NCBI GenBank assembly: GCA_018223125.1
Contig: JAAEZA010000024.1
Location: forward strand, 1 to 56,496
Source of the DNA: Paracoccaceae bacterium
GTDB lineage: Bacteria; Pseudomonadota; Alphaproteobacteria; Rhodobacterales; Rhodobacteraceae
Direction of reading: 5' to 3'
Length of the DNA: 56,496 nt
Under the pieces are notes generated by a model, which was not told the DNA's origin, did not search any database, and saw only the letters and a list, made by a program, of their open reading frames with translations. Below are positions 1 through 56,496 of the stretch, in pieces. The translations under genes and the position numbers were made by a program. Every line of letters begins with the position of its first letter. Positions within the stretch are counted from its first letter, which is position 1.

Positions 1-1108
1 AGTTAAAGTCCCGCACCATGCGGGTCCGGCCATCAAGTTCACGGATGGCAATGCTGGGCATCTTCACCCCGTTGAACCAGTTTTTCTTGACCATTGTGTA
101 GCCTGCCGCATCCTGAAACGAAAGCCGGTCACCCGCTTTCAGCGGCGCGTTGAACCGGAATTCGCCGAATATATCACCGGCAAGGCAGGACTTTCCGCAG
201 ATCATCCATTCCTCACTGCCTTCGTCGTGCGATATTTTTGCCGGCTCGCGGTAAATCAGCAAATCGAGCATATGCGCCTCGATGGAGCTGTCCACGATTG
301 CAAGGTTTTTCCCGTTGTACATCGTGTCCAGAACCGTAACTTCCAGCGTTGCAGCCCCAGTAATCGCGGCTTCGCCGGGTTCCAGATAAACCTCTATCCC
401 GAAGGTTTCGGCAAATTCCTTCAGCCGCGCAGCGAGACGCTCAAGCGGGTAGTCCTGCCCTGTAAAGTGGATGCCGCCCCCCAGACTGACCCAGTCCATC
501 TTGTGGATCACCGCACCGAAACGGTGTTCGATCAGGGTCAGCATTTCATCAAAGCGTTCAAAACTGTCGTTTTCGCAATTGTTGTGAAACATAAGCCCGC
601 TGATCCGGTCCGAAACCGCATCTATCGCCGCAGGATCGTGTTCCCCCAGCCGGCTGAAAGGGCGGGCCGGATCGGCCAGATCGAAACCGGAAGTTGACAC
701 GCCGGGATTGACCCGCAGGCCGCGAATGTGATCGCGCGATTCTTCACGGAATTTGGTAAGCTGTCCGATGGAATTGAAGATAATCTTGTCGGAGCATTCA
801 AGAACCTGATCCATCTCGTGATCCGCATAGGCCACGGAATAGGCATGGGTCTCGCCCGGGAACTTTTCACGCCCCAAGCGCACTTCATAAAGGGACGAAG
901 ACGTGGAGCCGTCCATATATTCGGCCATAAAGTCGAAAACGGACCAGGTTGCAAAACATTTCAGCGCCAGCAGGCATTTGACACCCGACTCTGCCCGCAG
1001 CCATGCGATCTTTTCAAGATTGGGAAGCAGGCGGGATTTGTCTATCAGATAATAGGGAGTTTGCACGGCAAGATCTTTCTGCGGGTCCGTTACAACGGCT
1101 TGATCCAT
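1..1108 (-). CDS. nspC: carboxynorspermidine decarboxylase, 3' end cut by window edge
   Basis: PLP-dependent decarboxylase of the alanine-racemase fold that converts carboxy(nor)spermidine to (nor)spermidine, the last step of the alternative polyamine route. Reading the minus strand from the ATG at 1108 gives 369 codons without a stop. The N-terminus YYLIDKSRLLPNLEKI, the PLP-lysine segment CLLALKCFATW (about residues 48-58), MFHNNCEND, the SLGGGIHFTG phosphate-binding segment and EPGEAA all match NspC. The family is about 365-375 residues, so only a few residues and the stop lie outside. No good Shine-Dalgarno precedes the ATG, but a perfect hairpin lies 18 nt upstream. Its usual partner, carboxyspermidine dehydrogenase, is not in the window. 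Confidence 0.9.
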   Translation of the reverse strand, partial: MDQAVVTDPQKDLAVQTPYYLIDKSRLLPNLEKIAWLRAESGVKCLLALKCFATWSVFDFMAEYMDGSTSSSLYEVRLGREKFPGETHAYSVAYADHEMDQVLECSDKIIFNSIGQLTKFREESRDHIRGLRVNPGVSTSGFDLADPARPFSRLGEHDPAAIDAVSDRISGLMFHNNCENDSFERFDEMLTLIEHRFGAVIHKMDWVSLGGGIHFTGQDYPLERLAARLKEFAETFGIEVYLEPGEAAITGAATLEVTVLDTMYNGKNLAIVDSSIEAHMLDLLIYREPAKISHDEGSEEWMICGKSCLAGDIFGEFRFNAPLKAGDRLSFQDAAGYTMVKKNWFNGVKMPSIAIRELDGRTRMVRDFN

Positions 1109-1126
1109 GGGCAGGGGAAAGACTTC

Positions 1127-1147
1127 GCCCCTTCGTTTTCAAGGGGC
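1127..1147 (-). promoter_or_regulatory. hairpin in the nspC leader
   Basis: Perfect 7-bp stem (GCCCCTT/AAGGGGC) with a 7-nt loop, ending 18 nt upstream of the nspC ATG on the transcribed strand. It has no following U-tract, so it does not look like a terminator. One arm (AAGGGGC) is the only purine-rich, Shine-Dalgarno-like stretch near the start, so folding could limit translation. The rest of the 280-bp gap between hflX and nspC shows no gene. Confidence 0.35.
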
Positions 1148-1388
1148 TCCATTGCATACTCTGTACGGTTCTTACAACCACAAAGGTGAAGAAATTCCGG
1201 TCGGGCGCTGGTTGGCAAGGAAAGAAACAGCAGCGTTTAGCCTGTTTCCCATACCGGCTTTTGCGGGTCAGGATTTCCGGACGATCACAGGACTCGCGCC
1301 CATATGCTTCAAACTTTGAGTGTTTGCCTCCGGCGGGAGTATTTCGGGAACATTGAGAGCCCTGGCGGCACCCGACGTTTTGATCCGG

Positions 1389-2651
1389 TCAGCTTCCGTA
1401 TTTTTCAAACTGGGCAGCCTGTTTGGCGGTCCATGTTACGGTGATTTCATAGCCCTGATCCCAGAGTTCTTCCTTGTCGATGACATTCTGTTCGAAAAGC
1501 CATGCACGGCGGGCACCTTCGGAGAAGGCCAGCCTCAGGGTTTGTGTGGTTTTCGGATCGTCGAGCGCTTTGGCGACACTGTCAAGCAGGGTGTCGATGC
1601 CGTGCCCTGTGACCGCCGAGAGGATTTCAATGTTGTCAGTACGCTCCGCTGTGTTGCGGGCGGTCTCATAGGCTTCGGGTGGCAGAAGGTCTACCTTGTT
1701 CCAGACCTCTATCATCGTATCACTGGCGGTTTGGCTGATCCCGAGATCCGCTAGAATATCCCTAACGTCCTCGGCCTGCGCTTCGGTTTCGGGATGGGCA
1801 ATATCACGGACGTGCAGGATCAGGTCCGCATCCAGCACTTCTTCCAGCGTGGCGCGGAAGGCGGCGACCAGTTGGGTTGGAAGTTCCGAAATGAACCCCA
1901 CCGTATCCGACAGAATGATCTTGCGCCCCTCGGGCAGTTCAAGTTCCCGCATGGTCGGGTCAAGCGTGGCGAAGAGCATGTCTTTGGCCATCACATCCGC
2001 GCCAGTCAGCTTGTTGAAAAGCGTGGACTTGCCCGCATTTGTATATCCCACAAGCGCCACGATCGGATAAGGTACTTTGGCGCGGGCCGCACGGTGCAGT
2101 TCGCGGGTTTTCACCACTTTGGACAATTGTTTTTTCAGGCGCACGATCGCATCGTCAATCGCACGGCGGTCCGCTTCGATCTGGGTCTCGCCGGCACCGC
2201 CTACAAACCCCAATCCGCCGCGCTGGCGTTCAAGGTGGGTCCATGCGCGCACCAGCCGTGTTTTGGAATAGCTGAGAGCAGCCAGTTCCACCTGCAGCAC
2301 ACCTTCACGGGTCGCGGCGCGGTCCGAGAAGATTTCAAGGATCAGACCGGTGCGGTCCAGTACCTTTACCTTCCAGTGTCGTTCGAGGTTGCGTTGCTGG
2401 ATCGGCGTCACCGGACCGTCGATGATGACAAGTGTCACCTCTTCGGCCTTGATACGTGCCTCAAGCTCTTCCAGTTTGCCTTTGCCGAACAACAAACCGG
2501 CCTGCGGTTTCCGCAGGTTTACAACTTCGCCGTAAGCCACATCCAGTCGCAAGGCATGGGCCAGAGACATGGCCTCCGCCAGAGCATGCTCTGGCGCGCG
2601 GCGTGTTTCCTGATTGGCAATATCGGGGTGAAGGACGCAGGCGCGTTCCAA
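1389..2651 (-). CDS. hflX: ribosome-associated GTPase HflX
   Basis: HflX splits or rescues stalled 70S ribosomes. It has an N-terminal glycine-rich HflX domain (GLLFGKGKLEELE near residue 52), a linker with GGLGFVGGAGETQIEADRR (145-163), and an OBG-type G domain with P-loop GYTNAGKST (202-210), DTVGF switch II and NKVD for guanine. At 420 residues it is of family size. The start is a TTG at 2651. It must lie after 2655 because the hfq stop TGA is in the same reading frame only one codon upstream (TGA-TCC-TTG). Translation is therefore probably coupled to hfq, the conserved upstream neighbour. Confidence 0.93.
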   Translation of the reverse strand: MERACVLHPDIANQETRRAPEHALAEAMSLAHALRLDVAYGEVVNLRKPQAGLLFGKGKLEELEARIKAEEVTLVIIDGPVTPIQQRNLERHWKVKVLDRTGLILEIFSDRAATREGVLQVELAALSYSKTRLVRAWTHLERQRGGLGFVGGAGETQIEADRRAIDDAIVRLKKQLSKVVKTRELHRAARAKVPYPIVALVGYTNAGKSTLFNKLTGADVMAKDMLFATLDPTMRELELPEGRKIILSDTVGFISELPTQLVAAFRATLEEVLDADLILHVRDIAHPETEAQAEDVRDILADLGISQTASDTMIEVWNKVDLLPPEAYETARNTAERTDNIEILSAVTGHGIDTLLDSVAKALDDPKTTQTLRLAFSEGARRAWLFEQNVIDKEELWDQGYEITVTWTAKQAAQFEKYGS

Positions 2652-2654
2652 GGA

Positions 2655-2891
2655 TCAGCTTTCCTCGCCGTCGTACAACTGCACGGCCTGTGCCGGCATG
2701 ATGGTCGAAATGGCGTGTTTGTAGACAAGCTGGCTCTGGCCGTCGCGACGCAACAAAACACAGAAATTGTCAAACCAGGTGATCATGCCCTGAAGTTTAA
2801 CTCCGTTAATCAGAAAGATCGTCACCGAGACCTTCTGTTTGCGAACATTATTGAGGAATGCGTCCTGCAGATTCTGTTTGTCGCCAGCCAT
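2655..2891 (-). CDS. hfq: RNA chaperone Hfq
   Basis: Sm-like hexameric RNA chaperone, 78 residues, that pairs small RNAs with mRNAs and affects nitrogen-fixation and stress genes in alphaproteobacteria. The Sm1 region ([20 protein letters not shown]) and the Sm2 signature YKHAIST are both present. The C-terminal tail after the Sm core is very short, as is common in this class. It is followed in the same frame by hflX. The 130-bp gap upstream (2892-3021) holds a weak 5-bp hairpin at 2916-2935 and should contain the promoter. Confidence 0.96.
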
Positions 2892-3021
2892 TTTTGTCAG
2901 CTTTCAGTTTTATGCCCCGCATTGATTGGCGCGGGATATTGTTTTCGTTCCGAGGGAGACTAAGAGACAAGGGCGGTGTTTGACCAGCAGAAAATTTCGC
3001 TTTTTGGCCAGTTGTGGTAAT

Positions 3022-4527
3022 TTATCGCCAGTAGTTGGGATTTAGAACCGCAATCACGGCCAAAGCCTCCAAGCGGCCGAGAATCATAGCCACACAGAGG
3101 ATCAATTTGCCTAAATCCGAGATGTTGGCGTAGCCGGTAAAGCTCTCACCGGCGGCATGTGCCAGCGGTCCGGTGTTGGACATTCCCGCAGTGGCAAAAA
3201 GGAGGCTGTCAGCAAAGCTGATTCCCGTAGCCGAAAGCGCCAGTGCCACCAACCCGAGCGAAATGACAAACAGCATCAGGAAGATCCATGCGATCTGTGC
3301 CCCTTCCCGACGGATCAACCGGACCCGGCGGGACGAACCGGCGATTGAATTCGGGTGGTTAAGCCGCTGGATTTCACGCTGGCTGTGTTTGTAGAGCGCA
3401 TAAACCCGCAGCAGTTTCACCCCGCCTGCTGTGGTGGCGATTCCTCCGCCCATGACAGAGAGGCTCATCAGGATCAGGCCGGTTGTACCCAGCCCCGACC
3501 AGTTGCGCGCCCCTTCCCAAGCCGCGCTTTCAAAGCCGGTGGTTGTCAGGAAGGACATCACCATGAACATCGCCCCCCAGATCGCAGCAAGAACGCTTGG
3601 CACCTCTGCGCCGGCCGAAACCTCGTAGGCTGCGGTCCAGTGGCGTAAAAACAGCAGGAACGGAATAATGATCAAACAGGCCAGCGTCAGGTTGATTTCC
3701 TTGTCGAGCTTGATGTTTTGAAGGAACTCCCGGTCGCTTGCGAAAAAGAAAGTGTGGCGGGACACGGCGAAAAACAGGAACAGGAACATCAGGACTTCGC
3801 CGACATAACCGCTGGTGCTGCCTTTCAGCCCGCCAACCGGAGAAATCCCGCTGGTCGAGACAATCGACATCGCATGGGATACGGCCACAAGGGTGCGATC
3901 GCCCGCGATCAGCAAGGCCAGTGTCAAAACCGCCGTGATCGCAAGATAGATCGGAAAAATCTGTTCTCCGTAGCGGGTCAAACGCTGTTTCGCATCGGCA
4001 CTTGCAATCTGGTTGCTTGATTTTTGCAAGCCCTTACCTGCTGCAAAAATCTCAAAGCCGCCGATGTTCAGCGGGGCAAAAATGGCCATGGCGACCACAA
4101 GGATGAAGAAGCCTCCGATCCAGCCTGCAATCGCCCGCATCAGATGCAACGGCGCCGGTACGATGGACGGATCGTCAAAAAGTGTCGCACCCGTCGTGGT
4201 AAGACTGCTTAGCATCTCGAAATAGGCCTGAAAATAGGTGATCGAGTTGACAAGATAGTTGAACGGCAGAGCCAGCAGCGCGGGTATCACCAGAAACGAC
4301 GCGAAAACCGTAACAAGATAGTTGCGCGCGGTGTTCGGCGGCGAATACCCTGACACCGCAATCCCCACAAGCGACAGCAGGACGAGCAGGAACGTGGTGT
4401 AATAGAAAAACGTCCGCGCGACGTCCCAGTCTTCCAGCCGGATCGCAAAGATCATTGGAAGATACATCATCGCAACCGCAAAGCCCAAGAGCTGAACGAA
4501 CAGGGGAAGGGAGCGCAGCCAGGTCAT
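3022..4527 (-). CDS. trkH: Trk potassium uptake channel subunit TrkH
   Basis: Potassium-translocating membrane subunit of the Trk/Ktr system, 501 residues with about ten hydrophobic segments. The first selectivity-filter P-loop is seen in SSLTTTGATLFDD (about residues 105-118). Further glycine-containing pore loops follow at STSGISPVGG, MSFLTTTGFESA and TAGMSNTGP. It starts 4 nt after the trkA stop, so the two are co-translated. In this genome type trkAH lies directly downstream of ntrYX, which hints at co-transcription of potassium uptake with the nitrogen/redox regulators. Confidence 0.93.
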   Translation of the reverse strand: MTWLRSLPLFVQLLGFAVAMMYLPMIFAIRLEDWDVARTFFYYTTFLLVLLSLVGIAVSGYSPPNTARNYLVTVFASFLVIPALLALPFNYLVNSITYFQAYFEMLSSLTTTGATLFDDPSIVPAPLHLMRAIAGWIGGFFILVVAMAIFAPLNIGGFEIFAAGKGLQKSSNQIASADAKQRLTRYGEQIFPIYLAITAVLTLALLIAGDRTLVAVSHAMSIVSTSGISPVGGLKGSTSGYVGEVLMFLFLFFAVSRHTFFFASDREFLQNIKLDKEINLTLACLIIIPFLLFLRHWTAAYEVSAGAEVPSVLAAIWGAMFMVMSFLTTTGFESAAWEGARNWSGLGTTGLILMSLSVMGGGIATTAGGVKLLRVYALYKHSQREIQRLNHPNSIAGSSRRVRLIRREGAQIAWIFLMLFVISLGLVALALSATGISFADSLLFATAGMSNTGPLAHAAGESFTGYANISDLGKLILCVAMILGRLEALAVIAVLNPNYWR

Positions 4528-4531
4528 GGGG

Positions 4532-5908
4532 CTAGAAAAAGTCTATCTGGACTTGCAGCAGCCGTTCTACGTCTTCGATGTAGCGGGCCAGAGAGAAGAT
4601 CACCACCACATCACCATCTTCAATACGGGTGTTCCCGTCCGGCCGGATGACCTTATCCCCTTTTTTCACCGCAGCGATAATGGCCCCTTCGGGGATGTTG
4701 ATATCGCGGATCGCACTGCCTGAAATCGGCGAAGTGGACATGACCTGGGCTTCGATCACCTCGGCCTCGGCGTCACCAATGGAGTAAACCTGCCGCACGC
4801 GGCCGTGCCGGATGTGACGCAGGATGGAGGAAACAGTTGTTGCGCGGGGATGAATAAACGCATCGATATTCAACGGACGCATCAGTGGCGCCAAACCGTT
4901 GTCGTTTACAAGGGCAACCACTTGTGGACAACCTTCGGCCTTGGCGCGGGTGGCGGTCAGGAGGTTTGTTTTATCATCATCCGTTACCGCCAGAAGCGCA
5001 TCCGCCTTATCAAGGTTCGCCTCCATCAGCATATCCATATCCAGCCCGTCACCGTGCAGCACAATGGTGCGTTCCAACGCCTCGGCGGCCCGTTCCGCTA
5101 CGGGGCGGGATTTCTCGATCACTTTGGCACGTACCCGATCCGAACGTTTTTCCAGCTCGCTCGCCACGGCAAGGCCGACGTTGCCGCCGCCGATAATGAT
5201 GACCCGTTCCCGTTTCTTCGTGGCCTTGCCAAAGATTTCAAGCGCACGGCCCACGTCGTCCTTATGGGTAAAAAGATAGACCTGATCGCCGACAAACAGC
5301 TGGTCTTCCGAAGTGGCCGTAAACAGCCGGTTGTCGCGGCGCACCCCGCAGACCAGTGCCCGCAGGGTCGAAAACAGTTCTGACAACTGGCGCAGCGGTG
5401 TGTTCACAACCGCGCAATCCTCGGCCAGCGTAATGCCAAGCATCTCGACCTCCCCCATCAGGAAAGGCTCGTTGTCAAAAGTCGAAGGCGCAGCAAGCTG
5501 TCGCAACGCCGCGGCGGCCACTTCCTTTTCGGGCGAGATCACCACATCAATGGGCAAATGGTCCCGCTGGTACAGGTCGGTATAGATCACATCGAGGTAG
5601 GACTGCGCCCGCAGGCGGGCAATCTTGCGGGGGATCGAAAAAACCGAATGGGCCACCTGACATGTGACCATATTTACCTCATCCGAATGGGTCGCAGCGA
5701 TGATCATATCCGCATCCCGCGCCCCTGCGCGACGCAACACATCCGGATAGCTGGCAAATCCGGCGATACCGGAAACATCAAGGGAATCCGTGGCCTGATT
5801 CACAAGGCCCGGATTGTTGTCCACGATGGTAACTTCATTATTTTCCGCAGCGAGATGGCGGGCAATCTGCCAGCCCACCTGTCCTGCGCCACATACGATA
5901 ACCTTCAT
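4532..5908 (-). CDS. trkA: Trk system NAD(H)-binding regulatory subunit TrkA
   Basis: Cytosolic gating subunit of the Trk potassium system, 458 residues, made of two RCK units. The first Rossmann motif GAGQVG is at residues 7-12 and the second GGGNVG at 240-245. Each is followed by a TrkA-C domain (around 140-220 and 370-458). The final TrkA-C shows the usual SPISGSAIRDINIPEGAIIA stretch. It is followed 4 nt later by trkH. There is a 50-bp gap from ntrX upstream with no evident terminator, so the ntr operon may run into it. Confidence 0.94.
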   Translation of the reverse strand: MKVIVCGAGQVGWQIARHLAAENNEVTIVDNNPGLVNQATDSLDVSGIAGFASYPDVLRRAGARDADMIIAATHSDEVNMVTCQVAHSVFSIPRKIARLRAQSYLDVIYTDLYQRDHLPIDVVISPEKEVAAAALRQLAAPSTFDNEPFLMGEVEMLGITLAEDCAVVNTPLRQLSELFSTLRALVCGVRRDNRLFTATSEDQLFVGDQVYLFTHKDDVGRALEIFGKATKKRERVIIIGGGNVGLAVASELEKRSDRVRAKVIEKSRPVAERAAEALERTIVLHGDGLDMDMLMEANLDKADALLAVTDDDKTNLLTATRAKAEGCPQVVALVNDNGLAPLMRPLNIDAFIHPRATTVSSILRHIRHGRVRQVYSIGDAEAEVIEAQVMSTSPISGSAIRDINIPEGAIIAAVKKGDKVIRPDGNTRIEDGDVVVIFSLARYIEDVERLLQVQIDFF

Positions 5909-5957
5909 GTCAGGCTCCTGTCGCTATGGGCTTGTGCTACCAGTTTGGACGGCTGCG

Positions 5958-7373
5958 TCAATCGCCAAGGGACTCCGCTGCCGCTTCTTCGATTTCGGCA
6001 ATGCGGGTTCCGGCCTTGTTGGTGGTCACTACGTTGAGCGTTTTCAGCTTGCGATGCAGGGCGCTCCGCTCCATCCCGACGAAATTGGCAGTGCGCGAAA
6101 TATTCCCGCCGAAACGGTTAATTTGCGCCATCAGATATTCCCGTTCGAACATCTCGCGGGCCTCACGCAGGGGCAACATGGCATAGGTGTTGGACAGCCC
6201 GGCCCCGTCCCCGTTGCCACCGCTATCGTTTCCGGGGATTTCCGAGGGTTCGATTTCCCCCTTGTCCGGCCCGAGGATCAGCACCCGTTCGATTACGTTG
6301 CGCAACTGGCGCACGTTTCCGGGCCATGTCATCGTCTGCAACAGGGCTTCGGTTTCTTCGCCCAGCGGCCGGACCGGCAGGCCCTGTGCGGCGTTGAGTT
6401 CTTCCATGAAATGCTGGGCCAGCAAGGCGATATCCTCGCGGCGTGCTTCCAGCGACGGAACATTGATCGGCACAACATTCAGACGGTGGTACAGTTCCTC
6501 GCGGAACCGGCCGGCGGCGATTTCCTGCATCAGATCGCGGTTGGTGGCCGAAAGCACGCGAATATCCACGCGAACCTTGTCCGAACCGCCGACACGGGTG
6601 AAGGATTGTTCAACCAGAACCCGCAGGATTTTCGATTGCGTACCAAGGGGCATATCCGCAACTTCATCAAAGAAAACAATGCCCCCGTGGGCCTGTTCCA
6701 GAAGCCCCGGTTCAAAGCCCCGTTCCCCCCCTTCACGGCCGAACAGCACTTCTTCCATCCGGTCCGGCTCGATACTGGCAGAGTTGACAGAAACGAAGGG
6801 CGCTTTGGAACGGTCGGATTTTGAATGAATATAGCGGGCCGCTACTTCCTTACCACAACCCGAAGGGCCGGTCAGCATCACCCGCCCGTTGGTTTTCGTC
6901 ACCTTATCAAGCTGGCTTTGCAGGTTACGGAACGCCGTTGACTGGCCGACCATAACCGAAGATGTCACGTCCTTGACCTTCAGTTGCGCATTTTCACGCC
7001 GCAAGCGCGACGTTTCCATTGCGCGGGCAATCACCACCATCAACTGGTCGATGTTAAAGGGTTTTTCGATAAAATCGTAGGCGCCCTGTTTCACAGCCGC
7101 CACCGCGATTTCGATATTGCCGTGACCCGAAATGATCACCACCGGAATATCCGGATTATCCCGCCGTACGGTTTTCAGAATATCGATCCCGTCCAGACGA
7201 CTGTCTTTCAGCCAGATGTCCAGAATAATCAGATCCGGCGCATCCTTGTTGATCTCGGCAAAGGTTTCATCGGAATTTGCCGCCTTACGGGTTGTATACC
7301 CTTCGTCCACCAGAATATCGGAAACAAGTTCACGAATATCTTTTTCATCATCAACGACCAGAATATCGCCCAT
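5958..7373 (-). CDS. ntrX: response regulator NtrX without the sigma-54 GAFTGA loop
   Basis: Response regulator partnered with NtrY. It has a receiver domain with phospho-acceptor D52, an AAA+ domain with Walker A GPSGCGKE (169-176) and Walker B FFDEV (234-238), and a C-terminal Fis-type helix-turn-helix (RTANFVGMERSALHRKL). The GAFTGA loop that contacts sigma-54 is absent: after VLFG comes REGGERGFEPGLLEQA. The start was chosen at the ATG at 7373 because AGGAG lies 7 nt before it; a GTG 21 nt further upstream lacks this. NtrYX controls nitrogen metabolism and, in Rhodobacter and Brucella relatives, redox and envelope functions. Confidence 0.93.
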   Translation of the reverse strand: MGDILVVDDEKDIRELVSDILVDEGYTTRKAANSDETFAEINKDAPDLIILDIWLKDSRLDGIDILKTVRRDNPDIPVVIISGHGNIEIAVAAVKQGAYDFIEKPFNIDQLMVVIARAMETSRLRRENAQLKVKDVTSSVMVGQSTAFRNLQSQLDKVTKTNGRVMLTGPSGCGKEVAARYIHSKSDRSKAPFVSVNSASIEPDRMEEVLFGREGGERGFEPGLLEQAHGGIVFFDEVADMPLGTQSKILRVLVEQSFTRVGGSDKVRVDIRVLSATNRDLMQEIAAGRFREELYHRLNVVPINVPSLEARREDIALLAQHFMEELNAAQGLPVRPLGEETEALLQTMTWPGNVRQLRNVIERVLILGPDKGEIEPSEIPGNDSGGNGDGAGLSNTYAMLPLREAREMFEREYLMAQINRFGGNISRTANFVGMERSALHRKLKTLNVVTTNKAGTRIAEIEEAAAESLGD

Positions 7374-7400
7374 TTTACCACTCCTGACGGTCACCTTTGA

Positions 7401-9647
7401 TCAGGCCACCTTTATATTTTCGGTTACGTTACTCAATTCATTTCCAAATGGCAAAACGATACGTGCCATTGCGCCAACCCGACCTGTTTCGTCGAAAGCA
7501 GGCGCATCCAGCAGTTCCAAAGTGCCACCATGTTCTTCAATAATTTTCTTCACGATCGGCAGCCCGAGCCCCGTCCCGCTATCGCGGTGTGTTACATAGG
7601 GTTCAAACAGGCGCGAGCGGTTCTCCGCAGGGAGGCCCATACCATTGTCCTGAATTTCAATTTGTGTCGCCCCGTTTTCGCAGCGTACGATCACACGGAT
7701 TTCCGGCTCAAATACGTCCGGCTTTTCCTCCATACTATCAATAGCTTCTCCCGCATTCTTAATCAGGTTTGTCATCGCCTGATTGAACATGGTGGCATCA
7801 ATCACCGCGTGGATGCTTTCCGCTTCGATATCAAGGCTGACCTTCGTCGGGCTGAGCGCGGATTGCTGAAGCACCACCACATCGCGGATCAGTTTTGCCA
7901 GATCGTGATCACGTCTTTCGGGTTCCGGCATTCGGGCGAATTTTGAAAATTCATCAACAATGCGCCGCAAGTCATTGGTCTGGCGAATAATTACGTCAGC
8001 ATACTGCCCCAGATCATCCGCTTCCTCACCCAGTTTGGGACCGAATTTCCGTTTCATGCGTTCAGCAGAAAGCTGGATCGGAGTCAGCGGGTTTTTGATC
8101 TCGTGGGCGATCCGGCGGGCAACATCCCCCCAAGCCGCCATGCGCTGGGCTGAAACAAGCGAGGTCACATCGTCAAAGGTTACAACATAGCCTTCGAGTT
8201 CTCCGTCCTCAGCCGCCCGCTTTGCAACCCGAACCAGAAGAATTTCCGGACTTCCGGTGCGGGTAAGCCGGATTTCTTCCTGTGCAACGCCGCTGGCCTT
8301 TTCTTCGAGTTTGGCAAACAACCCTGAAAATTCCGGCACCGCAGAGATCAGGTTAACATTCACGTCCCGCTCTTCATCAAGGTTGAGAAGCCGCGCAGCA
8401 GCGGTGTTCATCATGGCAATCTGGCCGTGCTCGTTCAGGCCGATCACACCGGCTGTCACCCCCGACAGAACACTATCAAACAGGCGACGGCGGCGTTCGG
8501 TGCGTTCATTCGCTTCAATCAAGTCGTCATGCTGACGTTTAACCTGCTGGGTCATCCGGTTGAATATCCGGCCAAGCATGGCGATTTCATCGTCGCCGTC
8601 TTCTTCGCGGACCTGCACACCCAAATCCCCTGCCCCCACACGTTCCACGGCCCCCGCAAGACGGGCGACGGGGCGCGACAGCCGCTCGGCAAACCACAAG
8701 CCAAGCCAGATGGCAGCCAGAATCACGATAAGGGCAAAAGCCATGTAGATCAGCGCCAGATCAAACAGAAGCTGATCACGCTCCTGCTCTCCCTGATTAT
8801 ACAGCGCGACGGTTTCTTTGGTTTCATCCAGCAGGTTCAGGATTTCCCCGTCCACGCGGCGGGACACATAGATATACCGGTCCGGATAGGTGGTCAGCCG
8901 CACAAGGGCGCGGAATTCGTTGTTGTGCCAGTCCTGAATGACCACTGTTTTGCCGGCCTCGGCCTCTCGCAGGCTGTTCTCGGACGGTGTTTCGAAGTCA
9001 AAGAGATAGCTGCGCTCACCGCGGGCTTTCAGGTTAGCTGCCCCGTCGATCACATAGGCTTCTTTCAGCCCGCGCTGAATACGTTGCTGCCCGAGTGTCA
9101 GGGAAGAACGCAGTTCCTGTTCGGCATTGATCCCGAGAATCCGGCGCTGCTGGTTCAGGAATTGCGCAAGCAGCCGCGCATCCGCCACAAGATCGTTGCG
9201 CTGCTCGTTCTCATAGGCTTGGGCCGCTGCAAGGGAATTTCCCACAACGTTCTGAACACGGGTGGAAAACCAGTTCTCGAACCCGAAGTTCAGCAGGATG
9301 GTGGAAATCACTGCAACCATAACCGTCGGTACCAGCGCCACAAAGGCAAACACGCCGGACAGCCGCATGTGCAAACGGGAACCGGCGGTCTTTTTGTTGC
9401 GGGCGGTGACAATTCGCAGGATTCGCTGGCTGACCAATGCCGCCACCACCAGCACGTAAACAAAATCGCACAGCAAGACAAAACGGATCAGGTCATTCGA
9501 GACGGATCCGTTGGTGGCACGCAGGACAAAATAGGTGGTAAAAACCAGTATCGGCGCCAGTAAAGCCAGTGAAATCGCGAACACTGTCTGCACCCGCCGC
9601 TTCTTGCGCCAGGCGTTTACACGCCGCCAAAGAATACCAAGATGCAT
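7401..9647 (-). CDS. ntrY: sensor histidine kinase NtrY
   Basis: Membrane sensor kinase of 748 residues. Hydrophobic segments near residues 22-45, 50-70 and 90-115 precede a roughly 170-residue periplasmic loop, and another membrane span follows near 295-315. Then come a HAMP domain (LSRPVARLAGAVERVGAGDL), a PAS domain (about 375-490), the phospho-acceptor histidine in RRIAHEIKNPLTP (about residue 515), and the ATP-binding N, G1 and G2 boxes (NLIKNAGEAID, DNGMGLP, GTGLGLPIV). It is followed 27 nt later by ntrX, its cognate regulator. Confidence 0.94.
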   Translation of the reverse strand: MHLGILWRRVNAWRKKRRVQTVFAISLALLAPILVFTTYFVLRATNGSVSNDLIRFVLLCDFVYVLVVAALVSQRILRIVTARNKKTAGSRLHMRLSGVFAFVALVPTVMVAVISTILLNFGFENWFSTRVQNVVGNSLAAAQAYENEQRNDLVADARLLAQFLNQQRRILGINAEQELRSSLTLGQQRIQRGLKEAYVIDGAANLKARGERSYLFDFETPSENSLREAEAGKTVVIQDWHNNEFRALVRLTTYPDRYIYVSRRVDGEILNLLDETKETVALYNQGEQERDQLLFDLALIYMAFALIVILAAIWLGLWFAERLSRPVARLAGAVERVGAGDLGVQVREEDGDDEIAMLGRIFNRMTQQVKRQHDDLIEANERTERRRRLFDSVLSGVTAGVIGLNEHGQIAMMNTAAARLLNLDEERDVNVNLISAVPEFSGLFAKLEEKASGVAQEEIRLTRTGSPEILLVRVAKRAAEDGELEGYVVTFDDVTSLVSAQRMAAWGDVARRIAHEIKNPLTPIQLSAERMKRKFGPKLGEEADDLGQYADVIIRQTNDLRRIVDEFSKFARMPEPERRDHDLAKLIRDVVVLQQSALSPTKVSLDIEAESIHAVIDATMFNQAMTNLIKNAGEAIDSMEEKPDVFEPEIRVIVRCENGATQIEIQDNGMGLPAENRSRLFEPYVTHRDSGTGLGLPIVKKIIEEHGGTLELLDAPAFDETGRVGAMARIVLPFGNELSNVTENIKVA

Positions 9648-9695
9648 ATTATACTGCTCTACCGTTTCAGAAGTGCATCACTTACTGTTGCGGTT

Positions 9696-11081
9696 TTACG
9701 TCAATTTCTTGGTCCTTGTCACCTGAATATCGAGCTCGCGGATTTTTTTGCGCAAGGTATTCCGGTTAATCCCCAGCAATTCAGCTGTACGGATCTGGTT
9801 CCCCCGTGTCGCGCTCAACGACAGGGCGAGCAATGGCAGCTCCACCTCGCGCAGGATGCGGTTGTACAATCCCGGCGGCGGCAGCGCATCGCCGTGCAGA
9901 TCGAAATAGCGTTTGATATGCGCTTCAACAGAGGCAGACAGCCGGTCTGCCACAACAGGTGTGCCACTTTGTTCCTGCTCCGCCATTTCCTTGAGAGCCT
10001 TGCTCACAAAATCGCTGGAGATTTCGTCTTCCGGACACAAAATAACAAGACGCTGGATGAAATTCTCCAATCCGCGCACGTTGCCCGGCCACTTGGCCAG
10101 CCTCATCTGGTCCATGGCGGATTTTGTCAAAGTCTTGCGCGGCATCCCCTTGGAAGCACACACCTGTAGGAAATGCTGGCTGAGTTCGGGAATGTCCTCT
10201 ATCCGGTCGCGCAGCGGTGGCAACACGATCGGCATTACATTCAGACGGTAGAACAGATCCTCGCGGAACAGCCCGTCGTTGATCAACGGCAGCATCGGCC
10301 GGTTGGTGGAGGATACAAAGCGCAACCCCTGTCCCTGCACAGCATCCGATTGGGTCAGTCCCAGCAGGTGCAACTGGCTTTCCGGTGAAAGCTCGCTCAC
10401 CTCGTCCAGATAGACAGTGCCACCCTGCCCCGCATCCCCGAGCACCGCGCGGTCCAATTGTTCCGGCGTGGCAGTGCCGCAGTTGATGCGCACAAAACCG
10501 GCCTGCGCACGGTTGCCCAGATTGTGTAACGCACGGGCCAGAAGATCCTTGCCCGTTCCGCTTTCGCCCTGAACCAGCACGTTAAGGTCCGTATTCACGA
10601 CCCGCGCGACAATCCGGTAAACCTCTTGCATTGCGGGGCTGCCCCCGACCAAGGGCAAGGCCGGATCCGCCGCCACAGGTGTATCCTGTTTTATCGGCTC
10701 CGGCTGGTTGGCATGGCCCGGGCGGCTGAGCGCTTTGGAGACTTTGGACAGCAGATCCCGCAGGTCAAAGGGCTTTGGTACATAATCGAAAGCCCCCGCT
10801 TCCGAGGCGCGGATCGCTGTGACCACCGTATTCTGCGCCGAGATCACGATCACCGGCAGATTGGGGCGGCGTTTCATGATGGCGGGCAGCAGGTCCAGCC
10901 CGTTTCCATCCGGCATCATTACATCGGATACAACCGCATCCCCTTCGCCTTCTTCCACCCATCGCCACAGGGTGGCCGTGTTGCTGGTGGCGCGCACCTT
11001 GCATCCGGCCCGCGTTAGTGCCTGAGTGAGAACAGTACGTATGGTGCGGTCGTCATCGGCAACGAGAACAGTTCCATCCAT
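9696..11081 (-). CDS. ntrC: nitrogen regulator NtrC, Rhodobacter type lacking GAFTGA
   Basis: Response regulator activating nitrogen-assimilation genes, 461 residues. It has a receiver with phospho-acceptor D53, an AAA+ domain with Walker A GESGTGKD (172-179) and Walker B YLDEV (224-228), and a Fis-type DNA-binding tail (RTAELLGINRNTLRKKI). Between Walker A and B, the segment from RINCGTA to YLDEV is about 20 residues shorter than in sigma-54 activators and has no GAFTGA. This matches Rhodobacter capsulatus NtrC, which is known to activate sigma-70 RNA polymerase instead. Its ATG overlaps the ntrB stop by one base (TGATG). Confidence 0.94.
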   Translation of the reverse strand: MDGTVLVADDDRTIRTVLTQALTRAGCKVRATSNTATLWRWVEEGEGDAVVSDVMMPDGNGLDLLPAIMKRRPNLPVIVISAQNTVVTAIRASEAGAFDYVPKPFDLRDLLSKVSKALSRPGHANQPEPIKQDTPVAADPALPLVGGSPAMQEVYRIVARVVNTDLNVLVQGESGTGKDLLARALHNLGNRAQAGFVRINCGTATPEQLDRAVLGDAGQGGTVYLDEVSELSPESQLHLLGLTQSDAVQGQGLRFVSSTNRPMLPLINDGLFREDLFYRLNVMPIVLPPLRDRIEDIPELSQHFLQVCASKGMPRKTLTKSAMDQMRLAKWPGNVRGLENFIQRLVILCPEDEISSDFVSKALKEMAEQEQSGTPVVADRLSASVEAHIKRYFDLHGDALPPPGLYNRILREVELPLLALSLSATRGNQIRTAELLGINRNTLRKKIRELDIQVTRTKKLT

Positions 11082-12190
11082 CAGTGAATTCCTTTTTTGG
11101 AGCGCCAGACAGGCAGGCGCAGGGTAAACGTCGTGCGGCCCGGTATGCTGTCACAATCGATCAGCCCGCCGTGCCCCATGACGATCTTGGAAACCAACGG
11201 CAGCCCCAGACCACTGCCGTTGGATTTGCTGGTAACAAAAGGATCGAAAATTTCGGAAATCAGAGTATCCGGAATCCCGTGCCCGTTGTCGGTAATGTCG
11301 ATCTGAAGCGGCAGGGTTTCGGTACGCCTGCCTGCTACGGCGAATTTCACGCCGGAATTATAAGAAGTGCGCAATTTGATTTTGCCATGCGTCTGATCAA
11401 CTGCTTCGGCGGCATTTTTGATAAGGTTCTGAAACACCTGAAGCAATTGGTCTGCATCACCGGCTGCATCCGGTAAAGACGGGTCGTAATCCACAGAGAA
11501 CGCGACATGTTTTGCAAATCCCGCCTGCGCTGCGCGCACAGCGCGATCCAGTACATCGTGGATATTTACTGCAGAACGTTGTGTAGGTCTGTCATCCCCG
11601 AAATGTTCGACCTTATCAATCAGTTTCCCGATTCTCTTGGTTTCCTGCTCGATCAAATCGGTTAGCTCGCGGTCCTCGTCCGAACCGTTCATCGCCAGCA
11701 ATTGTGCCGCTCCGGAGATACCCGCAAGCGGATTGCGCAGTTCGTGAGCAAGCATGGCGGACATGGCCACCACCGAGCGCGCCGCTGCCATGTGCGTCAA
11801 AGAGCGGCTCATCTTCTGCGCGACGCCCGTTGGCTGGATAATCAGCAGCAAATCGCCTGAATCACTGCCAGCCGGTCCCACATGCACATTGCAGCGCACG
11901 GGATGCAGGCCGCTCAGGGCGACGTCCACGTTATACTGCATGAGTGAACCGGACTTGATCCGCGCTTGCGCAACTGTCTCCGCAATGACCGAAGTTTCTC
12001 CGAACAGGCTTTCAACGCTGCGATTTCGCAGGATCTTGGCAGAGATCTTCACCATTTGCTCTCCTGCGCTGTTGCTCAGGCGGAGGCAGTTTTCAGGGTC
12101 AACCACAAAGGCGGGAAAGGGCAGATTGGCCCAGATCTGTTCGAAATTGTCAGGCGCGAGCCCGTGGGGTATTGTTTCAGCGCGGTTCAT
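11081..12190 (-). CDS. ntrB: nitrogen sensor kinase/phosphatase NtrB
   Basis: Soluble two-component kinase controlled by PII proteins that phosphorylates or dephosphorylates NtrC. The N-terminal PAS domain covers about residues 15-125. The H box is MLAHELRNPLAG with H149, followed by an N box (NLIKNAAEAVD) and the G boxes DNGHGIP and GSGLGLPLVSKI. At 369 residues it is of typical length. Its start codon overlaps the dusB stop (4-nt ATGA overlap) and its stop overlaps the ntrC start, so dusB-ntrB-ntrC form one tightly coupled operon. Confidence 0.94.
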   Translation of the reverse strand: MNRAETIPHGLAPDNFEQIWANLPFPAFVVDPENCLRLSNSAGEQMVKISAKILRNRSVESLFGETSVIAETVAQARIKSGSLMQYNVDVALSGLHPVRCNVHVGPAGSDSGDLLLIIQPTGVAQKMSRSLTHMAAARSVVAMSAMLAHELRNPLAGISGAAQLLAMNGSDEDRELTDLIEQETKRIGKLIDKVEHFGDDRPTQRSAVNIHDVLDRAVRAAQAGFAKHVAFSVDYDPSLPDAAGDADQLLQVFQNLIKNAAEAVDQTHGKIKLRTSYNSGVKFAVAGRRTETLPLQIDITDNGHGIPDTLISEIFDPFVTSKSNGSGLGLPLVSKIVMGHGGLIDCDSIPGRTTFTLRLPVWRSKKGIH

Positions 12191-13176
12191 GCGGCCTCGT
12201 CCTGACGGAACCCCATTGGCAACTGTTGAAGCAGTTGCATAACGCGGGCGTTGTCGGTTTCAGTGTAAATCTGCTTGCGCAGGTCGGCAGGCGTGGGCAG
12301 CACATCCATATACCACCCCAGATGCTTGCGGGCGACGCGGTTGCCCAGATCCGCCCCGTAGAAGGTAAGCATCGCTTCGTAATGCTCTGAAATCATGTCA
12401 AGAAAATCCTGACCTTGCGGTATTTCCGGCGCATCGGCCCCAAACATTTCAGCAGCGATCAATGCCGGAATCCAAGGGCGCCCCTGCGCCCCGCGCCCCA
12501 CCATCACGCCATCCGCACCGGACAGTTCCATCGCGCGGCGTGCGGTTGCCACATCCACAATATCACCATTGGCCACAACCGGCACCGAAACGGCCTGCTT
12601 TACCCGCGAAATTGCCGCCCAATCGGCGCTGCCCTTGTAGAACTGGCAGCGGGTGCGGCCGTGGATGGTAATCATCTGCACGCCCGCCTGCTCCGCGCGC
12701 GCCGCCAGTTCCGGCGCGTTCAGCAGATCGTCATCCCATCCGAGCCGCGTCTTTAGCGTAACAGGCACATCCACGGCAGCAATCACGGCTTCAATCAGGG
12801 AAACCGCGTGATCCAGATCCTTCATCAGCGCCGAACCGGAATAGCCGTTTGTAACCTTCTTCGCCGGACAGCCCATATTGATGTCGATAATCTGCGCCCC
12901 GTTGCCCGCACACAGCTTTGCACATTCGGACATCCAGTAAGCGTCCTTGCCAGCAACCTGAACAGAGGTGTTGGCCGCATGGAAGCCGAGTTCGGCCCGC
13001 GCCTGTGCCGAGGGGCGTTTTTCAATCATTTCCTGACTGGCCACCATTTCGGACACAACTAGCCCCGCACCAAAACGGCTTACGAGATTGCGGAACGGCA
13101 AATCCGTAATTCCGGCAAGCGGTGCGAGAAGGACAGGTGGCGTTATTGCCTTATTTCCGATCAGAATTTGGGTCAT
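12187..13176 (-). CDS. dusB: tRNA-dihydrouridine synthase DusB (NifR3)
   Basis: FMN-dependent enzyme reducing uridine in the tRNA D-loop. TIM-barrel signatures are present: APLAGITDLPFR at the N-terminus, the catalytic-cysteine region DINMGCPAKKVTNGYSGSAL, TLKTRLGWDD, the HGRTRCQFYKG segment and VVANGDI. At 329 residues it is normal for DusB. It is historically called nifR3 because it precedes ntrBC in Rhodobacter. The 136-bp gap to the divergent ispDF (13177-13312) must hold the promoters for both directions; no operator stands out. Confidence 0.94.
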   Translation of the reverse strand: MTQILIGNKAITPPVLLAPLAGITDLPFRNLVSRFGAGLVVSEMVASQEMIEKRPSAQARAELGFHAANTSVQVAGKDAYWMSECAKLCAGNGAQIIDINMGCPAKKVTNGYSGSALMKDLDHAVSLIEAVIAAVDVPVTLKTRLGWDDDLLNAPELAARAEQAGVQMITIHGRTRCQFYKGSADWAAISRVKQAVSVPVVANGDIVDVATARRAMELSGADGVMVGRGAQGRPWIPALIAAEMFGADAPEIPQGQDFLDMISEHYEAMLTFYGADLGNRVARKHLGWYMDVLPTPADLRKQIYTETDNARVMQLLQQLPMGFRQDEAA

Positions 13177-13312
13177 GCCTCTTTCTTGTGCATCTGGACG
13201 GAGAATGCAAGTGCAACCGCAGGAAATCTCACCATTGTGACCAATGGCCCCTTTGGGTATTGGAGTGCAGTGAGGCGCCGGAGGCGCAGGTCAACAGGCA
13301 GGCACAGCGGTT

Positions 13313-14464
13313 TTGTCAGATATAACAGCAGAATTCCTAATCGTCGCAGCAGGCCGTGGAACCCGGGCCGGCAGTGGTATTCCCAAGCAATACCGGCCTC
13401 TGCGGGGCAAGCCGGTGCTCTATCATACTATTTCGGCCTGTTTGGCAAGTAAGGCGATCACGGGACTACGCGTGGTGATTCATCCGGACGACCTGGACCT
13501 GTATAACGACACGATCGCCTCTATGACCGATCCCCGACTGGAACCACCCGTCCTCGGCGGGTCAAGCCGGAGCGAGAGCGTGCGGCGCGGGCTTGCTGCT
13601 TGTAACGGTAGCCACGTATTGATTCACGATGGCGCCCGCCCCCTGCTTGAACGCAAAAATATTGACGCGCTGTTAGAGAAACTCCGCCATGAACGGGCAG
13701 CTTTTCTTGCTGTGCCTGTTGTGGATGCGCTTTGGAAGGCGGAAAACGGCACAGCGCAATCGCCTGTATCAAGGGACGGGTTGTGGCGCGCCCAGACTCC
13801 GCAGGCCTTCCGGCTGGATGACATCCGCGCCGCCCATGCGGCCACCAGCGACGATCTGCCCGATGACGTAGAAACCGCAAAGGCCTACGGGCTGGAGGTG
13901 AGCATTGTTGAAGGCAGCCAGAACAACATCAAAATAACGCAAGCCGGCGACTTTGCGCTGGCAGAACAACTTATGGGGGCAGAAATGGACATTCGGACAG
14001 GTAACGGTTTTGACGTTCACAAATTCGGTGCGGGCGATCATGTAACGCTGAACGGAATCACGATTCCCCATGATCGGGGGCTGGTCGGGCATTCTGACGC
14101 GGATGTGGCGATGCACACCCTGACAGATGCGATCTTCGGGGCACTGGCGGAAGGCGATATCGGACAGTGGTTCCCCCCGAGCGAAGCCGAATGGAAGGGC
14201 GCTGCCAGCGATATTTTCCTGCGCAAGGCGGTGGAACGCGCAGCAGAGCGCGGTTTCACCATCACCCATATGGATTGCACGATCATCTGCGAGGAACCCA
14301 AGATCGGCCCGCACACCACCGCCATGCGACAAAAACTGGCACAGATTACCGGCGTCGATGTTGATAGGATCAGTGTGAAGGCAACCACGACCGAACAGCT
14401 CGGCTTTGCAGGGCGTAAGGAAGGGATTGCTGCACAAGCAACAGCAACATTGGTGAAACTATGA
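13313..14464 (+). CDS. ispDF: bifunctional IspD-IspF of the MEP isoprenoid pathway
   Basis: Fusion of 2-C-methylerythritol 4-phosphate cytidylyltransferase (residues 1 to about 224) and 2-C-methylerythritol 2,4-cyclodiphosphate synthase (about 225-383). IspD motifs: AAGRGTRAGSGIPKQY, HDGARPLL and RAQTPQAFR. IspF motifs: GFDVHKFG with the zinc-binding Asp/His, HSDADVAMHTLTDAI, and STE-like ATTTEQLGF near the end. The start is taken as the TTG at 13313, because ITAEFLIVAAGRG must lie near the N-terminus. The stop overlaps pgpA by 4 nt. Confidence 0.95.
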   Translation: MSDITAEFLIVAAGRGTRAGSGIPKQYRPLRGKPVLYHTISACLASKAITGLRVVIHPDDLDLYNDTIASMTDPRLEPPVLGGSSRSESVRRGLAACNGSHVLIHDGARPLLERKNIDALLEKLRHERAAFLAVPVVDALWKAENGTAQSPVSRDGLWRAQTPQAFRLDDIRAAHAATSDDLPDDVETAKAYGLEVSIVEGSQNNIKITQAGDFALAEQLMGAEMDIRTGNGFDVHKFGAGDHVTLNGITIPHDRGLVGHSDADVAMHTLTDAIFGALAEGDIGQWFPPSEAEWKGAASDIFLRKAVERAAERGFTITHMDCTIICEEPKIGPHTTAMRQKLAQITGVDVDRISVKATTTEQLGFAGRKEGIAAQATATLVKL

Positions 14465-14952
14465 CAAGACTTCTGGCGACTTGGTTCTATACGGGGCTTT
14501 TGCCCGCTGTTCCGGGCACTTGGGGGTCCGCTGCGGCCCTGCCCTTTGCCGTGGTCCTGCACGCGCTGGGCAGCTTTCCTTTGCTGCTGATTGTGACGAT
14601 CGCGGTGTTTTTCATCGGCTGGTGGGCCACGACTGTTGAAACCCGCGGTAAGGAAAACCATGATCCCGGAGAGATCGTTATTGACGAGGTCGCGGGCCAG
14701 TGGCTGACGCTGATGCCCCTGTCATATGTGCTTTGGTCCCACGGCAGTGCTGTGACCATCCTGCCCTGGCCGGGACTTGTGGGCGGTTTCATCCTGTTTC
14801 GCCTGTTTGACATCCTCAAACCCTGGCCGGTCAGTTGGGCAGACCGCAAATCCACCCCGTTCGGCGTGATGTTCGACGATATTCTTGCCGGAATTTACGC
14901 CGCTCTGGTTCTGAGCATTGGCGGCTATCTTGCTCATGGCGGCTTTTCGTGA
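14461..14952 (+). CDS. pgpA: phosphatidylglycerophosphatase A
   Basis: Inner-membrane phosphatase making phosphatidylglycerol from phosphatidylglycerophosphate, 163 residues with three to four hydrophobic segments. Family landmarks are LPAVPGTWGS near the N-terminus, DPGEIVIDEVAGQW (about residues 66-79, acidic metal-binding residues) and FRLFDILKPWP followed by DRK near the C-terminus. It overlaps ispDF by 4 nt and the next gene by 1 nt, so the three are one translationally coupled unit. Confidence 0.94.
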   Translation: MTRLLATWFYTGLLPAVPGTWGSAAALPFAVVLHALGSFPLLLIVTIAVFFIGWWATTVETRGKENHDPGEIVIDEVAGQWLTLMPLSYVLWSHGSAVTILPWPGLVGGFILFRLFDILKPWPVSWADRKSTPFGVMFDDILAGIYAALVLSIGGYLAHGGFS

Positions 14953-15428
14953 TGCTTCCGGTTGACCTCGCCCGCGACACGCTGGCGGCTTGTCGTGCTC
15001 GTGGCCAGATGGTGGCAACAGCGGAAAGCTGCACGGGCGGGCTGGTCTCGGCCAGTCTCACGGCGGTGGCGGGGTCGTCGGATGTGGTGGATCGCGGCTT
15101 TGTCACCTACACCAATGATGCGAAAATGCAGATGCTGGGCGTGACTAAGGCTTCACTTGACGGGTTTGGCGCAGTTTCAGAACAGGTTGCGGCTGAAATG
15201 GCACAAGGGGCGCTTGCACATTCCAAAGCAGCACTTGCTGTCAGCATCACCGGAATCGCCGGCCCGGGCGGGTCAGAACATAAACCCGAAGGCCGCGTCT
15301 GTTTCGGGCTGGCCACCCCGTCAGGGTGTGTGACCACTACAAGGGAATTTGGCGCGTCGGGGCGCAGCGAAGTCCGCCTAGCCGCCACCGAATTTGCCTT
15401 GAAAGCCTTGCGGGACCAGTCTTTCTGA
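14952..15428 (+). CDS. CinA C-terminal-domain protein (NMN amidohydrolase, PncC type)
   Basis: Stand-alone CinA C-terminal domain of 158 residues. This family hydrolyses nicotinamide mononucleotide in pyridine-nucleotide salvage. Signatures: ATAESCTGGLVSASLT near residues 22-37, YTNDAKMQMLGV, and the SITGIAGPGGSEHKPEGRV loop. The N-terminal molybdopterin-like half of full CinA is absent, as in many alphaproteobacteria. The ATG overlaps the pgpA stop by one base. Its TGA is immediately followed by the stop of the convergent gene (TGATCA). Confidence 0.9.
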   Translation: MLPVDLARDTLAACRARGQMVATAESCTGGLVSASLTAVAGSSDVVDRGFVTYTNDAKMQMLGVTKASLDGFGAVSEQVAAEMAQGALAHSKAALAVSITGIAGPGGSEHKPEGRVCFGLATPSGCVTTTREFGASGRSEVRLAATEFALKALRDQSF

Positions 15429-15875
15429 TCAGCCGTAAAGCTCTTTCGCGCGGGACTCGAACGCGCCAACAATACGACGCATGGCCTCGTTGAAAACAAC
15501 CCCGATCACGGCTTGCAGCATCGCCGATTTGAATTCGAAATCCACGAAAAAATCCACCTCGCAGCCGCCGTTGTCCAGCGGTGTGAAAGACCAGTGGTTG
15601 TTCAGGTACCGGAACGGCCCGTCGATATATTCCACGTCTATTTTCAGATCGTCGGGATGGAGGGTGACACGGCTGCCGAACTGCTCGCGGAACACTTTGA
15701 AGGAAATCACCAGATCCGCGTCGATGACTTCGGTGTCTCCAACCTGTTTGCGGTCGCGTATCCGCGCACCGGCGCACCAGGGCAGAAATTTCGGGTAAGC
15801 CCCGATATCGGCAATCAGATCATACATCTGTTGCGCGCTATAGGGCATCTGGCGGGTTTCACTGTGCTTGGGCAT
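15429..15875 (-). CDS. COQ10/RatA-like START-domain protein
   Basis: 148-residue polyketide-cyclase/START-fold protein. The pattern MPYSAQQMYDLIADIGAYPKFLPWC, then VISFKVFREQFGSRVTL and a C-terminal hydrophobic helix, matches bacterial homologues of the coenzyme Q-binding protein COQ10, also annotated as RatA. The likely role is binding a hydrophobic ligand such as ubiquinone; toxin activity cannot be inferred. Translation is taken from the ATG at 15875 (MPKHSETRQ). An upstream in-frame start at 15953 would add 26 low-complexity residues not typical of the family. Confidence 0.85.
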   Translation of the reverse strand: MPKHSETRQMPYSAQQMYDLIADIGAYPKFLPWCAGARIRDRKQVGDTEVIDADLVISFKVFREQFGSRVTLHPDDLKIDVEYIDGPFRYLNNHWSFTPLDNGGCEVDFFVDFEFKSAMLQAVIGVVFNEAMRRIVGAFESRAKELYG

Positions 15876-15994
15876 AGGCGGACTTCTACGATGGTGCGAC
15901 GACAGGGTCACTAAGATTGTTTGTCGCGGGTACTGACATTTTGTGCGCGACAAGTAAATTGGCGTCCTAAGCAGATCAAACGGGGAATCGCCTG

Positions 15995-16537
15995 ATGGAC
16001 CACAACAATTACGTCATCGACCAACTGATTTCGGCCAAATCCATTGCCGCACGGGTCGAGGCGCTGGCCGCTACCATTTCCGAGCATTTCAAGGACACGG
16101 ACAAGCTGGTGGTTGTTGGTTTGCTGCGGGGCAGTTTCGTATTCATCGCAGATCTGGTGCGCGAGCTTGACCTGCCCTGCGAAGTGGATTTTCTGGAAAC
16201 GTCCTCTTACGGAAATGAAATGCAGTCCTCCAGAGAAGTCCGTATTCTCAAAGACTTGCGCGGCGAAATTGAAGGCCGCGATATTCTGGTAGTGGAAGAT
16301 ATTGTGGACACCGGCCACACGCTGAAACACGTGATCGGCCTGTTGAAATCCCGCAATCCCGCCCGTCTGGAAGTCTGTGCCCTGCTGGACAAACCCTCCC
16401 GCCGCGAGGTGGACGTAAAGGCCACATGGACCGGATTTGAAATTCCGGACGAATTTGTGGTCGGCTACGGTATTGATTACGCACAGAGAAACCGGAATCT
16501 CGGCTATATCGGGTCGGTGCGGTTCATTCAGGACTGA
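15995..16537 (+). CDS. hpt: hypoxanthine phosphoribosyltransferase
   Basis: Purine salvage enzyme making IMP/GMP from hypoxanthine/guanine and PRPP, 180 residues. The PRPP-binding signature is [14 protein letters not shown] (about residues 96-109), with the [10 protein letters not shown] loop near 43-52 and [10 protein letters not shown] flexible-loop region. The C-terminal [19 protein letters not shown] is characteristic of Hpt. Its last 10 bases overlap the convergent LysR gene. Confidence 0.95.
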
Positions 16538-17403
16538 CCCGCAAGCAAGGCACCCTGACCTGCGATACGTTCCTCCAGATACGCCCGACAGGCAACGATG
16601 CGGGGTACGGCATCCAGATCTTTGTGATTGGCGATCCAGATTCCTGTGTCCATCCGCTCGAAATACCCTGAAAGCCGCTTCAGTTCCGGCACCTGCTGCG
16701 CCAGAAAGCACGGCAGCAGCGCCAGCCCCAGCCCTGCGGCACATAGTCCCCGCAGGGTGATAAAACTGTCCGCCGCCCCGACGACAAGGCTATCGTCGAT
16801 GTTGGATCGCTGCCATTCGCCCGCCTTGGCACGCAGCAACGGCCCCGACATCGCCAGCCACGGCGGGCAATCCGCATCAAATTGCAAATCCTTATGGACA
16901 TAGACCCCGAAGCCGAGCCGCGCCACCTCGACTCCAACCAGCCCGTCCGGAAGCCTGTCTGTCGGGCGAACAGTCACTTCCGCGTCCAGTTGTTCGAAGT
17001 TCAGCGGTTGATTGGAGGCCAGAAGATCAAGCTTCAGTTCCGGATGCATACGCTGCAAACCGGCAATCATGTCGGGCAGAATGGTCGTGCACAGTGAATC
17101 TGTGGAAGTGATGCGCACAGTACCGCGCACACCTGCGCCCTGCCCCGAAACCGCGCGATCTGCAGCGTCCATTGCACCGCGCAAATCTTTCAGCGCCTCG
17201 ATCAGGCCGCTTTGATCCGCACGCAGCCGGTATCCCTTGCGGGCACGATCGAAAATTTGGATGTCGTGACGCTCCTGAAAGCCGCTGACGCGCCGCAAAA
17301 CAGTGGCGTGGTTCACTCCGAGCGCCCGCGCTGCGGCATTCAAGGAGCCGTGTTCTGCCACGGCAAGAATAAAACGGTAATCGTCCCAGTTTTCGTGATC
17401 CAT
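16528..17403 (-). CDS. LysR-family transcriptional regulator
   Basis: 291 residues: an N-terminal winged helix-turn-helix (residues 5-65, [21 protein letters not shown]) and a periplasmic-binding-like effector domain with the inter-domain [12 protein letters not shown]. It is divergent from the cytochrome c' gene with 108 bp between them. That gap contains a 9-bp inverted repeat and a shorter palindrome suited to LysR binding, so the regulator probably controls itself and the cytochrome gene. The effector is unknown. Confidence 0.9.
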
Positions 17404-17407
17404 CCGA

Positions 17408-17483
17408 ACAGTCTAGTGCATTTTTGCACATCGAGCCGTCAATTATTTGTGAGTATCTTTTGAAATTGCACAAGCTAGACTGT
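17408..17483. promoter_or_regulatory. divergent LysR/cytochrome c' control region
   Basis: ACAGTCTAG at 17408-17416 is repeated in inverted form as CTAGACTGT at 17475-17483. Beside the left arm is a short palindrome GTGCA-TTTT-TGCAC (17416-17429). A related TTGCACAA sits beside the right arm. The left arm is only 4 bp before the LysR start codon. The arrangement fits a LysR operator pair between divergent promoters; binding is inferred, not shown. Confidence 0.5.
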
Positions 17484-17511
17484 CATAGAAATCAACCTAA
17501 GGGAGCCAGAC

Positions 17512-17976
17512 ATGAAAACCATCCTCGCCACCACCGCTACCGCGCTTGTCCTTTCTGCAGGGGTTTTCAGCCCTGCCGTGGCCAATGAAGCCGCCATCAA
17601 GGCGCGTCAGTCCCTGATGCAGCTTTATGCGTTCAATCTGGGACAACTCGGCGCTATGGCCAAGGGTACAATGGAATACGATTCCGGCGCTGCGCAGGCC
17701 GCAGCAGACAACCTGTTGGCTGCTGCGAGCATGAACCAGATGGCGATGTGGCCGGAAGGATCTGACAATGTTGCTATGGCTGGCAAGACAGCTGCACTTC
17801 CGGAAATCTGGACCACTTTCCCGAAAATCACCGAAAGCAGCCAGGCGCTTGTTGCTGCTGCCGAATCCATGGCGTCCGTTGCTGGAAACGATCTCGATTC
17901 CCTGCGTGGTGCGATGGGTGAAATCGGTAAATCATGTGGTGGCTGTCACAAGAGCTTCCGCGCTTCCAACGATTGA
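17512..17976 (+). CDS. periplasmic cytochrome c'
   Basis: Secreted c-type cytochrome of the four-helix cytochrome c' family, 154 residues. The signal peptide (about 1-24, ending PAVA-NEAA) directs export. The single haem site CGGCH (C142, C145, H146) lies close to the C-terminus, as typical for cytochrome c' rather than class I cytochromes. These proteins bind NO or CO and protect against nitrosative stress; the role here is inferred. GGGAG stands 8 nt before the ATG. A short inverted repeat overlapping the stop (17973-18001) might act as a weak terminator. Confidence 0.92.
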   Translation: MKTILATTATALVLSAGVFSPAVANEAAIKARQSLMQLYAFNLGQLGAMAKGTMEYDSGAAQAAADNLLAAASMNQMAMWPEGSDNVAMAGKTAALPEIWTTFPKITESSQALVAAAESMASVAGNDLDSLRGAMGEIGKSCGGCHKSFRASND

Positions 17977-18016
17977 TCCGCAGTAAAACGAACGGGATCA
18001 AATAATCAGCACGGGC

Positions 18017-18979
18017 TCAGGCAACAGCAGCTTTTGTTGCCTCGGCCAGTCTTCCGGCGAACCAGTCCTGATAGGTCCGGATCAGGACGTAGGGAATTAG
18101 CAGGCTCCCCGCGCCAAGAGAGATCACGGCCAGCACTTGTGCAAAACTGCCATGCCCCGATTCTATTGCCAGCATTTGCACTGCGCTGAATGCGGCAAGC
18201 GGGAAGCAGAAATTTCCCCAATCCGCCGACCATCCCCCCCGCGCCATCCACGGGATCAGCGGCAGGAGCACAAGGCCTGTCAGATTGCTGACAATCCAGA
18301 ACGTAGAGAACCACGGCGCACCGTCCAGTTCCTGCACCCCGAGCGCAACAAGCGCGGGTGGCACCAGAAAAACAGCGTAACTGCTGCGATGGTGTTGCGG
18401 CACAGAGGCCCGCGAACCGTTCCAGACGCTTACGACAAGGATGATCGCCCAGAGTGGCACTGACAACACCAGAACCGCGCGGCTGAAACCGATGTGGCCC
18501 AATTCCGGTCCAGCCAGTGTCGCGACCAAAACCCCTACAGCAGGCAACAGGAACACCGGTGTCACCTGTGACAGAGTGCTGTGGTGGCGCAGCAGGATCA
18601 ACACCACAGAGATGAAATAGATCAGATGCAATCCAAGCGCCATCCACCACACCAGAAATGCCCCGAGGCTGGTGTAAGGAAGCAAAAACGCCGCCATTGC
18701 CATAGCACACATTGACCCTGCCGAAACCGAACCGCGCGCCGGATCAATCATCAGGTCATCCCAAAGTACGCTTGGCCTGATGCAGAGCTTGGCGACATAG
18801 CTGCTGAGTGTCACAAGCAGGATCAGCGTCGCCCCGAGCCCGAGCCATTCCCCGACCTGCACCGGCACGTCCCAGACCCGCGCCGCCCCGCGCCACGCCA
18901 GCGACAGACCGAACAGCCCCAGAAGGCTCGGAAACAAGGCAGGCGGTGTGCGGCGCCAGAAGTGATTGAACATGGCCAT
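18017..18979 (-). CDS. TDT-family membrane transporter (TehA/SLAC1-like)
   Basis: Hydrophobic protein of about 320 residues with ten predicted membrane segments. The start TPPALFPSLLGLFGLSLAW and the pattern of alternating hairpins resemble the tellurite-resistance/dicarboxylate transporter (TehA, SLAC1 anion channel) family. Substrate unknown. The ATG at 18979 (MAMFNHFWRR) is preferred. An in-frame ATG at 19015 would add 12 polar residues (MAYACIHC...) and crowd the divergent agmatinase promoter. Confidence 0.75.
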   Translation of the reverse strand: MAMFNHFWRRTPPALFPSLLGLFGLSLAWRGAARVWDVPVQVGEWLGLGATLILLVTLSSYVAKLCIRPSVLWDDLMIDPARGSVSAGSMCAMAMAAFLLPYTSLGAFLVWWMALGLHLIYFISVVLILLRHHSTLSQVTPVFLLPAVGVLVATLAGPELGHIGFSRAVLVLSVPLWAIILVVSVWNGSRASVPQHHRSSYAVFLVPPALVALGVQELDGAPWFSTFWIVSNLTGLVLLPLIPWMARGGWSADWGNFCFPLAAFSAVQMLAIESGHGSFAQVLAVISLGAGSLLIPYVLIRTYQDWFAGRLAEATKAAVA

Positions 18980-19053
18980 AATGTTTTTATTGCAGTGAAT
19001 GCACGCATAGGCCAACCATGATTTCAGAATTCGCGACGATAAGGAGCATGGGG

Positions 19054-19938
19054 ATGGCAGAACACGGATATAACAGCGGGCGGTTGAACCTGCCGTTTGT
19101 CGGCATTGCGACCTTTAACAAGAAGGACTATCTCGCCGATTGGGACGCTCTGGATGCCGATGTCGCCATTATCGGCGCCCCTTTTGATTTCGGCGCACAA
19201 TTCCGCGCCGGTGCCCGTTTCGGCCCCCGTGCGGTACGCGAAGCCTCTACCCTGTTTTCATTCGGCCATGCAGGTGCCTACGATCACGAGGACGATGTGA
19301 CATATCTCGGGCCGGATGTGCATATTGTGGACATGGGGGATGCGGATATCATCCATACCGACACGATCCAGAGCCACGCAAACATCGAATATGCCGTGCG
19401 CAAGGCGCTGGCGGCCAATGCCCTTCCGGTTACAATCGGGGGGGATCATTCGATCAACATTCCCTGTATCAACGCCTTTGACGGGGAAGATGACATTCAC
19501 ATCCTGCAAATCGACGCCCATCTCGATTTTGTGGACGAACGGCACGGGGTGCGCTTTGGCCATGGCAATCCCATGCGACGCGCAGCAGAAAAGCCTTATG
19601 TCAGCGGATTGTCGCAATTCGGCATCCGAAATGTCAGTTCCACCGCCAAGGAAGGCTACGATGCGGCGCGGGGGATGGGATCGGATATCCTTTCGGTCCG
19701 GCAAATCCGCAAGATGGGTGTAGAGGCCGCAGCGGCGCGAATCCCAGCGGGTGCGCGGGTCTATGTGACCATCGACATTGACGGGTTTGATCCCTCCATC
19801 GCGCCTGGCACCGGCACGCCATACTGGCGGCACAGCCATTCTGGCTACGTGGGCAACTTTGGTGAATTTCTGCTTCAGGATCTGTTGGAGTTCACCTTCG
19901 GCCCCGCCGGCGAGCACTGCACATCAAAAGCGAAATAG
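19054..19938 (+). pseudogene. speB: agmatinase, 3' part lost at a rearrangement junction
   Basis: Ureohydrolase-fold gene converting agmatine to putrescine. The start ATG at 19054 has AAGGAG 7 nt upstream. Recognisable residues run from the N-terminus through GAPFDFGAQFRAGARFGPRAVRE, the Mn-binding GGDHSI, DAHLDF and TIDIDGFDPSIAPGTGTP (ending at 19821). The next codons should read SHGGF and continue for about 65 residues. Instead the frame enters 24 bp of unplaced sequence and then the antisense of rlmE, stopping at 19938. The third-quarter metal ligands are present but the C-terminal strand and helices are missing, so activity is doubtful. Confidence 0.8.
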
Positions 19939-20431
19939 GCCGCGGCTTCACAAAGTGCCATGATCCGCAGGTGATCGGTCTGTTTATGGCCGGAGCTGGC
20001 CGCCGCCATATCGGACATGACCACATCGGCCCGACCGCCGAGCCAGTGCTTCACCTTGTCATCCGCACCGTCTTCGAGGAAATCGAGTACGTGAATTTCA
20101 CAGCCCGGCACTTTTTTTTTTTCTGTTTTTTGCCGCGTCGTTCCCCGTGGGCATTGGTGCGTTCTGCAGCCACCTGACACCAGCCACCGGGGGCACAGCC
20201 GAGATCGACCACACGGGCCCCCGGCACGAGAAAGCGGAACTTGTCGTCCAGTTCGAGGATTTTATAGGCTGCGCGGCCCCGATAGCCGTCCTTTTGCGCT
20301 TTTTGCACATAAGGATCGTTCAACTGCCGCTCCAGCCAGAGCTTGGAGGACAGACGCCGCCCCTTGGCCGTTTTGACACGCACGCGAAGGTCGCGTTGAC
20401 CGCGACCGGATGATTTCTTTTCGTTCGACAT
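19846..20431 (-). pseudogene. rlmE: 23S rRNA 2'-O-ribose U2552 methyltransferase, disrupted
   Basis: FtsJ/RlmE gene in three pieces. Frame 1 from the ATG at 20431 gives [37 protein letters not shown] and the SAM motif [11 protein letters not shown]. It runs into an 11-base homopolymer at 20112-20122, where about a dozen residues seem missing. Frame 2 resumes with [39 protein letters not shown] and AAAYFAFDV, up to 19920. Frame 3 resumes at 19917 with [18 protein letters not shown] and ends at KVAHV (19846), where the agmatinase junction begins. Family length is about 230-240 residues. Either a decayed gene or misassembled sequence. Confidence 0.8.
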
Positions 20432-20433
20432 AA

Positions 20434-21543
20434 TTAATGTGGCCTGTTGCCGAGCACGCCTGCGGCGCTCATTTGACTGTAAAGCAATCCCTCGCGCAGA
20501 CCGCGGTCCGCCACGGTGAGCCGGCTTGACGGCCAGACCCGCAGGATTGCCTGAAGGATGGCGGCACCGGACATGATCAGTTCATGCCGGTCGGTGCCGA
20601 TACACGGGGCCTTACGGCGCCCTTCGGGACCGATGTTCAGATATTTCTGAACCACCTGGTCGATTTCCTGACGGCACATAGACACGCCATCTACCTTGCA
20701 GCGTTCATAGCGCGACAACCCCAGATGGGAGGCCGCCACGGTTGTGACAGTGCCCGAAGTACCGATGATCTGGCAGTTCGCGCCATCCCCGATTTCGGGC
20801 GGCACGAATTCGTCAATCTGTTCTTCAAAGCAGCAGGACATCAGCGCGAATTTGGCGCAATCGTCATCCACATCATGGAACATATCCTTGAGCGTGGCCA
20901 CGCCCAGCGGCACCGATTTCCAGTCCATCACACGTGCCGTGCGGGTGCAGGTGCCCCCGCCCCGTTTGGTCAGGTCCAGTTCCACCAGCGCCTTTGCGCG
21001 GTTGCGCGCGGACACGCCGCTCAGATCCAGCCAGACCAGTTCGGTAGAGCCGCCGCCAATGTCCACGATCAGCAGTTGTTCGGCATCCTCCCCGAGATGG
21101 GGTGCGCAGCTTACAACAGCCAGCCGTGCCTCTTCGGCGGGGTCGATGATTTCAAGGTCGAGACCCGTTTCGCGGCGCACAAGGTTCACAAAGCTGGTGC
21201 CGTTGCTGGCGCGACGGCAGGCTTCGGTTGCGACAAGACGGGAATGTTTCACCCCGTGCTGGCGCAGTTTCTTGCTGCAAATCCGAAGCGCCCCTAATGT
21301 GCGTTTGATTGCGGCCGGTGCCAGCGTGCCGTATTCCGCAAGCCCCGCGCCCAGATGCACCGGCTTGGAAAAGGCATCAACCACCTCGAATTCCGTGCCC
21401 TGCGGGCGTGCGATCAGCATCCGGCAGCTGTTTGTCCCAAGGTCCAGCGCAGCAAAAAGACCCCCGTCGGCTGACGGAGTTCGCTTGCTTTTCTGTCCTG
21501 TTCGACCGCTCTGGCGGAGCGGTTGCATATTGTTGGCTCGCAT
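20434..21543 (-). CDS. exopolyphosphatase / pppGpp phosphatase family protein (Ppx/GppA)
   Basis: ASKHA-fold phosphatase of 369 residues. The first phosphate-binding motif is [14 protein letters not shown] (residues 31-44), the second is [11 protein letters not shown] (about 146-156), and GTSGTVTT is the adenosine-type loop. It hydrolyses polyphosphate and/or the pppGpp 5' phosphate; the two roles cannot be told apart here. The gene ends 2 nt before the start of rlmE, the usual order in this group. Confidence 0.9.
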
Positions 21544-21671
21544 GAGCTTGCACCAAATTCTGTTAGTTTCAACCTATGGCGCTCCGGCGGTATTTACAAG
21601 TTTGTTATTTTTCTTTGCCGATACCGCACGGGTGTCGCTAAATTAACGGTCGCGGTCGAAAATAGCCGACT

Positions 21672-21677
21672 TATAAT
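21672..21677 (+). promoter_or_regulatory. possible -10 element of the one-carbon operon
   Basis: A perfect TATAAT lies 52 bp upstream of the ATG at 21730, in the 186-bp divergent gap. No matching -35 hexamer is found at 16-18 bp spacing, so activator dependence is possible. This is the only consensus-like element in the gap. Confidence 0.4.
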
Positions 21678-21729
21678 GGTGCTAACACAATAGAGCTTTC
21701 AACTAGCATGAGAATGAGGATTCCAGGAA

Positions 21730-22026
21730 ATGCCTGACGTCACAATTGTTTACTGGCGCGATATTCCAGCACAGGTCATCGTCGGCAAGGGCCGTCGCGG
21801 GGCCAAGGTCCAACTGCCGGAGCGGTTTGAACAGGCCATCGACCGCTGTGCCATGAAGATTGATGCCAAGGACACCGACAGCTATCTGGCGGAGTGGCGC
21901 AAGGCAGATCCTTATTCAATGGACGGAGAGCAAGGCAAGATTGCAGCCGCCGAAGCCGCCCGTCTGGATGCGGAATACGACAAGGAACGCCTGAAAACCC
22001 TTATTAACAACGACGGCTGGGATTGA
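21730..22026 (+). CDS. small 'virulence factor' domain protein (PF13769-like)
   Basis: 98-residue acidic protein beginning MPDVTIVYWRDIPAQVIVG and containing LPERFEQAIDRCAMKI and AEWRKADPYSM. This pattern fits the short 'virulence factor' domain family, whose name comes from old homology and whose function is unknown. No signal peptide or membrane segment is seen. It is the first gene of the one-carbon operon, ending 26 nt before the methylenetetrahydrofolate reductase ATG. This position suggests a role with the corrinoid/folate enzymes, perhaps as a small subunit. AGGA precedes the ATG by 4-8 nt. Confidence 0.8.
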   Translation: MPDVTIVYWRDIPAQVIVGKGRRGAKVQLPERFEQAIDRCAMKIDAKDTDSYLAEWRKADPYSMDGEQGKIAAAEAARLDAEYDKERLKTLINNDGWD

Positions 22027-22052
22027 CCCTGCCCCTTTTGAAAGCACTGCGC

Positions 22053-22982
22053 ATGGCACTTTTGAAGTTCAGTTCGAAAACCGATATCCGGAATGAAGTA
22101 AATCCCGATGTGGAAGCCTTCCTGAAAGGCTATTCTATCGAGGTTATGCCCAGAACCGCCGAGAAGGTTGAGGATTTCCGCGCTTTGCTGCCAAAGGGCA
22201 CGCGGGTTTACATCGCCCATATCGAAGGCACCCCTATCGAGGACATGGCTGCTACGGCAAAACGTCTGCGGGCAGAAGGTTATGACCCGATGCCACATTT
22301 CCCTGCCCGTATCATCAAGGACGAGGCAACGCTTGCGGACTGGATTGCGCGCTATCAGGGGGAAGCCGGTGTCGATCAGGCACTGGTTCTTGCCGGTGGT
22401 CTGGCCAAACCTTATGGAGATTTCCACTGCTCCATGCAGCTTCTTGAGACAGGGCTGTTCGACAAGGCAGGGTTCAAGCGGCTCCACACTGCAGGCCACC
22501 CCGAGCCGAACACCGATATTGATCCGGATGGCGGACGCAAGAACGTGAACGAGGCGTTGAGCTGGAAACAGGCGTTTTCAGAGCGCACCGATGCGCAGAT
22601 GGCGCTGGCGACGCAATTCTGTTTTGACAGCAGGCCGGTGATCGAATGGGCAAATGATCTCAAAGCGCAAGGTATTGATATTCCGGTCCATATCGGAATC
22701 GCAGGACCGGCCAAACTGCAAACCATGATCAAATTTGCTATTGCCTGCGGTGTGGGTCCGTCGTTGAAAGTCTTGCAAAAGCGGGCTAAGGACGTCACCA
22801 AGCTGCTGATGCCGTTCGAACCGACTGGCATTATCTCCGAACTGGCGGCCCATAAGGCTGCCAATCCCGAGTTCAACATCGAGCAGGTGCATTTCTTCCC
22901 GCTCGGAGGGATCAAAACCAACGCAACTTGGGCAATGGACCATGGCGGCACCTCCGCCCTGCCCGCTGCGCAACAAAACTAA
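22053..22982 (+). CDS. methylenetetrahydrofolate reductase homologue
   Basis: 309-residue TIM-barrel protein of the FAD-linked methylenetetrahydrofolate reductase superfamily, interconverting methylene- and methyl-tetrahydrofolate. The N-terminal catalytic-Glu strand reads SIEVMPRTAEKVEDF in place of the MetF SFEFFPPK. ALVLAGG, HTAGHPE and HIGIAGPAKLQT are recognisable. It is divergent from MetF, as expected for the version linked to corrinoid methyltransferases. The ATG at 22053 (MALLKFSSKTD) is preferred to a TTG at 22023 that overlaps the upstream gene. The stop is 11 nt before the methyltransferase. In a demethylation pathway it would work in the oxidising direction. Confidence 0.85.
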   Translation: MALLKFSSKTDIRNEVNPDVEAFLKGYSIEVMPRTAEKVEDFRALLPKGTRVYIAHIEGTPIEDMAATAKRLRAEGYDPMPHFPARIIKDEATLADWIARYQGEAGVDQALVLAGGLAKPYGDFHCSMQLLETGLFDKAGFKRLHTAGHPEPNTDIDPDGGRKNVNEALSWKQAFSERTDAQMALATQFCFDSRPVIEWANDLKAQGIDIPVHIGIAGPAKLQTMIKFAIACGVGPSLKVLQKRAKDVTKLLMPFEPTGIISELAAHKAANPEFNIEQVHFFPLGGIKTNATWAMDHGGTSALPAAQQN

Positions 22983-22993
22983 GGCCGAATTGA

Positions 22994-24058
22994 ATGACCC
23001 GTACTGTCGTCGAATCCAAAACAAAAACCGCCATTATCGGCTTTGACCAACCCTTCTGCGTTATCGGAGAGCGGATTAACCCCACGGGGCGCAAGAAACT
23101 TGCTGCCGAACTGGAAGCAGGCGATTTCTCAACCGTTGAAAAAGACGCGATCGCCCAGGTTGCGGCGGGGGCAAACATCCTCGATATCAATGCGGGCGTT
23201 GTCTACAACTCCAACCCCAACCCGAACGAGACCGAGCCACCGCTGATGCGTTCCATTGTAGATATGGTTCAGGGGCTGGTGGATGTGCCCCTGTGTATCG
23301 ACAGTTCCGTTCCCGGTGCGCTTCAGGCGGGTCTGGAGGCCGCCGAAGGCCGTCCGCTGCTGAACTCTGTCACCGGTGAGGAAGACCGGCTTGAGATGGT
23401 CCTGCCGCTGGTGAAGAAATACAACGTGCCGGTCGTGGCGATTTCCAATGACGACACGGGGATTTCCGAAGATCCCGATGTGCGGTTCGACGTGGCCAAG
23501 AAGATCGTGGAACGGGCCGCTGATTTCGGCATTCCGGCCCATGACATCGTGGTTGATCCGCTGGTGATGCCGATTGGCGCGATGGCAACAGCCGGTTTGC
23601 AGGTTTTTGCACTGGTGCGCCGTCTGCGCGAGGAACTGGGCGTGAACACCACCTGTGGTGCGTCGAACGTTTCTTTCGGCCTGCCAAACCGCCACGGCGT
23701 GAACAACGCTTTCCTGCCCATGGCGATTGCAGCGGGGATGACCTCTGCGATCATGAATCCGGTGGCGGCACCGGTCAACCAGACCAAACTGGACGCAAAG
23801 AAAGCAGAGCTGGCCGAGGCGGGAATCATCGTGCCGGACGATATGGATATGGAACTGTTCGCGCAGCTCACCGGCCTCGGATCGACCAAATTCGGTCCGG
23901 GCAGCGAGATGACAGCGATCCGTGCGGCAAACCTGTTGATGAACAACGATGCCCACGGCGGTGAGTGGATCAACTACAACAAAGCCCCTGTAAAAGCGGG
24001 CGAACAGGAAGCCGGCGCACGGGGCCGGCGCGGTGGCGGGCGCCGCCGCCGCGGGTAA
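22994..24058 (+). CDS. methyltetrahydrofolate:corrinoid methyltransferase with Gly/Arg tail
   Basis: Pterin-binding TIM-barrel enzyme (AcsE/MtgA class) moving a methyl group between a corrinoid protein and tetrahydrofolate, 354 residues. Seen: VIGERINPTGRKKL (about 22-35), GANILDINAG (the pterin Asp), CIDSS, NSVTGEEDR, and TTCGASNVSFGLPNR for the methyl/pterin pocket. Residues 1 to about 333 cover the usual family. The last 20 residues are a flexible extension ending GARGRRGGGRRRRG, resembling the tail of the reactivation protein at 25535-27595. No corrinoid-binding protein is adjacent. Confidence 0.9.
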   Translation: MTRTVVESKTKTAIIGFDQPFCVIGERINPTGRKKLAAELEAGDFSTVEKDAIAQVAAGANILDINAGVVYNSNPNPNETEPPLMRSIVDMVQGLVDVPLCIDSSVPGALQAGLEAAEGRPLLNSVTGEEDRLEMVLPLVKKYNVPVVAISNDDTGISEDPDVRFDVAKKIVERAADFGIPAHDIVVDPLVMPIGAMATAGLQVFALVRRLREELGVNTTCGASNVSFGLPNRHGVNNAFLPMAIAAGMTSAIMNPVAAPVNQTKLDAKKAELAEAGIIVPDDMDMELFAQLTGLGSTKFGPGSEMTAIRAANLLMNNDAHGGEWINYNKAPVKAGEQEAGARGRRGGGRRRRG

Positions 24059-24064
24059 AATTTG

Positions 24065-24099
24065 TTCCGGCCAGCCAACATGCGTTGCGCTGGCCGGAA
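24065..24099 (+). terminator. hairpin after the methyltransferase gene
   Basis: Perfect 11-bp GC-rich stem TTCCGGCCAGC/GCTGGCCGGAA with a 13-nt loop, starting 6 nt after the stop codon. The following bases (CAGTCTCTTCTTGC) are pyrimidine-rich but not a clean U-tract. It may terminate or stabilise the 3' end of the operon, separating it from the VOC gene. Confidence 0.55.
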
Positions 24100-24171
24100 C
24101 AGTCTCTTCTTGCTTCGCCTGTTCCCTATGCCGCGCAGTGGAACTAGGTTTCTTGCGAAAGTGAGACGATA

Positions 24172-24675
24172 ATGACCAATTCCTATACAGCACCAGCCGG
24201 CACCTCTGTGGGCCACATCCATTTGAAAGTTTCTGATCTCGACCGCGCATTAGGTTTCTATTGTGGAGTTTTGGGATTCGAACTGACACAGCGGTACGGC
24301 ACAGAGGCCGCATTTGTTGCAGCCGGTGGCTACCACCACCACATCGGGCTGAACACATGGCATTCCAAGGGCCAGCCCCCCGCGCCGCAAAACACAGCCG
24401 GATTGTACCATCTTGCCCTGCTTTATCCGACACGTGCCGATCTGGGCAGGGTGCTCTTGCAACTGGACCGGCACGGCATTGCCCTTGACGGAGCCGCCGA
24501 CCACGGGGTCAGTCAGGCGATTTACCTGCGTGATCCCGATAACAACGGGATAGAGCTGTACTGGGATCGCCCGCAGCCGGAATGGCCACGCAACAGCGAC
24601 GGTGAACTGGCGATGGATAACAGCCGACTTGATATTGATGCCTTGCGTCAAGCAGGCTTGGCCGCACCCACCTGA
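24172..24675 (+). CDS. VOC-superfamily protein (glyoxalase/extradiol dioxygenase-like)
   Basis: 167 residues forming one pair of VOC beta-alpha-beta-beta-beta modules. The metal-binding pattern is visible: H17 in VGHIHLKVSDL, a His in GLYHLALLYP, and a Glu in DNNGIELYWDR. AAGGYHHHIGLNTW is typical of catechol-2,3-dioxygenase-like (CatE-type) members. Substrate unknown. It lies between two genes of the corrinoid system but behind a hairpin, so its link to that pathway is uncertain. Confidence 0.8.
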   Translation: MTNSYTAPAGTSVGHIHLKVSDLDRALGFYCGVLGFELTQRYGTEAAFVAAGGYHHHIGLNTWHSKGQPPAPQNTAGLYHLALLYPTRADLGRVLLQLDRHGIALDGAADHGVSQAIYLRDPDNNGIELYWDRPQPEWPRNSDGELAMDNSRLDIDALRQAGLAAPT

Positions 24676-24737
24676 TCGGGCGCAGGCTTGGCAGCACCAC
24701 GACAAGCCTGTAGACGGGGACGGGAAGTGGACCCCCT

Positions 24738-25412
24738 TTGACCGATCCGACACAACGATCCCGTTCCATGCGCCTGACCAGACTGCTGGTCCGGCTTGGC
24801 GTGATCATCGTTGCTGCCCTTGCCCTGCACTTTGCGGTGAACTGGCTGGGTGAAGAAGTGAAGCATGTGGACAGCGGTGGTAAAAAGGTCATGTTTACGG
24901 GGATGCTTTTGCTGATCCTTCTGTCATATGCCTTTGTAATTGCGATACCTTTTGTGCCCGGTGTGGAAATCGGTTTAACGCTGATGGCCATGCAGGGGGC
25001 CAAGATCGCACCACTGGTCTTTCTGTTTACGCTGATCGGCCTTTCGCTTGCGTTTCTGGCCGGGCATCTGCTGCCCTACCCTCTTCTGTCACGCTTTCTT
25101 GAGACTTGGGGTCTGCGGCGCACTGCGCAAATGGTACAAGACATCGCGCCACTTGATCTGGAACAGCGCACCAGCCTGATGAAATCCCGCCTGCCAATGG
25201 TTCTCGGGCCGCTGTTCGTCAACTGGCGTTACGTGTTTCTGGCGATTCTGATCAACATTCCCGGCAATATGGTGCTTGGCGGTGGTGGCGGCATCTGCTT
25301 TTCCGCAGGGCTTAGCCGTCTGTTCCGCCCTGTTTGGGCGCTGCTGACGCTTGCCCTTGCGGTCGCGCCGGTGCCAGCTGCTTTTTACTTCTTGGGCATA
25401 ACACTGTTCTGA
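24738..25412 (+). CDS. integral membrane protein of unknown function
   Basis: 224 residues (from a TTG; an ATG at 24768 would give 214) with about five hydrophobic segments. Features are a glycine-rich turn IPGNMVLGGGGGI before a hydrophobic stretch and a PFVPGVEIGL motif near the second segment. These recall the re-entrant IPG loops of DedA/VTT membrane proteins, but the match is loose. I do not recognise the family with confidence. It precedes the reactivation protein by 122 bp. Confidence 0.65.
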   Translation: MTDPTQRSRSMRLTRLLVRLGVIIVAALALHFAVNWLGEEVKHVDSGGKKVMFTGMLLLILLSYAFVIAIPFVPGVEIGLTLMAMQGAKIAPLVFLFTLIGLSLAFLAGHLLPYPLLSRFLETWGLRRTAQMVQDIAPLDLEQRTSLMKSRLPMVLGPLFVNWRYVFLAILINIPGNMVLGGGGGICFSAGLSRLFRPVWALLTLALAVAPVPAAFYFLGITLF

Positions 25413-25534
25413 CCGGAAATTTCCGGAATTAATGCCGCAAATGGCCCAAAACTGACGCGGGCTGGCTTCCCATTTCCTGCCACCTGCCTATTGTCGCCCT
25501 GTTGGTTCCTCCCAAGTAGAACAGGCCGATTGAC

Positions 25535-27595
25535 ATGAACACTTCGAACGATCCACTGGTAATTTTCACTCCTTCCGGCAAAAGGGGGCGGTTTGCCGTT
25601 GGCACACCGATTTTGACCGCCGCACGCCAGCTTGGGGTGGATCTGGACAGTGTCTGCGGGGGCCGCGGCATCTGTTCGAAATGCCAGATACAACCGTCCT
25701 ACGGCGAGTTCTCCAAACATGGTGTATCCGTCGCGGATGATGCCCTGTCCGAATGGAATTCGGTTGAAGAACGCTACAAGTCCAAACGGGGCATGATCGA
25801 CGGGCGCAGGCTCGGCTGTCAGGCACAAGTTCAGCGCGATGTCGTGATTGACGTGCCCCCCGAAAGTCAGGTCCACAAACAGGTGGTGCGCAAGCGGGCC
25901 GAGGCGCGGGACATTGTGATGGACCCCTCCACAAAACTTTTCTTTGTCGAGGTACAGCAACCTGACATGCACGACCCCACCGGCGATCTGGAGAGGCTGG
26001 TCAAAGCACTGCGCGACCAATGGGACCTGCCCCATCTGGAAGCCGATCTCGGCGTGCTGGCAACCATGCAACCGATCCTGCGCAAGGGCGAATGGAAAGT
26101 CACCTGCGCCGTACATCTGGGAGATGATATGTTCAGCCCGCGGATCATGCACATCTGGCCCGGCTTTTACGAAGGCTCCATCTACGGGCTGGCGGTTGAT
26201 CTTGGTTCTACCACTATCGCGGGGCATCTGTGTGATCTGCAAACCGGCGAAGTGGTGGCCTCCAGCGGGTTGATGAACCCGCAGATCCGGTTTGGCGAGG
26301 ATCTGATGAGCCGTGTCAGCTATTCCATGATGAACGAGAGCGGCGCGCAGGAAATGACCCGCGCGGTGCGCGACGGTATGAATACCCTGTTCAGCAATAT
26401 CGCGGTCGAAGCGGGAATCGACCAGTCGTTGATCGTGGACGCAGTGTTTGTGTGTAATCCCGTGATGCATCACCTGTTCCTTGGTATTGATCCGTTTGAA
26501 CTGGGTCAGGCGCCATTTGCGTTGGCCAGTTCGGACAGTATCTCCCTGCGGGCACTGGAACTCGGCCTTAACCTGCATCCGGCGGCGCGGGTCTATCTGC
26601 TGCCCTGTATCGCGGGCCATGTGGGGGCGGATGCAGCGGCGGTGGCCCTGTCCGAAGCACCGGATAAATCCGAGGACCTTGTTCTGGTGGTGGATGTGGG
26701 CACCAATGCGGAAATTCTGCTGGGCAACAAGGAAAAGGTGCTTGCCTGTTCGTCGCCCACCGGCCCCGCCTTTGAAGGGGCGCAGATTTCATCCGGCCAG
26801 CGCGCCGCCCCCGGTGCAATTGAACGGGTAGAGATTGACCCTGTCACCAAAGAACCCCGCTTCCGCGTAATCGGTTCGGACCTGTGGTCCGACGAAGAGG
26901 GATTTGCCGAAAGCATCCTGTCCAGCGGGATTACCGGCATCTGCGGCTCCGGTATCATCGAAATGGTCGCGGAAATGCGGCTGGCGGGGATCGTCGATGG
27001 TCCGGGGCTGATCGGCTCTCCTGCACAGGTGGGCACCGACCGCTGTTTCCTTGACGGGCGCACCCATTCCTATCTGGTCTGGGACGGCACCGCCGAGGGC
27101 GGACCACGCATCACCGTCACCAACCGTGACATCCGCGAAATCCAGATGGCAAAGGCCGCACTTTATTCAGGGGCGCGGTTGCTGATGGATAAATTCGGTG
27201 TGGATACAGTGGACCGGATCGTGCTGGCAGGTGCATTCGGGGCGCATATTTCGCCCAAACACGCGATGGTTCTGGGCATGATCCCCGATTGCACCCTTGA
27301 AAAGGTAACCAGTGCGGGGAATGCGGCAGGAACAGGGGCGCGGATTGCGCTGCTGAATGTCGGCTCCCGCCGCGAAATAGAGCAGACCGTCAAGGCGATC
27401 CACAAGATCGAAACCGCGATTGAGCCCCGCTTTCAAGAGCATTTCGTCAACGCCAGCGCCATCCCGAATAGTGTTGAACCCTTCCCGATCCTTGAAACAC
27501 ACATCACCCTGCCGGATGTGAACTTCAACACCGGCGGCGAAGGTGACAGCGCATCGGGCGGTGGTGGTGGCAGACGCCGCCGCAGACGCGGCTAG
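25535..27595 (+). CDS. ASKHA-domain corrinoid-activation protein (RACo type) with 2Fe-2S domain and Arg tail
   Basis: 686 residues. An N-terminal plant-type ferredoxin domain has C41, C47, C50 and C95. Next come a linker and middle domain, then an ASKHA ATPase fold starting AVDLGSTTIAGHL (about 218-230) with VVDVGTNAEILLG and LAGAFGAHIS. This is the architecture of RACo/RamA-like enzymes that reduce inactive Co(II) corrinoid to Co(I) using ATP. The last residues are SGGGGGRRRRRRG, a tail not needed for the known fold and resembling that of the methyltransferase in this cluster. A strong terminator follows 16 nt after the stop. Confidence 0.9.
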   Translation: MNTSNDPLVIFTPSGKRGRFAVGTPILTAARQLGVDLDSVCGGRGICSKCQIQPSYGEFSKHGVSVADDALSEWNSVEERYKSKRGMIDGRRLGCQAQVQRDVVIDVPPESQVHKQVVRKRAEARDIVMDPSTKLFFVEVQQPDMHDPTGDLERLVKALRDQWDLPHLEADLGVLATMQPILRKGEWKVTCAVHLGDDMFSPRIMHIWPGFYEGSIYGLAVDLGSTTIAGHLCDLQTGEVVASSGLMNPQIRFGEDLMSRVSYSMMNESGAQEMTRAVRDGMNTLFSNIAVEAGIDQSLIVDAVFVCNPVMHHLFLGIDPFELGQAPFALASSDSISLRALELGLNLHPAARVYLLPCIAGHVGADAAAVALSEAPDKSEDLVLVVDVGTNAEILLGNKEKVLACSSPTGPAFEGAQISSGQRAAPGAIERVEIDPVTKEPRFRVIGSDLWSDEEGFAESILSSGITGICGSGIIEMVAEMRLAGIVDGPGLIGSPAQVGTDRCFLDGRTHSYLVWDGTAEGGPRITVTNRDIREIQMAKAALYSGARLLMDKFGVDTVDRIVLAGAFGAHISPKHAMVLGMIPDCTLEKVTSAGNAAGTGARIALLNVGSRREIEQTVKAIHKIETAIEPRFQEHFVNASAIPNSVEPFPILETHITLPDVNFNTGGEGDSASGGGGGRRRRRRG

Positions 27596-27610
27596 GATCA
27601 CATATTCCAA

Positions 27611-27643
27611 CCCTGCAGCCTGATAAAACAGGCTGCAGGGTTT
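27611..27643 (+). terminator. rho-independent terminator of the corrinoid cluster
   Basis: Perfect 12-bp stem CCCTGCAGCCTG/CAGGCTGCAGGG with loop ATAAAA, followed by TTT. It lies 16 nt after the reactivation protein stop. Confidence 0.8.
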
Positions 27644-27708
27644 CCCGCACCAAGCCCCCGATCCCCGATTGACGGCAATCTGCAAAGCCGCTACATCACC
27701 CCGACAGA

Positions 27709-27782
27709 GCGGGTATGGTGAAAAGGTATCACGGCAGCTTCCCAAGCTTTAGTTACGAGTTCGATTCTCGTTACCCGCTCCA
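27709..27782 (+). tRNA. tRNA-Gly (anticodon CCC)
   Basis: 74 nt including an encoded CCA. The acceptor GCGGGTA pairs with TACCCGC. The D arm is GTG-AAAAGGTAT-CAC, and the T arm ACGAG-TTCGATT-CTCGT is perfect. The anticodon loop is TTCCCAA, giving CCC, which reads GGG. The anticodon stem GCAGC/GCTTT has one C-T mismatch and a terminal G-T pair. Confidence 0.93.
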
Positions 27783-27972
27783 GTACCCTCCGATTTGATC
27801 CGTGTTAAACCGCTGGATTTACGCCCGTTTCCTGTGATTACACTGCGGTTGTGCTACGTCATCACGCAACCACACAAACATGTTACCGGCAAAAACGATC
27901 CGCATATCGCCGGCCTCCGTATCCCTTGCACAACACGCCAATAGATGGCGTTTCAATCTAGGGAGAAAACTC

Positions 27973-28539
27973 GTGAAAAATATTCTGGTTGGTGCAGTGA
28001 TCGCAGGTCTTATGGCAGGGGGCGCCGCGTTTGCGGAAAGCCATGGCATGAAAAACCCGATGGTGGGCGGTGCTGAAATGTTTGCGGATAAGAACATCGT
28101 CGAAAACGCGGTGAATTCAGCAGATCACACAACGCTGGTTGCCGCTGTGAAAGCCGCCGGTCTGGTGGACACGCTGGCAAGCGAAGGGCCGTTTACTGTA
28201 TTCGCCCCCACCAATGACGCTTTCGCCGCCCTGCCCGATGGCACCGTCGATATGCTGCTGAAACCGGAAAACAAGGAGATGCTGACCAAAGTTCTGACGG
28301 CACATGTTGTTTCCGGCAAATGGACAGCTTCGGATATTGTCGCAGCCACCAAGAAAAGCAAAGACGGGTTCTACCACTTCAATGCGGTCTCCGGCGATGC
28401 GCTGTCGGCCAAGCTGACACCGGGTGGTCAGGTGTTCATTTATGATGAAAGCGGCAATGCCTATAAGGTCACAACAGCCGATGTGATGCAGTCGAACGGC
28501 GTCATCCATGTGGTGAACGGAGTGCTTGTGCCGAAATAA
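27973..28539 (+). CDS. secreted fasciclin-domain protein
   Basis: 188 residues: a signal peptide (1 to about 21, cut near AAFA-ESHG) and one FAS1/beta-Ig-H3 domain. The H1 box is GPFTVFAPTNDAFAALP and the H2-type end is VMQSNGVIHVVNGVLVPK. Bacterial members are periplasmic or surface adhesion proteins of uncertain role. The start is the GTG at 27973, which has AGGGAGAA upstream at the right distance and gives a proper signal peptide. An in-frame ATG at 27880 would add 31 non-hydrophobic residues and bury the signal. Confidence 0.9.
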   Translation: MKNILVGAVIAGLMAGGAAFAESHGMKNPMVGGAEMFADKNIVENAVNSADHTTLVAAVKAAGLVDTLASEGPFTVFAPTNDAFAALPDGTVDMLLKPENKEMLTKVLTAHVVSGKWTASDIVAATKKSKDGFYHFNAVSGDALSAKLTPGGQVFIYDESGNAYKVTTADVMQSNGVIHVVNGVLVPK

Positions 28540-28581
28540 CCCGAGACGACAAACAGGCAGGCACGGCGGGCAGTATAGCGG

Positions 28582-28611
28582 AGGCTCCGGTTGGTAACAG
28601 CCGGAGCCTTT
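28582..28611. terminator. bidirectional terminator between fasciclin gene and pgi
   Basis: 9-bp stem AGGCTCCGG/CCGGAGCCT with a 10-nt loop, followed by TTT on the plus strand. It sits between two convergent genes and can serve both. Confidence 0.65.
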
Positions 28612-28617
28612 GACGGT

Positions 28618-30222
28618 TTAAAGGGTTGCCAGCAACCCGCGGGTAGAGCCGTCCTTATCCTCGGACGTGGCCTCCCCCTCGATCAGGGGCAGCATCCGCG
28701 TGGCAAGCACCTTGCCCAGTTCCACACCCCATTGATCAAAGCTGTTGATGCCCCAGATCACCCCCTCCACAAACACACGGTGTTCATAAAGCGCGATGAT
28801 CTTGCCGAGCGTTTTCGGGTCAAGGATGTTGTACATCATGGTCACGCTGGGACGGTTGCCCGGAAAAACGCGGTGGGCGGCCTGTTTTTCCAGTTCCGCC
28901 CCTTCAACCCCCTGTTCGCGCATCAATTCACGGGCTTCTTCCATGCTGCGCCCGATCATCAGCGCCTCGGATTGGGCCAGACAGTTGGCCAGCAGCAATC
29001 GGTGCTGGTGGGCCAGTTCGCTTTCATGGCCACGGCGTGCCACCAGAAACTCGCAAGGGACAACACGGGTGCCCTGATGGATCAACTGGTAAAACGCGTG
29101 TTGCCCGTTGGTGCCGGGTTCGCCCCAGACAATCGGGCCGGAATGGCGGGGCAGCGGATTGCCCTCCATATCAACGCCCTTGCCGTTGCTTTCCATATCA
29201 AGTTGCTGAAGGTAGGCCGGAAGCCGTAATAGCCGTTGGTCATAGGGCAGCACCGCGCGGGTGGCGTAGCCGCAGATATTGCTGTGCCAGATCCCCACAA
29301 GCGCGAGCAGGACCGGAAGGTTGTCTTCCAACGGCGTTTCGCGAAAATGGGTATCCATTTCCTCTGCGCCCAGAAGGAAGTCTGTGAAGTTCTCGGGACC
29401 AATGGCCAGCATGACCGAAAGACCGATCGGCCCCCATACCGAATAGCGCCCGCCAACCCAATCGGCAAAGCCGAACACATGGTTTTCGGGGATGCCGAAT
29501 TCCGCAGTTTTATCCCGCGCTGTAGACAGAGCCGCCAGATGGTCGCCGATCCGTTCTTCCGATACCGCTTGCAACAGCCACGTCTTACCGGTTTCGGCGT
29601 TTGTCATCGTCTCTATGGTGGTAAAGGTTTTGGAGGCGATGATCAGCAGGGTTGTGGCCGGATCAAGCCCCTTCAGCGTGTCGTGGATGTCTGCCCCGTC
29701 CACATTGGAAACAAAATGTACACGCGGGCCGTCGTGATACGGCGACAAGGCTATATTTGCCATAACCGGCCCGAGATCAGACCCGCCGATCCCGATATTT
29801 ACCACATCCGTAAAGGGCGCACCGCTGGCAGAGCACAGCGCCCCCGACCGGACACGGGCCGAGAAGCTTTTCATCGCTTCCAGCGTTTGCAGGACGTCCG
29901 GCATCACATCAACCCCGTCCACCAGCACAGACCGCCCCGACAGGTTGCGCAGGGCTGTATGCAACACGGCCCGATTTTCGGTCTGGTTTATGGCTTCGCC
30001 TGCAAACATCGCGTCCCGCTTGGTTTCAACACCACGGGACCGCGCAAGCTCCAGAAGCAGGCTTTTGGCCTCGGCATCCAGATTGGTCTTGGAATAATCC
30101 AGCAAAAAATCCCCGCATCTGGCAGAGAATGATGCGAAACGTTCGGGATCGTCAAACAGTCCTAAAATGGAACGCGACGCATTGGTTTTTTGGTTTTCAG
30201 ACAGGGATTGCCAAATGTTCAT
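28618..30222 (-). CDS. pgi: glucose-6-phosphate isomerase
   Basis: Interconverts glucose 6-phosphate and fructose 6-phosphate, 534 residues. Landmarks: FTDVVNIGIGGSDLGP, the phosphate-binding ASKTFTTIETM, DWVGGRYSVWGPIGLS, the catalytic-Glu area and the C-terminal INSFDQWGVELGK containing the active-site lysine. Third gene of the zwf-pgl-pgi operon, 11 nt after pgl. Confidence 0.96.
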   Translation of the reverse strand: MNIWQSLSENQKTNASRSILGLFDDPERFASFSARCGDFLLDYSKTNLDAEAKSLLLELARSRGVETKRDAMFAGEAINQTENRAVLHTALRNLSGRSVLVDGVDVMPDVLQTLEAMKSFSARVRSGALCSASGAPFTDVVNIGIGGSDLGPVMANIALSPYHDGPRVHFVSNVDGADIHDTLKGLDPATTLLIIASKTFTTIETMTNAETGKTWLLQAVSEERIGDHLAALSTARDKTAEFGIPENHVFGFADWVGGRYSVWGPIGLSVMLAIGPENFTDFLLGAEEMDTHFRETPLEDNLPVLLALVGIWHSNICGYATRAVLPYDQRLLRLPAYLQQLDMESNGKGVDMEGNPLPRHSGPIVWGEPGTNGQHAFYQLIHQGTRVVPCEFLVARRGHESELAHQHRLLLANCLAQSEALMIGRSMEEARELMREQGVEGAELEKQAAHRVFPGNRPSVTMMYNILDPKTLGKIIALYEHRVFVEGVIWGINSFDQWGVELGKVLATRMLPLIEGEATSEDKDGSTRGLLATL

Positions 30223-30233
30223 TTAAAAATTCC

Positions 30234-30911
30234 TTAATCCGCGTAATGGGTTATGGCCTGTTCCTGAACGATCCGGACCGGCGCATCAAGGGGGGATCGG
30301 GCCTGCTGGGCCTGCGCAAAGGCGGCTTTCTTATCAGATCCGGCGATCAGGATATGAACCGATTTGGCCGCTTTCAACACAGGCGCTGTCAGCGTCAGGC
30401 GGGGTTCGGGCGCGTTTGGCGCACGCATCGGCAATAGAACCGGCGCTTGCGGGTCCAGCGCCTCTGCCAGCAGGTCCGCTTCGGGAAAGATGCTTGCGGT
30501 GTGCATATCCGCACCCATTCCAAGCACGCAAACATCCAGCGGCAGGGCTGTTTCAATTCCCGCGCGCAGGCTGTCGAGCACATCTTCCGGTGCCTCTGCA
30601 GCCTGATAGAACGGCACCAGCGTTGCAGCGGCAGCATTATCCTGCAACAGATTCTCACGCAGCAGCCGCGTGTTGGACCGCTCGGACGCTTCCGGCACGA
30701 ACCGTTCGTCCGTCAGCATCACCCTGACCTTCGCCCAGTCCAGATCCACAGTGCGCAGCCGATGGAAAAACGGCGCCGGTGTGGTCCCCCCCGGCACGGC
30801 GAGCGTTGCGCTGCCCTTCGCCTGAAGCGCGGCACGCAACTGTTTTTCAACCATGTCGGCCAGGCCCTGAAACAGCGCCACGCGGCTGTCGTATTCTATA
30901 AACTCGCTCAT
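30234..30911 (-). CDS. pgl: 6-phosphogluconolactonase
   Basis: Hydrolyses 6-phosphogluconolactone to 6-phosphogluconate, 225 residues, DevB/SOL family. Signatures are LAVPGGTTPAPFFHRL, MLTDERFVPEASERSN and CVLGMGADMHTASIFP. It overlaps zwf by 4 nt, so the two consecutive reactions are encoded by coupled genes. Confidence 0.95.
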   Translation of the reverse strand: MSEFIEYDSRVALFQGLADMVEKQLRAALQAKGSATLAVPGGTTPAPFFHRLRTVDLDWAKVRVMLTDERFVPEASERSNTRLLRENLLQDNAAAATLVPFYQAAEAPEDVLDSLRAGIETALPLDVCVLGMGADMHTASIFPEADLLAEALDPQAPVLLPMRAPNAPEPRLTLTAPVLKAAKSVHILIAGSDKKAAFAQAQQARSPLDAPVRIVQEQAITHYAD

Positions 30912-32362
30912 GGTTTGATCTCCCGCCAGCGGCGCCCGTCTTTATGCAGCAGCATCAGGCTGTCATCCGGCCCCGAACCGCCCGGATCGTAAGGTACTGG
31001 GCGGCTGCCCGCCTCCTGCCATGCTTCGATGATGGGATCGACCCAAGCCCATGCGGCCTCTACCTCGTCGCCACGCATGAACAGGGTCTGATCCCCGCGG
31101 ATCACATCCATGATCAACCGCTCGTAAGCGTCCGGCATGACAGAGACCTGATCGCCAAGCGCATCTGCAAAGGACATATCAAGGGGTACTTCTGTCAGGC
31201 GCATACCACCTGGTCCAGGTTCCTTGATGGTTACACGCATGGTGATTCCCTCATCCGGTTGCAGCCGGATCACCAGAACATTGCCCTTCCGGTTGAAATC
31301 CCCTTCAAAGATAGAATGGGGCGGATCCTTGAACACGATTGCGATCTCGGACATGCGGCCCCGCAGTCGTTTGCCGGTGCGCAGGTAGAACGGAGTACTG
31401 GCCCACCGCCAGTTCGCCACTTTCACCTTCATCGCAATGAAGCTTTCGGTTTTGGAGTCCGGATCTTCTGCATGTTCGACATAGCCGGCCATATCACGAC
31501 CGGCAGAATACTGGCCGCGCACCACATCGGACGGGGCCACAGGTTCCAGCGCGCGGATCACTTTCAGCTTTTCATCCCGCACCGCATCGGCCCCGTATTT
31601 GCTGGGGGGTTCCATCGCAGAGAGACACAACAACTGCATCAGATGGTTCTGAACCATATCGCGCATGGCGCCGGATTTGTCGTAGTAACCGCCCCGCCCT
31701 TCCACGCTGACGGTTTCAGCAACGGTGATCTGCACATGATCCACATGTTGAGCGTTCCACAAAGGTTCGAACAACGCATTGCCAAAACGAACCGCCATCA
31801 GGTTCTGCACGGTTTCCTTACCAAGGTAATGGTCGATCCGGTAAATCTGATGTTCATCAAAACAGGCCCGCAGTTCCGCATTTAACGCCTTGGCGGTTTC
31901 CAGATCATGGCCAAACGGTTTTTCCACGACGATCCGGCTGTGCTCATCCGTGATACCGTGCCCTGATAGCTTGCGGGCGATTTCGCCAAACAGGCTCGGC
32001 CCGACCGAAAAATAGACCGCGTGGATCGTGTCGGGGCGCAGTTTGGATTTCAGTTCCTTCCAGCCGGTATCCCCGAACACATCCAGAGACACATATTCCA
32101 GCATTTCCAGAAAACGGGCCACCGAATTGCTGTCTTTGGCTGTGTCGCCGGCAAATTCCTTCAGCGCATCTTTTACAAAGTCGCGAAACCCTGCGTCGTC
32201 AAGCTCCCCCCGCGAGGCACCAATGACTTTGGCCGTTTCGGGCATCTGCCCTGCGCACATCCGACGGAACAGGCCGGGCAGGATCTTGCGCCGGGCCAGA
32301 TCTCCTGTTGCGCCTATGATGATCAAGTCGAATGGATCAACCGGTATAGTTTTCGCGACCAT
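30908..32362 (-). CDS. zwf: glucose-6-phosphate 1-dehydrogenase
   Basis: NAD(P)-dependent oxidation of glucose 6-phosphate, the committed step to the pentose phosphate and Entner-Doudoroff routes. 484 residues. The nucleotide fold begins IIGATGDLARRKILPGLF. The catalytic signature is RIDHYLGKETVQNL, and the substrate lysine occurs in VEKPFGHDLETAK. First gene of zwf-pgl-pgi. A LacI-type palindrome lies 23 bp before the ATG. Confidence 0.96.
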   Translation of the reverse strand: MVAKTIPVDPFDLIIIGATGDLARRKILPGLFRRMCAGQMPETAKVIGASRGELDDAGFRDFVKDALKEFAGDTAKDSNSVARFLEMLEYVSLDVFGDTGWKELKSKLRPDTIHAVYFSVGPSLFGEIARKLSGHGITDEHSRIVVEKPFGHDLETAKALNAELRACFDEHQIYRIDHYLGKETVQNLMAVRFGNALFEPLWNAQHVDHVQITVAETVSVEGRGGYYDKSGAMRDMVQNHLMQLLCLSAMEPPSKYGADAVRDEKLKVIRALEPVAPSDVVRGQYSAGRDMAGYVEHAEDPDSKTESFIAMKVKVANWRWASTPFYLRTGKRLRGRMSEIAIVFKDPPHSIFEGDFNRKGNVLVIRLQPDEGITMRVTIKEPGPGGMRLTEVPLDMSFADALGDQVSVMPDAYERLIMDVIRGDQTLFMRGDEVEAAWAWVDPIIEAWQEAGSRPVPYDPGGSGPDDSLMLLHKDGRRWREIKP

Positions 32363-32384
32363 CTGGGCACCTCTGAACTCTTAA

Positions 32385-32398
32385 TGTTAGCGATAACG
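32385..32398. promoter_or_regulatory. LacI-type operator upstream of zwf
   Basis: TGTTAGCGATAACG resembles the LacI-family operator core (TGTTA-N4-TAACA with central CG). Ten of its 14 positions are symmetric. It lies 23 bp upstream of the zwf start, a typical repression position. LacI-family control of Entner-Doudoroff genes is known in rhizobia (PckR); no LacI gene is in this window. Confidence 0.5.
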
Positions 32399-32428
32399 TA
32401 GTTGCCTCGCATACAGTCACAACTACGT
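32396..32428. promoter_or_regulatory. 9-bp inverted repeat between zwf and the radical SAM gene
   Basis: ACGTAGTTG (32396-32404) and CAACTACGT (32420-32428) form a perfect inverted repeat with a 15-nt spacer, partly overlapping the LacI-like site. It is a candidate second operator or leader hairpin for zwf. Confidence 0.4.
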
Positions 32429-32503
32429 GGGTTTTGCAAGCTTTCCTTTGAAAACTAACATACAATCGGATAGCGATCAGGCAAGCAATGACAGGCAGAC
32501 CGT

Positions 32504-33466
32504 ATGAACCACCAGAAATTCGACCTTCCCGACCCGCAATCTTTGGGGAAATTCGAGCATCCTGACATCACCGCCAAAGGAGAACAGCGTGCGTCTGTTG
32601 CGCTGAACGGGGCAACCACCCTGTGGTTCAACACCGGAACCTTGTGCAACATCGAATGCGAGAACTGCTATATTTTCAGTTCCCCTACCAACGACCGGCT
32701 GGTTTACATCACCCGTGCCGAAGTCGAAGATTATCTTGACCAGATAGACGCCCGTGGCTGGCCCACTAAAGAAATCGCTTTTACCGGTGGCGAGCCTTTC
32801 ATGAATCCTGAAATGGTTGAAATTACGGCCGCTTGTCTGGAACGGGGCTATGACGTCCTGATCCTGACAAACGCCATGCGTCCGATGATGCGCAAGCGGG
32901 TACAGGCCGGGATTCTGGACCTCCACAAGGCCTATCCGGGCAAGCTGACCATGCGGATCTCGGTGGACCATTACGATCCGGAAAACCACGACAAGGAACG
33001 GGGCAAAGGCAGTTTCGCCCTAACCCTGCAAGGTATGGCGTGGCTGCGGGATGCAGGCATTCCGATGCATGTGGCGGGACGCACGATCTGGGGCGATACC
33101 GACGCTGAAAGCCGCGCGGGATACGCTGCGCTCTATGAACAATACGGGTTTGATATTGATCCGGCCCATCCGGCCCAAACCATGTTGTTTCCGGAAATGG
33201 ATGAAATGGCCGAGGTTCCCGAGATCACCACAGCCTGTTGGGGTATTCTGAACAAATCCCCAAATGACGTGATGTGCGCATCATCCCGCATGGTGGTGAA
33301 ATACAAAGGCGACGGCCATCTTTCTGTTCTGGCCTGCACACTTCTGCCTTACGATCCGGAATTCAATCTGGGGCGAACCCTTGAAGAAGCAGAAAAACCC
33401 GTGAAGCTGAACCATCCCCACTGCTCTAAATTCTGCGTCCTTGGCGGCGCGTCCTGTTCTGTCTGA
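32504..33466 (+). CDS. radical SAM enzyme of unknown substrate
   Basis: 320 residues. The radical-SAM cluster motif C48-x3-C52-x2-C55 is in LCNIECENCY and the GGEP motif is at 95-98. The second half holds several cysteines (CW, CASS, ACTLLP and a terminal C-x3-C-x6-C in HCSKFCVLGGASC) that could bind an auxiliary iron-sulfur cluster, as in SPASM/twitch proteins. I do not recognise a specific function. The stop overlaps the ATG of the EamA exporter by one base, so the two are translationally coupled. Confidence 0.85.
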   Translation: MNHQKFDLPDPQSLGKFEHPDITAKGEQRASVALNGATTLWFNTGTLCNIECENCYIFSSPTNDRLVYITRAEVEDYLDQIDARGWPTKEIAFTGGEPFMNPEMVEITAACLERGYDVLILTNAMRPMMRKRVQAGILDLHKAYPGKLTMRISVDHYDPENHDKERGKGSFALTLQGMAWLRDAGIPMHVAGRTIWGDTDAESRAGYAALYEQYGFDIDPAHPAQTMLFPEMDEMAEVPEITTACWGILNKSPNDVMCASSRMVVKYKGDGHLSVLACTLLPYDPEFNLGRTLEEAEKPVKLNHPHCSKFCVLGGASCSV

Positions 33467-34365
33467 TGCGCCGTTTTATACTGTCCTGGGGCGCTCTCGC
33501 AGTGACGGTCTTCGTTTGGGGCAGTTATCTGGTGTCCACAAGGGCGGCCATGACGCAGCAGCTTTCCCCGATCGACATGGGCGTTCTGCGCTCGGTTCCG
33601 GCAGCAATCGCAGTTCTTCCCTTTATCCTGAAGCGTGGCATCAAGCCGAAGTCGGCAAACTGGCTTGATATTCTGGTTATCGGCGGCGGTGGAGGCACCC
33701 TGTTCACCCTGCTGCTGGCATCGGGCTATCAATATGCGCCTACGGTTGACGGCGGTTTGTTTACCCCGTCCATGCTGCCGGTCTTTGTCGCAGCTCTGAG
33801 CCTGATTTTTCTGGGACGGGCCTATGCAGGCATCCAGTACGCCGGAATTGCATTGATCCTGATCGGGGCTTTGGCCGTGGGCGGATTTGAGGCGATCCTC
33901 AACACCGCCTCGGGAAGCTGGCGCGGGCATCTGCTGTTTCTGACCGGATCCTGCTGCTGGGCGGCTTACACCGTGCGTTTCAATGTATCAGCCCTTGATC
34001 CGATCGACGGCGCGGTCGTCATTCTGGGCTGGTCATCGCTGGCCTTTCTGACGGCAATCGCGTTTTTTGGAACCGGATTGTTTTCTGTGCCGGCACCGAT
34101 CCTCGCCATTCAGGTGTTTCAGGGGTTCATGGCCGGATTTGTGGCCAACTTTACCTTTCTTTACGCGATCCGAACCCTTGGGTCCGCCATCCCTGCCGCC
34201 GCCGCCGCTTTGGTGCCGGTTATCGCGGCAATCGGGGGATGGGTGTTTCTGGACGAGCCGATTTCAGCCTTCAAATGGCTTGGCATCCTGATCGTCGCCG
34301 CCGGTGTTGCGCTGGCCTCCGGCGTGATCGAAACCCGACGCACTCGCAAGGCCGAAGCCTCTTAA
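33466..34365 (+). CDS. EamA/DMT-family transporter
   Basis: 299 residues with ten hydrophobic segments in two EamA repeats. The second repeat ends AIPAAAAALVPVIAAIGGWVFLDEP, a typical DMT signature, and the C-terminus is a short basic tail. Export of an amino acid or metabolite is likely. The TGATG overlap with the radical SAM gene implies a shared purpose. Its TAA shares the palindromic TTAA with the stop of the convergent aroB. Confidence 0.87.
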   Translation: MRRFILSWGALAVTVFVWGSYLVSTRAAMTQQLSPIDMGVLRSVPAAIAVLPFILKRGIKPKSANWLDILVIGGGGGTLFTLLLASGYQYAPTVDGGLFTPSMLPVFVAALSLIFLGRAYAGIQYAGIALILIGALAVGGFEAILNTASGSWRGHLLFLTGSCCWAAYTVRFNVSALDPIDGAVVILGWSSLAFLTAIAFFGTGLFSVPAPILAIQVFQGFMAGFVANFTFLYAIRTLGSAIPAAAAALVPVIAAIGGWVFLDEPISAFKWLGILIVAAGVALASGVIETRRTRKAEAS

Positions 34366-35474
34366 CGGGCGGCGAGCGCCTCGGCCAAAACGGATTTCAC
34401 AACGGACAGGTCCACATCACGGGTGACAAACGCCTCCCCCAGACCACGGGCCATGATAAAGCCGATCACACCGTCGCTGACCTTTTTATCCTGTCCCATC
34501 AGTTCGATCAAACCATCGGCATCGGGCAGCGGTCCATCGATTTCCGACAGGTCGCATTTCATGCCCATCGCTTTGAAATGGGCCCGCACACGGCTTGGTG
34601 CTTCCTGCGCACAAAAGCCGAGCTTCTGGGACACTTCAAATGCCAGCGCACAGCCGATAGACACGCCTTCCCCGTGAAGCAGCCGGTCTGAATAGCCCGT
34701 GGCGGCCTCTAACGCATGTCCGAAGGTATGGCCAAGGTTCAGCAAGGCGCGATCCCCCCGTTCCTGTTCGTCTCGCGCCACGATTTCAGCCTTCATTTCG
34801 CAAGAGCGTTTCACCGCATAAATGCGTTTGGCCACATCCCCGGCAGCCGCAGCCGCAGCATTGTCCTCCAGCCAGTCCCAGAAATCCGCATCCCCGAGCA
34901 GGCCGTATTTCGCGACTTCTCCGTAGCCTGCCAGATAATCCCGCTTTTCCAGCGTGTCGAGCAGTGACACATCCGCCAGCACCAGTTGGGGTTGATAAAA
35001 TGCACCCACAAGATTTTTGCCTTGGGGGGAGTTGATCCCCGTCTTGCCGCCCACGGAGCTGTCTACCTGAGCCAGCAATGTCGTAGGCATCTGCACGAAA
35101 CGGATACCACGGCGCACAATGGCTGCTGCAAACCCTGCAAGATCCCCGATCACGCCACCGCCAAAAGCAATCAGGATGTCGTCCCGTTCGATCTTTTCGG
35201 ACAGCAACCATTCAACCGTGCGCTGCAACTGATCCCAGCTCTTGGTGGTTTCACCCGCCGGAAGCTGAAGCGTCACGGCCTCTATACCTGCAGTCTCCAG
35301 CCCAGATAGCAACGCAGGTAAATGCTTTGAAGCGACAGTTTCATCCGTGATGACTGCTACTTTGTTCCGGCGCAGGAACGGCGCAACATACGCGCCGGAT
35401 TCGGCCAGCAGGCCAGTGCCGATTTCAATATCATAGGAGCGATGCCCCAGATCCACGACTACCTGTTCGCGCAT
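34362..35474 (-). CDS. aroB: 3-dehydroquinate synthase
   Basis: NAD- and metal-dependent second enzyme of the shikimate pathway, 370 residues. Signatures are FGGGVIGDLAGFAAAIVRRG (NAD site), PTTLLAQVDSSVGGKTGIN, the metal ligands in LNLGHTFGHALE, and HGEGVSIG. It overlaps aroK by one base (TGATG type), forming the usual aroK-aroB pair. Confidence 0.96.
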   Translation of the reverse strand: MREQVVVDLGHRSYDIEIGTGLLAESGAYVAPFLRRNKVAVITDETVASKHLPALLSGLETAGIEAVTLQLPAGETTKSWDQLQRTVEWLLSEKIERDDILIAFGGGVIGDLAGFAAAIVRRGIRFVQMPTTLLAQVDSSVGGKTGINSPQGKNLVGAFYQPQLVLADVSLLDTLEKRDYLAGYGEVAKYGLLGDADFWDWLEDNAAAAAAGDVAKRIYAVKRSCEMKAEIVARDEQERGDRALLNLGHTFGHALEAATGYSDRLLHGEGVSIGCALAFEVSQKLGFCAQEAPSRVRAHFKAMGMKCDLSEIDGPLPDADGLIELMGQDKKVSDGVIGFIMARGLGEAFVTRDVDLSVVKSVLAEALAAR

Positions 35475-36028
35475 TAGCGTGCTCCTTTTGTGACGCCGCT
35501 GTTGGGGTCGGCCAACAGGGTTTGAATGACCCGCTGTGCCATATCTTCAAGGGAGAGCCCGTCTTCGCTGTCCACTACAATCTCGGCGTTCTGGTAAATC
35601 GGTGTGCGCGCAGTGTGAAGCCCTGCCAGCGTTTCGCGCGGGTTGTCGGTCTGTAACAATGGGCGCGTGCTTTTGTGCCGGACCCGCGACCATAGCAGCT
35701 CCAGATCGGCCCGAAGCCACAAAGCTACCCCGTGTTTTGCAATCAACGCGCGGTTGCCTTCAGCCAGATATGCCCCGCCGCCCGTGGACAGGATGCAGGG
35801 TTTCCCAAGCAAGAGCCGTTCCAGCACCTGACTTTCCTTGGCGCGGAAAAACGCTTCTCCGTCACGGGTAAATATCTCGGCCACCGTCATATTGGCAGCC
35901 CGTTCGATCTCGTGATCCGAATCAAGAAATGGCACGCCCAGCTTTTGTGCAACCAGCGTACCAACCGCGGTTTTACCAGCCCCCATCAGCCCGACCAGCA
36001 CAACCGTTTTTTTCAAGTGATAGCCCAA
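35474..36028 (-). CDS. aroK: shikimate kinase
   Basis: Phosphorylates shikimate, 184 residues. The P-loop is GLMGAGKTAVG (14-24), followed by the DSDHEIE substrate/metal site, the FRAKE motif and LSTGGGAYL. It carries a C-terminal extension of about ten residues. First gene of aroK-aroB. The 190-bp region upstream (36029-36220) shows no gene. Confidence 0.95.
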   Translation of the reverse strand: MGYHLKKTVVLVGLMGAGKTAVGTLVAQKLGVPFLDSDHEIERAANMTVAEIFTRDGEAFFRAKESQVLERLLLGKPCILSTGGGAYLAEGNRALIAKHGVALWLRADLELLWSRVRHKSTRPLLQTDNPRETLAGLHTARTPIYQNAEIVVDSEDGLSLEDMAQRVIQTLLADPNSGVTKGAR

Positions 36029-36220
36029 TCCAGCCCGTCCCTAAGCCCGGGGTCCGTCAGGAAAATACGCAAGTTCCTGCCGATGCCCCATTATCAAATT
36101 CCAATTTGGGTGATAACATTGTCTAAACTTCATACAACCCCCAGAGGCCCGATCCGGGGTCTTTCTTGATGGCAACATCAGGGGTGAAAACAAGAAAAGA
36201 AGGCAATAGAGGCAAAATCA

Positions 36221-36355
36221 ATGGGCAGGATCATCCGTTTTCTCATTTTAGTACTGATCCTCGCATTTCTGGCGGTTTTGGGGTATTCTTTCGTGGGCGA
36301 TCTTTCTGCCCCCAAAACAGAGGTGACAGTCCCTGTTACGCTTGACGACACATAG
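36221..36355 (+). CDS. 44-residue single-span membrane peptide
   Basis: Small ORF MGRIIRFLILVLILAFLAVL... with one clear membrane helix (about residues 5-24) and an acidic or neutral periplasmic tail ending VPVTLDDT. AAGGCAATAGAGGC precedes the ATG, so translation initiation is plausible. The last 14 nt overlap the TTG start of the next gene, indicating coupling. No function known; it may be a small partner of the secreted protein encoded next. Confidence 0.65.
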   Translation: MGRIIRFLILVLILAFLAVLGYSFVGDLSAPKTEVTVPVTLDDT

Positions 36356-37796
36356 ACTCTGTAGCGTCGTATTCTTAGGCTGTGCGCCGTTTTCTACACA
36401 GGCGCAGGGGATCGTCGGGGGCATTACCACCGAAGCAATCCGCACAAGCCAGTTGGATACGGTCCAGACCGACGCTGTGGGTATTCTGAGCCCCTCTCAA
36501 TCCGGTATTCCACAGGAGTTCTGGGGCAATAGCGATGTGGCTACGCTTGCCCGTCTGGTTGCTCCTTTTCACGAAGGTGCCTTGCCACAGATCAACGCGC
36601 TGTGGCAGCGGATTGTACTGAGCGAGGTTGATCCCCCGCAATATATCCCACAGAAGGGTGCCCTGCTGCTGGCACGGGTGGATTATCTCATGAATGCCGG
36701 TGCGCTCGAACAGGCAGAGGCCTTGCTGGACCGTGTTGGCGCACAAACCCCCGAGTTGTTTCGCCGGACGTTCGATGTCGGGCTACTGGCAGGTCGGGCC
36801 CAATCCGCCTGTAACATGATGCTGCGCAACCCGAGCCTGACGCCGGATTTCAAGGCCCGCGTTTTTTGTCTGGCCCGTGCGAATGATTGGTCCGCCGCAG
36901 CCCTGACGCTGACCACGGCCAAAGCGCTCGGCCAGATCAGTGATCCTGACGAACACCTGCTGGCCCGTTTTCTCGACCCCGAATTGTTTGAGGAAATCGC
37001 CGCACCGCCGCCGCCATCTCCGCTGACGGCTCTGGATTTTGTCATGCGCGAAGCACTGGCCCTGCCCCGCAGCGGACGCGCCCTGCCGCTGGCCTTTCTG
37101 CACGGCGATTTGCAAAGTCAGACCGGATGGCGCAATCAGGTACTGGCGACCGAAAGGCTTGTTCGGTCCGGCGCGATCCCGCCCGATCGGCTGATCTCTT
37201 TGTATCAGGACGGAGAGCCGGCCGCCTCCGGTGGAATCTGGGTCCGGATTTCTGCTGTTCAGAACCTGATCGAAGCAATGGACAGAAATGACGCAGAGGC
37301 GGCCTCCAAAGCGCTGCCAGATGCCTATCGCACCCTGCGAGCGGTTGGACTGGAGTTTATTCTTGCCGATCTGGCAGCAGATGATCTGCGGGATGTGGAG
37401 CTTTCGCCAAAAGCAGCGTCGATCCGATACCGGCTTTGGTTGACCCAGGCCGATTACGCAGACCTGACATTTGAATATACACCACAGAACGACACCGAAG
37501 CATTTTTGCAGGCGATCGCTCAGGGGCAGGCATTGCCAAACCCGAAGAACGATATCGAAGCCGCCGTCAAAGCCGCTTTCGACGGCACCACGCTGGATGT
37601 TTCAGCGGTTACCGATGCGCGGCAGGGACGGTTCGGCGAGGCGATCCTGCGCTCAACCACGGACCTGATTGCATCACGTTATGCCGATCCGCTTGCGGTA
37701 GAGGCCTGTCTTTCAGCATTGTTGCTGGCCGGAATGGAAGATGACGCCCGCTGGATTGCGCTGGCCGTACTGCTGCAAAAAACCGGCCGGATATAA
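36342..37796 (+). CDS. secreted protein of unknown function upstream of xerD
   Basis: 484 residues. An N-terminal signal peptide (CSVVFLGCAPFSTQAQG) is followed by a helical, Ala/Leu-rich protein with repeat-like paired helices (ARVDYLMNAGALEQAEALLD, CLARANDWSAAALTL, LLAGMEDDARWIALAVLL). These suggest TPR-like solenoid packing in the periplasm. The start is taken as the TTG at 36342, overlapping the small membrane peptide. The TAA overlaps the xerD ATG by one base. I do not recognise a named family. Confidence 0.75.
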   Translation: MTTHRLCSVVFLGCAPFSTQAQGIVGGITTEAIRTSQLDTVQTDAVGILSPSQSGIPQEFWGNSDVATLARLVAPFHEGALPQINALWQRIVLSEVDPPQYIPQKGALLLARVDYLMNAGALEQAEALLDRVGAQTPELFRRTFDVGLLAGRAQSACNMMLRNPSLTPDFKARVFCLARANDWSAAALTLTTAKALGQISDPDEHLLARFLDPELFEEIAAPPPPSPLTALDFVMREALALPRSGRALPLAFLHGDLQSQTGWRNQVLATERLVRSGAIPPDRLISLYQDGEPAASGGIWVRISAVQNLIEAMDRNDAEAASKALPDAYRTLRAVGLEFILADLAADDLRDVELSPKAASIRYRLWLTQADYADLTFEYTPQNDTEAFLQAIAQGQALPNPKNDIEAAVKAAFDGTTLDVSAVTDARQGRFGEAILRSTTDLIASRYADPLAVEACLSALLLAGMEDDARWIALAVLLQKTGRI

Positions 37797-38716
37797 TGCA
37801 GAACTGGATCGAAACCTTTCTGGAAGCCATGTATGCCGAACATGATGCGTCCGAAAACACGCTGAAAGCCTATGCTGCCGACCTGCGCGAGTTTGGTGAA
37901 TTTCTGAGCCAAGCCGGAACGGATTTTTCACGGGCAACCCGCGACGATGTAGAAGCTTATCTGATTTCACTGGACGAGAGGGGAATGGCACAGGCAACAC
38001 GGGCGCGCCGGCTCTCTTCCCTGCGCCAGTTGTTCCGCTTTGCCTTTGAAGAGGGCTGGCGCGAGGATGATCCTGCAACGCAGATCAGAGGCCCCCGCAA
38101 GAAACGTCATCTGCCCAAAACCCTGAGCGAGGAAGAAGTTGACCGTCTGCTTGAGGCCGCTCAGACCACGGGGCGAAGCGAAACCGACCGGTTGCGCAAC
38201 AGCTGCCTGATCCAACTTCTCTATGCAACGGGGATGCGCGTAAGCGAACTGGTTTCACTGCCGGTTGCCGCAGTACGCGGCAATCCCGAAATGCTGCTGG
38301 TGCGCGGTAAGGGCGACAAGGAACGGCTTGTACCGCTTTCCCCCCCGGCAAAGATGGCCGTCGCCGCATGGTTGGAACGCCGCGACAGGGATGAAGAAAC
38401 CGCGCGTCAGAAGGGGAAACAACCCTCGCGGTTCCTGTTTCCTTCCAACGGCAAACTTGGCCATCTGACGCGCATCCGGTTTTATACGCTGGTGAAGGAA
38501 TTTGCTGTCAACGGCGGCATCAGCCCCGAGTCTGTCACCCCGCACACGCTGCGCCATGCTTTTGCCACCCATCTTCTGGCAGGCGGCGCTGATTTGCGCG
38601 TGATCCAGATGCTGCTGGGCCATGCGGATGTGGCGACGACGGAAATCTACACCCATGTGCTGGATGATAACCTCAAGAAGCTGGTGATGGAGCACCATCC
38701 GCTCGCGCAGGAATAA
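37796..38716 (+). CDS. xerD: site-specific tyrosine recombinase XerD
   Basis: Resolves chromosome dimers at dif with XerC and FtsK, 306 residues. The N-terminal SAM-like domain is at 1 to about 90. The catalytic residues sit in ATGMRVSELV (Arg), the RGKGDKERLVPL Lys strand, HTLRHAFATHLL (His-x-x-Arg), LLGHADVATTEIYTHV (His and the Tyr nucleophile). No att sites or phage genes are nearby, so it is the housekeeping recombinase rather than an integrase. Confidence 0.92.
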   Translation: MQNWIETFLEAMYAEHDASENTLKAYAADLREFGEFLSQAGTDFSRATRDDVEAYLISLDERGMAQATRARRLSSLRQLFRFAFEEGWREDDPATQIRGPRKKRHLPKTLSEEEVDRLLEAAQTTGRSETDRLRNSCLIQLLYATGMRVSELVSLPVAAVRGNPEMLLVRGKGDKERLVPLSPPAKMAVAAWLERRDRDEETARQKGKQPSRFLFPSNGKLGHLTRIRFYTLVKEFAVNGGISPESVTPHTLRHAFATHLLAGGADLRVIQMLLGHADVATTEIYTHVLDDNLKKLVMEHHPLAQE

Positions 38717-38842
38717 TCGGGCGCGCTGGCGCAATCCATTTGACGCCAAACTGACGCGGATGATTGATCCCCCGCCTGTTCCGGTTTATTTGCTGTCAGG
38801 CTAAGATCACAACACCACAGCCTTTTATAAGGAAAATACCGG

Positions 38843-40159
38843 ATGGATACGGCGCAAACCGCAACCGCGACTATGGACTTTAGTGCCTGGCTGACGATCG
38901 GGGGCATTCTCTGCCTGCTGGCGATCTCGGCTTTCTTTTCCGGCAGCGAGACTGCCCTGACGGCGGCTTCACGGGGCAAGCTGCATTCCCTTGCAGATCG
39001 CGGCTCTGCGGGGGCCAGCCGTGCGTTGCGCCTGACGGAAAATTCCGAAAGTCTGATCGGAGCGGTCCTGCTGGGCAACAACCTTGTGAATATCCTTGCC
39101 GCATCGCTGGCCACCAGCCTGTTCATGCGCCTGTTCGGCGAAAGCGGCGTGGCCCTTGCGACGCTGATCATGACCGTTCTGGTGCTGGTTTTTGCCGAAG
39201 TGCTGCCGAAAACCTATGCGATCCTGCAATCGGAAAAGGCAGCGACCCTTGTGTCCCTTCCGATCACGATTGTCGTGGCAGTGCTGGCGCCGGTGGTCAA
39301 TCTGGTTCAACTGATCGTACGGGGCATCCTGCGGGCGCTGGGCGTCAGTGCAGAAGCGGAAAGCGAAGCATCTGCCGCGCAGGCGGAAATCGCAGGGACC
39401 ATTTCCCTTGGCCATGTGGAAGGAACCGTAGACCGGGACGACCGTGACAGGCTGCTGGGCGCGCTGGACCTGAAAGACCGCGAGGTTGAAGAAATCATGT
39501 TGCACCGTTCCGATATGGAAATGGTGGATGCCTCCAACTCGCCGCAGGATATTATCAACCAGTGTCTGACATCGCCCCACACCCGCCTGCCCGTCTGGCA
39601 GGACGATCCCGAGAACATTATCGGTGTGCTTCACGCCAAAGACCTGCTGCGGGCTGTAAACAAGATATTGCGCGGCGAACAGGATGCGGCCAGCGATCTG
39701 GACGGGTTTAATGTGCTTGATGTGGCCATGACCCCGTATTTTGTCCCCGAAACCACAACGCTGGACGACCAGTTGCGGGAATTCCTGCGTCGCAAGACCC
39801 ATTTTGCGCTGGTGGTAGACGAATACGGGGCACTGCAAGGGTTGATCACGCTGGAGGACATCATCGAGGAGATCATCGGCGAGATTTCCGACGAGCATGA
39901 CGTGGACGACCAGCCGACACCGGAGATCGACACGCTGGGCCACTATCTGATTGACGGTGCCATGACGATCCGCGACCTGAACCGCGCTTTGGACTGGTCA
40001 CTGCCCGATGACGAGGCCAATACCGTTGCCGGTCTGGTCATTCACGAGGCCCAGATGATCCCCGATGCCGGGCAGGTCTTCGCCTTCCACGGCTTCCGGT
40101 TTGAAATCGTCGAACGGGAGCAGAACAAGATCACACAGTTGCGGATCAAACCTCTGTAG
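38843..40159 (+). CDS. CNNM/HlyC-CorC family membrane protein
   Basis: 438 residues: an N-terminal DUF21 (CNNM) membrane domain (about 10-190, three to four spans, AFFSGSETALTA), a CBS pair (MLHRSDMEMVD, RLPVWQDDPENIIGVLHAKDLL, FALVVDEYGALQGLITLEDIIEEIIGEI), and a CorC_HlyC transporter-associated C-terminal domain (from about 345). Homologues handle magnesium or cobalt export; the old haemolysin name is misleading. Confidence 0.9.
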   Translation: MDTAQTATATMDFSAWLTIGGILCLLAISAFFSGSETALTAASRGKLHSLADRGSAGASRALRLTENSESLIGAVLLGNNLVNILAASLATSLFMRLFGESGVALATLIMTVLVLVFAEVLPKTYAILQSEKAATLVSLPITIVVAVLAPVVNLVQLIVRGILRALGVSAEAESEASAAQAEIAGTISLGHVEGTVDRDDRDRLLGALDLKDREVEEIMLHRSDMEMVDASNSPQDIINQCLTSPHTRLPVWQDDPENIIGVLHAKDLLRAVNKILRGEQDAASDLDGFNVLDVAMTPYFVPETTTLDDQLREFLRRKTHFALVVDEYGALQGLITLEDIIEEIIGEISDEHDVDDQPTPEIDTLGHYLIDGAMTIRDLNRALDWSLPDDEANTVAGLVIHEAQMIPDAGQVFAFHGFRFEIVEREQNKITQLRIKPL

Positions 40160-40230
40160 CGTGGTTGATCCCCCGTCAGGGCACAGGTTGTGGCGGGGGA
40201 AGATTTGGATATTTGACCCAAAAAGAGCTG

Positions 40231-41790
40231 TTATCGTCCCTTGAACAGGCTGCCCAGAATACCGCGCACCAGAGTCTGGCCGGTTTTCGTGCCAAGTTGG
40301 CGGGCAAGCGATTTGGCAAATGTCGTGCCCACGCTGTCACTGCGGGATCTGCGCGTTGAGGTGCTTTTGCTGCGGCTTGATCCACCGTCATACCTGCGGG
40401 CGCGCTGGAACTCGCGGGCGCGGTCTTCCTCGGCTTGTTCGGCTTTTTCGGCCTGTTCCTGTTTTTCAGCTTCGGCAGCCGCATCAGCGGCCCGCTGGCG
40501 CAGGATTTCAAAGGCGCTTTCCCGATCAACGGCGGCCTCGTAAAGGCCTGCAACGGGGGAACCGGCAATAACGTCCCTGCGCTCCTGCGCAGTGATCGGT
40601 CCGAGTTGCGAGGATGGTGGCCGGATCAAAGTGCGCTCCACCACAGACGGCATCCCCTTTTTTTCCAGCGTAGAGACCAAAGCTTCGCCGACGCCGACCT
40701 GTGTGATTGCCTCCCGCGTGTCAAAGGCAGGATTGGCGCGGAAGGTTTCGGCAGCGAGCCGCAGGGCTTTCTGGTCTTTCGGAGTAAAGGCCCGCAGCGC
40801 GTGCTGTATCCGGTTTCCCAACTGCCCCAAAATATCGTCAGGCACATCCGCCGGATTTTGCGTGACGAAATAGACGCCGACACCTTTGGAACGGATCAGC
40901 CGCGCAACCTGTTCTACCTTGTCCAGCAGAGCCTTCGGGGCATCGTCAAACAGCAGATGGGCCTCGTCAAAGAAGAACACCAGTTTGGGTTTGTCCGGAT
41001 CGCCGACTTCGGGCAGGGTTTCAAACAGTTCCGAAAGCATCCACAACAGGAAGGTCGCGTAAAGCCGCGGGGATTGCATCAGCTTGTCTGCCGCAAGGAT
41101 GTTGATGCGCCCCTGCCCGCCCTGCGTGGTCGAGATCATATGGTTCAGGTCGAGCGCAGGCTCCCCGAAAAAGGCATCCGCTCCCTGATTTTCCAACACC
41201 AGAAGCCGCCGCTGGATCGCACCGATCGAACTACGCGCCACGTTTCCGTATTCCAGCGAGACCGCGTCTTCGTTCTCCCCAAGCCACACGAGCATTGCAC
41301 GAAGATCTTTCATGTCGAGAAGCGCAAGCCCCTGTTCGTCTGCCACGTGGAAAGCGATGTTGAGAACCCCTTCCTGTGCCTCGGTCAGTTCCATCAGGCG
41401 GGAAAGCAACAACGGCCCCATCTCGGATATTGTAGTGCGCACGGGATGGCCCTGCTCGCCGAACAAATCCCAGAAAGTGACCGGAAATGCGTCGTAACCG
41501 TAATCGTCAAAACCGATTTTTTCCGCACGGCTGGTGAAGGCCTCATGCAATTTGAAATCCGGCGATCCGGAACGTGCAAGCCCGGAAAGATCTCCTTTTA
41601 CGTCCGACAGAATGACTGGAACACCTGCCTGAGAGAAACTCTCTGCCAGAATTTGCAGTGTCACGGTTTTGCCCGTACCGGTCGCCCCCGCAATGAGCCC
41701 GTGCCGGTTTGCATATTTTAGAATGAGCGATTGGGGATCAGCATAATCGGGGCCGCCGCCGCCGATAAAAAGGGATTTTCCGTCTTGCAT
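40231..41790 (-). CDS. HerA-type ATPase of the DUF853 family
   Basis: 519-residue P-loop ATPase. Walker A GATGTGKTV is at about 35-43 and Walker B LVFFFDEAHLLFDD near 265-278. YFVTQNPADVPDDILGQLGN follows as the sensor region. The C-terminus is a charged Lys/Glu/Ala helix and a Ser/Arg-rich stretch with low complexity, then QLGTKTGQTLVRGILGSLF. DUF853 proteins resemble HerA/FtsK translocases. The role is unknown, though some act in DNA repair or phage defence; nothing nearby suggests a defence island. Confidence 0.85.
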   Translation of the reverse strand: MQDGKSLFIGGGGPDYADPQSLILKYANRHGLIAGATGTGKTVTLQILAESFSQAGVPVILSDVKGDLSGLARSGSPDFKLHEAFTSRAEKIGFDDYGYDAFPVTFWDLFGEQGHPVRTTISEMGPLLLSRLMELTEAQEGVLNIAFHVADEQGLALLDMKDLRAMLVWLGENEDAVSLEYGNVARSSIGAIQRRLLVLENQGADAFFGEPALDLNHMISTTQGGQGRINILAADKLMQSPRLYATFLLWMLSELFETLPEVGDPDKPKLVFFFDEAHLLFDDAPKALLDKVEQVARLIRSKGVGVYFVTQNPADVPDDILGQLGNRIQHALRAFTPKDQKALRLAAETFRANPAFDTREAITQVGVGEALVSTLEKKGMPSVVERTLIRPPSSQLGPITAQERRDVIAGSPVAGLYEAAVDRESAFEILRQRAADAAAEAEKQEQAEKAEQAEEDRAREFQRARRYDGGSSRSKSTSTRRSRSDSVGTTFAKSLARQLGTKTGQTLVRGILGSLFKGR

Positions 41791-42244
41791 AAAGTGAACT
41801 CCTGCCTGTTTGTCGGCAGAATAGCCATTTATCCTTTCGGTGCCACTGTTGAATCAGACGCAAATTTTGACCATATGATAAAGAAATCGAAGATTAGTTT
41901 ATACCTAACAGATTACAAACTTTACAAAGCAAGCCACTGTTGACGCGGGGAAAATTCTGTCTTAGCGTGCCTTTACAAATGATCGGCTAGTCCGACGGGG
42001 AGAACTGCAAACGCAGAATTGAAGACGCTTAGGAGAACACTCCAAGCGTCTTCTTCGCACTTGATCCTTTGTCCAATGCACCTGCGAAACAGGAAACGAC
42101 AGCAGAACCAGACGAAGACACCAGCCCCCGATCCAACAGGTCTTTAATAGGCAAAGCCCCGCGGATCACAAAATTTTTCCTGACATTCCGACTAAATCGT
42201 TTTATGTAGCACCAAATGAATTGAAACAGCCAAGAGGCATCCTG
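41791..42244. other. 454-bp intergenic region with a candidate small RNA
   Basis: No convincing coding region. 41860-41945 is AT-rich. TTGACG (41940-41945), 17 bp, then TAGCGT (41963-41968) could be a promoter. It is followed by three small hairpins: TCGG/CCGA at 41983-41995, CTGC/GCAG at 42005-42016, and the long 42021-42053 stem. The layout would suit an RNA of roughly 80 nt, or a leader of the IalB gene. Confidence 0.3.
42021..42056 (+). terminator. strong hairpin in the region before the IalB gene
   Basis: GAAGACGCTT-A-GGAG pairs with CTCC-AAGCGTCTTC: 14 bp with a single bulged A and an AACA tetraloop, followed by TTC. The U-tract is poor. It may be the end of a short transcript starting near 41975. 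Confidence 0.45.
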
Positions 42245-42874
42245 ATGAAGACTACTCTGATCCCCTTTGCACTCGCTGCGTTGATGGCCGCTCCGCTGGC
42301 GCACGCCCAGGAGACAACTGCCGAAACAGATGCGGCGCAGACCCAGACAGAGACGCCTGCCACAGAAGAAAGCACTACTCTGGACAACGAATACAAGGTT
42401 GCCGAGGAAAATGCAGCGCCTGAAGAAGGTCAGGGCTACCTGCGTGAAGAACATGGCGAATGGCAGGTGCGTTGTATCAAGGCTGCCGAGGGTGAAGAAG
42501 AAGAATGCCGCCTGTTCAACCTGCTGAAGGATGAAGACGGCAACACCATTGCACAACTGGACATGCAGGCGCTGCCCAAGGGTGGCAAGGCCGTGGCCGG
42601 TGTGGACCTGGCAACGCCGCTCGGGTCTTTGCTGACCGCGCAGGTGGTTATGAAAGTCGATTCCGCCAAGGCAAAGCGTTATCCTTACACATGGTGTGAC
42701 AACCTTGGCTGTTATGCCCGTTTCGGCATGACTGCTGGCGAAATCAACGCGATGAAGGCAGGCAACAATGCGGTTGTGACCATTGCCTCTGTTACCGCGC
42801 CGGACGAGCCTCTCGGGCTGGATCTGTCGCTGAGCGGATTTACCGCCGCATGGAACGCCATCGCGCCGAAGTAA
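42245..42874 (+). CDS. invasion-associated locus B (IalB)-like secreted protein
   Basis: 209 residues: a signal peptide (ends APLAHA-QETT, residue 21), an acidic Thr/Glu-rich linker (22-65), then the IalB domain (GEWQVRCIKAAEGEEEECRLF, LPYTW-type YPYTWCDNLGCYARFG). Four cysteines probably form disulfides. Despite the name, the family is widespread in free-living alphaproteobacteria and its role is unclear. The ATG at 42245 has AGAGG 8 nt upstream; an in-frame ATG at 42221 would displace the signal. Confidence 0.87.
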   Translation: MKTTLIPFALAALMAAPLAHAQETTAETDAAQTQTETPATEESTTLDNEYKVAEENAAPEEGQGYLREEHGEWQVRCIKAAEGEEEECRLFNLLKDEDGNTIAQLDMQALPKGGKAVAGVDLATPLGSLLTAQVVMKVDSAKAKRYPYTWCDNLGCYARFGMTAGEINAMKAGNNAVVTIASVTAPDEPLGLDLSLSGFTAAWNAIAPK

Positions 42875-42902
42875 GAAAAACCTGCTCTTGTAAAGTTTCG
42901 TA

Positions 42903-42926
42903 AAAACCCGCTCCGGCGGGTTTTTT
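42903..42926 (+). terminator. rho-independent terminator after the IalB gene
   Basis: AAAACCCGC-TCCG-GCGGGTTTT hairpin running into six Ts, 28 nt after the stop. Because of its A/T flanks it can also serve the convergent condensing-enzyme gene. Confidence 0.85.
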
Positions 42927-42936
42927 CATGGGGTTG

Positions 42937-44151
42937 TCAGGCGAAGCGTTTTAGCGCCAGAACCGCATTCAATCCCCCGAAAGCGAAGGCGTTACTGATC
43001 GCCACATCCACAGTTGCTTCACGGGCATCGTTTGCGACGATATCAAGATCACATTCCGGATCGGGCGTGTTGTAGTTTACTGTAGGCGCAAGAAGGCCGT
43101 CCTTGACGGCCGCTATGCAGGACAGAAGCTCCACCGCTCCGGTGCCCCCCATAATGTGGCCGTGCATGGATTTTGTGGAAGACACGGCAACCGCGTCTGC
43201 TGCCGGCCCGAGGGCTGTACGCAGGGCGGCAATTTCGGTACGGTCATTCACGGCGGTCGCCGTACCATGGGCGTTGACATATCCGACCTGCGCAGGCGAC
43301 AGCCCGCCATCTGCCAGCGCCCCGCTGATCGCCCGTGCAGCGCCGTCCTGATTTGGAACGACAATGTCACCGGCGTCTGCGGTCATGGAAAAACCGGCGA
43401 CTTCTGCCAGAATCTCTGCACCGCGGGCGCGGGCGTGTTCCAGTTCCTCGAACACAAAAACCGCCGCACCTTCGCCCTGAACCATGCCGTTGCGGGTGGC
43501 GCAGAATGGCCGGCAGCCGTCAGAAGACATAACCCGCAAGCCTTCCCAGGCTTTTAACCCGCCAAAGCACAACATGGAATCGCTCCCGCCGGTCAGAATC
43601 ACATCTGCAGAACCGCTGCGAATGGCATGAAACGCCTGCCCCATTGCGTGATTGGACGACGCGCAGGCCGTGGCGATGGTATAACACGCCCCACGCAGCC
43701 CGAAGATCATCGACAGCTGGCTCGACCCTGCATTCATCATCAGGCGCGGCACAACAAACGGATGGACGCGGTTCTTGCCTTCCTCGTAAACCAGACGATA
43801 ATTTTCATCCTGCGTCTGGAGCCCGCCACCGGCAGAGCCGAGCACAACACCGCTGCGCAGGGAAAGCGCATCATCGAAAGCCAGCCCCGATTGGGTCACA
43901 GCCTCGCGGGCTGAAAGTACGGCAAACTGGGTGAATGGATCAAACAGGGCCAGTTCCGCGCGGGTGAAATGCTCTGAAGGGGCGTAGCCTTTGATCTGTC
44001 CGCCAATTCCGACCGCAAGCCTGTCTGCATTCGAAAACTCTAGCGCGGAAATGGCGCATCTGCCTTCCAGCATCCCGTCAACGGTGGTTTTGGCGGTTGC
44101 TCCCAGCGCAGAGATCGCGCCCTGTCCGGTGATCACAACACGTCTGGTCAC
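42937..44151 (-). CDS. beta-ketoacyl-ACP synthase (FabF-like)
   Basis: Thiolase-fold condensing enzyme, 404 residues. The nucleophile C163 is in TACASSNHA and the two active-site histidines are in YVNAHGTATAVND and TKSMHGHIMGGTG. It lies 3 nt after a dedicated ACP gene and in the same direction as lpxD. This suggests it extends a special acyl chain on that ACP rather than acting as the main FabF. The closest functional analogy I can offer is the rhizobial acpXL cluster for lipid A fatty acids. Confidence 0.9.
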   Translation of the reverse strand: MTRRVVITGQGAISALGATAKTTVDGMLEGRCAISALEFSNADRLAVGIGGQIKGYAPSEHFTRAELALFDPFTQFAVLSAREAVTQSGLAFDDALSLRSGVVLGSAGGGLQTQDENYRLVYEEGKNRVHPFVVPRLMMNAGSSQLSMIFGLRGACYTIATACASSNHAMGQAFHAIRSGSADVILTGGSDSMLCFGGLKAWEGLRVMSSDGCRPFCATRNGMVQGEGAAVFVFEELEHARARGAEILAEVAGFSMTADAGDIVVPNQDGAARAISGALADGGLSPAQVGYVNAHGTATAVNDRTEIAALRTALGPAADAVAVSSTKSMHGHIMGGTGAVELLSCIAAVKDGLLAPTVNYNTPDPECDLDIVANDAREATVDVAISNAFAFGGLNAVLALKRFA

Positions 44152-44154
44152 GGG

Positions 44155-44421
44155 CTATCCTGCCGCTTTCTGCTCGGCGATCAACTGGTTGACCGCAGCC
44201 GTTATTGCCGCAACCGATGACACATCAAAAGCAGAGGCTTGGGGATCATTGGCATTGAACGGCACCTCAATAGAAAAGGCTTCTTCAATGGCAAAGATCA
44301 CCTCGACGACGCCCATACTGTCGATGCCGATATCTTCCAGACTGGCATCATCAGAGATATCAGACGGGGACAACAAAGCCTGTTCGGCCAGAATTTCACG
44401 GATCTTTTCGTTGACGGACAT
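44155..44421 (-). CDS. specialised acyl carrier protein
   Basis: 88-residue carrier protein. The phosphopantetheine serine is S35 in GIDSMGVVEVIFAIEE, where the housekeeping ACP has DSLDTVEL. Acidic helix II residues are partly replaced. The longer C-terminus (ITAAVNQLIAEQKAAG) fits a secondary ACP. It sits between lpxD (36 nt upstream) and the condensing enzyme (3 nt downstream). Confidence 0.88.
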   Translation of the reverse strand: MSVNEKIREILAEQALLSPSDISDDASLEDIGIDSMGVVEVIFAIEEAFSIEVPFNANDPQASAFDVSSVAAITAAVNQLIAEQKAAG

Positions 44422-44457
44422 GGCGCACTCTTCTCGTCTTCGGTCTTGGCCCTTTGA

Positions 44458-45552
44458 TTACCCAGTTTCGTCCGACTTGAAAACAGTCTTTTCCAGTCTG
44501 GCCACCTTCGCGACCAGTCGCGGCAGACGCCGCAGCGCCTTGTAGGATTCGATGTTCAGATCCATTTTCATCGCCGGATTGCCCATCATCAGGCGGCCGG
44601 AGGGCACATTGCTGGAAATACCCGACTTGCCCGCAGCGATGACGTCGGACCCGATCGTGATATGGTCCGCCACGCCGACCTGACCGCCCAGCACCACGCG
44701 GTCCCCGATTTTGGTGCTGCCGGCAACACCGACCTGACCACACAGCAGACAGTTCTGCCCGACGATGACGTTATGGCCCACATGCACCAGATTATCGAGT
44801 TTGGTGCCATCCCCGATCACTGTGTTGGCAATAGTACCACGGTCTATTGTGGCATTGGCGCCGACTTCCACCCGATCCCCGAGAACGACCGAACCTAGCG
44901 AGTTGATCCGTGCAAACCCTTCGGTCTGGCTTGCCTGCGTGATTTGCCCCGTTGCACGGGCCTCTTCCACGGCACCGGGTTTCGGGGTGACATAGGAAAA
45001 CCCGTCCACCCCGATGGCCGCACCTTGCTGGGCGTAGAAGCTGTCGCCGATCACCACACGCGCGCCGATATGGACGCCCTGATAGATCGTGGCATTATCG
45101 CCGATCCGTGCATCCCTACCGATGGACACATGGCTGGCGATCCGTGCGTTCGCGCCAATCACAGCCCCTGCCCCGATCACCACAAAAGGGCCGACAGAGG
45201 CATTGTCCCCGATCTGCGCGCTCGGGTCGATCAGCGCGGTCGGGTGGATACCTTCGGGAATATCAGGCGCATGTTCAAACACCCTTGTCACCCCCGACAG
45301 CACATAGCGCGAACGGGGCGCAAAGATGGCTGCCTTCAGCCCCAACGCCTGCCAGTCCGCCCCTTCCCACAGGATTGCAGCCTGTGCATTCCCCGCCTGT
45401 AACGGCTCTGCGTAGCTGGGTTCCATCGCCAGGGCCAGTTGGTCCGCCTGCGCATTGGCCGGTTCTGCCACTGAAACCACCTGCAGGGCCGTGTCGCCGA
45501 CAGCCGCTGCGCCGAGTTCCGATGCGATCTGCTTAATAGTAAATCTGGCCAC
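44458..45552 (-). CDS. lpxD: UDP-3-O-acylglucosamine N-acyltransferase LpxD
   Basis: Third step of lipid A synthesis, adding the N-linked 3-hydroxyacyl chain from ACP. 364 residues: an N-terminal uridine-binding domain (1 to about 110), a left-handed beta-helix of hexapeptide repeats (about 110-310, such as [20 protein letters not shown] and the catalytic-His area [14 protein letters not shown]), and a C-terminal helix. First gene of the lpxD-ACP-KAS group. A terminator separates it from the L,D-transpeptidase upstream. Confidence 0.95.
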
Positions 45553-45599
45553 ATTGCCCCCGAAGTTTGCGTTGTATTCTTGCGTCGTATTGCGGTATT

Positions 45600-45632
45600 T
45601 AAACGAAAACGGGCGCCTGTTCCGGCGCCCGT
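45600..45632 (-). terminator. terminator of the L,D-transpeptidase gene
   Basis: Perfect 9-bp stem ACGGGCGCC/GGCGCCCGT with a 6-nt loop, 22 nt after the stop. On the transcribed strand it is followed by TTTTCGTTT. Confidence 0.8.
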
Positions 45633-45654
45633 CCTTCCGAAATCTGTTGCGGTT

Positions 45655-47262
45655 CTAGCCTTGAACGGGGTCCAAGGCTACCCCGGCCTTGCTCAGCGCT
45701 TCAAAGATGGTTTTGTCGCGGCCGTAAATGTCATTGCGATAGTTCATCTTGCCGGTTTCGCCCTGAAACGCGGTCCGGTAATCCAGATAAACCGGAACCG
45801 GTGTCTCAAGGTTCACGTATTGCTCGCGACCGGTGTTCAGCCAGGACTGGAACGCCCCTTTAGGATTCGCTGTCTGGCGTTCCAGCAGTTTATAGGCAAA
45901 ATCGAACGGTTTTTCGACCCGCACGCACCCGTGGCTGAACGCCCGCACATCACGGTTGAACAGGCTTTTGGACGGCGTGTCATGCAGGTAGATGTTGTAT
46001 TTGTTCGGGAACATGAACTTCACCAGCCCCAAAGCGTTCCGCTTGGACGGGCGCTGTTTGATGTTGAACGGGAAGTTACGCGCGTTATAGCGGGAGAAGT
46101 TGACATTATGGGGGTTCACGGCACGACCGTTGCTTCCCACCATCACCATGTTCCGGCGTGCCAGAAAACCCGGGTCTTTCTTCAGCAGCGGCAGATATTC
46201 CTTACCGGTAATAGAGCGCGGAACATGCCACGTGGGGTTCACCACCATATGGGTCATTTCGTCGTGGAATTCGGGTGTACGGTCCCTGGAAATCTTGCCG
46301 ATGACCGTATTGGACGAAAATGAAACACGATTGTTGTCGTAAAGGTTAAAGCTGAAGTTGGCGAGGTTGACCACGATATGGCGGCGGCCCCGTTCGCGGT
46401 TCATCCAGCGCTCACGTTCCAGATTGACCAGAACCTGTTTCAGCCGGGCCTTCACCGGCGTGTTCAAAACCTTGAGCGTCCCCGGCCCGACAACACCGTC
46501 AACCTTGATACCATAATCTTCCTGAAAGGCTTTGACCGCGTTAATGACGCTTTCGTCATAAGCGGGATCCGTCCCGAGTTCACCAAAGCCCATACGGCTA
46601 AGCCGTGCACGCAACGCCACCACATGTTTGCTTGAAGTCCCGGGTTTCATCGTTACGGAAGGCACCTGCTCTCCGAAACCGCCCTGCCCGATCAGACGTT
46701 CCAGACGTGCTTTCTCGTTCAGCAGATGTGTGTACTCGGGGTGTTTGGGAACAAGAGCACGGAAGAAACCGGAAGGCGAGCTCTTGGCGATTGCTTCCAG
46801 CAGCGCCAGTTCGGAGCGGCGCGGAGGTTTAACCGCGATTTCGCGGTCCACCTTGATCGGCTCCAGAACGCCTGACGACAGATCCTGTGTGTAGTCCAGA
46901 AAGATCCGCGTCGCCATCAGTTCCGTGGCAGAGCCGTCCCCGTCCCGCGCCTTGCGAAGTGCCGCTTCCAGTTCGGCGATGCGGTATTTGACAGTGGGAA
47001 GCCCCTGCTCGGGCGAATTTCGCAATGCTTCAATAAGCGCGCTGGCACGGGTGCTGTTTGCCTCCCCGACCCAAATCGGTTCGTAGTTGCGGTTGAGGTA
47101 GAACTGACGGGCATCTGCCGCAATGCTTGTATCCGCAAGAATAGCCGCGGAAAGATCGACTTTCGTGGTATTGGCCAGCACCGATGATCCGGCAAGCCCC
47201 CCTGCCAATGTGATTGCTGCGGCAGTTGCTACGCCAAGTAATCCGGTACGTAAAAAGTACAT
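45655..47262 (-). CDS. L,D-transpeptidase (YcbB/LdtD-like)
   Basis: Periplasmic peptidoglycan enzyme forming 3-3 mDAP cross-links, 535 residues. A signal peptide (1 to about 30, ends SVLA-NTTK) is followed by an N-terminal scaffold domain (AADARQFYLNRNYEPIWV), a peptidoglycan-binding domain (about 215-275, VVALRARLSRMGFG), and a YkuD catalytic domain (about 295-480). Its active site is HDTPSK then SHGCVRVEKP with the nucleophilic Cys near 446. It is divergent from a DUF882 hydrolase, a plausible antagonist. Confidence 0.93.
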   Translation of the reverse strand: MYFLRTGLLGVATAAAITLAGGLAGSSVLANTTKVDLSAAILADTSIAADARQFYLNRNYEPIWVGEANSTRASALIEALRNSPEQGLPTVKYRIAELEAALRKARDGDGSATELMATRIFLDYTQDLSSGVLEPIKVDREIAVKPPRRSELALLEAIAKSSPSGFFRALVPKHPEYTHLLNEKARLERLIGQGGFGEQVPSVTMKPGTSSKHVVALRARLSRMGFGELGTDPAYDESVINAVKAFQEDYGIKVDGVVGPGTLKVLNTPVKARLKQVLVNLERERWMNRERGRRHIVVNLANFSFNLYDNNRVSFSSNTVIGKISRDRTPEFHDEMTHMVVNPTWHVPRSITGKEYLPLLKKDPGFLARRNMVMVGSNGRAVNPHNVNFSRYNARNFPFNIKQRPSKRNALGLVKFMFPNKYNIYLHDTPSKSLFNRDVRAFSHGCVRVEKPFDFAYKLLERQTANPKGAFQSWLNTGREQYVNLETPVPVYLDYRTAFQGETGKMNYRNDIYGRDKTIFEALSKAGVALDPVQG

Positions 47263-47582
47263 ATATCCCTCATAAACACTATCGGTTCTTTATATCCCGT
47301 TTACCGTAAACACGTTGATCGGCCTAGTTTAAACGGGGGGGGGTGACTAATTTTTGCCCGAAATGCTGTGTAACTACCACTGTCAAGCAAGGTGATGAGT
47401 GATAAGGGTCACGCATTCTGAAAAAACGGGCAGCTCTGGCAGGAATAAGCAGGAAAACGCTCATTAAAAATGCAGAACTTGGCGTACGAATCGGAATGTG
47501 CAATAAAACGGCATCAAATGTTACCGGGACACTAATGAGCCACGAAAAAGAGTGGCCGCAGAGACGAGACAGAGAAATATCC
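47263..47582. promoter_or_regulatory. 320-bp divergent control region between L,D-transpeptidase and DUF882 genes
   Basis: No gene. It contains the palindromes GTTTAC-C-GTAAAC (47299-47311) and GTTTAAAC (47327-47334), plus a longer inverted repeat CCCGTTTA/TAAACGGG (47296-47303 and 47330-47337), all built from GTTTA half-sites close to the transpeptidase start. A run of nine Gs follows at 47335-47343. The remaining 240 bp towards the DUF882 gene shows no clear element. Confidence 0.45.
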
Positions 47583-48155
47583 ATGATGGGCACTTCCACC
47601 GATATCTTATCGCGCCGCAAACTGCTGGGCGCTTTCGCAGCAGTTACCATGATCCCTGCAGCACCGCATTTCGCCAAGGCTGCCAGCTACAACAGAGGCG
47701 CTGGCAACATTCGCAAAGTGAACCTGCGGAACCAGCGCACCGGGGAATCTCTCAACACGATTTACTGGATCGAAGGTAAATACGTTGAGCCCGCGCTGGA
47801 AGAAATCAACTACTTCATGCGTGACTGGCGCCAGAATGCGGTTCGCAACATGGACCGCCGCAATGTGGACCTGATCGCAGCGACCCACAATCTTCTGGAC
47901 ACCAACGAACCCTTCCTTGTTCTGTCCGGCTATCGCACGGCACGCACCAACAACATGCTGCGCGGCCGCTCTCGCGGTGTTGCCAAGTCCAGCTATCACA
48001 TCAAGGGTATGGCTGCGGATCTTCGTCTTGGTTCCCGCTCGGTCTCGCAAATTGCCAAAGCCGGTCTCGCCTGTAACTCCGGTGGCGTTGGTAAATACTA
48101 TCGCTCGAACTTTGTGCATCTTGACTGTGGTCCTGTTCGCACTTGGGCCGGTTAA
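47583..48155 (+). CDS. DUF882/peptidase M15-type murein hydrolase with Tat-like signal
   Basis: 190 residues. The N-terminal LSRRKLLGAFAAVTMIPAAP is a twin-arginine type signal, followed by a DUF882 (YcbK/MepK) domain. The zinc site is suggested by SGYRTARTNNMLRG, SSYHIKGMAADLRL (H-x6-D) and NFVHLDCGPVRTW (His). E. coli MepK cuts 3-3 cross-links, the product of L,D-transpeptidases, one of which is encoded divergently here. The start is ATG at 47583 (or 47586), placing the signal at the N-terminus. Confidence 0.9.
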   Translation: MMGTSTDILSRRKLLGAFAAVTMIPAAPHFAKAASYNRGAGNIRKVNLRNQRTGESLNTIYWIEGKYVEPALEEINYFMRDWRQNAVRNMDRRNVDLIAATHNLLDTNEPFLVLSGYRTARTNNMLRGRSRGVAKSSYHIKGMAADLRLGSRSVSQIAKAGLACNSGGVGKYYRSNFVHLDCGPVRTWAG

Positions 48156-48213
48156 TATCGCGTTTCTAATAAGTTAACGCGCGAGGCTTACAAAAGTTCC
48201 CGTTAAACACAAA

Positions 48214-48238
48214 AAAAACCCGCTTCCGGCGGGTTTTT
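48214..48238. terminator. bidirectional terminator between DUF882 gene and proA
   Basis: AAAAACCCGC-TTCCG-GCGGGTTTTT type hairpin, A-tract on one side and T-tract on the other, located between convergent genes. The core closely resembles the terminator at 42903-42926. Confidence 0.85.
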
Positions 48239-48309
48239 CTTTGATAAGGCTGGCGGGGCGTGAGCCCCACCATTTAACAAATTGTTTTCAAACAGATTTT
48301 AACCAACAC

Positions 48310-49563
48310 CTAGCTGCGGATCGTCCCGTCGCCCCGCACCAGATATTTGAAACTGGTAAGCTGTTCCGCCCCGACCGGCCCACGGGCATGCATCTTTCCG
48401 GTCGCAATGCCGATTTCAGCGCCCATGCCGAATTCACCGCCATCTGCAAACTGGGTAGAGGCGTTGTGCATCAGGATCGCACTATCGAGACGCGAGAAAA
48501 AACGCTCTACCGGAGCCCCCGCTTCGGCCATGATACAATCCGTGTGATTGGACCCGTATTGCTGAATATGCTCAATCGCCCCGTCTACACCATCCACCAG
48601 CTTCGCAGCGATGATCATATCAAGAAACTCGTGCCCGAAATCCTCGGGGCCGGCTTGTGAAACGCCGGTAATGCCTTGCAAGCTCGAATCCGCCCGCACC
48701 TCAACTCCGGCGTTGAGCAAATCTTCGACAAACGGTGCGCCGTGCGCTTCGAAAAAGGCCCGATCGACCAGAAGACATTCTGCCGAGCCGCAAATTCCTG
48801 TGCGGCGGGTTTTGGCGTTCAGAATTACGGCGCGGGTTTTCTCTATATCCGCGCTTGCATCCACATAAACGTGACAAATCCCTTCCAGATGGGCAAAAAC
48901 AGGGACACGGGCATCCGCCTGCACGCGCCCCACCAGCCCCTTGCCGCCACGGGGCACAATAACGTCAATGTAATCGGTCATTGTCAGCATTTCCCCGACA
49001 GCCGCGCGGTCCCGCGTTGGAACCAGCTGGATTGCTGTCTCAGGCAGTCCGGCTGAAACCAGCCCCGCCTTCAGGCATTCGTGGATCAAAGTTGAACTGT
49101 GGAAGCTTTCCGAACCGCCCCGCAAAATGGCCGCATTGCCAGCTTTAAGGCACAGCGCGCCAGCATCCGCCGTCACATTCGGGCGGCTTTCATAGATTAC
49201 GCCGATCACGCCCAACGGGGTACGAACCCGTTCAATCCGCAATCCGGTGGGTTGGGTCCATTCCGCAATCACTTTGCCCACGGGATCGGTCTGACCGGCA
49301 ACCGAACGCACCCCATCTGCCATGGCGCGAATGCGATCCTCATCCAGCATCAGACGGTCCATCATCGCAGGCGAAAGGCCCTTGTCGCGACCGAACTCCA
49401 TATCCTTTGCATTGGCCGCGATCATATCAGACATCCGCTCTACCATCGTTGCCGCTGCGGTGTTCAAGGCGGCTTCTTTTTGCTGCGGCGTGGCATAGGC
49501 CAGCACCTTGCTGGCGGCCTTGGCATCTGCGCCGATACGCTGCATTTCTGCCTGAATATCCAT
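48310..49563 (-). CDS. proA: glutamate-5-semialdehyde dehydrogenase (gamma-glutamyl phosphate reductase)
   Basis: Second step of proline synthesis, 417 residues, aldehyde-dehydrogenase fold. Signatures are [34 protein letters not shown], the catalytic-Cys region [16 protein letters not shown], and [18 protein letters not shown]. It follows proB by 26 nt on the same strand. Confidence 0.96.
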
Positions 49564-49589
49564 CTCGTCCCTCGACTTTCCTTAAACTT

Positions 49590-50732
49590 TTAAATCACCA
49601 TATCGTCACGGTGAACCAGCGCAGCGCGTCCGGCATAGCCAAGTACGCTGGCAATTTCAGCGCTATGACAACCGGAAATCGCTTTGGATTCACTTGAGCT
49701 GTAACCGATAAGTCCGCGTGCACATTCATTATTTTGCGCATCCGCAATGCGCACCGGATCTCCCCGTTCAAACGTGCCCGTCACAGCGACGACACCGGCT
49801 GACAGCAGTGATTTGCCCGATTGCAGCGCAGCCACCGCGCCTGCATCAACGACAATCGTTCCCCGTGGCTTCATGCCTGCGATCCATTGCTTGCGGGCGG
49901 CTTGCGGGTTGGTTGCCGCAAGAAACCACGAACAGGCTGTGCCGTTTTGCAGCGCCGCCAGAGGTTCGTGCCGGTTCCCTTCCATAATCGCCATGGCACA
50001 GCCTGCACGCATCGCTGTCTTTGCAGCCATCAGCTTGGTTTTCATCCCGCCCTTGGCCGCGGCCGTTCCTGCATCCCCTGCCATCGCTTCCAGTTCCGGT
50101 GTAATCTCGGTCACTGTCTCGAACTTCTGCGCGGTCGGGTCTGTCTTGGGGTTGGCGGAATAAAACCCGTCCACATCGGACAGCAGCACCAGCACGTCCG
50201 CTCCGGCCATAGAGGCCACTTGCGCTGCCAGCCGGTCGTTATCGCCAAAGCGGATTTCATCTGTCGCGACCGTATCGTTTTCATTCACAATGGGCACAAC
50301 GCCATGGCTGAGCAAAGCCCCGAATGTTGCGCGGGAGTTCAGGTATCGCCTCCGGTTCGCACTATCGTCCAGCGTCAGCAGAACCTGCGCGGTGTTGATG
50401 CCATAAGGCGCAAGAAACTCTTCGTAGGCGCGGGCCAGACGGATTTGCCCGACAGCCGCCGCAGCCTGCGCCTGATCAAGCGGTAGCGCACCGTCCGGCA
50501 GGCCAAGAACCCGCCGCCCGAGCGCAATGGAGCCGGAACTGACCACGACAACATCGCGACCCTGCTGTTTTTGCGCTGCAATGTCTTTGGCCAGCGCCTT
50601 CAGCCAACCGGTTCGCAATTGGCCGCTTTGCGCATCAACAAGCAGCGCCGAACCGATTTTAATCACAACCCGTTGGGCCGTTTTCAGCGGGTTGTCCACG
50701 CCCAGTGCGGACACGATATTTACGGACGCCAT
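49590..50732 (-). CDS. proB: glutamate 5-kinase
   Basis: First step of proline synthesis and feedback site, 380 residues. The amino-acid kinase domain ([65 protein letters not shown]) is followed by a C-terminal PUA domain (from about 290, [21 protein letters not shown]). The start at 50732 overlaps the obgE 3' end by 13 nt, so proB and obgE are coupled. Confidence 0.96.
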
Positions 50733-51751
50733 CCGGTGTCCTCCGGTTCCGCCTCCGCCTTGTCACGGGTGATGATCTGCGCACGGACAGCGCGCAGAAC
50801 CTCTGTCAGGCCTTCACGGGCCACGCCGGAGATTTGCAAAACTTTCCCACCGGACGCCTGTTCCAGCGCATTGTGTTTTTCGGCCTGCTCTACATCATCG
50901 AGCGCATCAATTTTGTTAAGCGCAGTGACACGGGGTTTATGGGCCAGTTCGCCGCCGTATTGTTCCAACTCGTTGATAATCGTGTGATAATCCTCAACAA
51001 CGTCATCGCTGGTGCCATCTATCAGGTGCAAAAGAACCGCGCAGCGTTCCACATGACCAAGGAAACGGTCCCCGATACCCTTCCCTTCATGGGCGCCTGC
51101 AATCAGTCCGGGAATATCAGCGATCACGAACTCTGTATTGTCCACGCCCACAACCCCGAGGTTCGGGTGTAAGGTTGTGAAAGGATAATCCGCAATCTTG
51201 GGGCGTGCATTGGACGTTGCCGCAAGGAAGGTGGACTTTCCGGCATTGGGCAACCCCAACAGGCCGGCATCCGCAATCAGCTTCAATCGCAGCCAGACAG
51301 TGCGTTCCACGATCGGCTGGCCGGCATTCGCACGCCGTGGTGCCTGATTGGTAGAGGATTTGAAGTGCAGGTTGCCAAAGCCCCCGTTGCCCCCCGCTGC
51401 AAGCAGAACCCGCTGGCCCACTTCGGTCAGATCGGCAATCACCGTTTCTTCATCTTCTTCCAGAATTTCGGTGCCAACCGGAACCCGCAGCACCACATCC
51501 TCGCCGTCCTTGCCGGAGCGTTGCTTGCCCATACCGGGCCGGCCGTTCTGCGCAAAGAAATGCTGTTGGTAGCGGAAATCAATCAGCGTGTTCAGCCCTT
51601 CAACCGCTTCGGCCCAGACGTCGCCGCCCTGCCCGCCGTTCCCGCCGTCCGGCCCGCCGAATTCTTCATGGGCTGCCCGCCGGAAGGACACACAGCCGTT
51701 GCCGCCTGCGCCGGATTTCAGGTGTACTTTGGCGAGATCGAGGAATTTCAT
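50720..51751 (-). CDS. obgE: ribosome-assembly GTPase ObgE/CgtA
   Basis: Large-subunit assembly and stringent-response GTPase, 343 residues. The glycine-rich Obg fold is at 1-158 ([29 protein letters not shown]). The G domain follows with P-loop [17 protein letters not shown] switch II and NKIDA. The C-terminal OCT domain is lacking, as usual for this group. The start is the ATG at 51751 (MKFLDLAKV), the conserved family N-terminus; an ATG at 51781 adds ten residues not seen in the family. Confidence 0.95.
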
Positions 51752-51821
51752 AATGTCTGGCTTTCTGTCAGGTTGCGCCACGGATATAACAAGGAAAGAA
51801 GCGGCTCAACCCGACTGTTGT

Positions 51822-52364
51822 CTATTCTTTGAGCCGCAGCACATAATCCCATGTATTCACCATACCGTTGCGGGCAAGGCAAAACACTTCGCTTTCACCG
51901 ATCAGTGCGAAACCGGCATTTGTGACAACTTTGGCCGAAGCCGGATTGTCCTGAAAGATACTGGCAACCATAGAGGTATCATCCAGCGGGTTTGCAGCAA
52001 CCAGCGCGTTGAGCGCCTCGCTCGCCAGTCCGGTATTCCAGAACTGCGGTGCAATCCAGTAGCTGACCTCGGACTGGCCTTGTGTCACCTGTTCCAGTTC
52101 CATCAGGCCCAACAACTCACCTGCGTCCTGACTGGTGCCATCAATAGCCCAGACCTTTTCGGCGCTATCCGGTTTGCTCACCCGATCCAGAAAGACTGAA
52201 ACGGCCCCCGGAGGCAGCGGATGGGCAATATTACGGGTCATACGGGCAAGCCGTTCGTCCCCGGCAAACAGTTCAATAAGACCGAGATCGGACTTGCGCA
52301 CGGGGCGCAATGTGAACCGTTCTGTCGGTATGACCATCTGGCCGGAAATTTTAGACTGCATCAT
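51822..52364 (-). CDS. GNAT-family acetyltransferase (RimJ-like)
   Basis: 180 residues. The N-terminus TERFTLRPVRKSDLGLIELF and the pattern SYWIAPQFWNTGLASEALNAL (degenerate acetyl-CoA loop, NTGLAS for the usual RG-x-G-x-A) with NPASAKVVTNAGF match the RimJ/RimL N-acetyltransferase group. Substrate unknown. It begins 3 nt after the LysE-family gene stop, so it is likely co-transcribed with it, but about 70 bp from obgE. Confidence 0.87.
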   Translation of the reverse strand: MMQSKISGQMVIPTERFTLRPVRKSDLGLIELFAGDERLARMTRNIAHPLPPGAVSVFLDRVSKPDSAEKVWAIDGTSQDAGELLGLMELEQVTQGQSEVSYWIAPQFWNTGLASEALNALVAANPLDDTSMVASIFQDNPASAKVVTNAGFALIGESEVFCLARNGMVNTWDYVLRLKE

Positions 52365-52367
52365 GGA

Positions 52368-52967
52368 TCAACCTCCCTGAACCAATACAAATAACACACT
52401 TAGAACTGTAAGCGCAGCAAGCGCCCACATAAGCCAGCGCTCCGCAGGTTTCCCCGCGACCGTCGCCGCCAGTCTGTCTCCTCCCCAGCACCACAACGGG
52501 TGCAGGATCATCTGGCAGGCGAACAGGCAGGCCGCAATGATCGCGGTTGCCTGAAACGTTGGTGTGCCGGGGTCCACAAAATTAGTGAATCCGGCGGTAA
52601 TCATGGCCCAAGCCTTGGGGTTTAGCGGATGAACCACCAGACCCGCGGCAAAACCGGGCGCATCATCTTCGGCCCGTCCGGGCGAGAGTTTCAGGTTGGC
52701 AACCTTCCACGCCAGCCAGAAGATATAGGCCGCAGACGCAAATTTCAGCGTTGTGAACAGCCACGGCAGTTGTGTCGCCAGCCCCATCAATCCGAACCCG
52801 ATCGGCCAGATGATCAACTGTTTACCAAAGGCCACACCAGCCACAAACGGAAGGGAATTGCGCAACCCGTAGCGGGCACCCGTCGCCAGCAACGCCATGT
52901 TTGCCGGACCCGGTGTTCCCACCTGACTGGCTGCAAAAGCCAGAAATGTTGCGGTTGCAACGCCCAT
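52368..52967 (-). CDS. LysE/RhtB-family amino-acid exporter
   Basis: 199 residues, about six hydrophobic segments. The family motif GTPGPANMALLATGARYGLR is near residue 17 and HPLNPKAWAM in the middle. The substrate is an amino acid or derivative, not identifiable. It is preceded by the rpmA terminator, so it has its own promoter, and it is coupled to the GNAT gene. Confidence 0.88.
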   Translation of the reverse strand: MGVATATFLAFAASQVGTPGPANMALLATGARYGLRNSLPFVAGVAFGKQLIIWPIGFGLMGLATQLPWLFTTLKFASAAYIFWLAWKVANLKLSPGRAEDDAPGFAAGLVVHPLNPKAWAMITAGFTNFVDPGTPTFQATAIIAACLFACQMILHPLWCWGGDRLAATVAGKPAERWLMWALAALTVLSVLFVLVQGG

Positions 52968-52987
52968 TGAAAATTACCTCTGAAAAC

Positions 52988-53018
52988 GAAAAAGGGCCGG
53001 TTTTTCAACCGACCCTTT
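52988..53018 (-). terminator. terminator of the rplU-rpmA operon
   Basis: On the transcribed strand AAAGGGTCGGTT and AACCGGCCCTTT pair over 12 positions with one mismatch around a GAAA loop (52991-53018). It continues into a T-rich run (TTTTTCG). It lies 31 nt after the rpmA stop. Confidence 0.8.
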
Positions 53019-53048
53019 AGAATTTTTAAATTCCGATTTTGGTTCGGC

Positions 53049-53318
53049 TTATTCTGCGGCCTCTGCTTGAGGGAGGACAGAAATAAAGGTACGGTTTTTG
53101 AATCCCTTACGGAATGTCACGGCGCCTTCGACTGTTGCATAGATCGTGTGATCCTTGCCCTGGCCTACGCCTTCACCCGGCCACCATTTGTTGCCGCGCT
53201 GACGCGCGATGATGTTGCCCGGAATGACAGCTTCGCCACCGAACTTTTTGATACCAAGACGACGACCTGCGGAGTCGCGACCGTTACGGGATGAACCGCC
53301 TGCTTTTTTATGTGCCAT
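53049..53318 (-). CDS. rpmA: 50S ribosomal protein L27
   Basis: 89 residues. The N-terminus [20 protein letters not shown] reaches the peptidyl-transferase centre. [20 protein letters not shown] corresponds to the usual RQRGT-x-x-HPG-x-x-VG-x-G-x-DHT motif. Follows rplU by 11 nt. Confidence 0.97.
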
Positions 53319-53329
53319 AAGTTCTCTCC

Positions 53330-54004
53330 TTAGCCTTTAGCCAGATCTTTAGCTTGGTCTACCCAACCTTCACGCTCGATGCGACCCTTAAACGACAGTT
53401 TCTCGTCGAATTCAGCGATATCATCAGCACCCCAGCTTGCGATCTGTGCGAAAGTTGTCACGCCGGCAGCGTGCAGTTTCTTTTCGAGAGCTGGACCAAC
53501 ACCGGACAGTTTTTTCAGATCGTCAGCACCTTCGGCTGCTGGAGCCTCTTTTGCTTCGGATTTTTTCGCAGCTTTAGGGGCTGCTTTCTTTTCTGCCTTG
53601 GCTTTCTTCGGGGCAGCCGCTTCAGCAACAGCATCAGTAGCTACAAAGCCAGCACCGTTAACAGCAGCCGTTACACCGGATTTGTCAGCGCCGGATGCCA
53701 GAATGTCAGTGATCCGCAGAACGGTCAGTTGCTGACGGTGGCCTTTTTTACGCTGGGACGAGTGTTTCCGACGACGCTTGACGTAGTTGATCACCTTGGG
53801 GCCTTTGCCCTGCTCAAGGATTTCAGCCTGAACACCGGCACCTTCTACGGTGGGTGTGCCAACAGTGGTTTTATCACCACCAAGCATCAGAACTTCGTTG
53901 AATTGAACGGTTTCGCCGGCGTTGCCTGCGATCTTCTCGATCTTCAGCACATCGCCAGAAGCAACTTTATACTGTTTGCCACCAGTTTTTACGACTGCGA
54001 ACAT
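53330..54004 (-). CDS. rplU: 50S ribosomal protein L21 with C-terminal helix-hairpin-helix extension
   Basis: 224 residues, about twice the usual L21. Residues 1-104 are L21 ([14 protein letters not shown], the basic [18 protein letters not shown]). Residues 105-160 are an Ala/Lys/Glu linker. Residues 161-224 form a helix-hairpin-helix domain of the kind found after L21 in Rhodobacteraceae ([19 protein letters not shown], then [19 protein letters not shown]). First gene of rplU-rpmA. A small hairpin CGTCTT/AAGACG lies at 54105-54119 in its leader. Confidence 0.95.
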
Positions 54005-54207
54005 ATGTTCGACCTTCTTATCTACCGCGTCCTACGGCCCCAGCGATCCGACCCTGCGGTCAGAACCGATGGCGTTTGTCGGGATAAACCTGCCCCGGAC
54101 GGCGCGTCTTTACAAGACGACATTAAAAGAACCCAACGGACGGATGTCGGTCAGGTGGGCGGGGTATCCTGTATCAGCGCCCCGTTGTCAACCCGTTCCG
54201 GCAATTT

Positions 54208-56145
54208 TCACTGCACAAAGGCATCCGCCCATAAATCTGCATCCAGTCCATTGAACAGCTCTTGCAGGAAAGGCTCGTAATTCTGCCAGGATTTGACCGA
54301 AGAGCGGTAAATCTTCTGACGCACCTGATTGACACTTGCCGTGCGCACCGCCCGCTTTGTCTTGTGGAAGTCAAGCACGCCATCTTCCCAAGGCAAGCCG
54401 AGATACTCTAGCAGCTTGCGGCTCTCCGCTTCCTGATCCGCGACCAGTGCTTCATAACGGATGTGATACACAGCCCCCGGAAACAGTTCGTCCCAGCGGT
54501 TCATCATCGCTTTGTAGCGGTTGGCAAAATGCGCCAGTTCGCCCTGATCATAGGCGTATTGATGGGCGTAAGTGTCAAAGAAGTTCTTGTAGATCGAAAA
54601 ACAGTTATCCCGCGGATCGCGCACCGTGTTCACAATCCTTGCATTCGGGAACAATGTGCGGATCAGCCCCACATTAAAGAAATTGCCGGGCATTTTATCT
54701 ACGACATGGCGTGCATCACCCGCATTGCGCATCAGATCCCGCAAGTAGCCTCGGGTAAACTGCTGCGCCTCTGCCTCTCCGGCCTTTGACCCCATGGCAT
54801 AGATCGGTTTCGCCAGATCTGTTGCCGTATTTAGCTCTCCCGCACCATAGACAGCACTATGTGTCGCGATAATCTGCTCCACCAGCGACGTGCCGGAGCG
54901 CATCATCCCCAAAACAAAAACAGGTGCCGTGCTCGGGTCCGCAAATTCTTCAAGAGGTTTGAGCGCGCCCTTATCAAAAAGTTCTGTAATCCGGTCGAAT
55001 TTTTCCGCGTCCGTCTGTGGCAACGGTGGCAGGGCTGCACGGTACAGGCTATTGGCCTGTTCAAGACAAGAATAACTGCGTTCATAGGCAGCCTGCTTTT
55101 CATAATAGTGCCCCAAGGCAAAGCCCAACTGCACCTTATCCTCTTCCGGTGTCGCCGGATCGTCGAACAATTGCTGGATACGCTCCACAAGCTCCGCCCG
55201 CTCCTCCGCGGGGACCAGATCGAGCATCAGTCGCAGGGTTTTACCTCTCTTTGGCTCTATCTCCCGGACCTTTCTGAAGATCTTCAGCGCCGCCTCGTTT
55301 TCATTGGATTCATTTAAAACGATTCCGAGATGCATTAAGGTGCCCACGTTCCGCGGATCGAGCGCTACAGCTTTTTTGAGAACCTCAACAGCCTCGGCGC
55401 TTTTGCCGTTTTCTGACAGAAGGTTTCCTAGATTAACAAGAGAACCAGCGTATTTAGGGTCCAGCTCAACGGCCGCGCGGAAATCCGCCTCTGCTCCCTC
55501 CCGATCGTTCAAAGAAGACTTCAACGTTCCACGGCTGTTCAGCGCATTGGCGTAGCGCGGTGCGTGGCGCAGCGCCAGATCATAGTGCTGCATGGCACTT
55601 TCGGGCTGCTCTGTTGCGGCGAAAGCGATGCCCAGATTGTGATGGCCTTCGGCGTAGTCGGGCTTTTTGGTAACGGCCTTTTGCAACACCGGAACCGCAT
55701 CCGCAGGACGGCCGATCTGCACCAGATAAGACCCGTAATTCGACATCGCCTCAACAAAATTCGGGTTCAGTTTGATGGCCCATTTATAAGCGTCAATCGC
55801 GCCCTTCTGATCGCCGGTCATGCCGCTGGCATAGCCAAGGATGTTGAAAACGAAAGGTTCGTTCGGAAAGGCGCGGGACATTTCTTCGGCCAGTTGACGG
55901 GCCCGCCCGAAATCGCCCGAGTTCAGCACCTGCAACAGTGCGTTCGCATCCGCCTGCGTCATCGCGCGGCTGGTCGCCCCGCCCTGTTTTTGCAGCCGCG
56001 CCAATGCTTTCTTGGCTTTGGTGTGCTTTGGCGCTTTGGTCAGAACCTGCCGGTAAAGCGCAACCGCAAGCGCGGCATCGCCCGCCTTCGCCGCCTGCTC
56101 TGCTGCATCAAGAACCTGTTTGATCGTTGCGCCCGCACCCGCCAT
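54208..56145 (-). CDS. TPR-repeat sulfotransferase
   Basis: 645 residues. Residues 1 to about 330 are tandem tetratricopeptide repeats (for example AIDAYKWAIKLNPNFVEAMS, PDYAEGHHNLGIAFAATEQP). From about 400 to the end is a sulfotransferase domain with the 5'-phosphosulfate loop FVLGMMRSGTSLVEQII and the 3'-phosphate-binding VNTVRDPRDNCFSIYKN. It would transfer sulfate from PAPS to an unknown protein or glycan. No signal peptide is present. The 203 bp to rplU shows no other gene. Confidence 0.9.
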   Translation of the reverse strand: MAGAGATIKQVLDAAEQAAKAGDAALAVALYRQVLTKAPKHTKAKKALARLQKQGGATSRAMTQADANALLQVLNSGDFGRARQLAEEMSRAFPNEPFVFNILGYASGMTGDQKGAIDAYKWAIKLNPNFVEAMSNYGSYLVQIGRPADAVPVLQKAVTKKPDYAEGHHNLGIAFAATEQPESAMQHYDLALRHAPRYANALNSRGTLKSSLNDREGAEADFRAAVELDPKYAGSLVNLGNLLSENGKSAEAVEVLKKAVALDPRNVGTLMHLGIVLNESNENEAALKIFRKVREIEPKRGKTLRLMLDLVPAEERAELVERIQQLFDDPATPEEDKVQLGFALGHYYEKQAAYERSYSCLEQANSLYRAALPPLPQTDAEKFDRITELFDKGALKPLEEFADPSTAPVFVLGMMRSGTSLVEQIIATHSAVYGAGELNTATDLAKPIYAMGSKAGEAEAQQFTRGYLRDLMRNAGDARHVVDKMPGNFFNVGLIRTLFPNARIVNTVRDPRDNCFSIYKNFFDTYAHQYAYDQGELAHFANRYKAMMNRWDELFPGAVYHIRYEALVADQEAESRKLLEYLGLPWEDGVLDFHKTKRAVRTASVNQVRQKIYRSSVKSWQNYEPFLQELFNGLDADLWADAFVQ

Positions 56146-56272
56146 ATTTCACCCGCATTTTTTGCTTTCCTGCGCTTTTGACAAGCCAACTTGCCCCTGT
56201 CCAGTGCTTTCAGCCTTGCACAGCGTCCCAACCCTAGCTAAGAAGCGCCCGTTGCGACCAGCAACACCCCGC

Positions 56273-56361
56273 GGAGAGGTGCCGGAGTGGTCGAACGGGG
56301 CGGTCTCGAAAACCGTTGTCCCTTCTGGGGACCCAGGGTTCGAATCCCTGTCTCTCCGCCA
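56273..56361 (+). tRNA. tRNA-Ser (anticodon CGA)
   Basis: 89 nt with encoded CCA and the long variable arm of class II tRNAs (TTGTCCCTTCTGGGGACC). Acceptor GGAGAGG/TCTCTCC, T arm CAGGG-TTCGAAT-CCCTG, anticodon loop CTCGAAA giving CGA, which reads UCG. The 135 bp after it (56362-56496) shows no gene. Confidence 0.95.
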
Positions 56362-56496
56362 TAATCCATCTTTATCAGTCCAACAGATCAAATTGCCGAC
56401 GGGTGCCATCCGGCTTTTTCCGGTACGTCACAACGTCCTGCCCTCTTGACTCGACTCACGCCTTCCCAAATACTGACTGAGTGACCAGTTAATTTC

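Follow-up and report, generated by a model that had tools for sequence, protein, structure and literature searches.

Two proteins encoded in the window, the whole stretch of 56,496 nucleotides analysed from a Paracoccaceae bacterium, carry Arg/Gly-rich C-terminal tails that belong to an MtgBCDE-type system, and with a probability of roughly 0.55 they serve as electrostatic docking tags by which the split enzyme is kept around its corrinoid protein, MtgC. The preliminary description of this DNA had reported that a methyltransferase (MtgD) and a RACo-like reactivase share such a tail, which was confirmed by the translation of the window and by the own-genome ranking of C-termini (ranks 1–3 of 446, shared with MtgE). 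Beyond that description, the system is the known MtgBCDE, a third catalytic partner, MtgE, is also tagged, and MtgC presents an acidic counterpart.

Window genes and the split methionine synthase

The mtgD gene (22994..24058, forward strand) encodes a methyltetrahydrofolate:corrinoid methyltransferase of 354 aa, the pterin-binding module of a split methionine synthase, which matched PF00809 (97.5 bits; cut-off 25.5) and NF005719 (398 bits; cut-off 259) in profile searches and corresponds to the pterin module described in Phaeobacter inhibens and R. pomeroyi (PMC5764234, PMC12478193). Its translated ORF ends in ...GEQEAGARGRRGGGRRRRG, with the tail GARGRRGGGRRRRG at 24014..24055 on the same strand, within the segment 23996–24055 of the preliminary description, and AlphaFold2 assigned pLDDT values below 50 to tail residues 337–350 and 352–354. 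The adjoining gene (22023..22982, forward strand) codes for a MetF-like protein that ends in ALPAAQQN, without a tail, and that matched TIGR00676 only weakly (19.7 bits, far under the cut-off); this arrangement resembles R. pomeroyi, in which a metF paralogue (metF2) adjoins mtgD (PMC12478193).

The RACo/RamA-like corrinoid reductive activase (25535..27595, forward strand; 686 aa) is composed of a ferredoxin domain and the RACo linker, middle and C-terminal domains, with matches to PF14574, PF17651, PF17650 and PF00111, the last at 21.9 bits against a cut-off of 21. It scored below the curated cut-offs for AcsV (NF040756, 391 bits; cut-off 800) and for methanogen RamA (TIGR04270, 108 bits; cut-off 500), so that by its profile scores it is a relative and a member of neither subfamily. 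It is of the same type as the ferredoxin and DUF4445 protein PGA1_c15200 of P. inhibens (PMC5764234). Its translated ORF ends in ...GGEGDSASGGGGGRRRRRRG, with the tail GGGGGRRRRRRG at 27557..27592 (forward strand), within 27539–27592 of the preliminary description.

By their domain matches, the two proteins correspond to MtgD and RamA of the known MtgBCDE split methionine synthase/glycine-betaine demethylase (PMC5764234, PMC12478193). The own genome encodes the homocysteine (PF02574), pterin (PF00809) and corrinoid (PF02607 and PF02310) modules as individual proteins, PF02607 being matched only once, together with the RACo/RamA-like reactivase, a DUF1638 protein (PF07796, 118 bits; cut-off 27) and three putative methyltransferases of the MttB family (PF06253), all above the cut-off; the gene set of the split methionine synthase is spread over two contigs. 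The same homocysteine, pterin, corrinoid, RACo-like and DUF1638 domains make up the P. inhibens system, with PGA1_c13370, c16040 and c13350 as the split methionine synthase, the RamA-like c15200 and the DUF1638 protein c13340, which is co-fit with the synthase (PMC5764234). In R. pomeroyi, MtgBCDE was described as a dual methionine synthase and glycine betaine demethylase with MtgC as the hub for MtgB, MtgD, MtgE and RamA, and as a major pathway by which glycine betaine is demethylated in the ocean (PMC12478193). These genes were reported to be required for methionine synthesis in P. inhibens (PMC5764234), and for both methionine synthesis and growth on glycine betaine in R. pomeroyi (PMC12478193). 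P. inhibens MtgE (Bmt) was reported to make methionine directly from betaine or DMSP (PMC12366255) and is therefore not always dependent on the carrier.

Neither the tails nor the manner in which the pieces assemble is mentioned for P. inhibens in the available part of PMC5764234, and no docking element is described for R. pomeroyi in that of PMC12478193, the main text of which gave no matches to "tail", "arginine" or "disordered". Literature searches on tails or docking in corrinoid systems likewise yielded, by titles and abstract openings, no report of such tags.

Distribution of the Arg/Gly tags

The own-genome background consisted of 446 codon-scored predicted genes covering 542,288 bases, or 14% of the genome; in longest-ORF calls, antisense ORFs displace MtgD and MtgC. 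In this set the C-termini richest in Arg were those of MtgD, RACo and MtgE (7, 6 and 6 Arg in the last 15 residues), and three further genes reached 5. MtgE, encoded elsewhere in the genome and tied second in this ranking, ends in RTRRRRRD. The longest Arg run within the last 20 residues was 6 in RACo, 5 in MtgE and 4 in MtgD, the next being 3. A general habit of the genome was set aside, such tails being rare among the 446 genes. A pattern of four CGN Arg codons followed by Gly and TAA or TGA matched the MtgD end alone in the own genome; as it covers neither AGR codons nor TAG, it was given no weight.

In a survey of 159 loci from other genomes (1082 genes), C-termini with at least 5 Arg among the final 15 residues occurred on 43 of 44 homocysteine modules, on 39 of 53 pterin proteins and on 27 of 30 RACo proteins, against 0 of 103 corrinoid proteins and 18 of 830 others, at least 3 of these 18 being RACo or MtgE proteins that the motif tags had missed. 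A habit of the neighbouring genes was accordingly discarded as well. Among the Arg-rich ends at these loci no further recurrent protein was found except a lipoprotein-like family, and DUF1638 proteins had no tail (0–3 Arg in the last 15 residues among the 14 listed of 79 matched ORFs).

The tails were kept in 29 sampled Alphaproteobacterial families at 51–77% protein identity. A minimum of 4 Arg among the final 20 residues was counted in RACo in 30/30 cases of the family set and 28/30 of the class set (including L193, L203, L205 and L208, missed by the script and Arg-tailed by reading), in MtgD in 28/28 and 27/28 (including L226, likewise tailed by reading), and in MtgE in 29/29 of the family set and in all 48 named loci with an MtgE ORF, which the script did not detect in the other 32 of the 80. 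No complete MtgD was found in the class genomes G204 and G404. At locus L219 the counted MtgD ORF has an untypical Arg-bearing end, and a second copy with the usual tail lies at the same locus. Of 398 genomes searched from beyond the class, only G508 has a close MtgC, and it combines the acidic MtgC start with tailed MtgD and RACo. The preliminary description had named a lack of tails in orthologues, or tails just as frequent in unrelated proteins, as evidence against its proposal; the tails proved to be retained in the former and rare in the latter.

In MttB-family proteins, an RRR-GGG-AARRAxR-like tag sits at the N-terminus, so that the RR-GGR-rich N-termini mentioned in the preliminary description for rhodobacterial MttB proteins are real in the sequences read. 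The MtgB-type protein of the own genome starts with MSEAAPATRRRTRGGGGGAARRADR, the N-terminus richest in Arg among the 446 genes (8; the next three had 7). N-termini were scored in 23 of 30 MttB loci, all of them with at least 5 Arg and 21 with the motif (the exceptions being L137 and L140), and the other seven (L118, L121, L124, L129, L130, L135 and L141) look tagged by eye. Divergent MttB paralogues (n = 20, L378 being the gene of L141) had at least 5 K/R in 20 residues in all 13 that were scored; six others look alike by eye and L392 was unreadable. Basic N-termini are frequent in general, as 126 of the 446 own-genome genes have at least 5 K/R in a 20-residue window and 37 at least 5 Arg.

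Where a homologue is not a partner of MtgC, the tag is missing or degraded. Four homocysteine modules of two-part MetH, three of which share a genome with a tailed MtgE, have 2–3 Arg in the last 20 residues and no long Arg run. Tails are mostly absent in seven paralogous corrinoid clusters of the MttC type, whose RACo-like proteins have 0–3 Arg, with 4–5 Arg in the last 20 residues of two of six pterin proteins (L269 and L271). In G088, a genome without MtgC, MttB reads MAEATTRRRSRDGEAGRGSAVV, lacking the GGGAARRAER motif; 5 Arg nevertheless persist close to its N-terminus, fewer than in any other of the 23 scored, and therefore only the motif is broken. In G046, also without MtgC, an MtgE-like leftover ends in AATRRA, and the CC of its zinc site is gone.

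Exceptions were also observed among the orthologues. One RACo (L206, genome G232) is tail-less beside a tailed MtgD, the Arg stretches of RACo L186 and MtgD L216 lie farther from the C-terminus, and MtgD reached 4 Arg in the last 15 residues in only 6 of 9 named loci, rhizobial ends being RRGGRAARAGAGAKTE-like. G054 and G069 gave no RACo match, and G069 no MtgD either, yet both keep MtgC and tailed partners.

The acidic N-terminus of MtgC

MtgC has a conserved and strongly acidic N-terminus, which in the own genome reads MSEEEDEIILSELSDEELTLQMHDDLYDGLKEEIEEG and is the most acidic of the 446 genes. Among 129 MtgC loci (29 family, 20 class and 80 named), the 24-residue segment that leads up to the LYDG helix had a net charge of –7 or lower in all 127 that were scored, with medians of –10 to –11, and the remaining two (L163 and L260) are acidic by reading. 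AlphaFold2 modelled the first ten residues largely as coil (mean pLDDT 61), next to an acidic helix at 15–27. This start also contains the invariant hydrophobic residues L10, L13 and L18, and may therefore serve the cap fold of MtgC itself. Corrinoid proteins of the MttC type, whose partners lack poly-Arg, are acidic too (–3 to –10 over the first 30 residues, plausible starts only), so that what sets MtgC apart is the degree of acidity and its additional initial residues.

Proposed docking and the competing explanations

The proposed mechanism would involve MtgD (5-methyl-H4F), MtgE (homocysteine), the RACo-like reactivase and MtgB/MttB (putatively glycine betaine and probably other methylamines) as separate proteins that each bring an active site to the cobalamin of MtgC, a single small carrier. 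The flexible Arg/Gly-rich terminus of each partner, C-terminal on MtgD, MtgE and RACo and N-terminal on MttB, would bind MtgC, with the acidic segment as the presumed site, through weak and fast contacts between opposite charges, keeping the partners near while permitting their exchange. Such binding would have a kinetic role and stand in for the covalent linkers of MetH, in whose full-length and two-part forms the homocysteine, pterin and cobalamin modules cooperate likewise, but are fused wholly or partly. The preliminary proposal that the tag assembles a methyl-transfer complex agrees with its presence on enzymes that reach one corrinoid protein, its co-occurrence with that protein and its rarity elsewhere; docking itself we infer. 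Several findings count against it: the acidity of MttC-type corrinoid proteins, the Arg-rich ends of two pterin proteins from their clusters, the exceptions among the orthologues, the Arg left in the G088 MttB, the frequency of basic N-termini, the tail-less DUF1638 and the direct methionine synthesis reported for P. inhibens MtgE. Somewhat more tentatively, the tag at either terminus could form a charge-based docking code for an entire branch of bacterial one-carbon metabolism, marking the enzymes that load, unload or reactivate the MtgC cobalamin, a bar code for those among the many uncharacterised MttB paralogues that feed MtgC, and replacing the MetH linkers.

Docking, condensation and nucleic-acid or membrane binding had all been suggested for the tag, and the acidic MtgC N-terminus tips the balance towards docking rather than an interaction with nucleic acids or membranes. 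It is unlikely that the tails attach to some anionic polymer or surface (RNA, polyphosphate, DNA or membrane lipids) that co-localises the enzymes, possibly in a condensate, with the acidity of MtgC being incidental or an aid to partition. Proteins that bind nucleic acids or phase-separate typically have an RG/RGG-like composition; such a composition is common to the four protein types, and rhizobial MtgD ends in RRGGRAARAG, near RGG motifs. The tails read are chiefly Arg runs or RxGGR. The restriction of the tags to corrinoid partners would however be unexpected from polymer binding, as the MetF-like neighbour and DUF1638 have no tails, and MtgC would have to join the same body with the opposite charge. 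Assembly through another site of MtgC than its acidic N-terminus, or through a scaffold, is rather improbable: acidic N-termini are not unique to MtgC among corrinoid proteins and its start holds the three invariant leucines, but besides the lipoprotein-like family the search, which covered Arg-rich ends, found no recurrent Arg-ended protein beside these genes.

The chance that the tails serve the chemistry or stability of each enzyme, by contacting folate polyglutamate or the phosphates of cobalamin or ATP after separate origins, is small. The polyglutamate chain of folate, which MtgD uses, is acidic; this role was nevertheless set aside, because MtgD alone uses folate and MtgE, MtgB and RACo do not. 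The homocysteine modules of MetH also do without a tail, and the MttB tag is at the opposite end. Moreover, anaerobic corrinoid systems and solved homologues (2qne for MtgB, 3zyy and 4c1n for RACo, 2e7f for AcsE and chain 7xcn_M for MttC) have homologous cores and similar chemistry, but the matches stop at the tags, starting at query residue 35 for 2qne and at MtgC profile position 16 for 7xcn_M and ending at 651/686 for 3zyy and 257/354 for 2e7f, although PDB chains can be shortened constructs. Least probable of all is neutral drift of the ends towards CGC and CGG codons, or linker remnants of a once-fused MetH. CGC and CGG do prevail among the Arg codons of the tails, and the MtgD tail finishes with CGC CGC CGC CGC GGG; the RACo tail, however, uses AGA CGC CGC CGC AGA CGC, and all six Arg codons occur across the family-set orthologues. 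Slippage is unlikely because the codons are mixed, and it was rejected along with codon drift. The retention of the tails across the 29 families, their rarity on nearby genes and their absence from two-part MetH homocysteine modules also argue against drift or remnants.

If the docking tags are real, they would explain how a split MetH meets one cobalamin without linkers, and a short tag transferable across several folds would predict which MttB paralogues join the hub and could be used as a small module to build enzyme complexes. In practice, fusing an affinity tag to the Arg-rich terminus may upset assembly. A putative trimethylamine methyltransferase of known structure (PDB 4yyc, 525 aa) aligns from query residue 4, and its N-terminus, GGGRRARGEGRGAAARRASRTGGG, resembles those of rhizobial MttB loci.

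Arg-rich termini and an acidic carrier in one genome

The preliminary description had placed Gly/Arg-rich C-terminal tails on a methyltetrahydrofolate:corrinoid methyltransferase and a RACo-like reactivase; both tails were found in place, and domain searches bore out the identities of both enzymes, MtgD (the pterin module, 22994-24058) and a RACo/RamA-like protein (RACo, 25535-27595), named, like the other Mtg proteins, by domain content and context. The window ORF of the MetF-like neighbour of mtgD ended without a tail. Outside the window, this draft genome (98 contigs, 3.9 Mb) carries at locus L021 mutually adjacent genes for a homocysteine S-methyltransferase (PF02574, MtgE), a corrinoid protein (PF02607 + PF02310, MtgC), which was its sole PF02607 match, and a DUF1638 protein; three MttB-family proteins are also encoded. 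The same gene set has been described as the split methionine synthase of Phaeobacter inhibens with its RamA-like and DUF1638 helpers (PMC5764234) and as the MtgBCDE system of Ruegeria pomeroyi, which serves both as methionine synthase and as glycine betaine demethylase (PMC12478193). MtgE is also reported to form methionine straight from betaine or DMSP (PMC12366255).

The C-terminal end of MtgE was PAETRTRRRRRD. N-terminal Arg-rich tags on MttB proteins, mentioned in the preliminary description, were present in this genome: the closest MtgB-type protein started with MSEAAPATRRRTRGGGGGAARRADR, and the other two carried RSGGRAGNTRR and RRSGGRAARQALR close to their N-termini. MtgC started with MSEEEDEIILSELSDEELTLQMHDDLYDGLKEEIEEG, of opposite charge. 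Since the MtgE and MtgB tags and the MtgC acidity were absent from the first evidence, the mention of MttB excepted, they provided a test of the idea that the tag marks corrinoid partners. The DUF1638 ORFs read had no tail, unlike the other four of the five genes that reportedly cooperate in P. inhibens. DUF1638, encoded here at L021:4400-5050 without an Arg tail, is needed alongside the system in that species.

Gene calling by codon score over 542,288 bases (14%) of the genome yielded a background of 446 genes, in which the window and the loci around MttB and MtgC genes were chosen deliberately and the remainder were contig starts. MtgD (7), RACo (6) and MtgE (6) had the most Arg in the last 15 residues, three further genes having 5, and also the longest terminal Arg runs. 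The most acidic N-terminus was that of MtgC and the most Arg-rich that of an MtgB-type protein (8 Arg in 25 residues; three other genes, one of them another MttB, had 7). The tails are not due to chance.

Conservation and specificity of the tags

The reactivase was matched in 141/149 genomes of the same family, and at least 4 Arg in the last 20 residues were found in all Rhodobacteraceae loci read for RACo (30/30), MtgD (28/28) and MtgE (29/29). Among 30 alphaproteobacterial genomes from 29 families (identity 51-76% for RACo and 65-77% for MtgD), the same mark was reached by 28/30 RACo and 27/28 MtgD. The tail of one RACo (L206, genome G232) was absent in every frame, the MtgD of that genome being tailed; another RACo (L186) continued for ~40 residues after the Arg stretch, and in one MtgD (L216) the stretch was positioned further inward. 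All other RACo orthologues read had some Arg-rich stretch. In 80 loci from named genomes (Ruegeria, Roseovarius, Leisingera, Sinorhizobium, Shinella, Rhizobium and others), MtgE was tailed in all 48 where it was located, and 6/9 MtgD reached 4 Arg in the last 15 residues, the rhizobial-type end being RRGGRAARAGAG. The acidic MtgC start was found in 80/80 of these loci, 29/29 of the family and 20/20 of the class. Among the 398 genomes of the phylum search, a single genome of another class (G508) had a close MtgC (71% identity), with an acidic start and with tailed MtgD and RACo. Comparison of MtgD at L053-L079 with the window gene (22994-24058) distinguished two forms, both tailed: one of ~350-380 residues, in which an additional segment lies near 259-304, and a mostly shorter one (~300-330 residues) without it.

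In 159 loci from other genomes (1082 genes), at least 5 Arg in the last 15 residues occurred in 43/44 homocysteine modules, 39/53 pterin proteins and 27/30 RACo, in 0/103 corrinoid proteins and in 18/830 other genes, at least three of these 18 being RACo or MtgE overlooked by motif tagging. A lipoprotein-like protein near mtgC (L307, L320, L325, L329, L336, L359, L021:1331-1867) ends in NARESRRR or similar and, if secreted, is probably unrelated to the tags.

The N-termini of MttB proteins had at least 5 Arg in all 23 of 30 loci scored, with a GG-AARRAER-type motif in 21/23, and the seven remaining loci, read by eye, appeared tagged. Divergent MttB paralogues (n=20, 27-51% identity) often showed the pattern RRSGGRxARxALR, and all 13 scored had at least 5 K/R within 20 residues; these are weaker evidence alone, because 126/446 ordinary genes reach the same mark.

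Homologues operating apart from MtgC

Homologues that operate apart from MtgC were without the tags. Three family genomes encode, besides the split system, a two-part MetH made up of an open frame of 925-971 residues and a homocysteine module of ~350 residues; in these, MtgE was tailed and the MetH homocysteine module was not. The module was likewise untailed in a fourth genome, which has two-part MetH and lacks MtgC. In seven class genomes, a cluster combined a corrinoid protein of MttC type (43-48% to MtgC) with a RACo-like one (35-38%), which had 0-3 Arg in the last 20 residues, and a pterin protein (31-38%), which among the six scored had 1-3 Arg in four and 4-5, with no run, in two. These clusters (L262, L264, L269, L271-L274) encode a further protein (MTSRERVLAALRREPVDRTPV...) and are without poly-Arg runs.

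Among 34 family genomes searched for every partner, five had neither MtgC nor MtgD nor RACo. Leftover genes in two of these five, two cases only, both point in the predicted direction: an MttB of G088 (L177:3432-4961, contig C1, also L137) has a broken N-terminal tag motif, RRRSRDGEAGRGS, with 5 Arg remaining, and an MtgE-like gene of G046 (L175:870-1919, contig C5; 46% identity) has lost the zinc-site CC and ends AATRRA, without a tail. Two further genomes in more than 100 contigs each (G054, G069) retained MtgC and tailed partners with no RACo match, and in G069 with no MtgD match.

A proposed docking role

The enzymes themselves are already known. The tags were found in no report in the literature searched, which had little subscription or bioRxiv coverage, and may be described elsewhere; term searches within the accessible parts of PMC12478193 and PMC12366255 (2025) returned no mention of them.

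The membership, conservation, specificity and charge complementarity of the tags are shown by these data; the tags are most likely flexible positive elements that dock their enzymes on MtgC, for which we infer binding, its site and an effect on rate. The tails of MtgD, MtgE and RACo and the N-terminal tag of MtgB would dock onto the negative MtgC N-terminus, which could keep the split enzyme parts close without linkers and allow one carrier to be shared by several donors. The main doubt concerns the receptor: a fairly acidic N-terminus is also seen in MttC-type corrinoid proteins (charge -3 to -10 in 30 residues; MtgC about -11 in 24), so the acidic MtgC segment may not be the sole or true one. 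In AlphaFold2 models the MtgD tail had pLDDT <50; the first ten residues of MtgC were mostly coil (mean pLDDT 61), and residues 15-27 formed a well-predicted acidic helix. In solved anaerobe relatives, whose chains may be shortened, the match ends where the tails begin, and the tag is present in the sequence of 4yyc, a putative trimethylamine methyltransferase.
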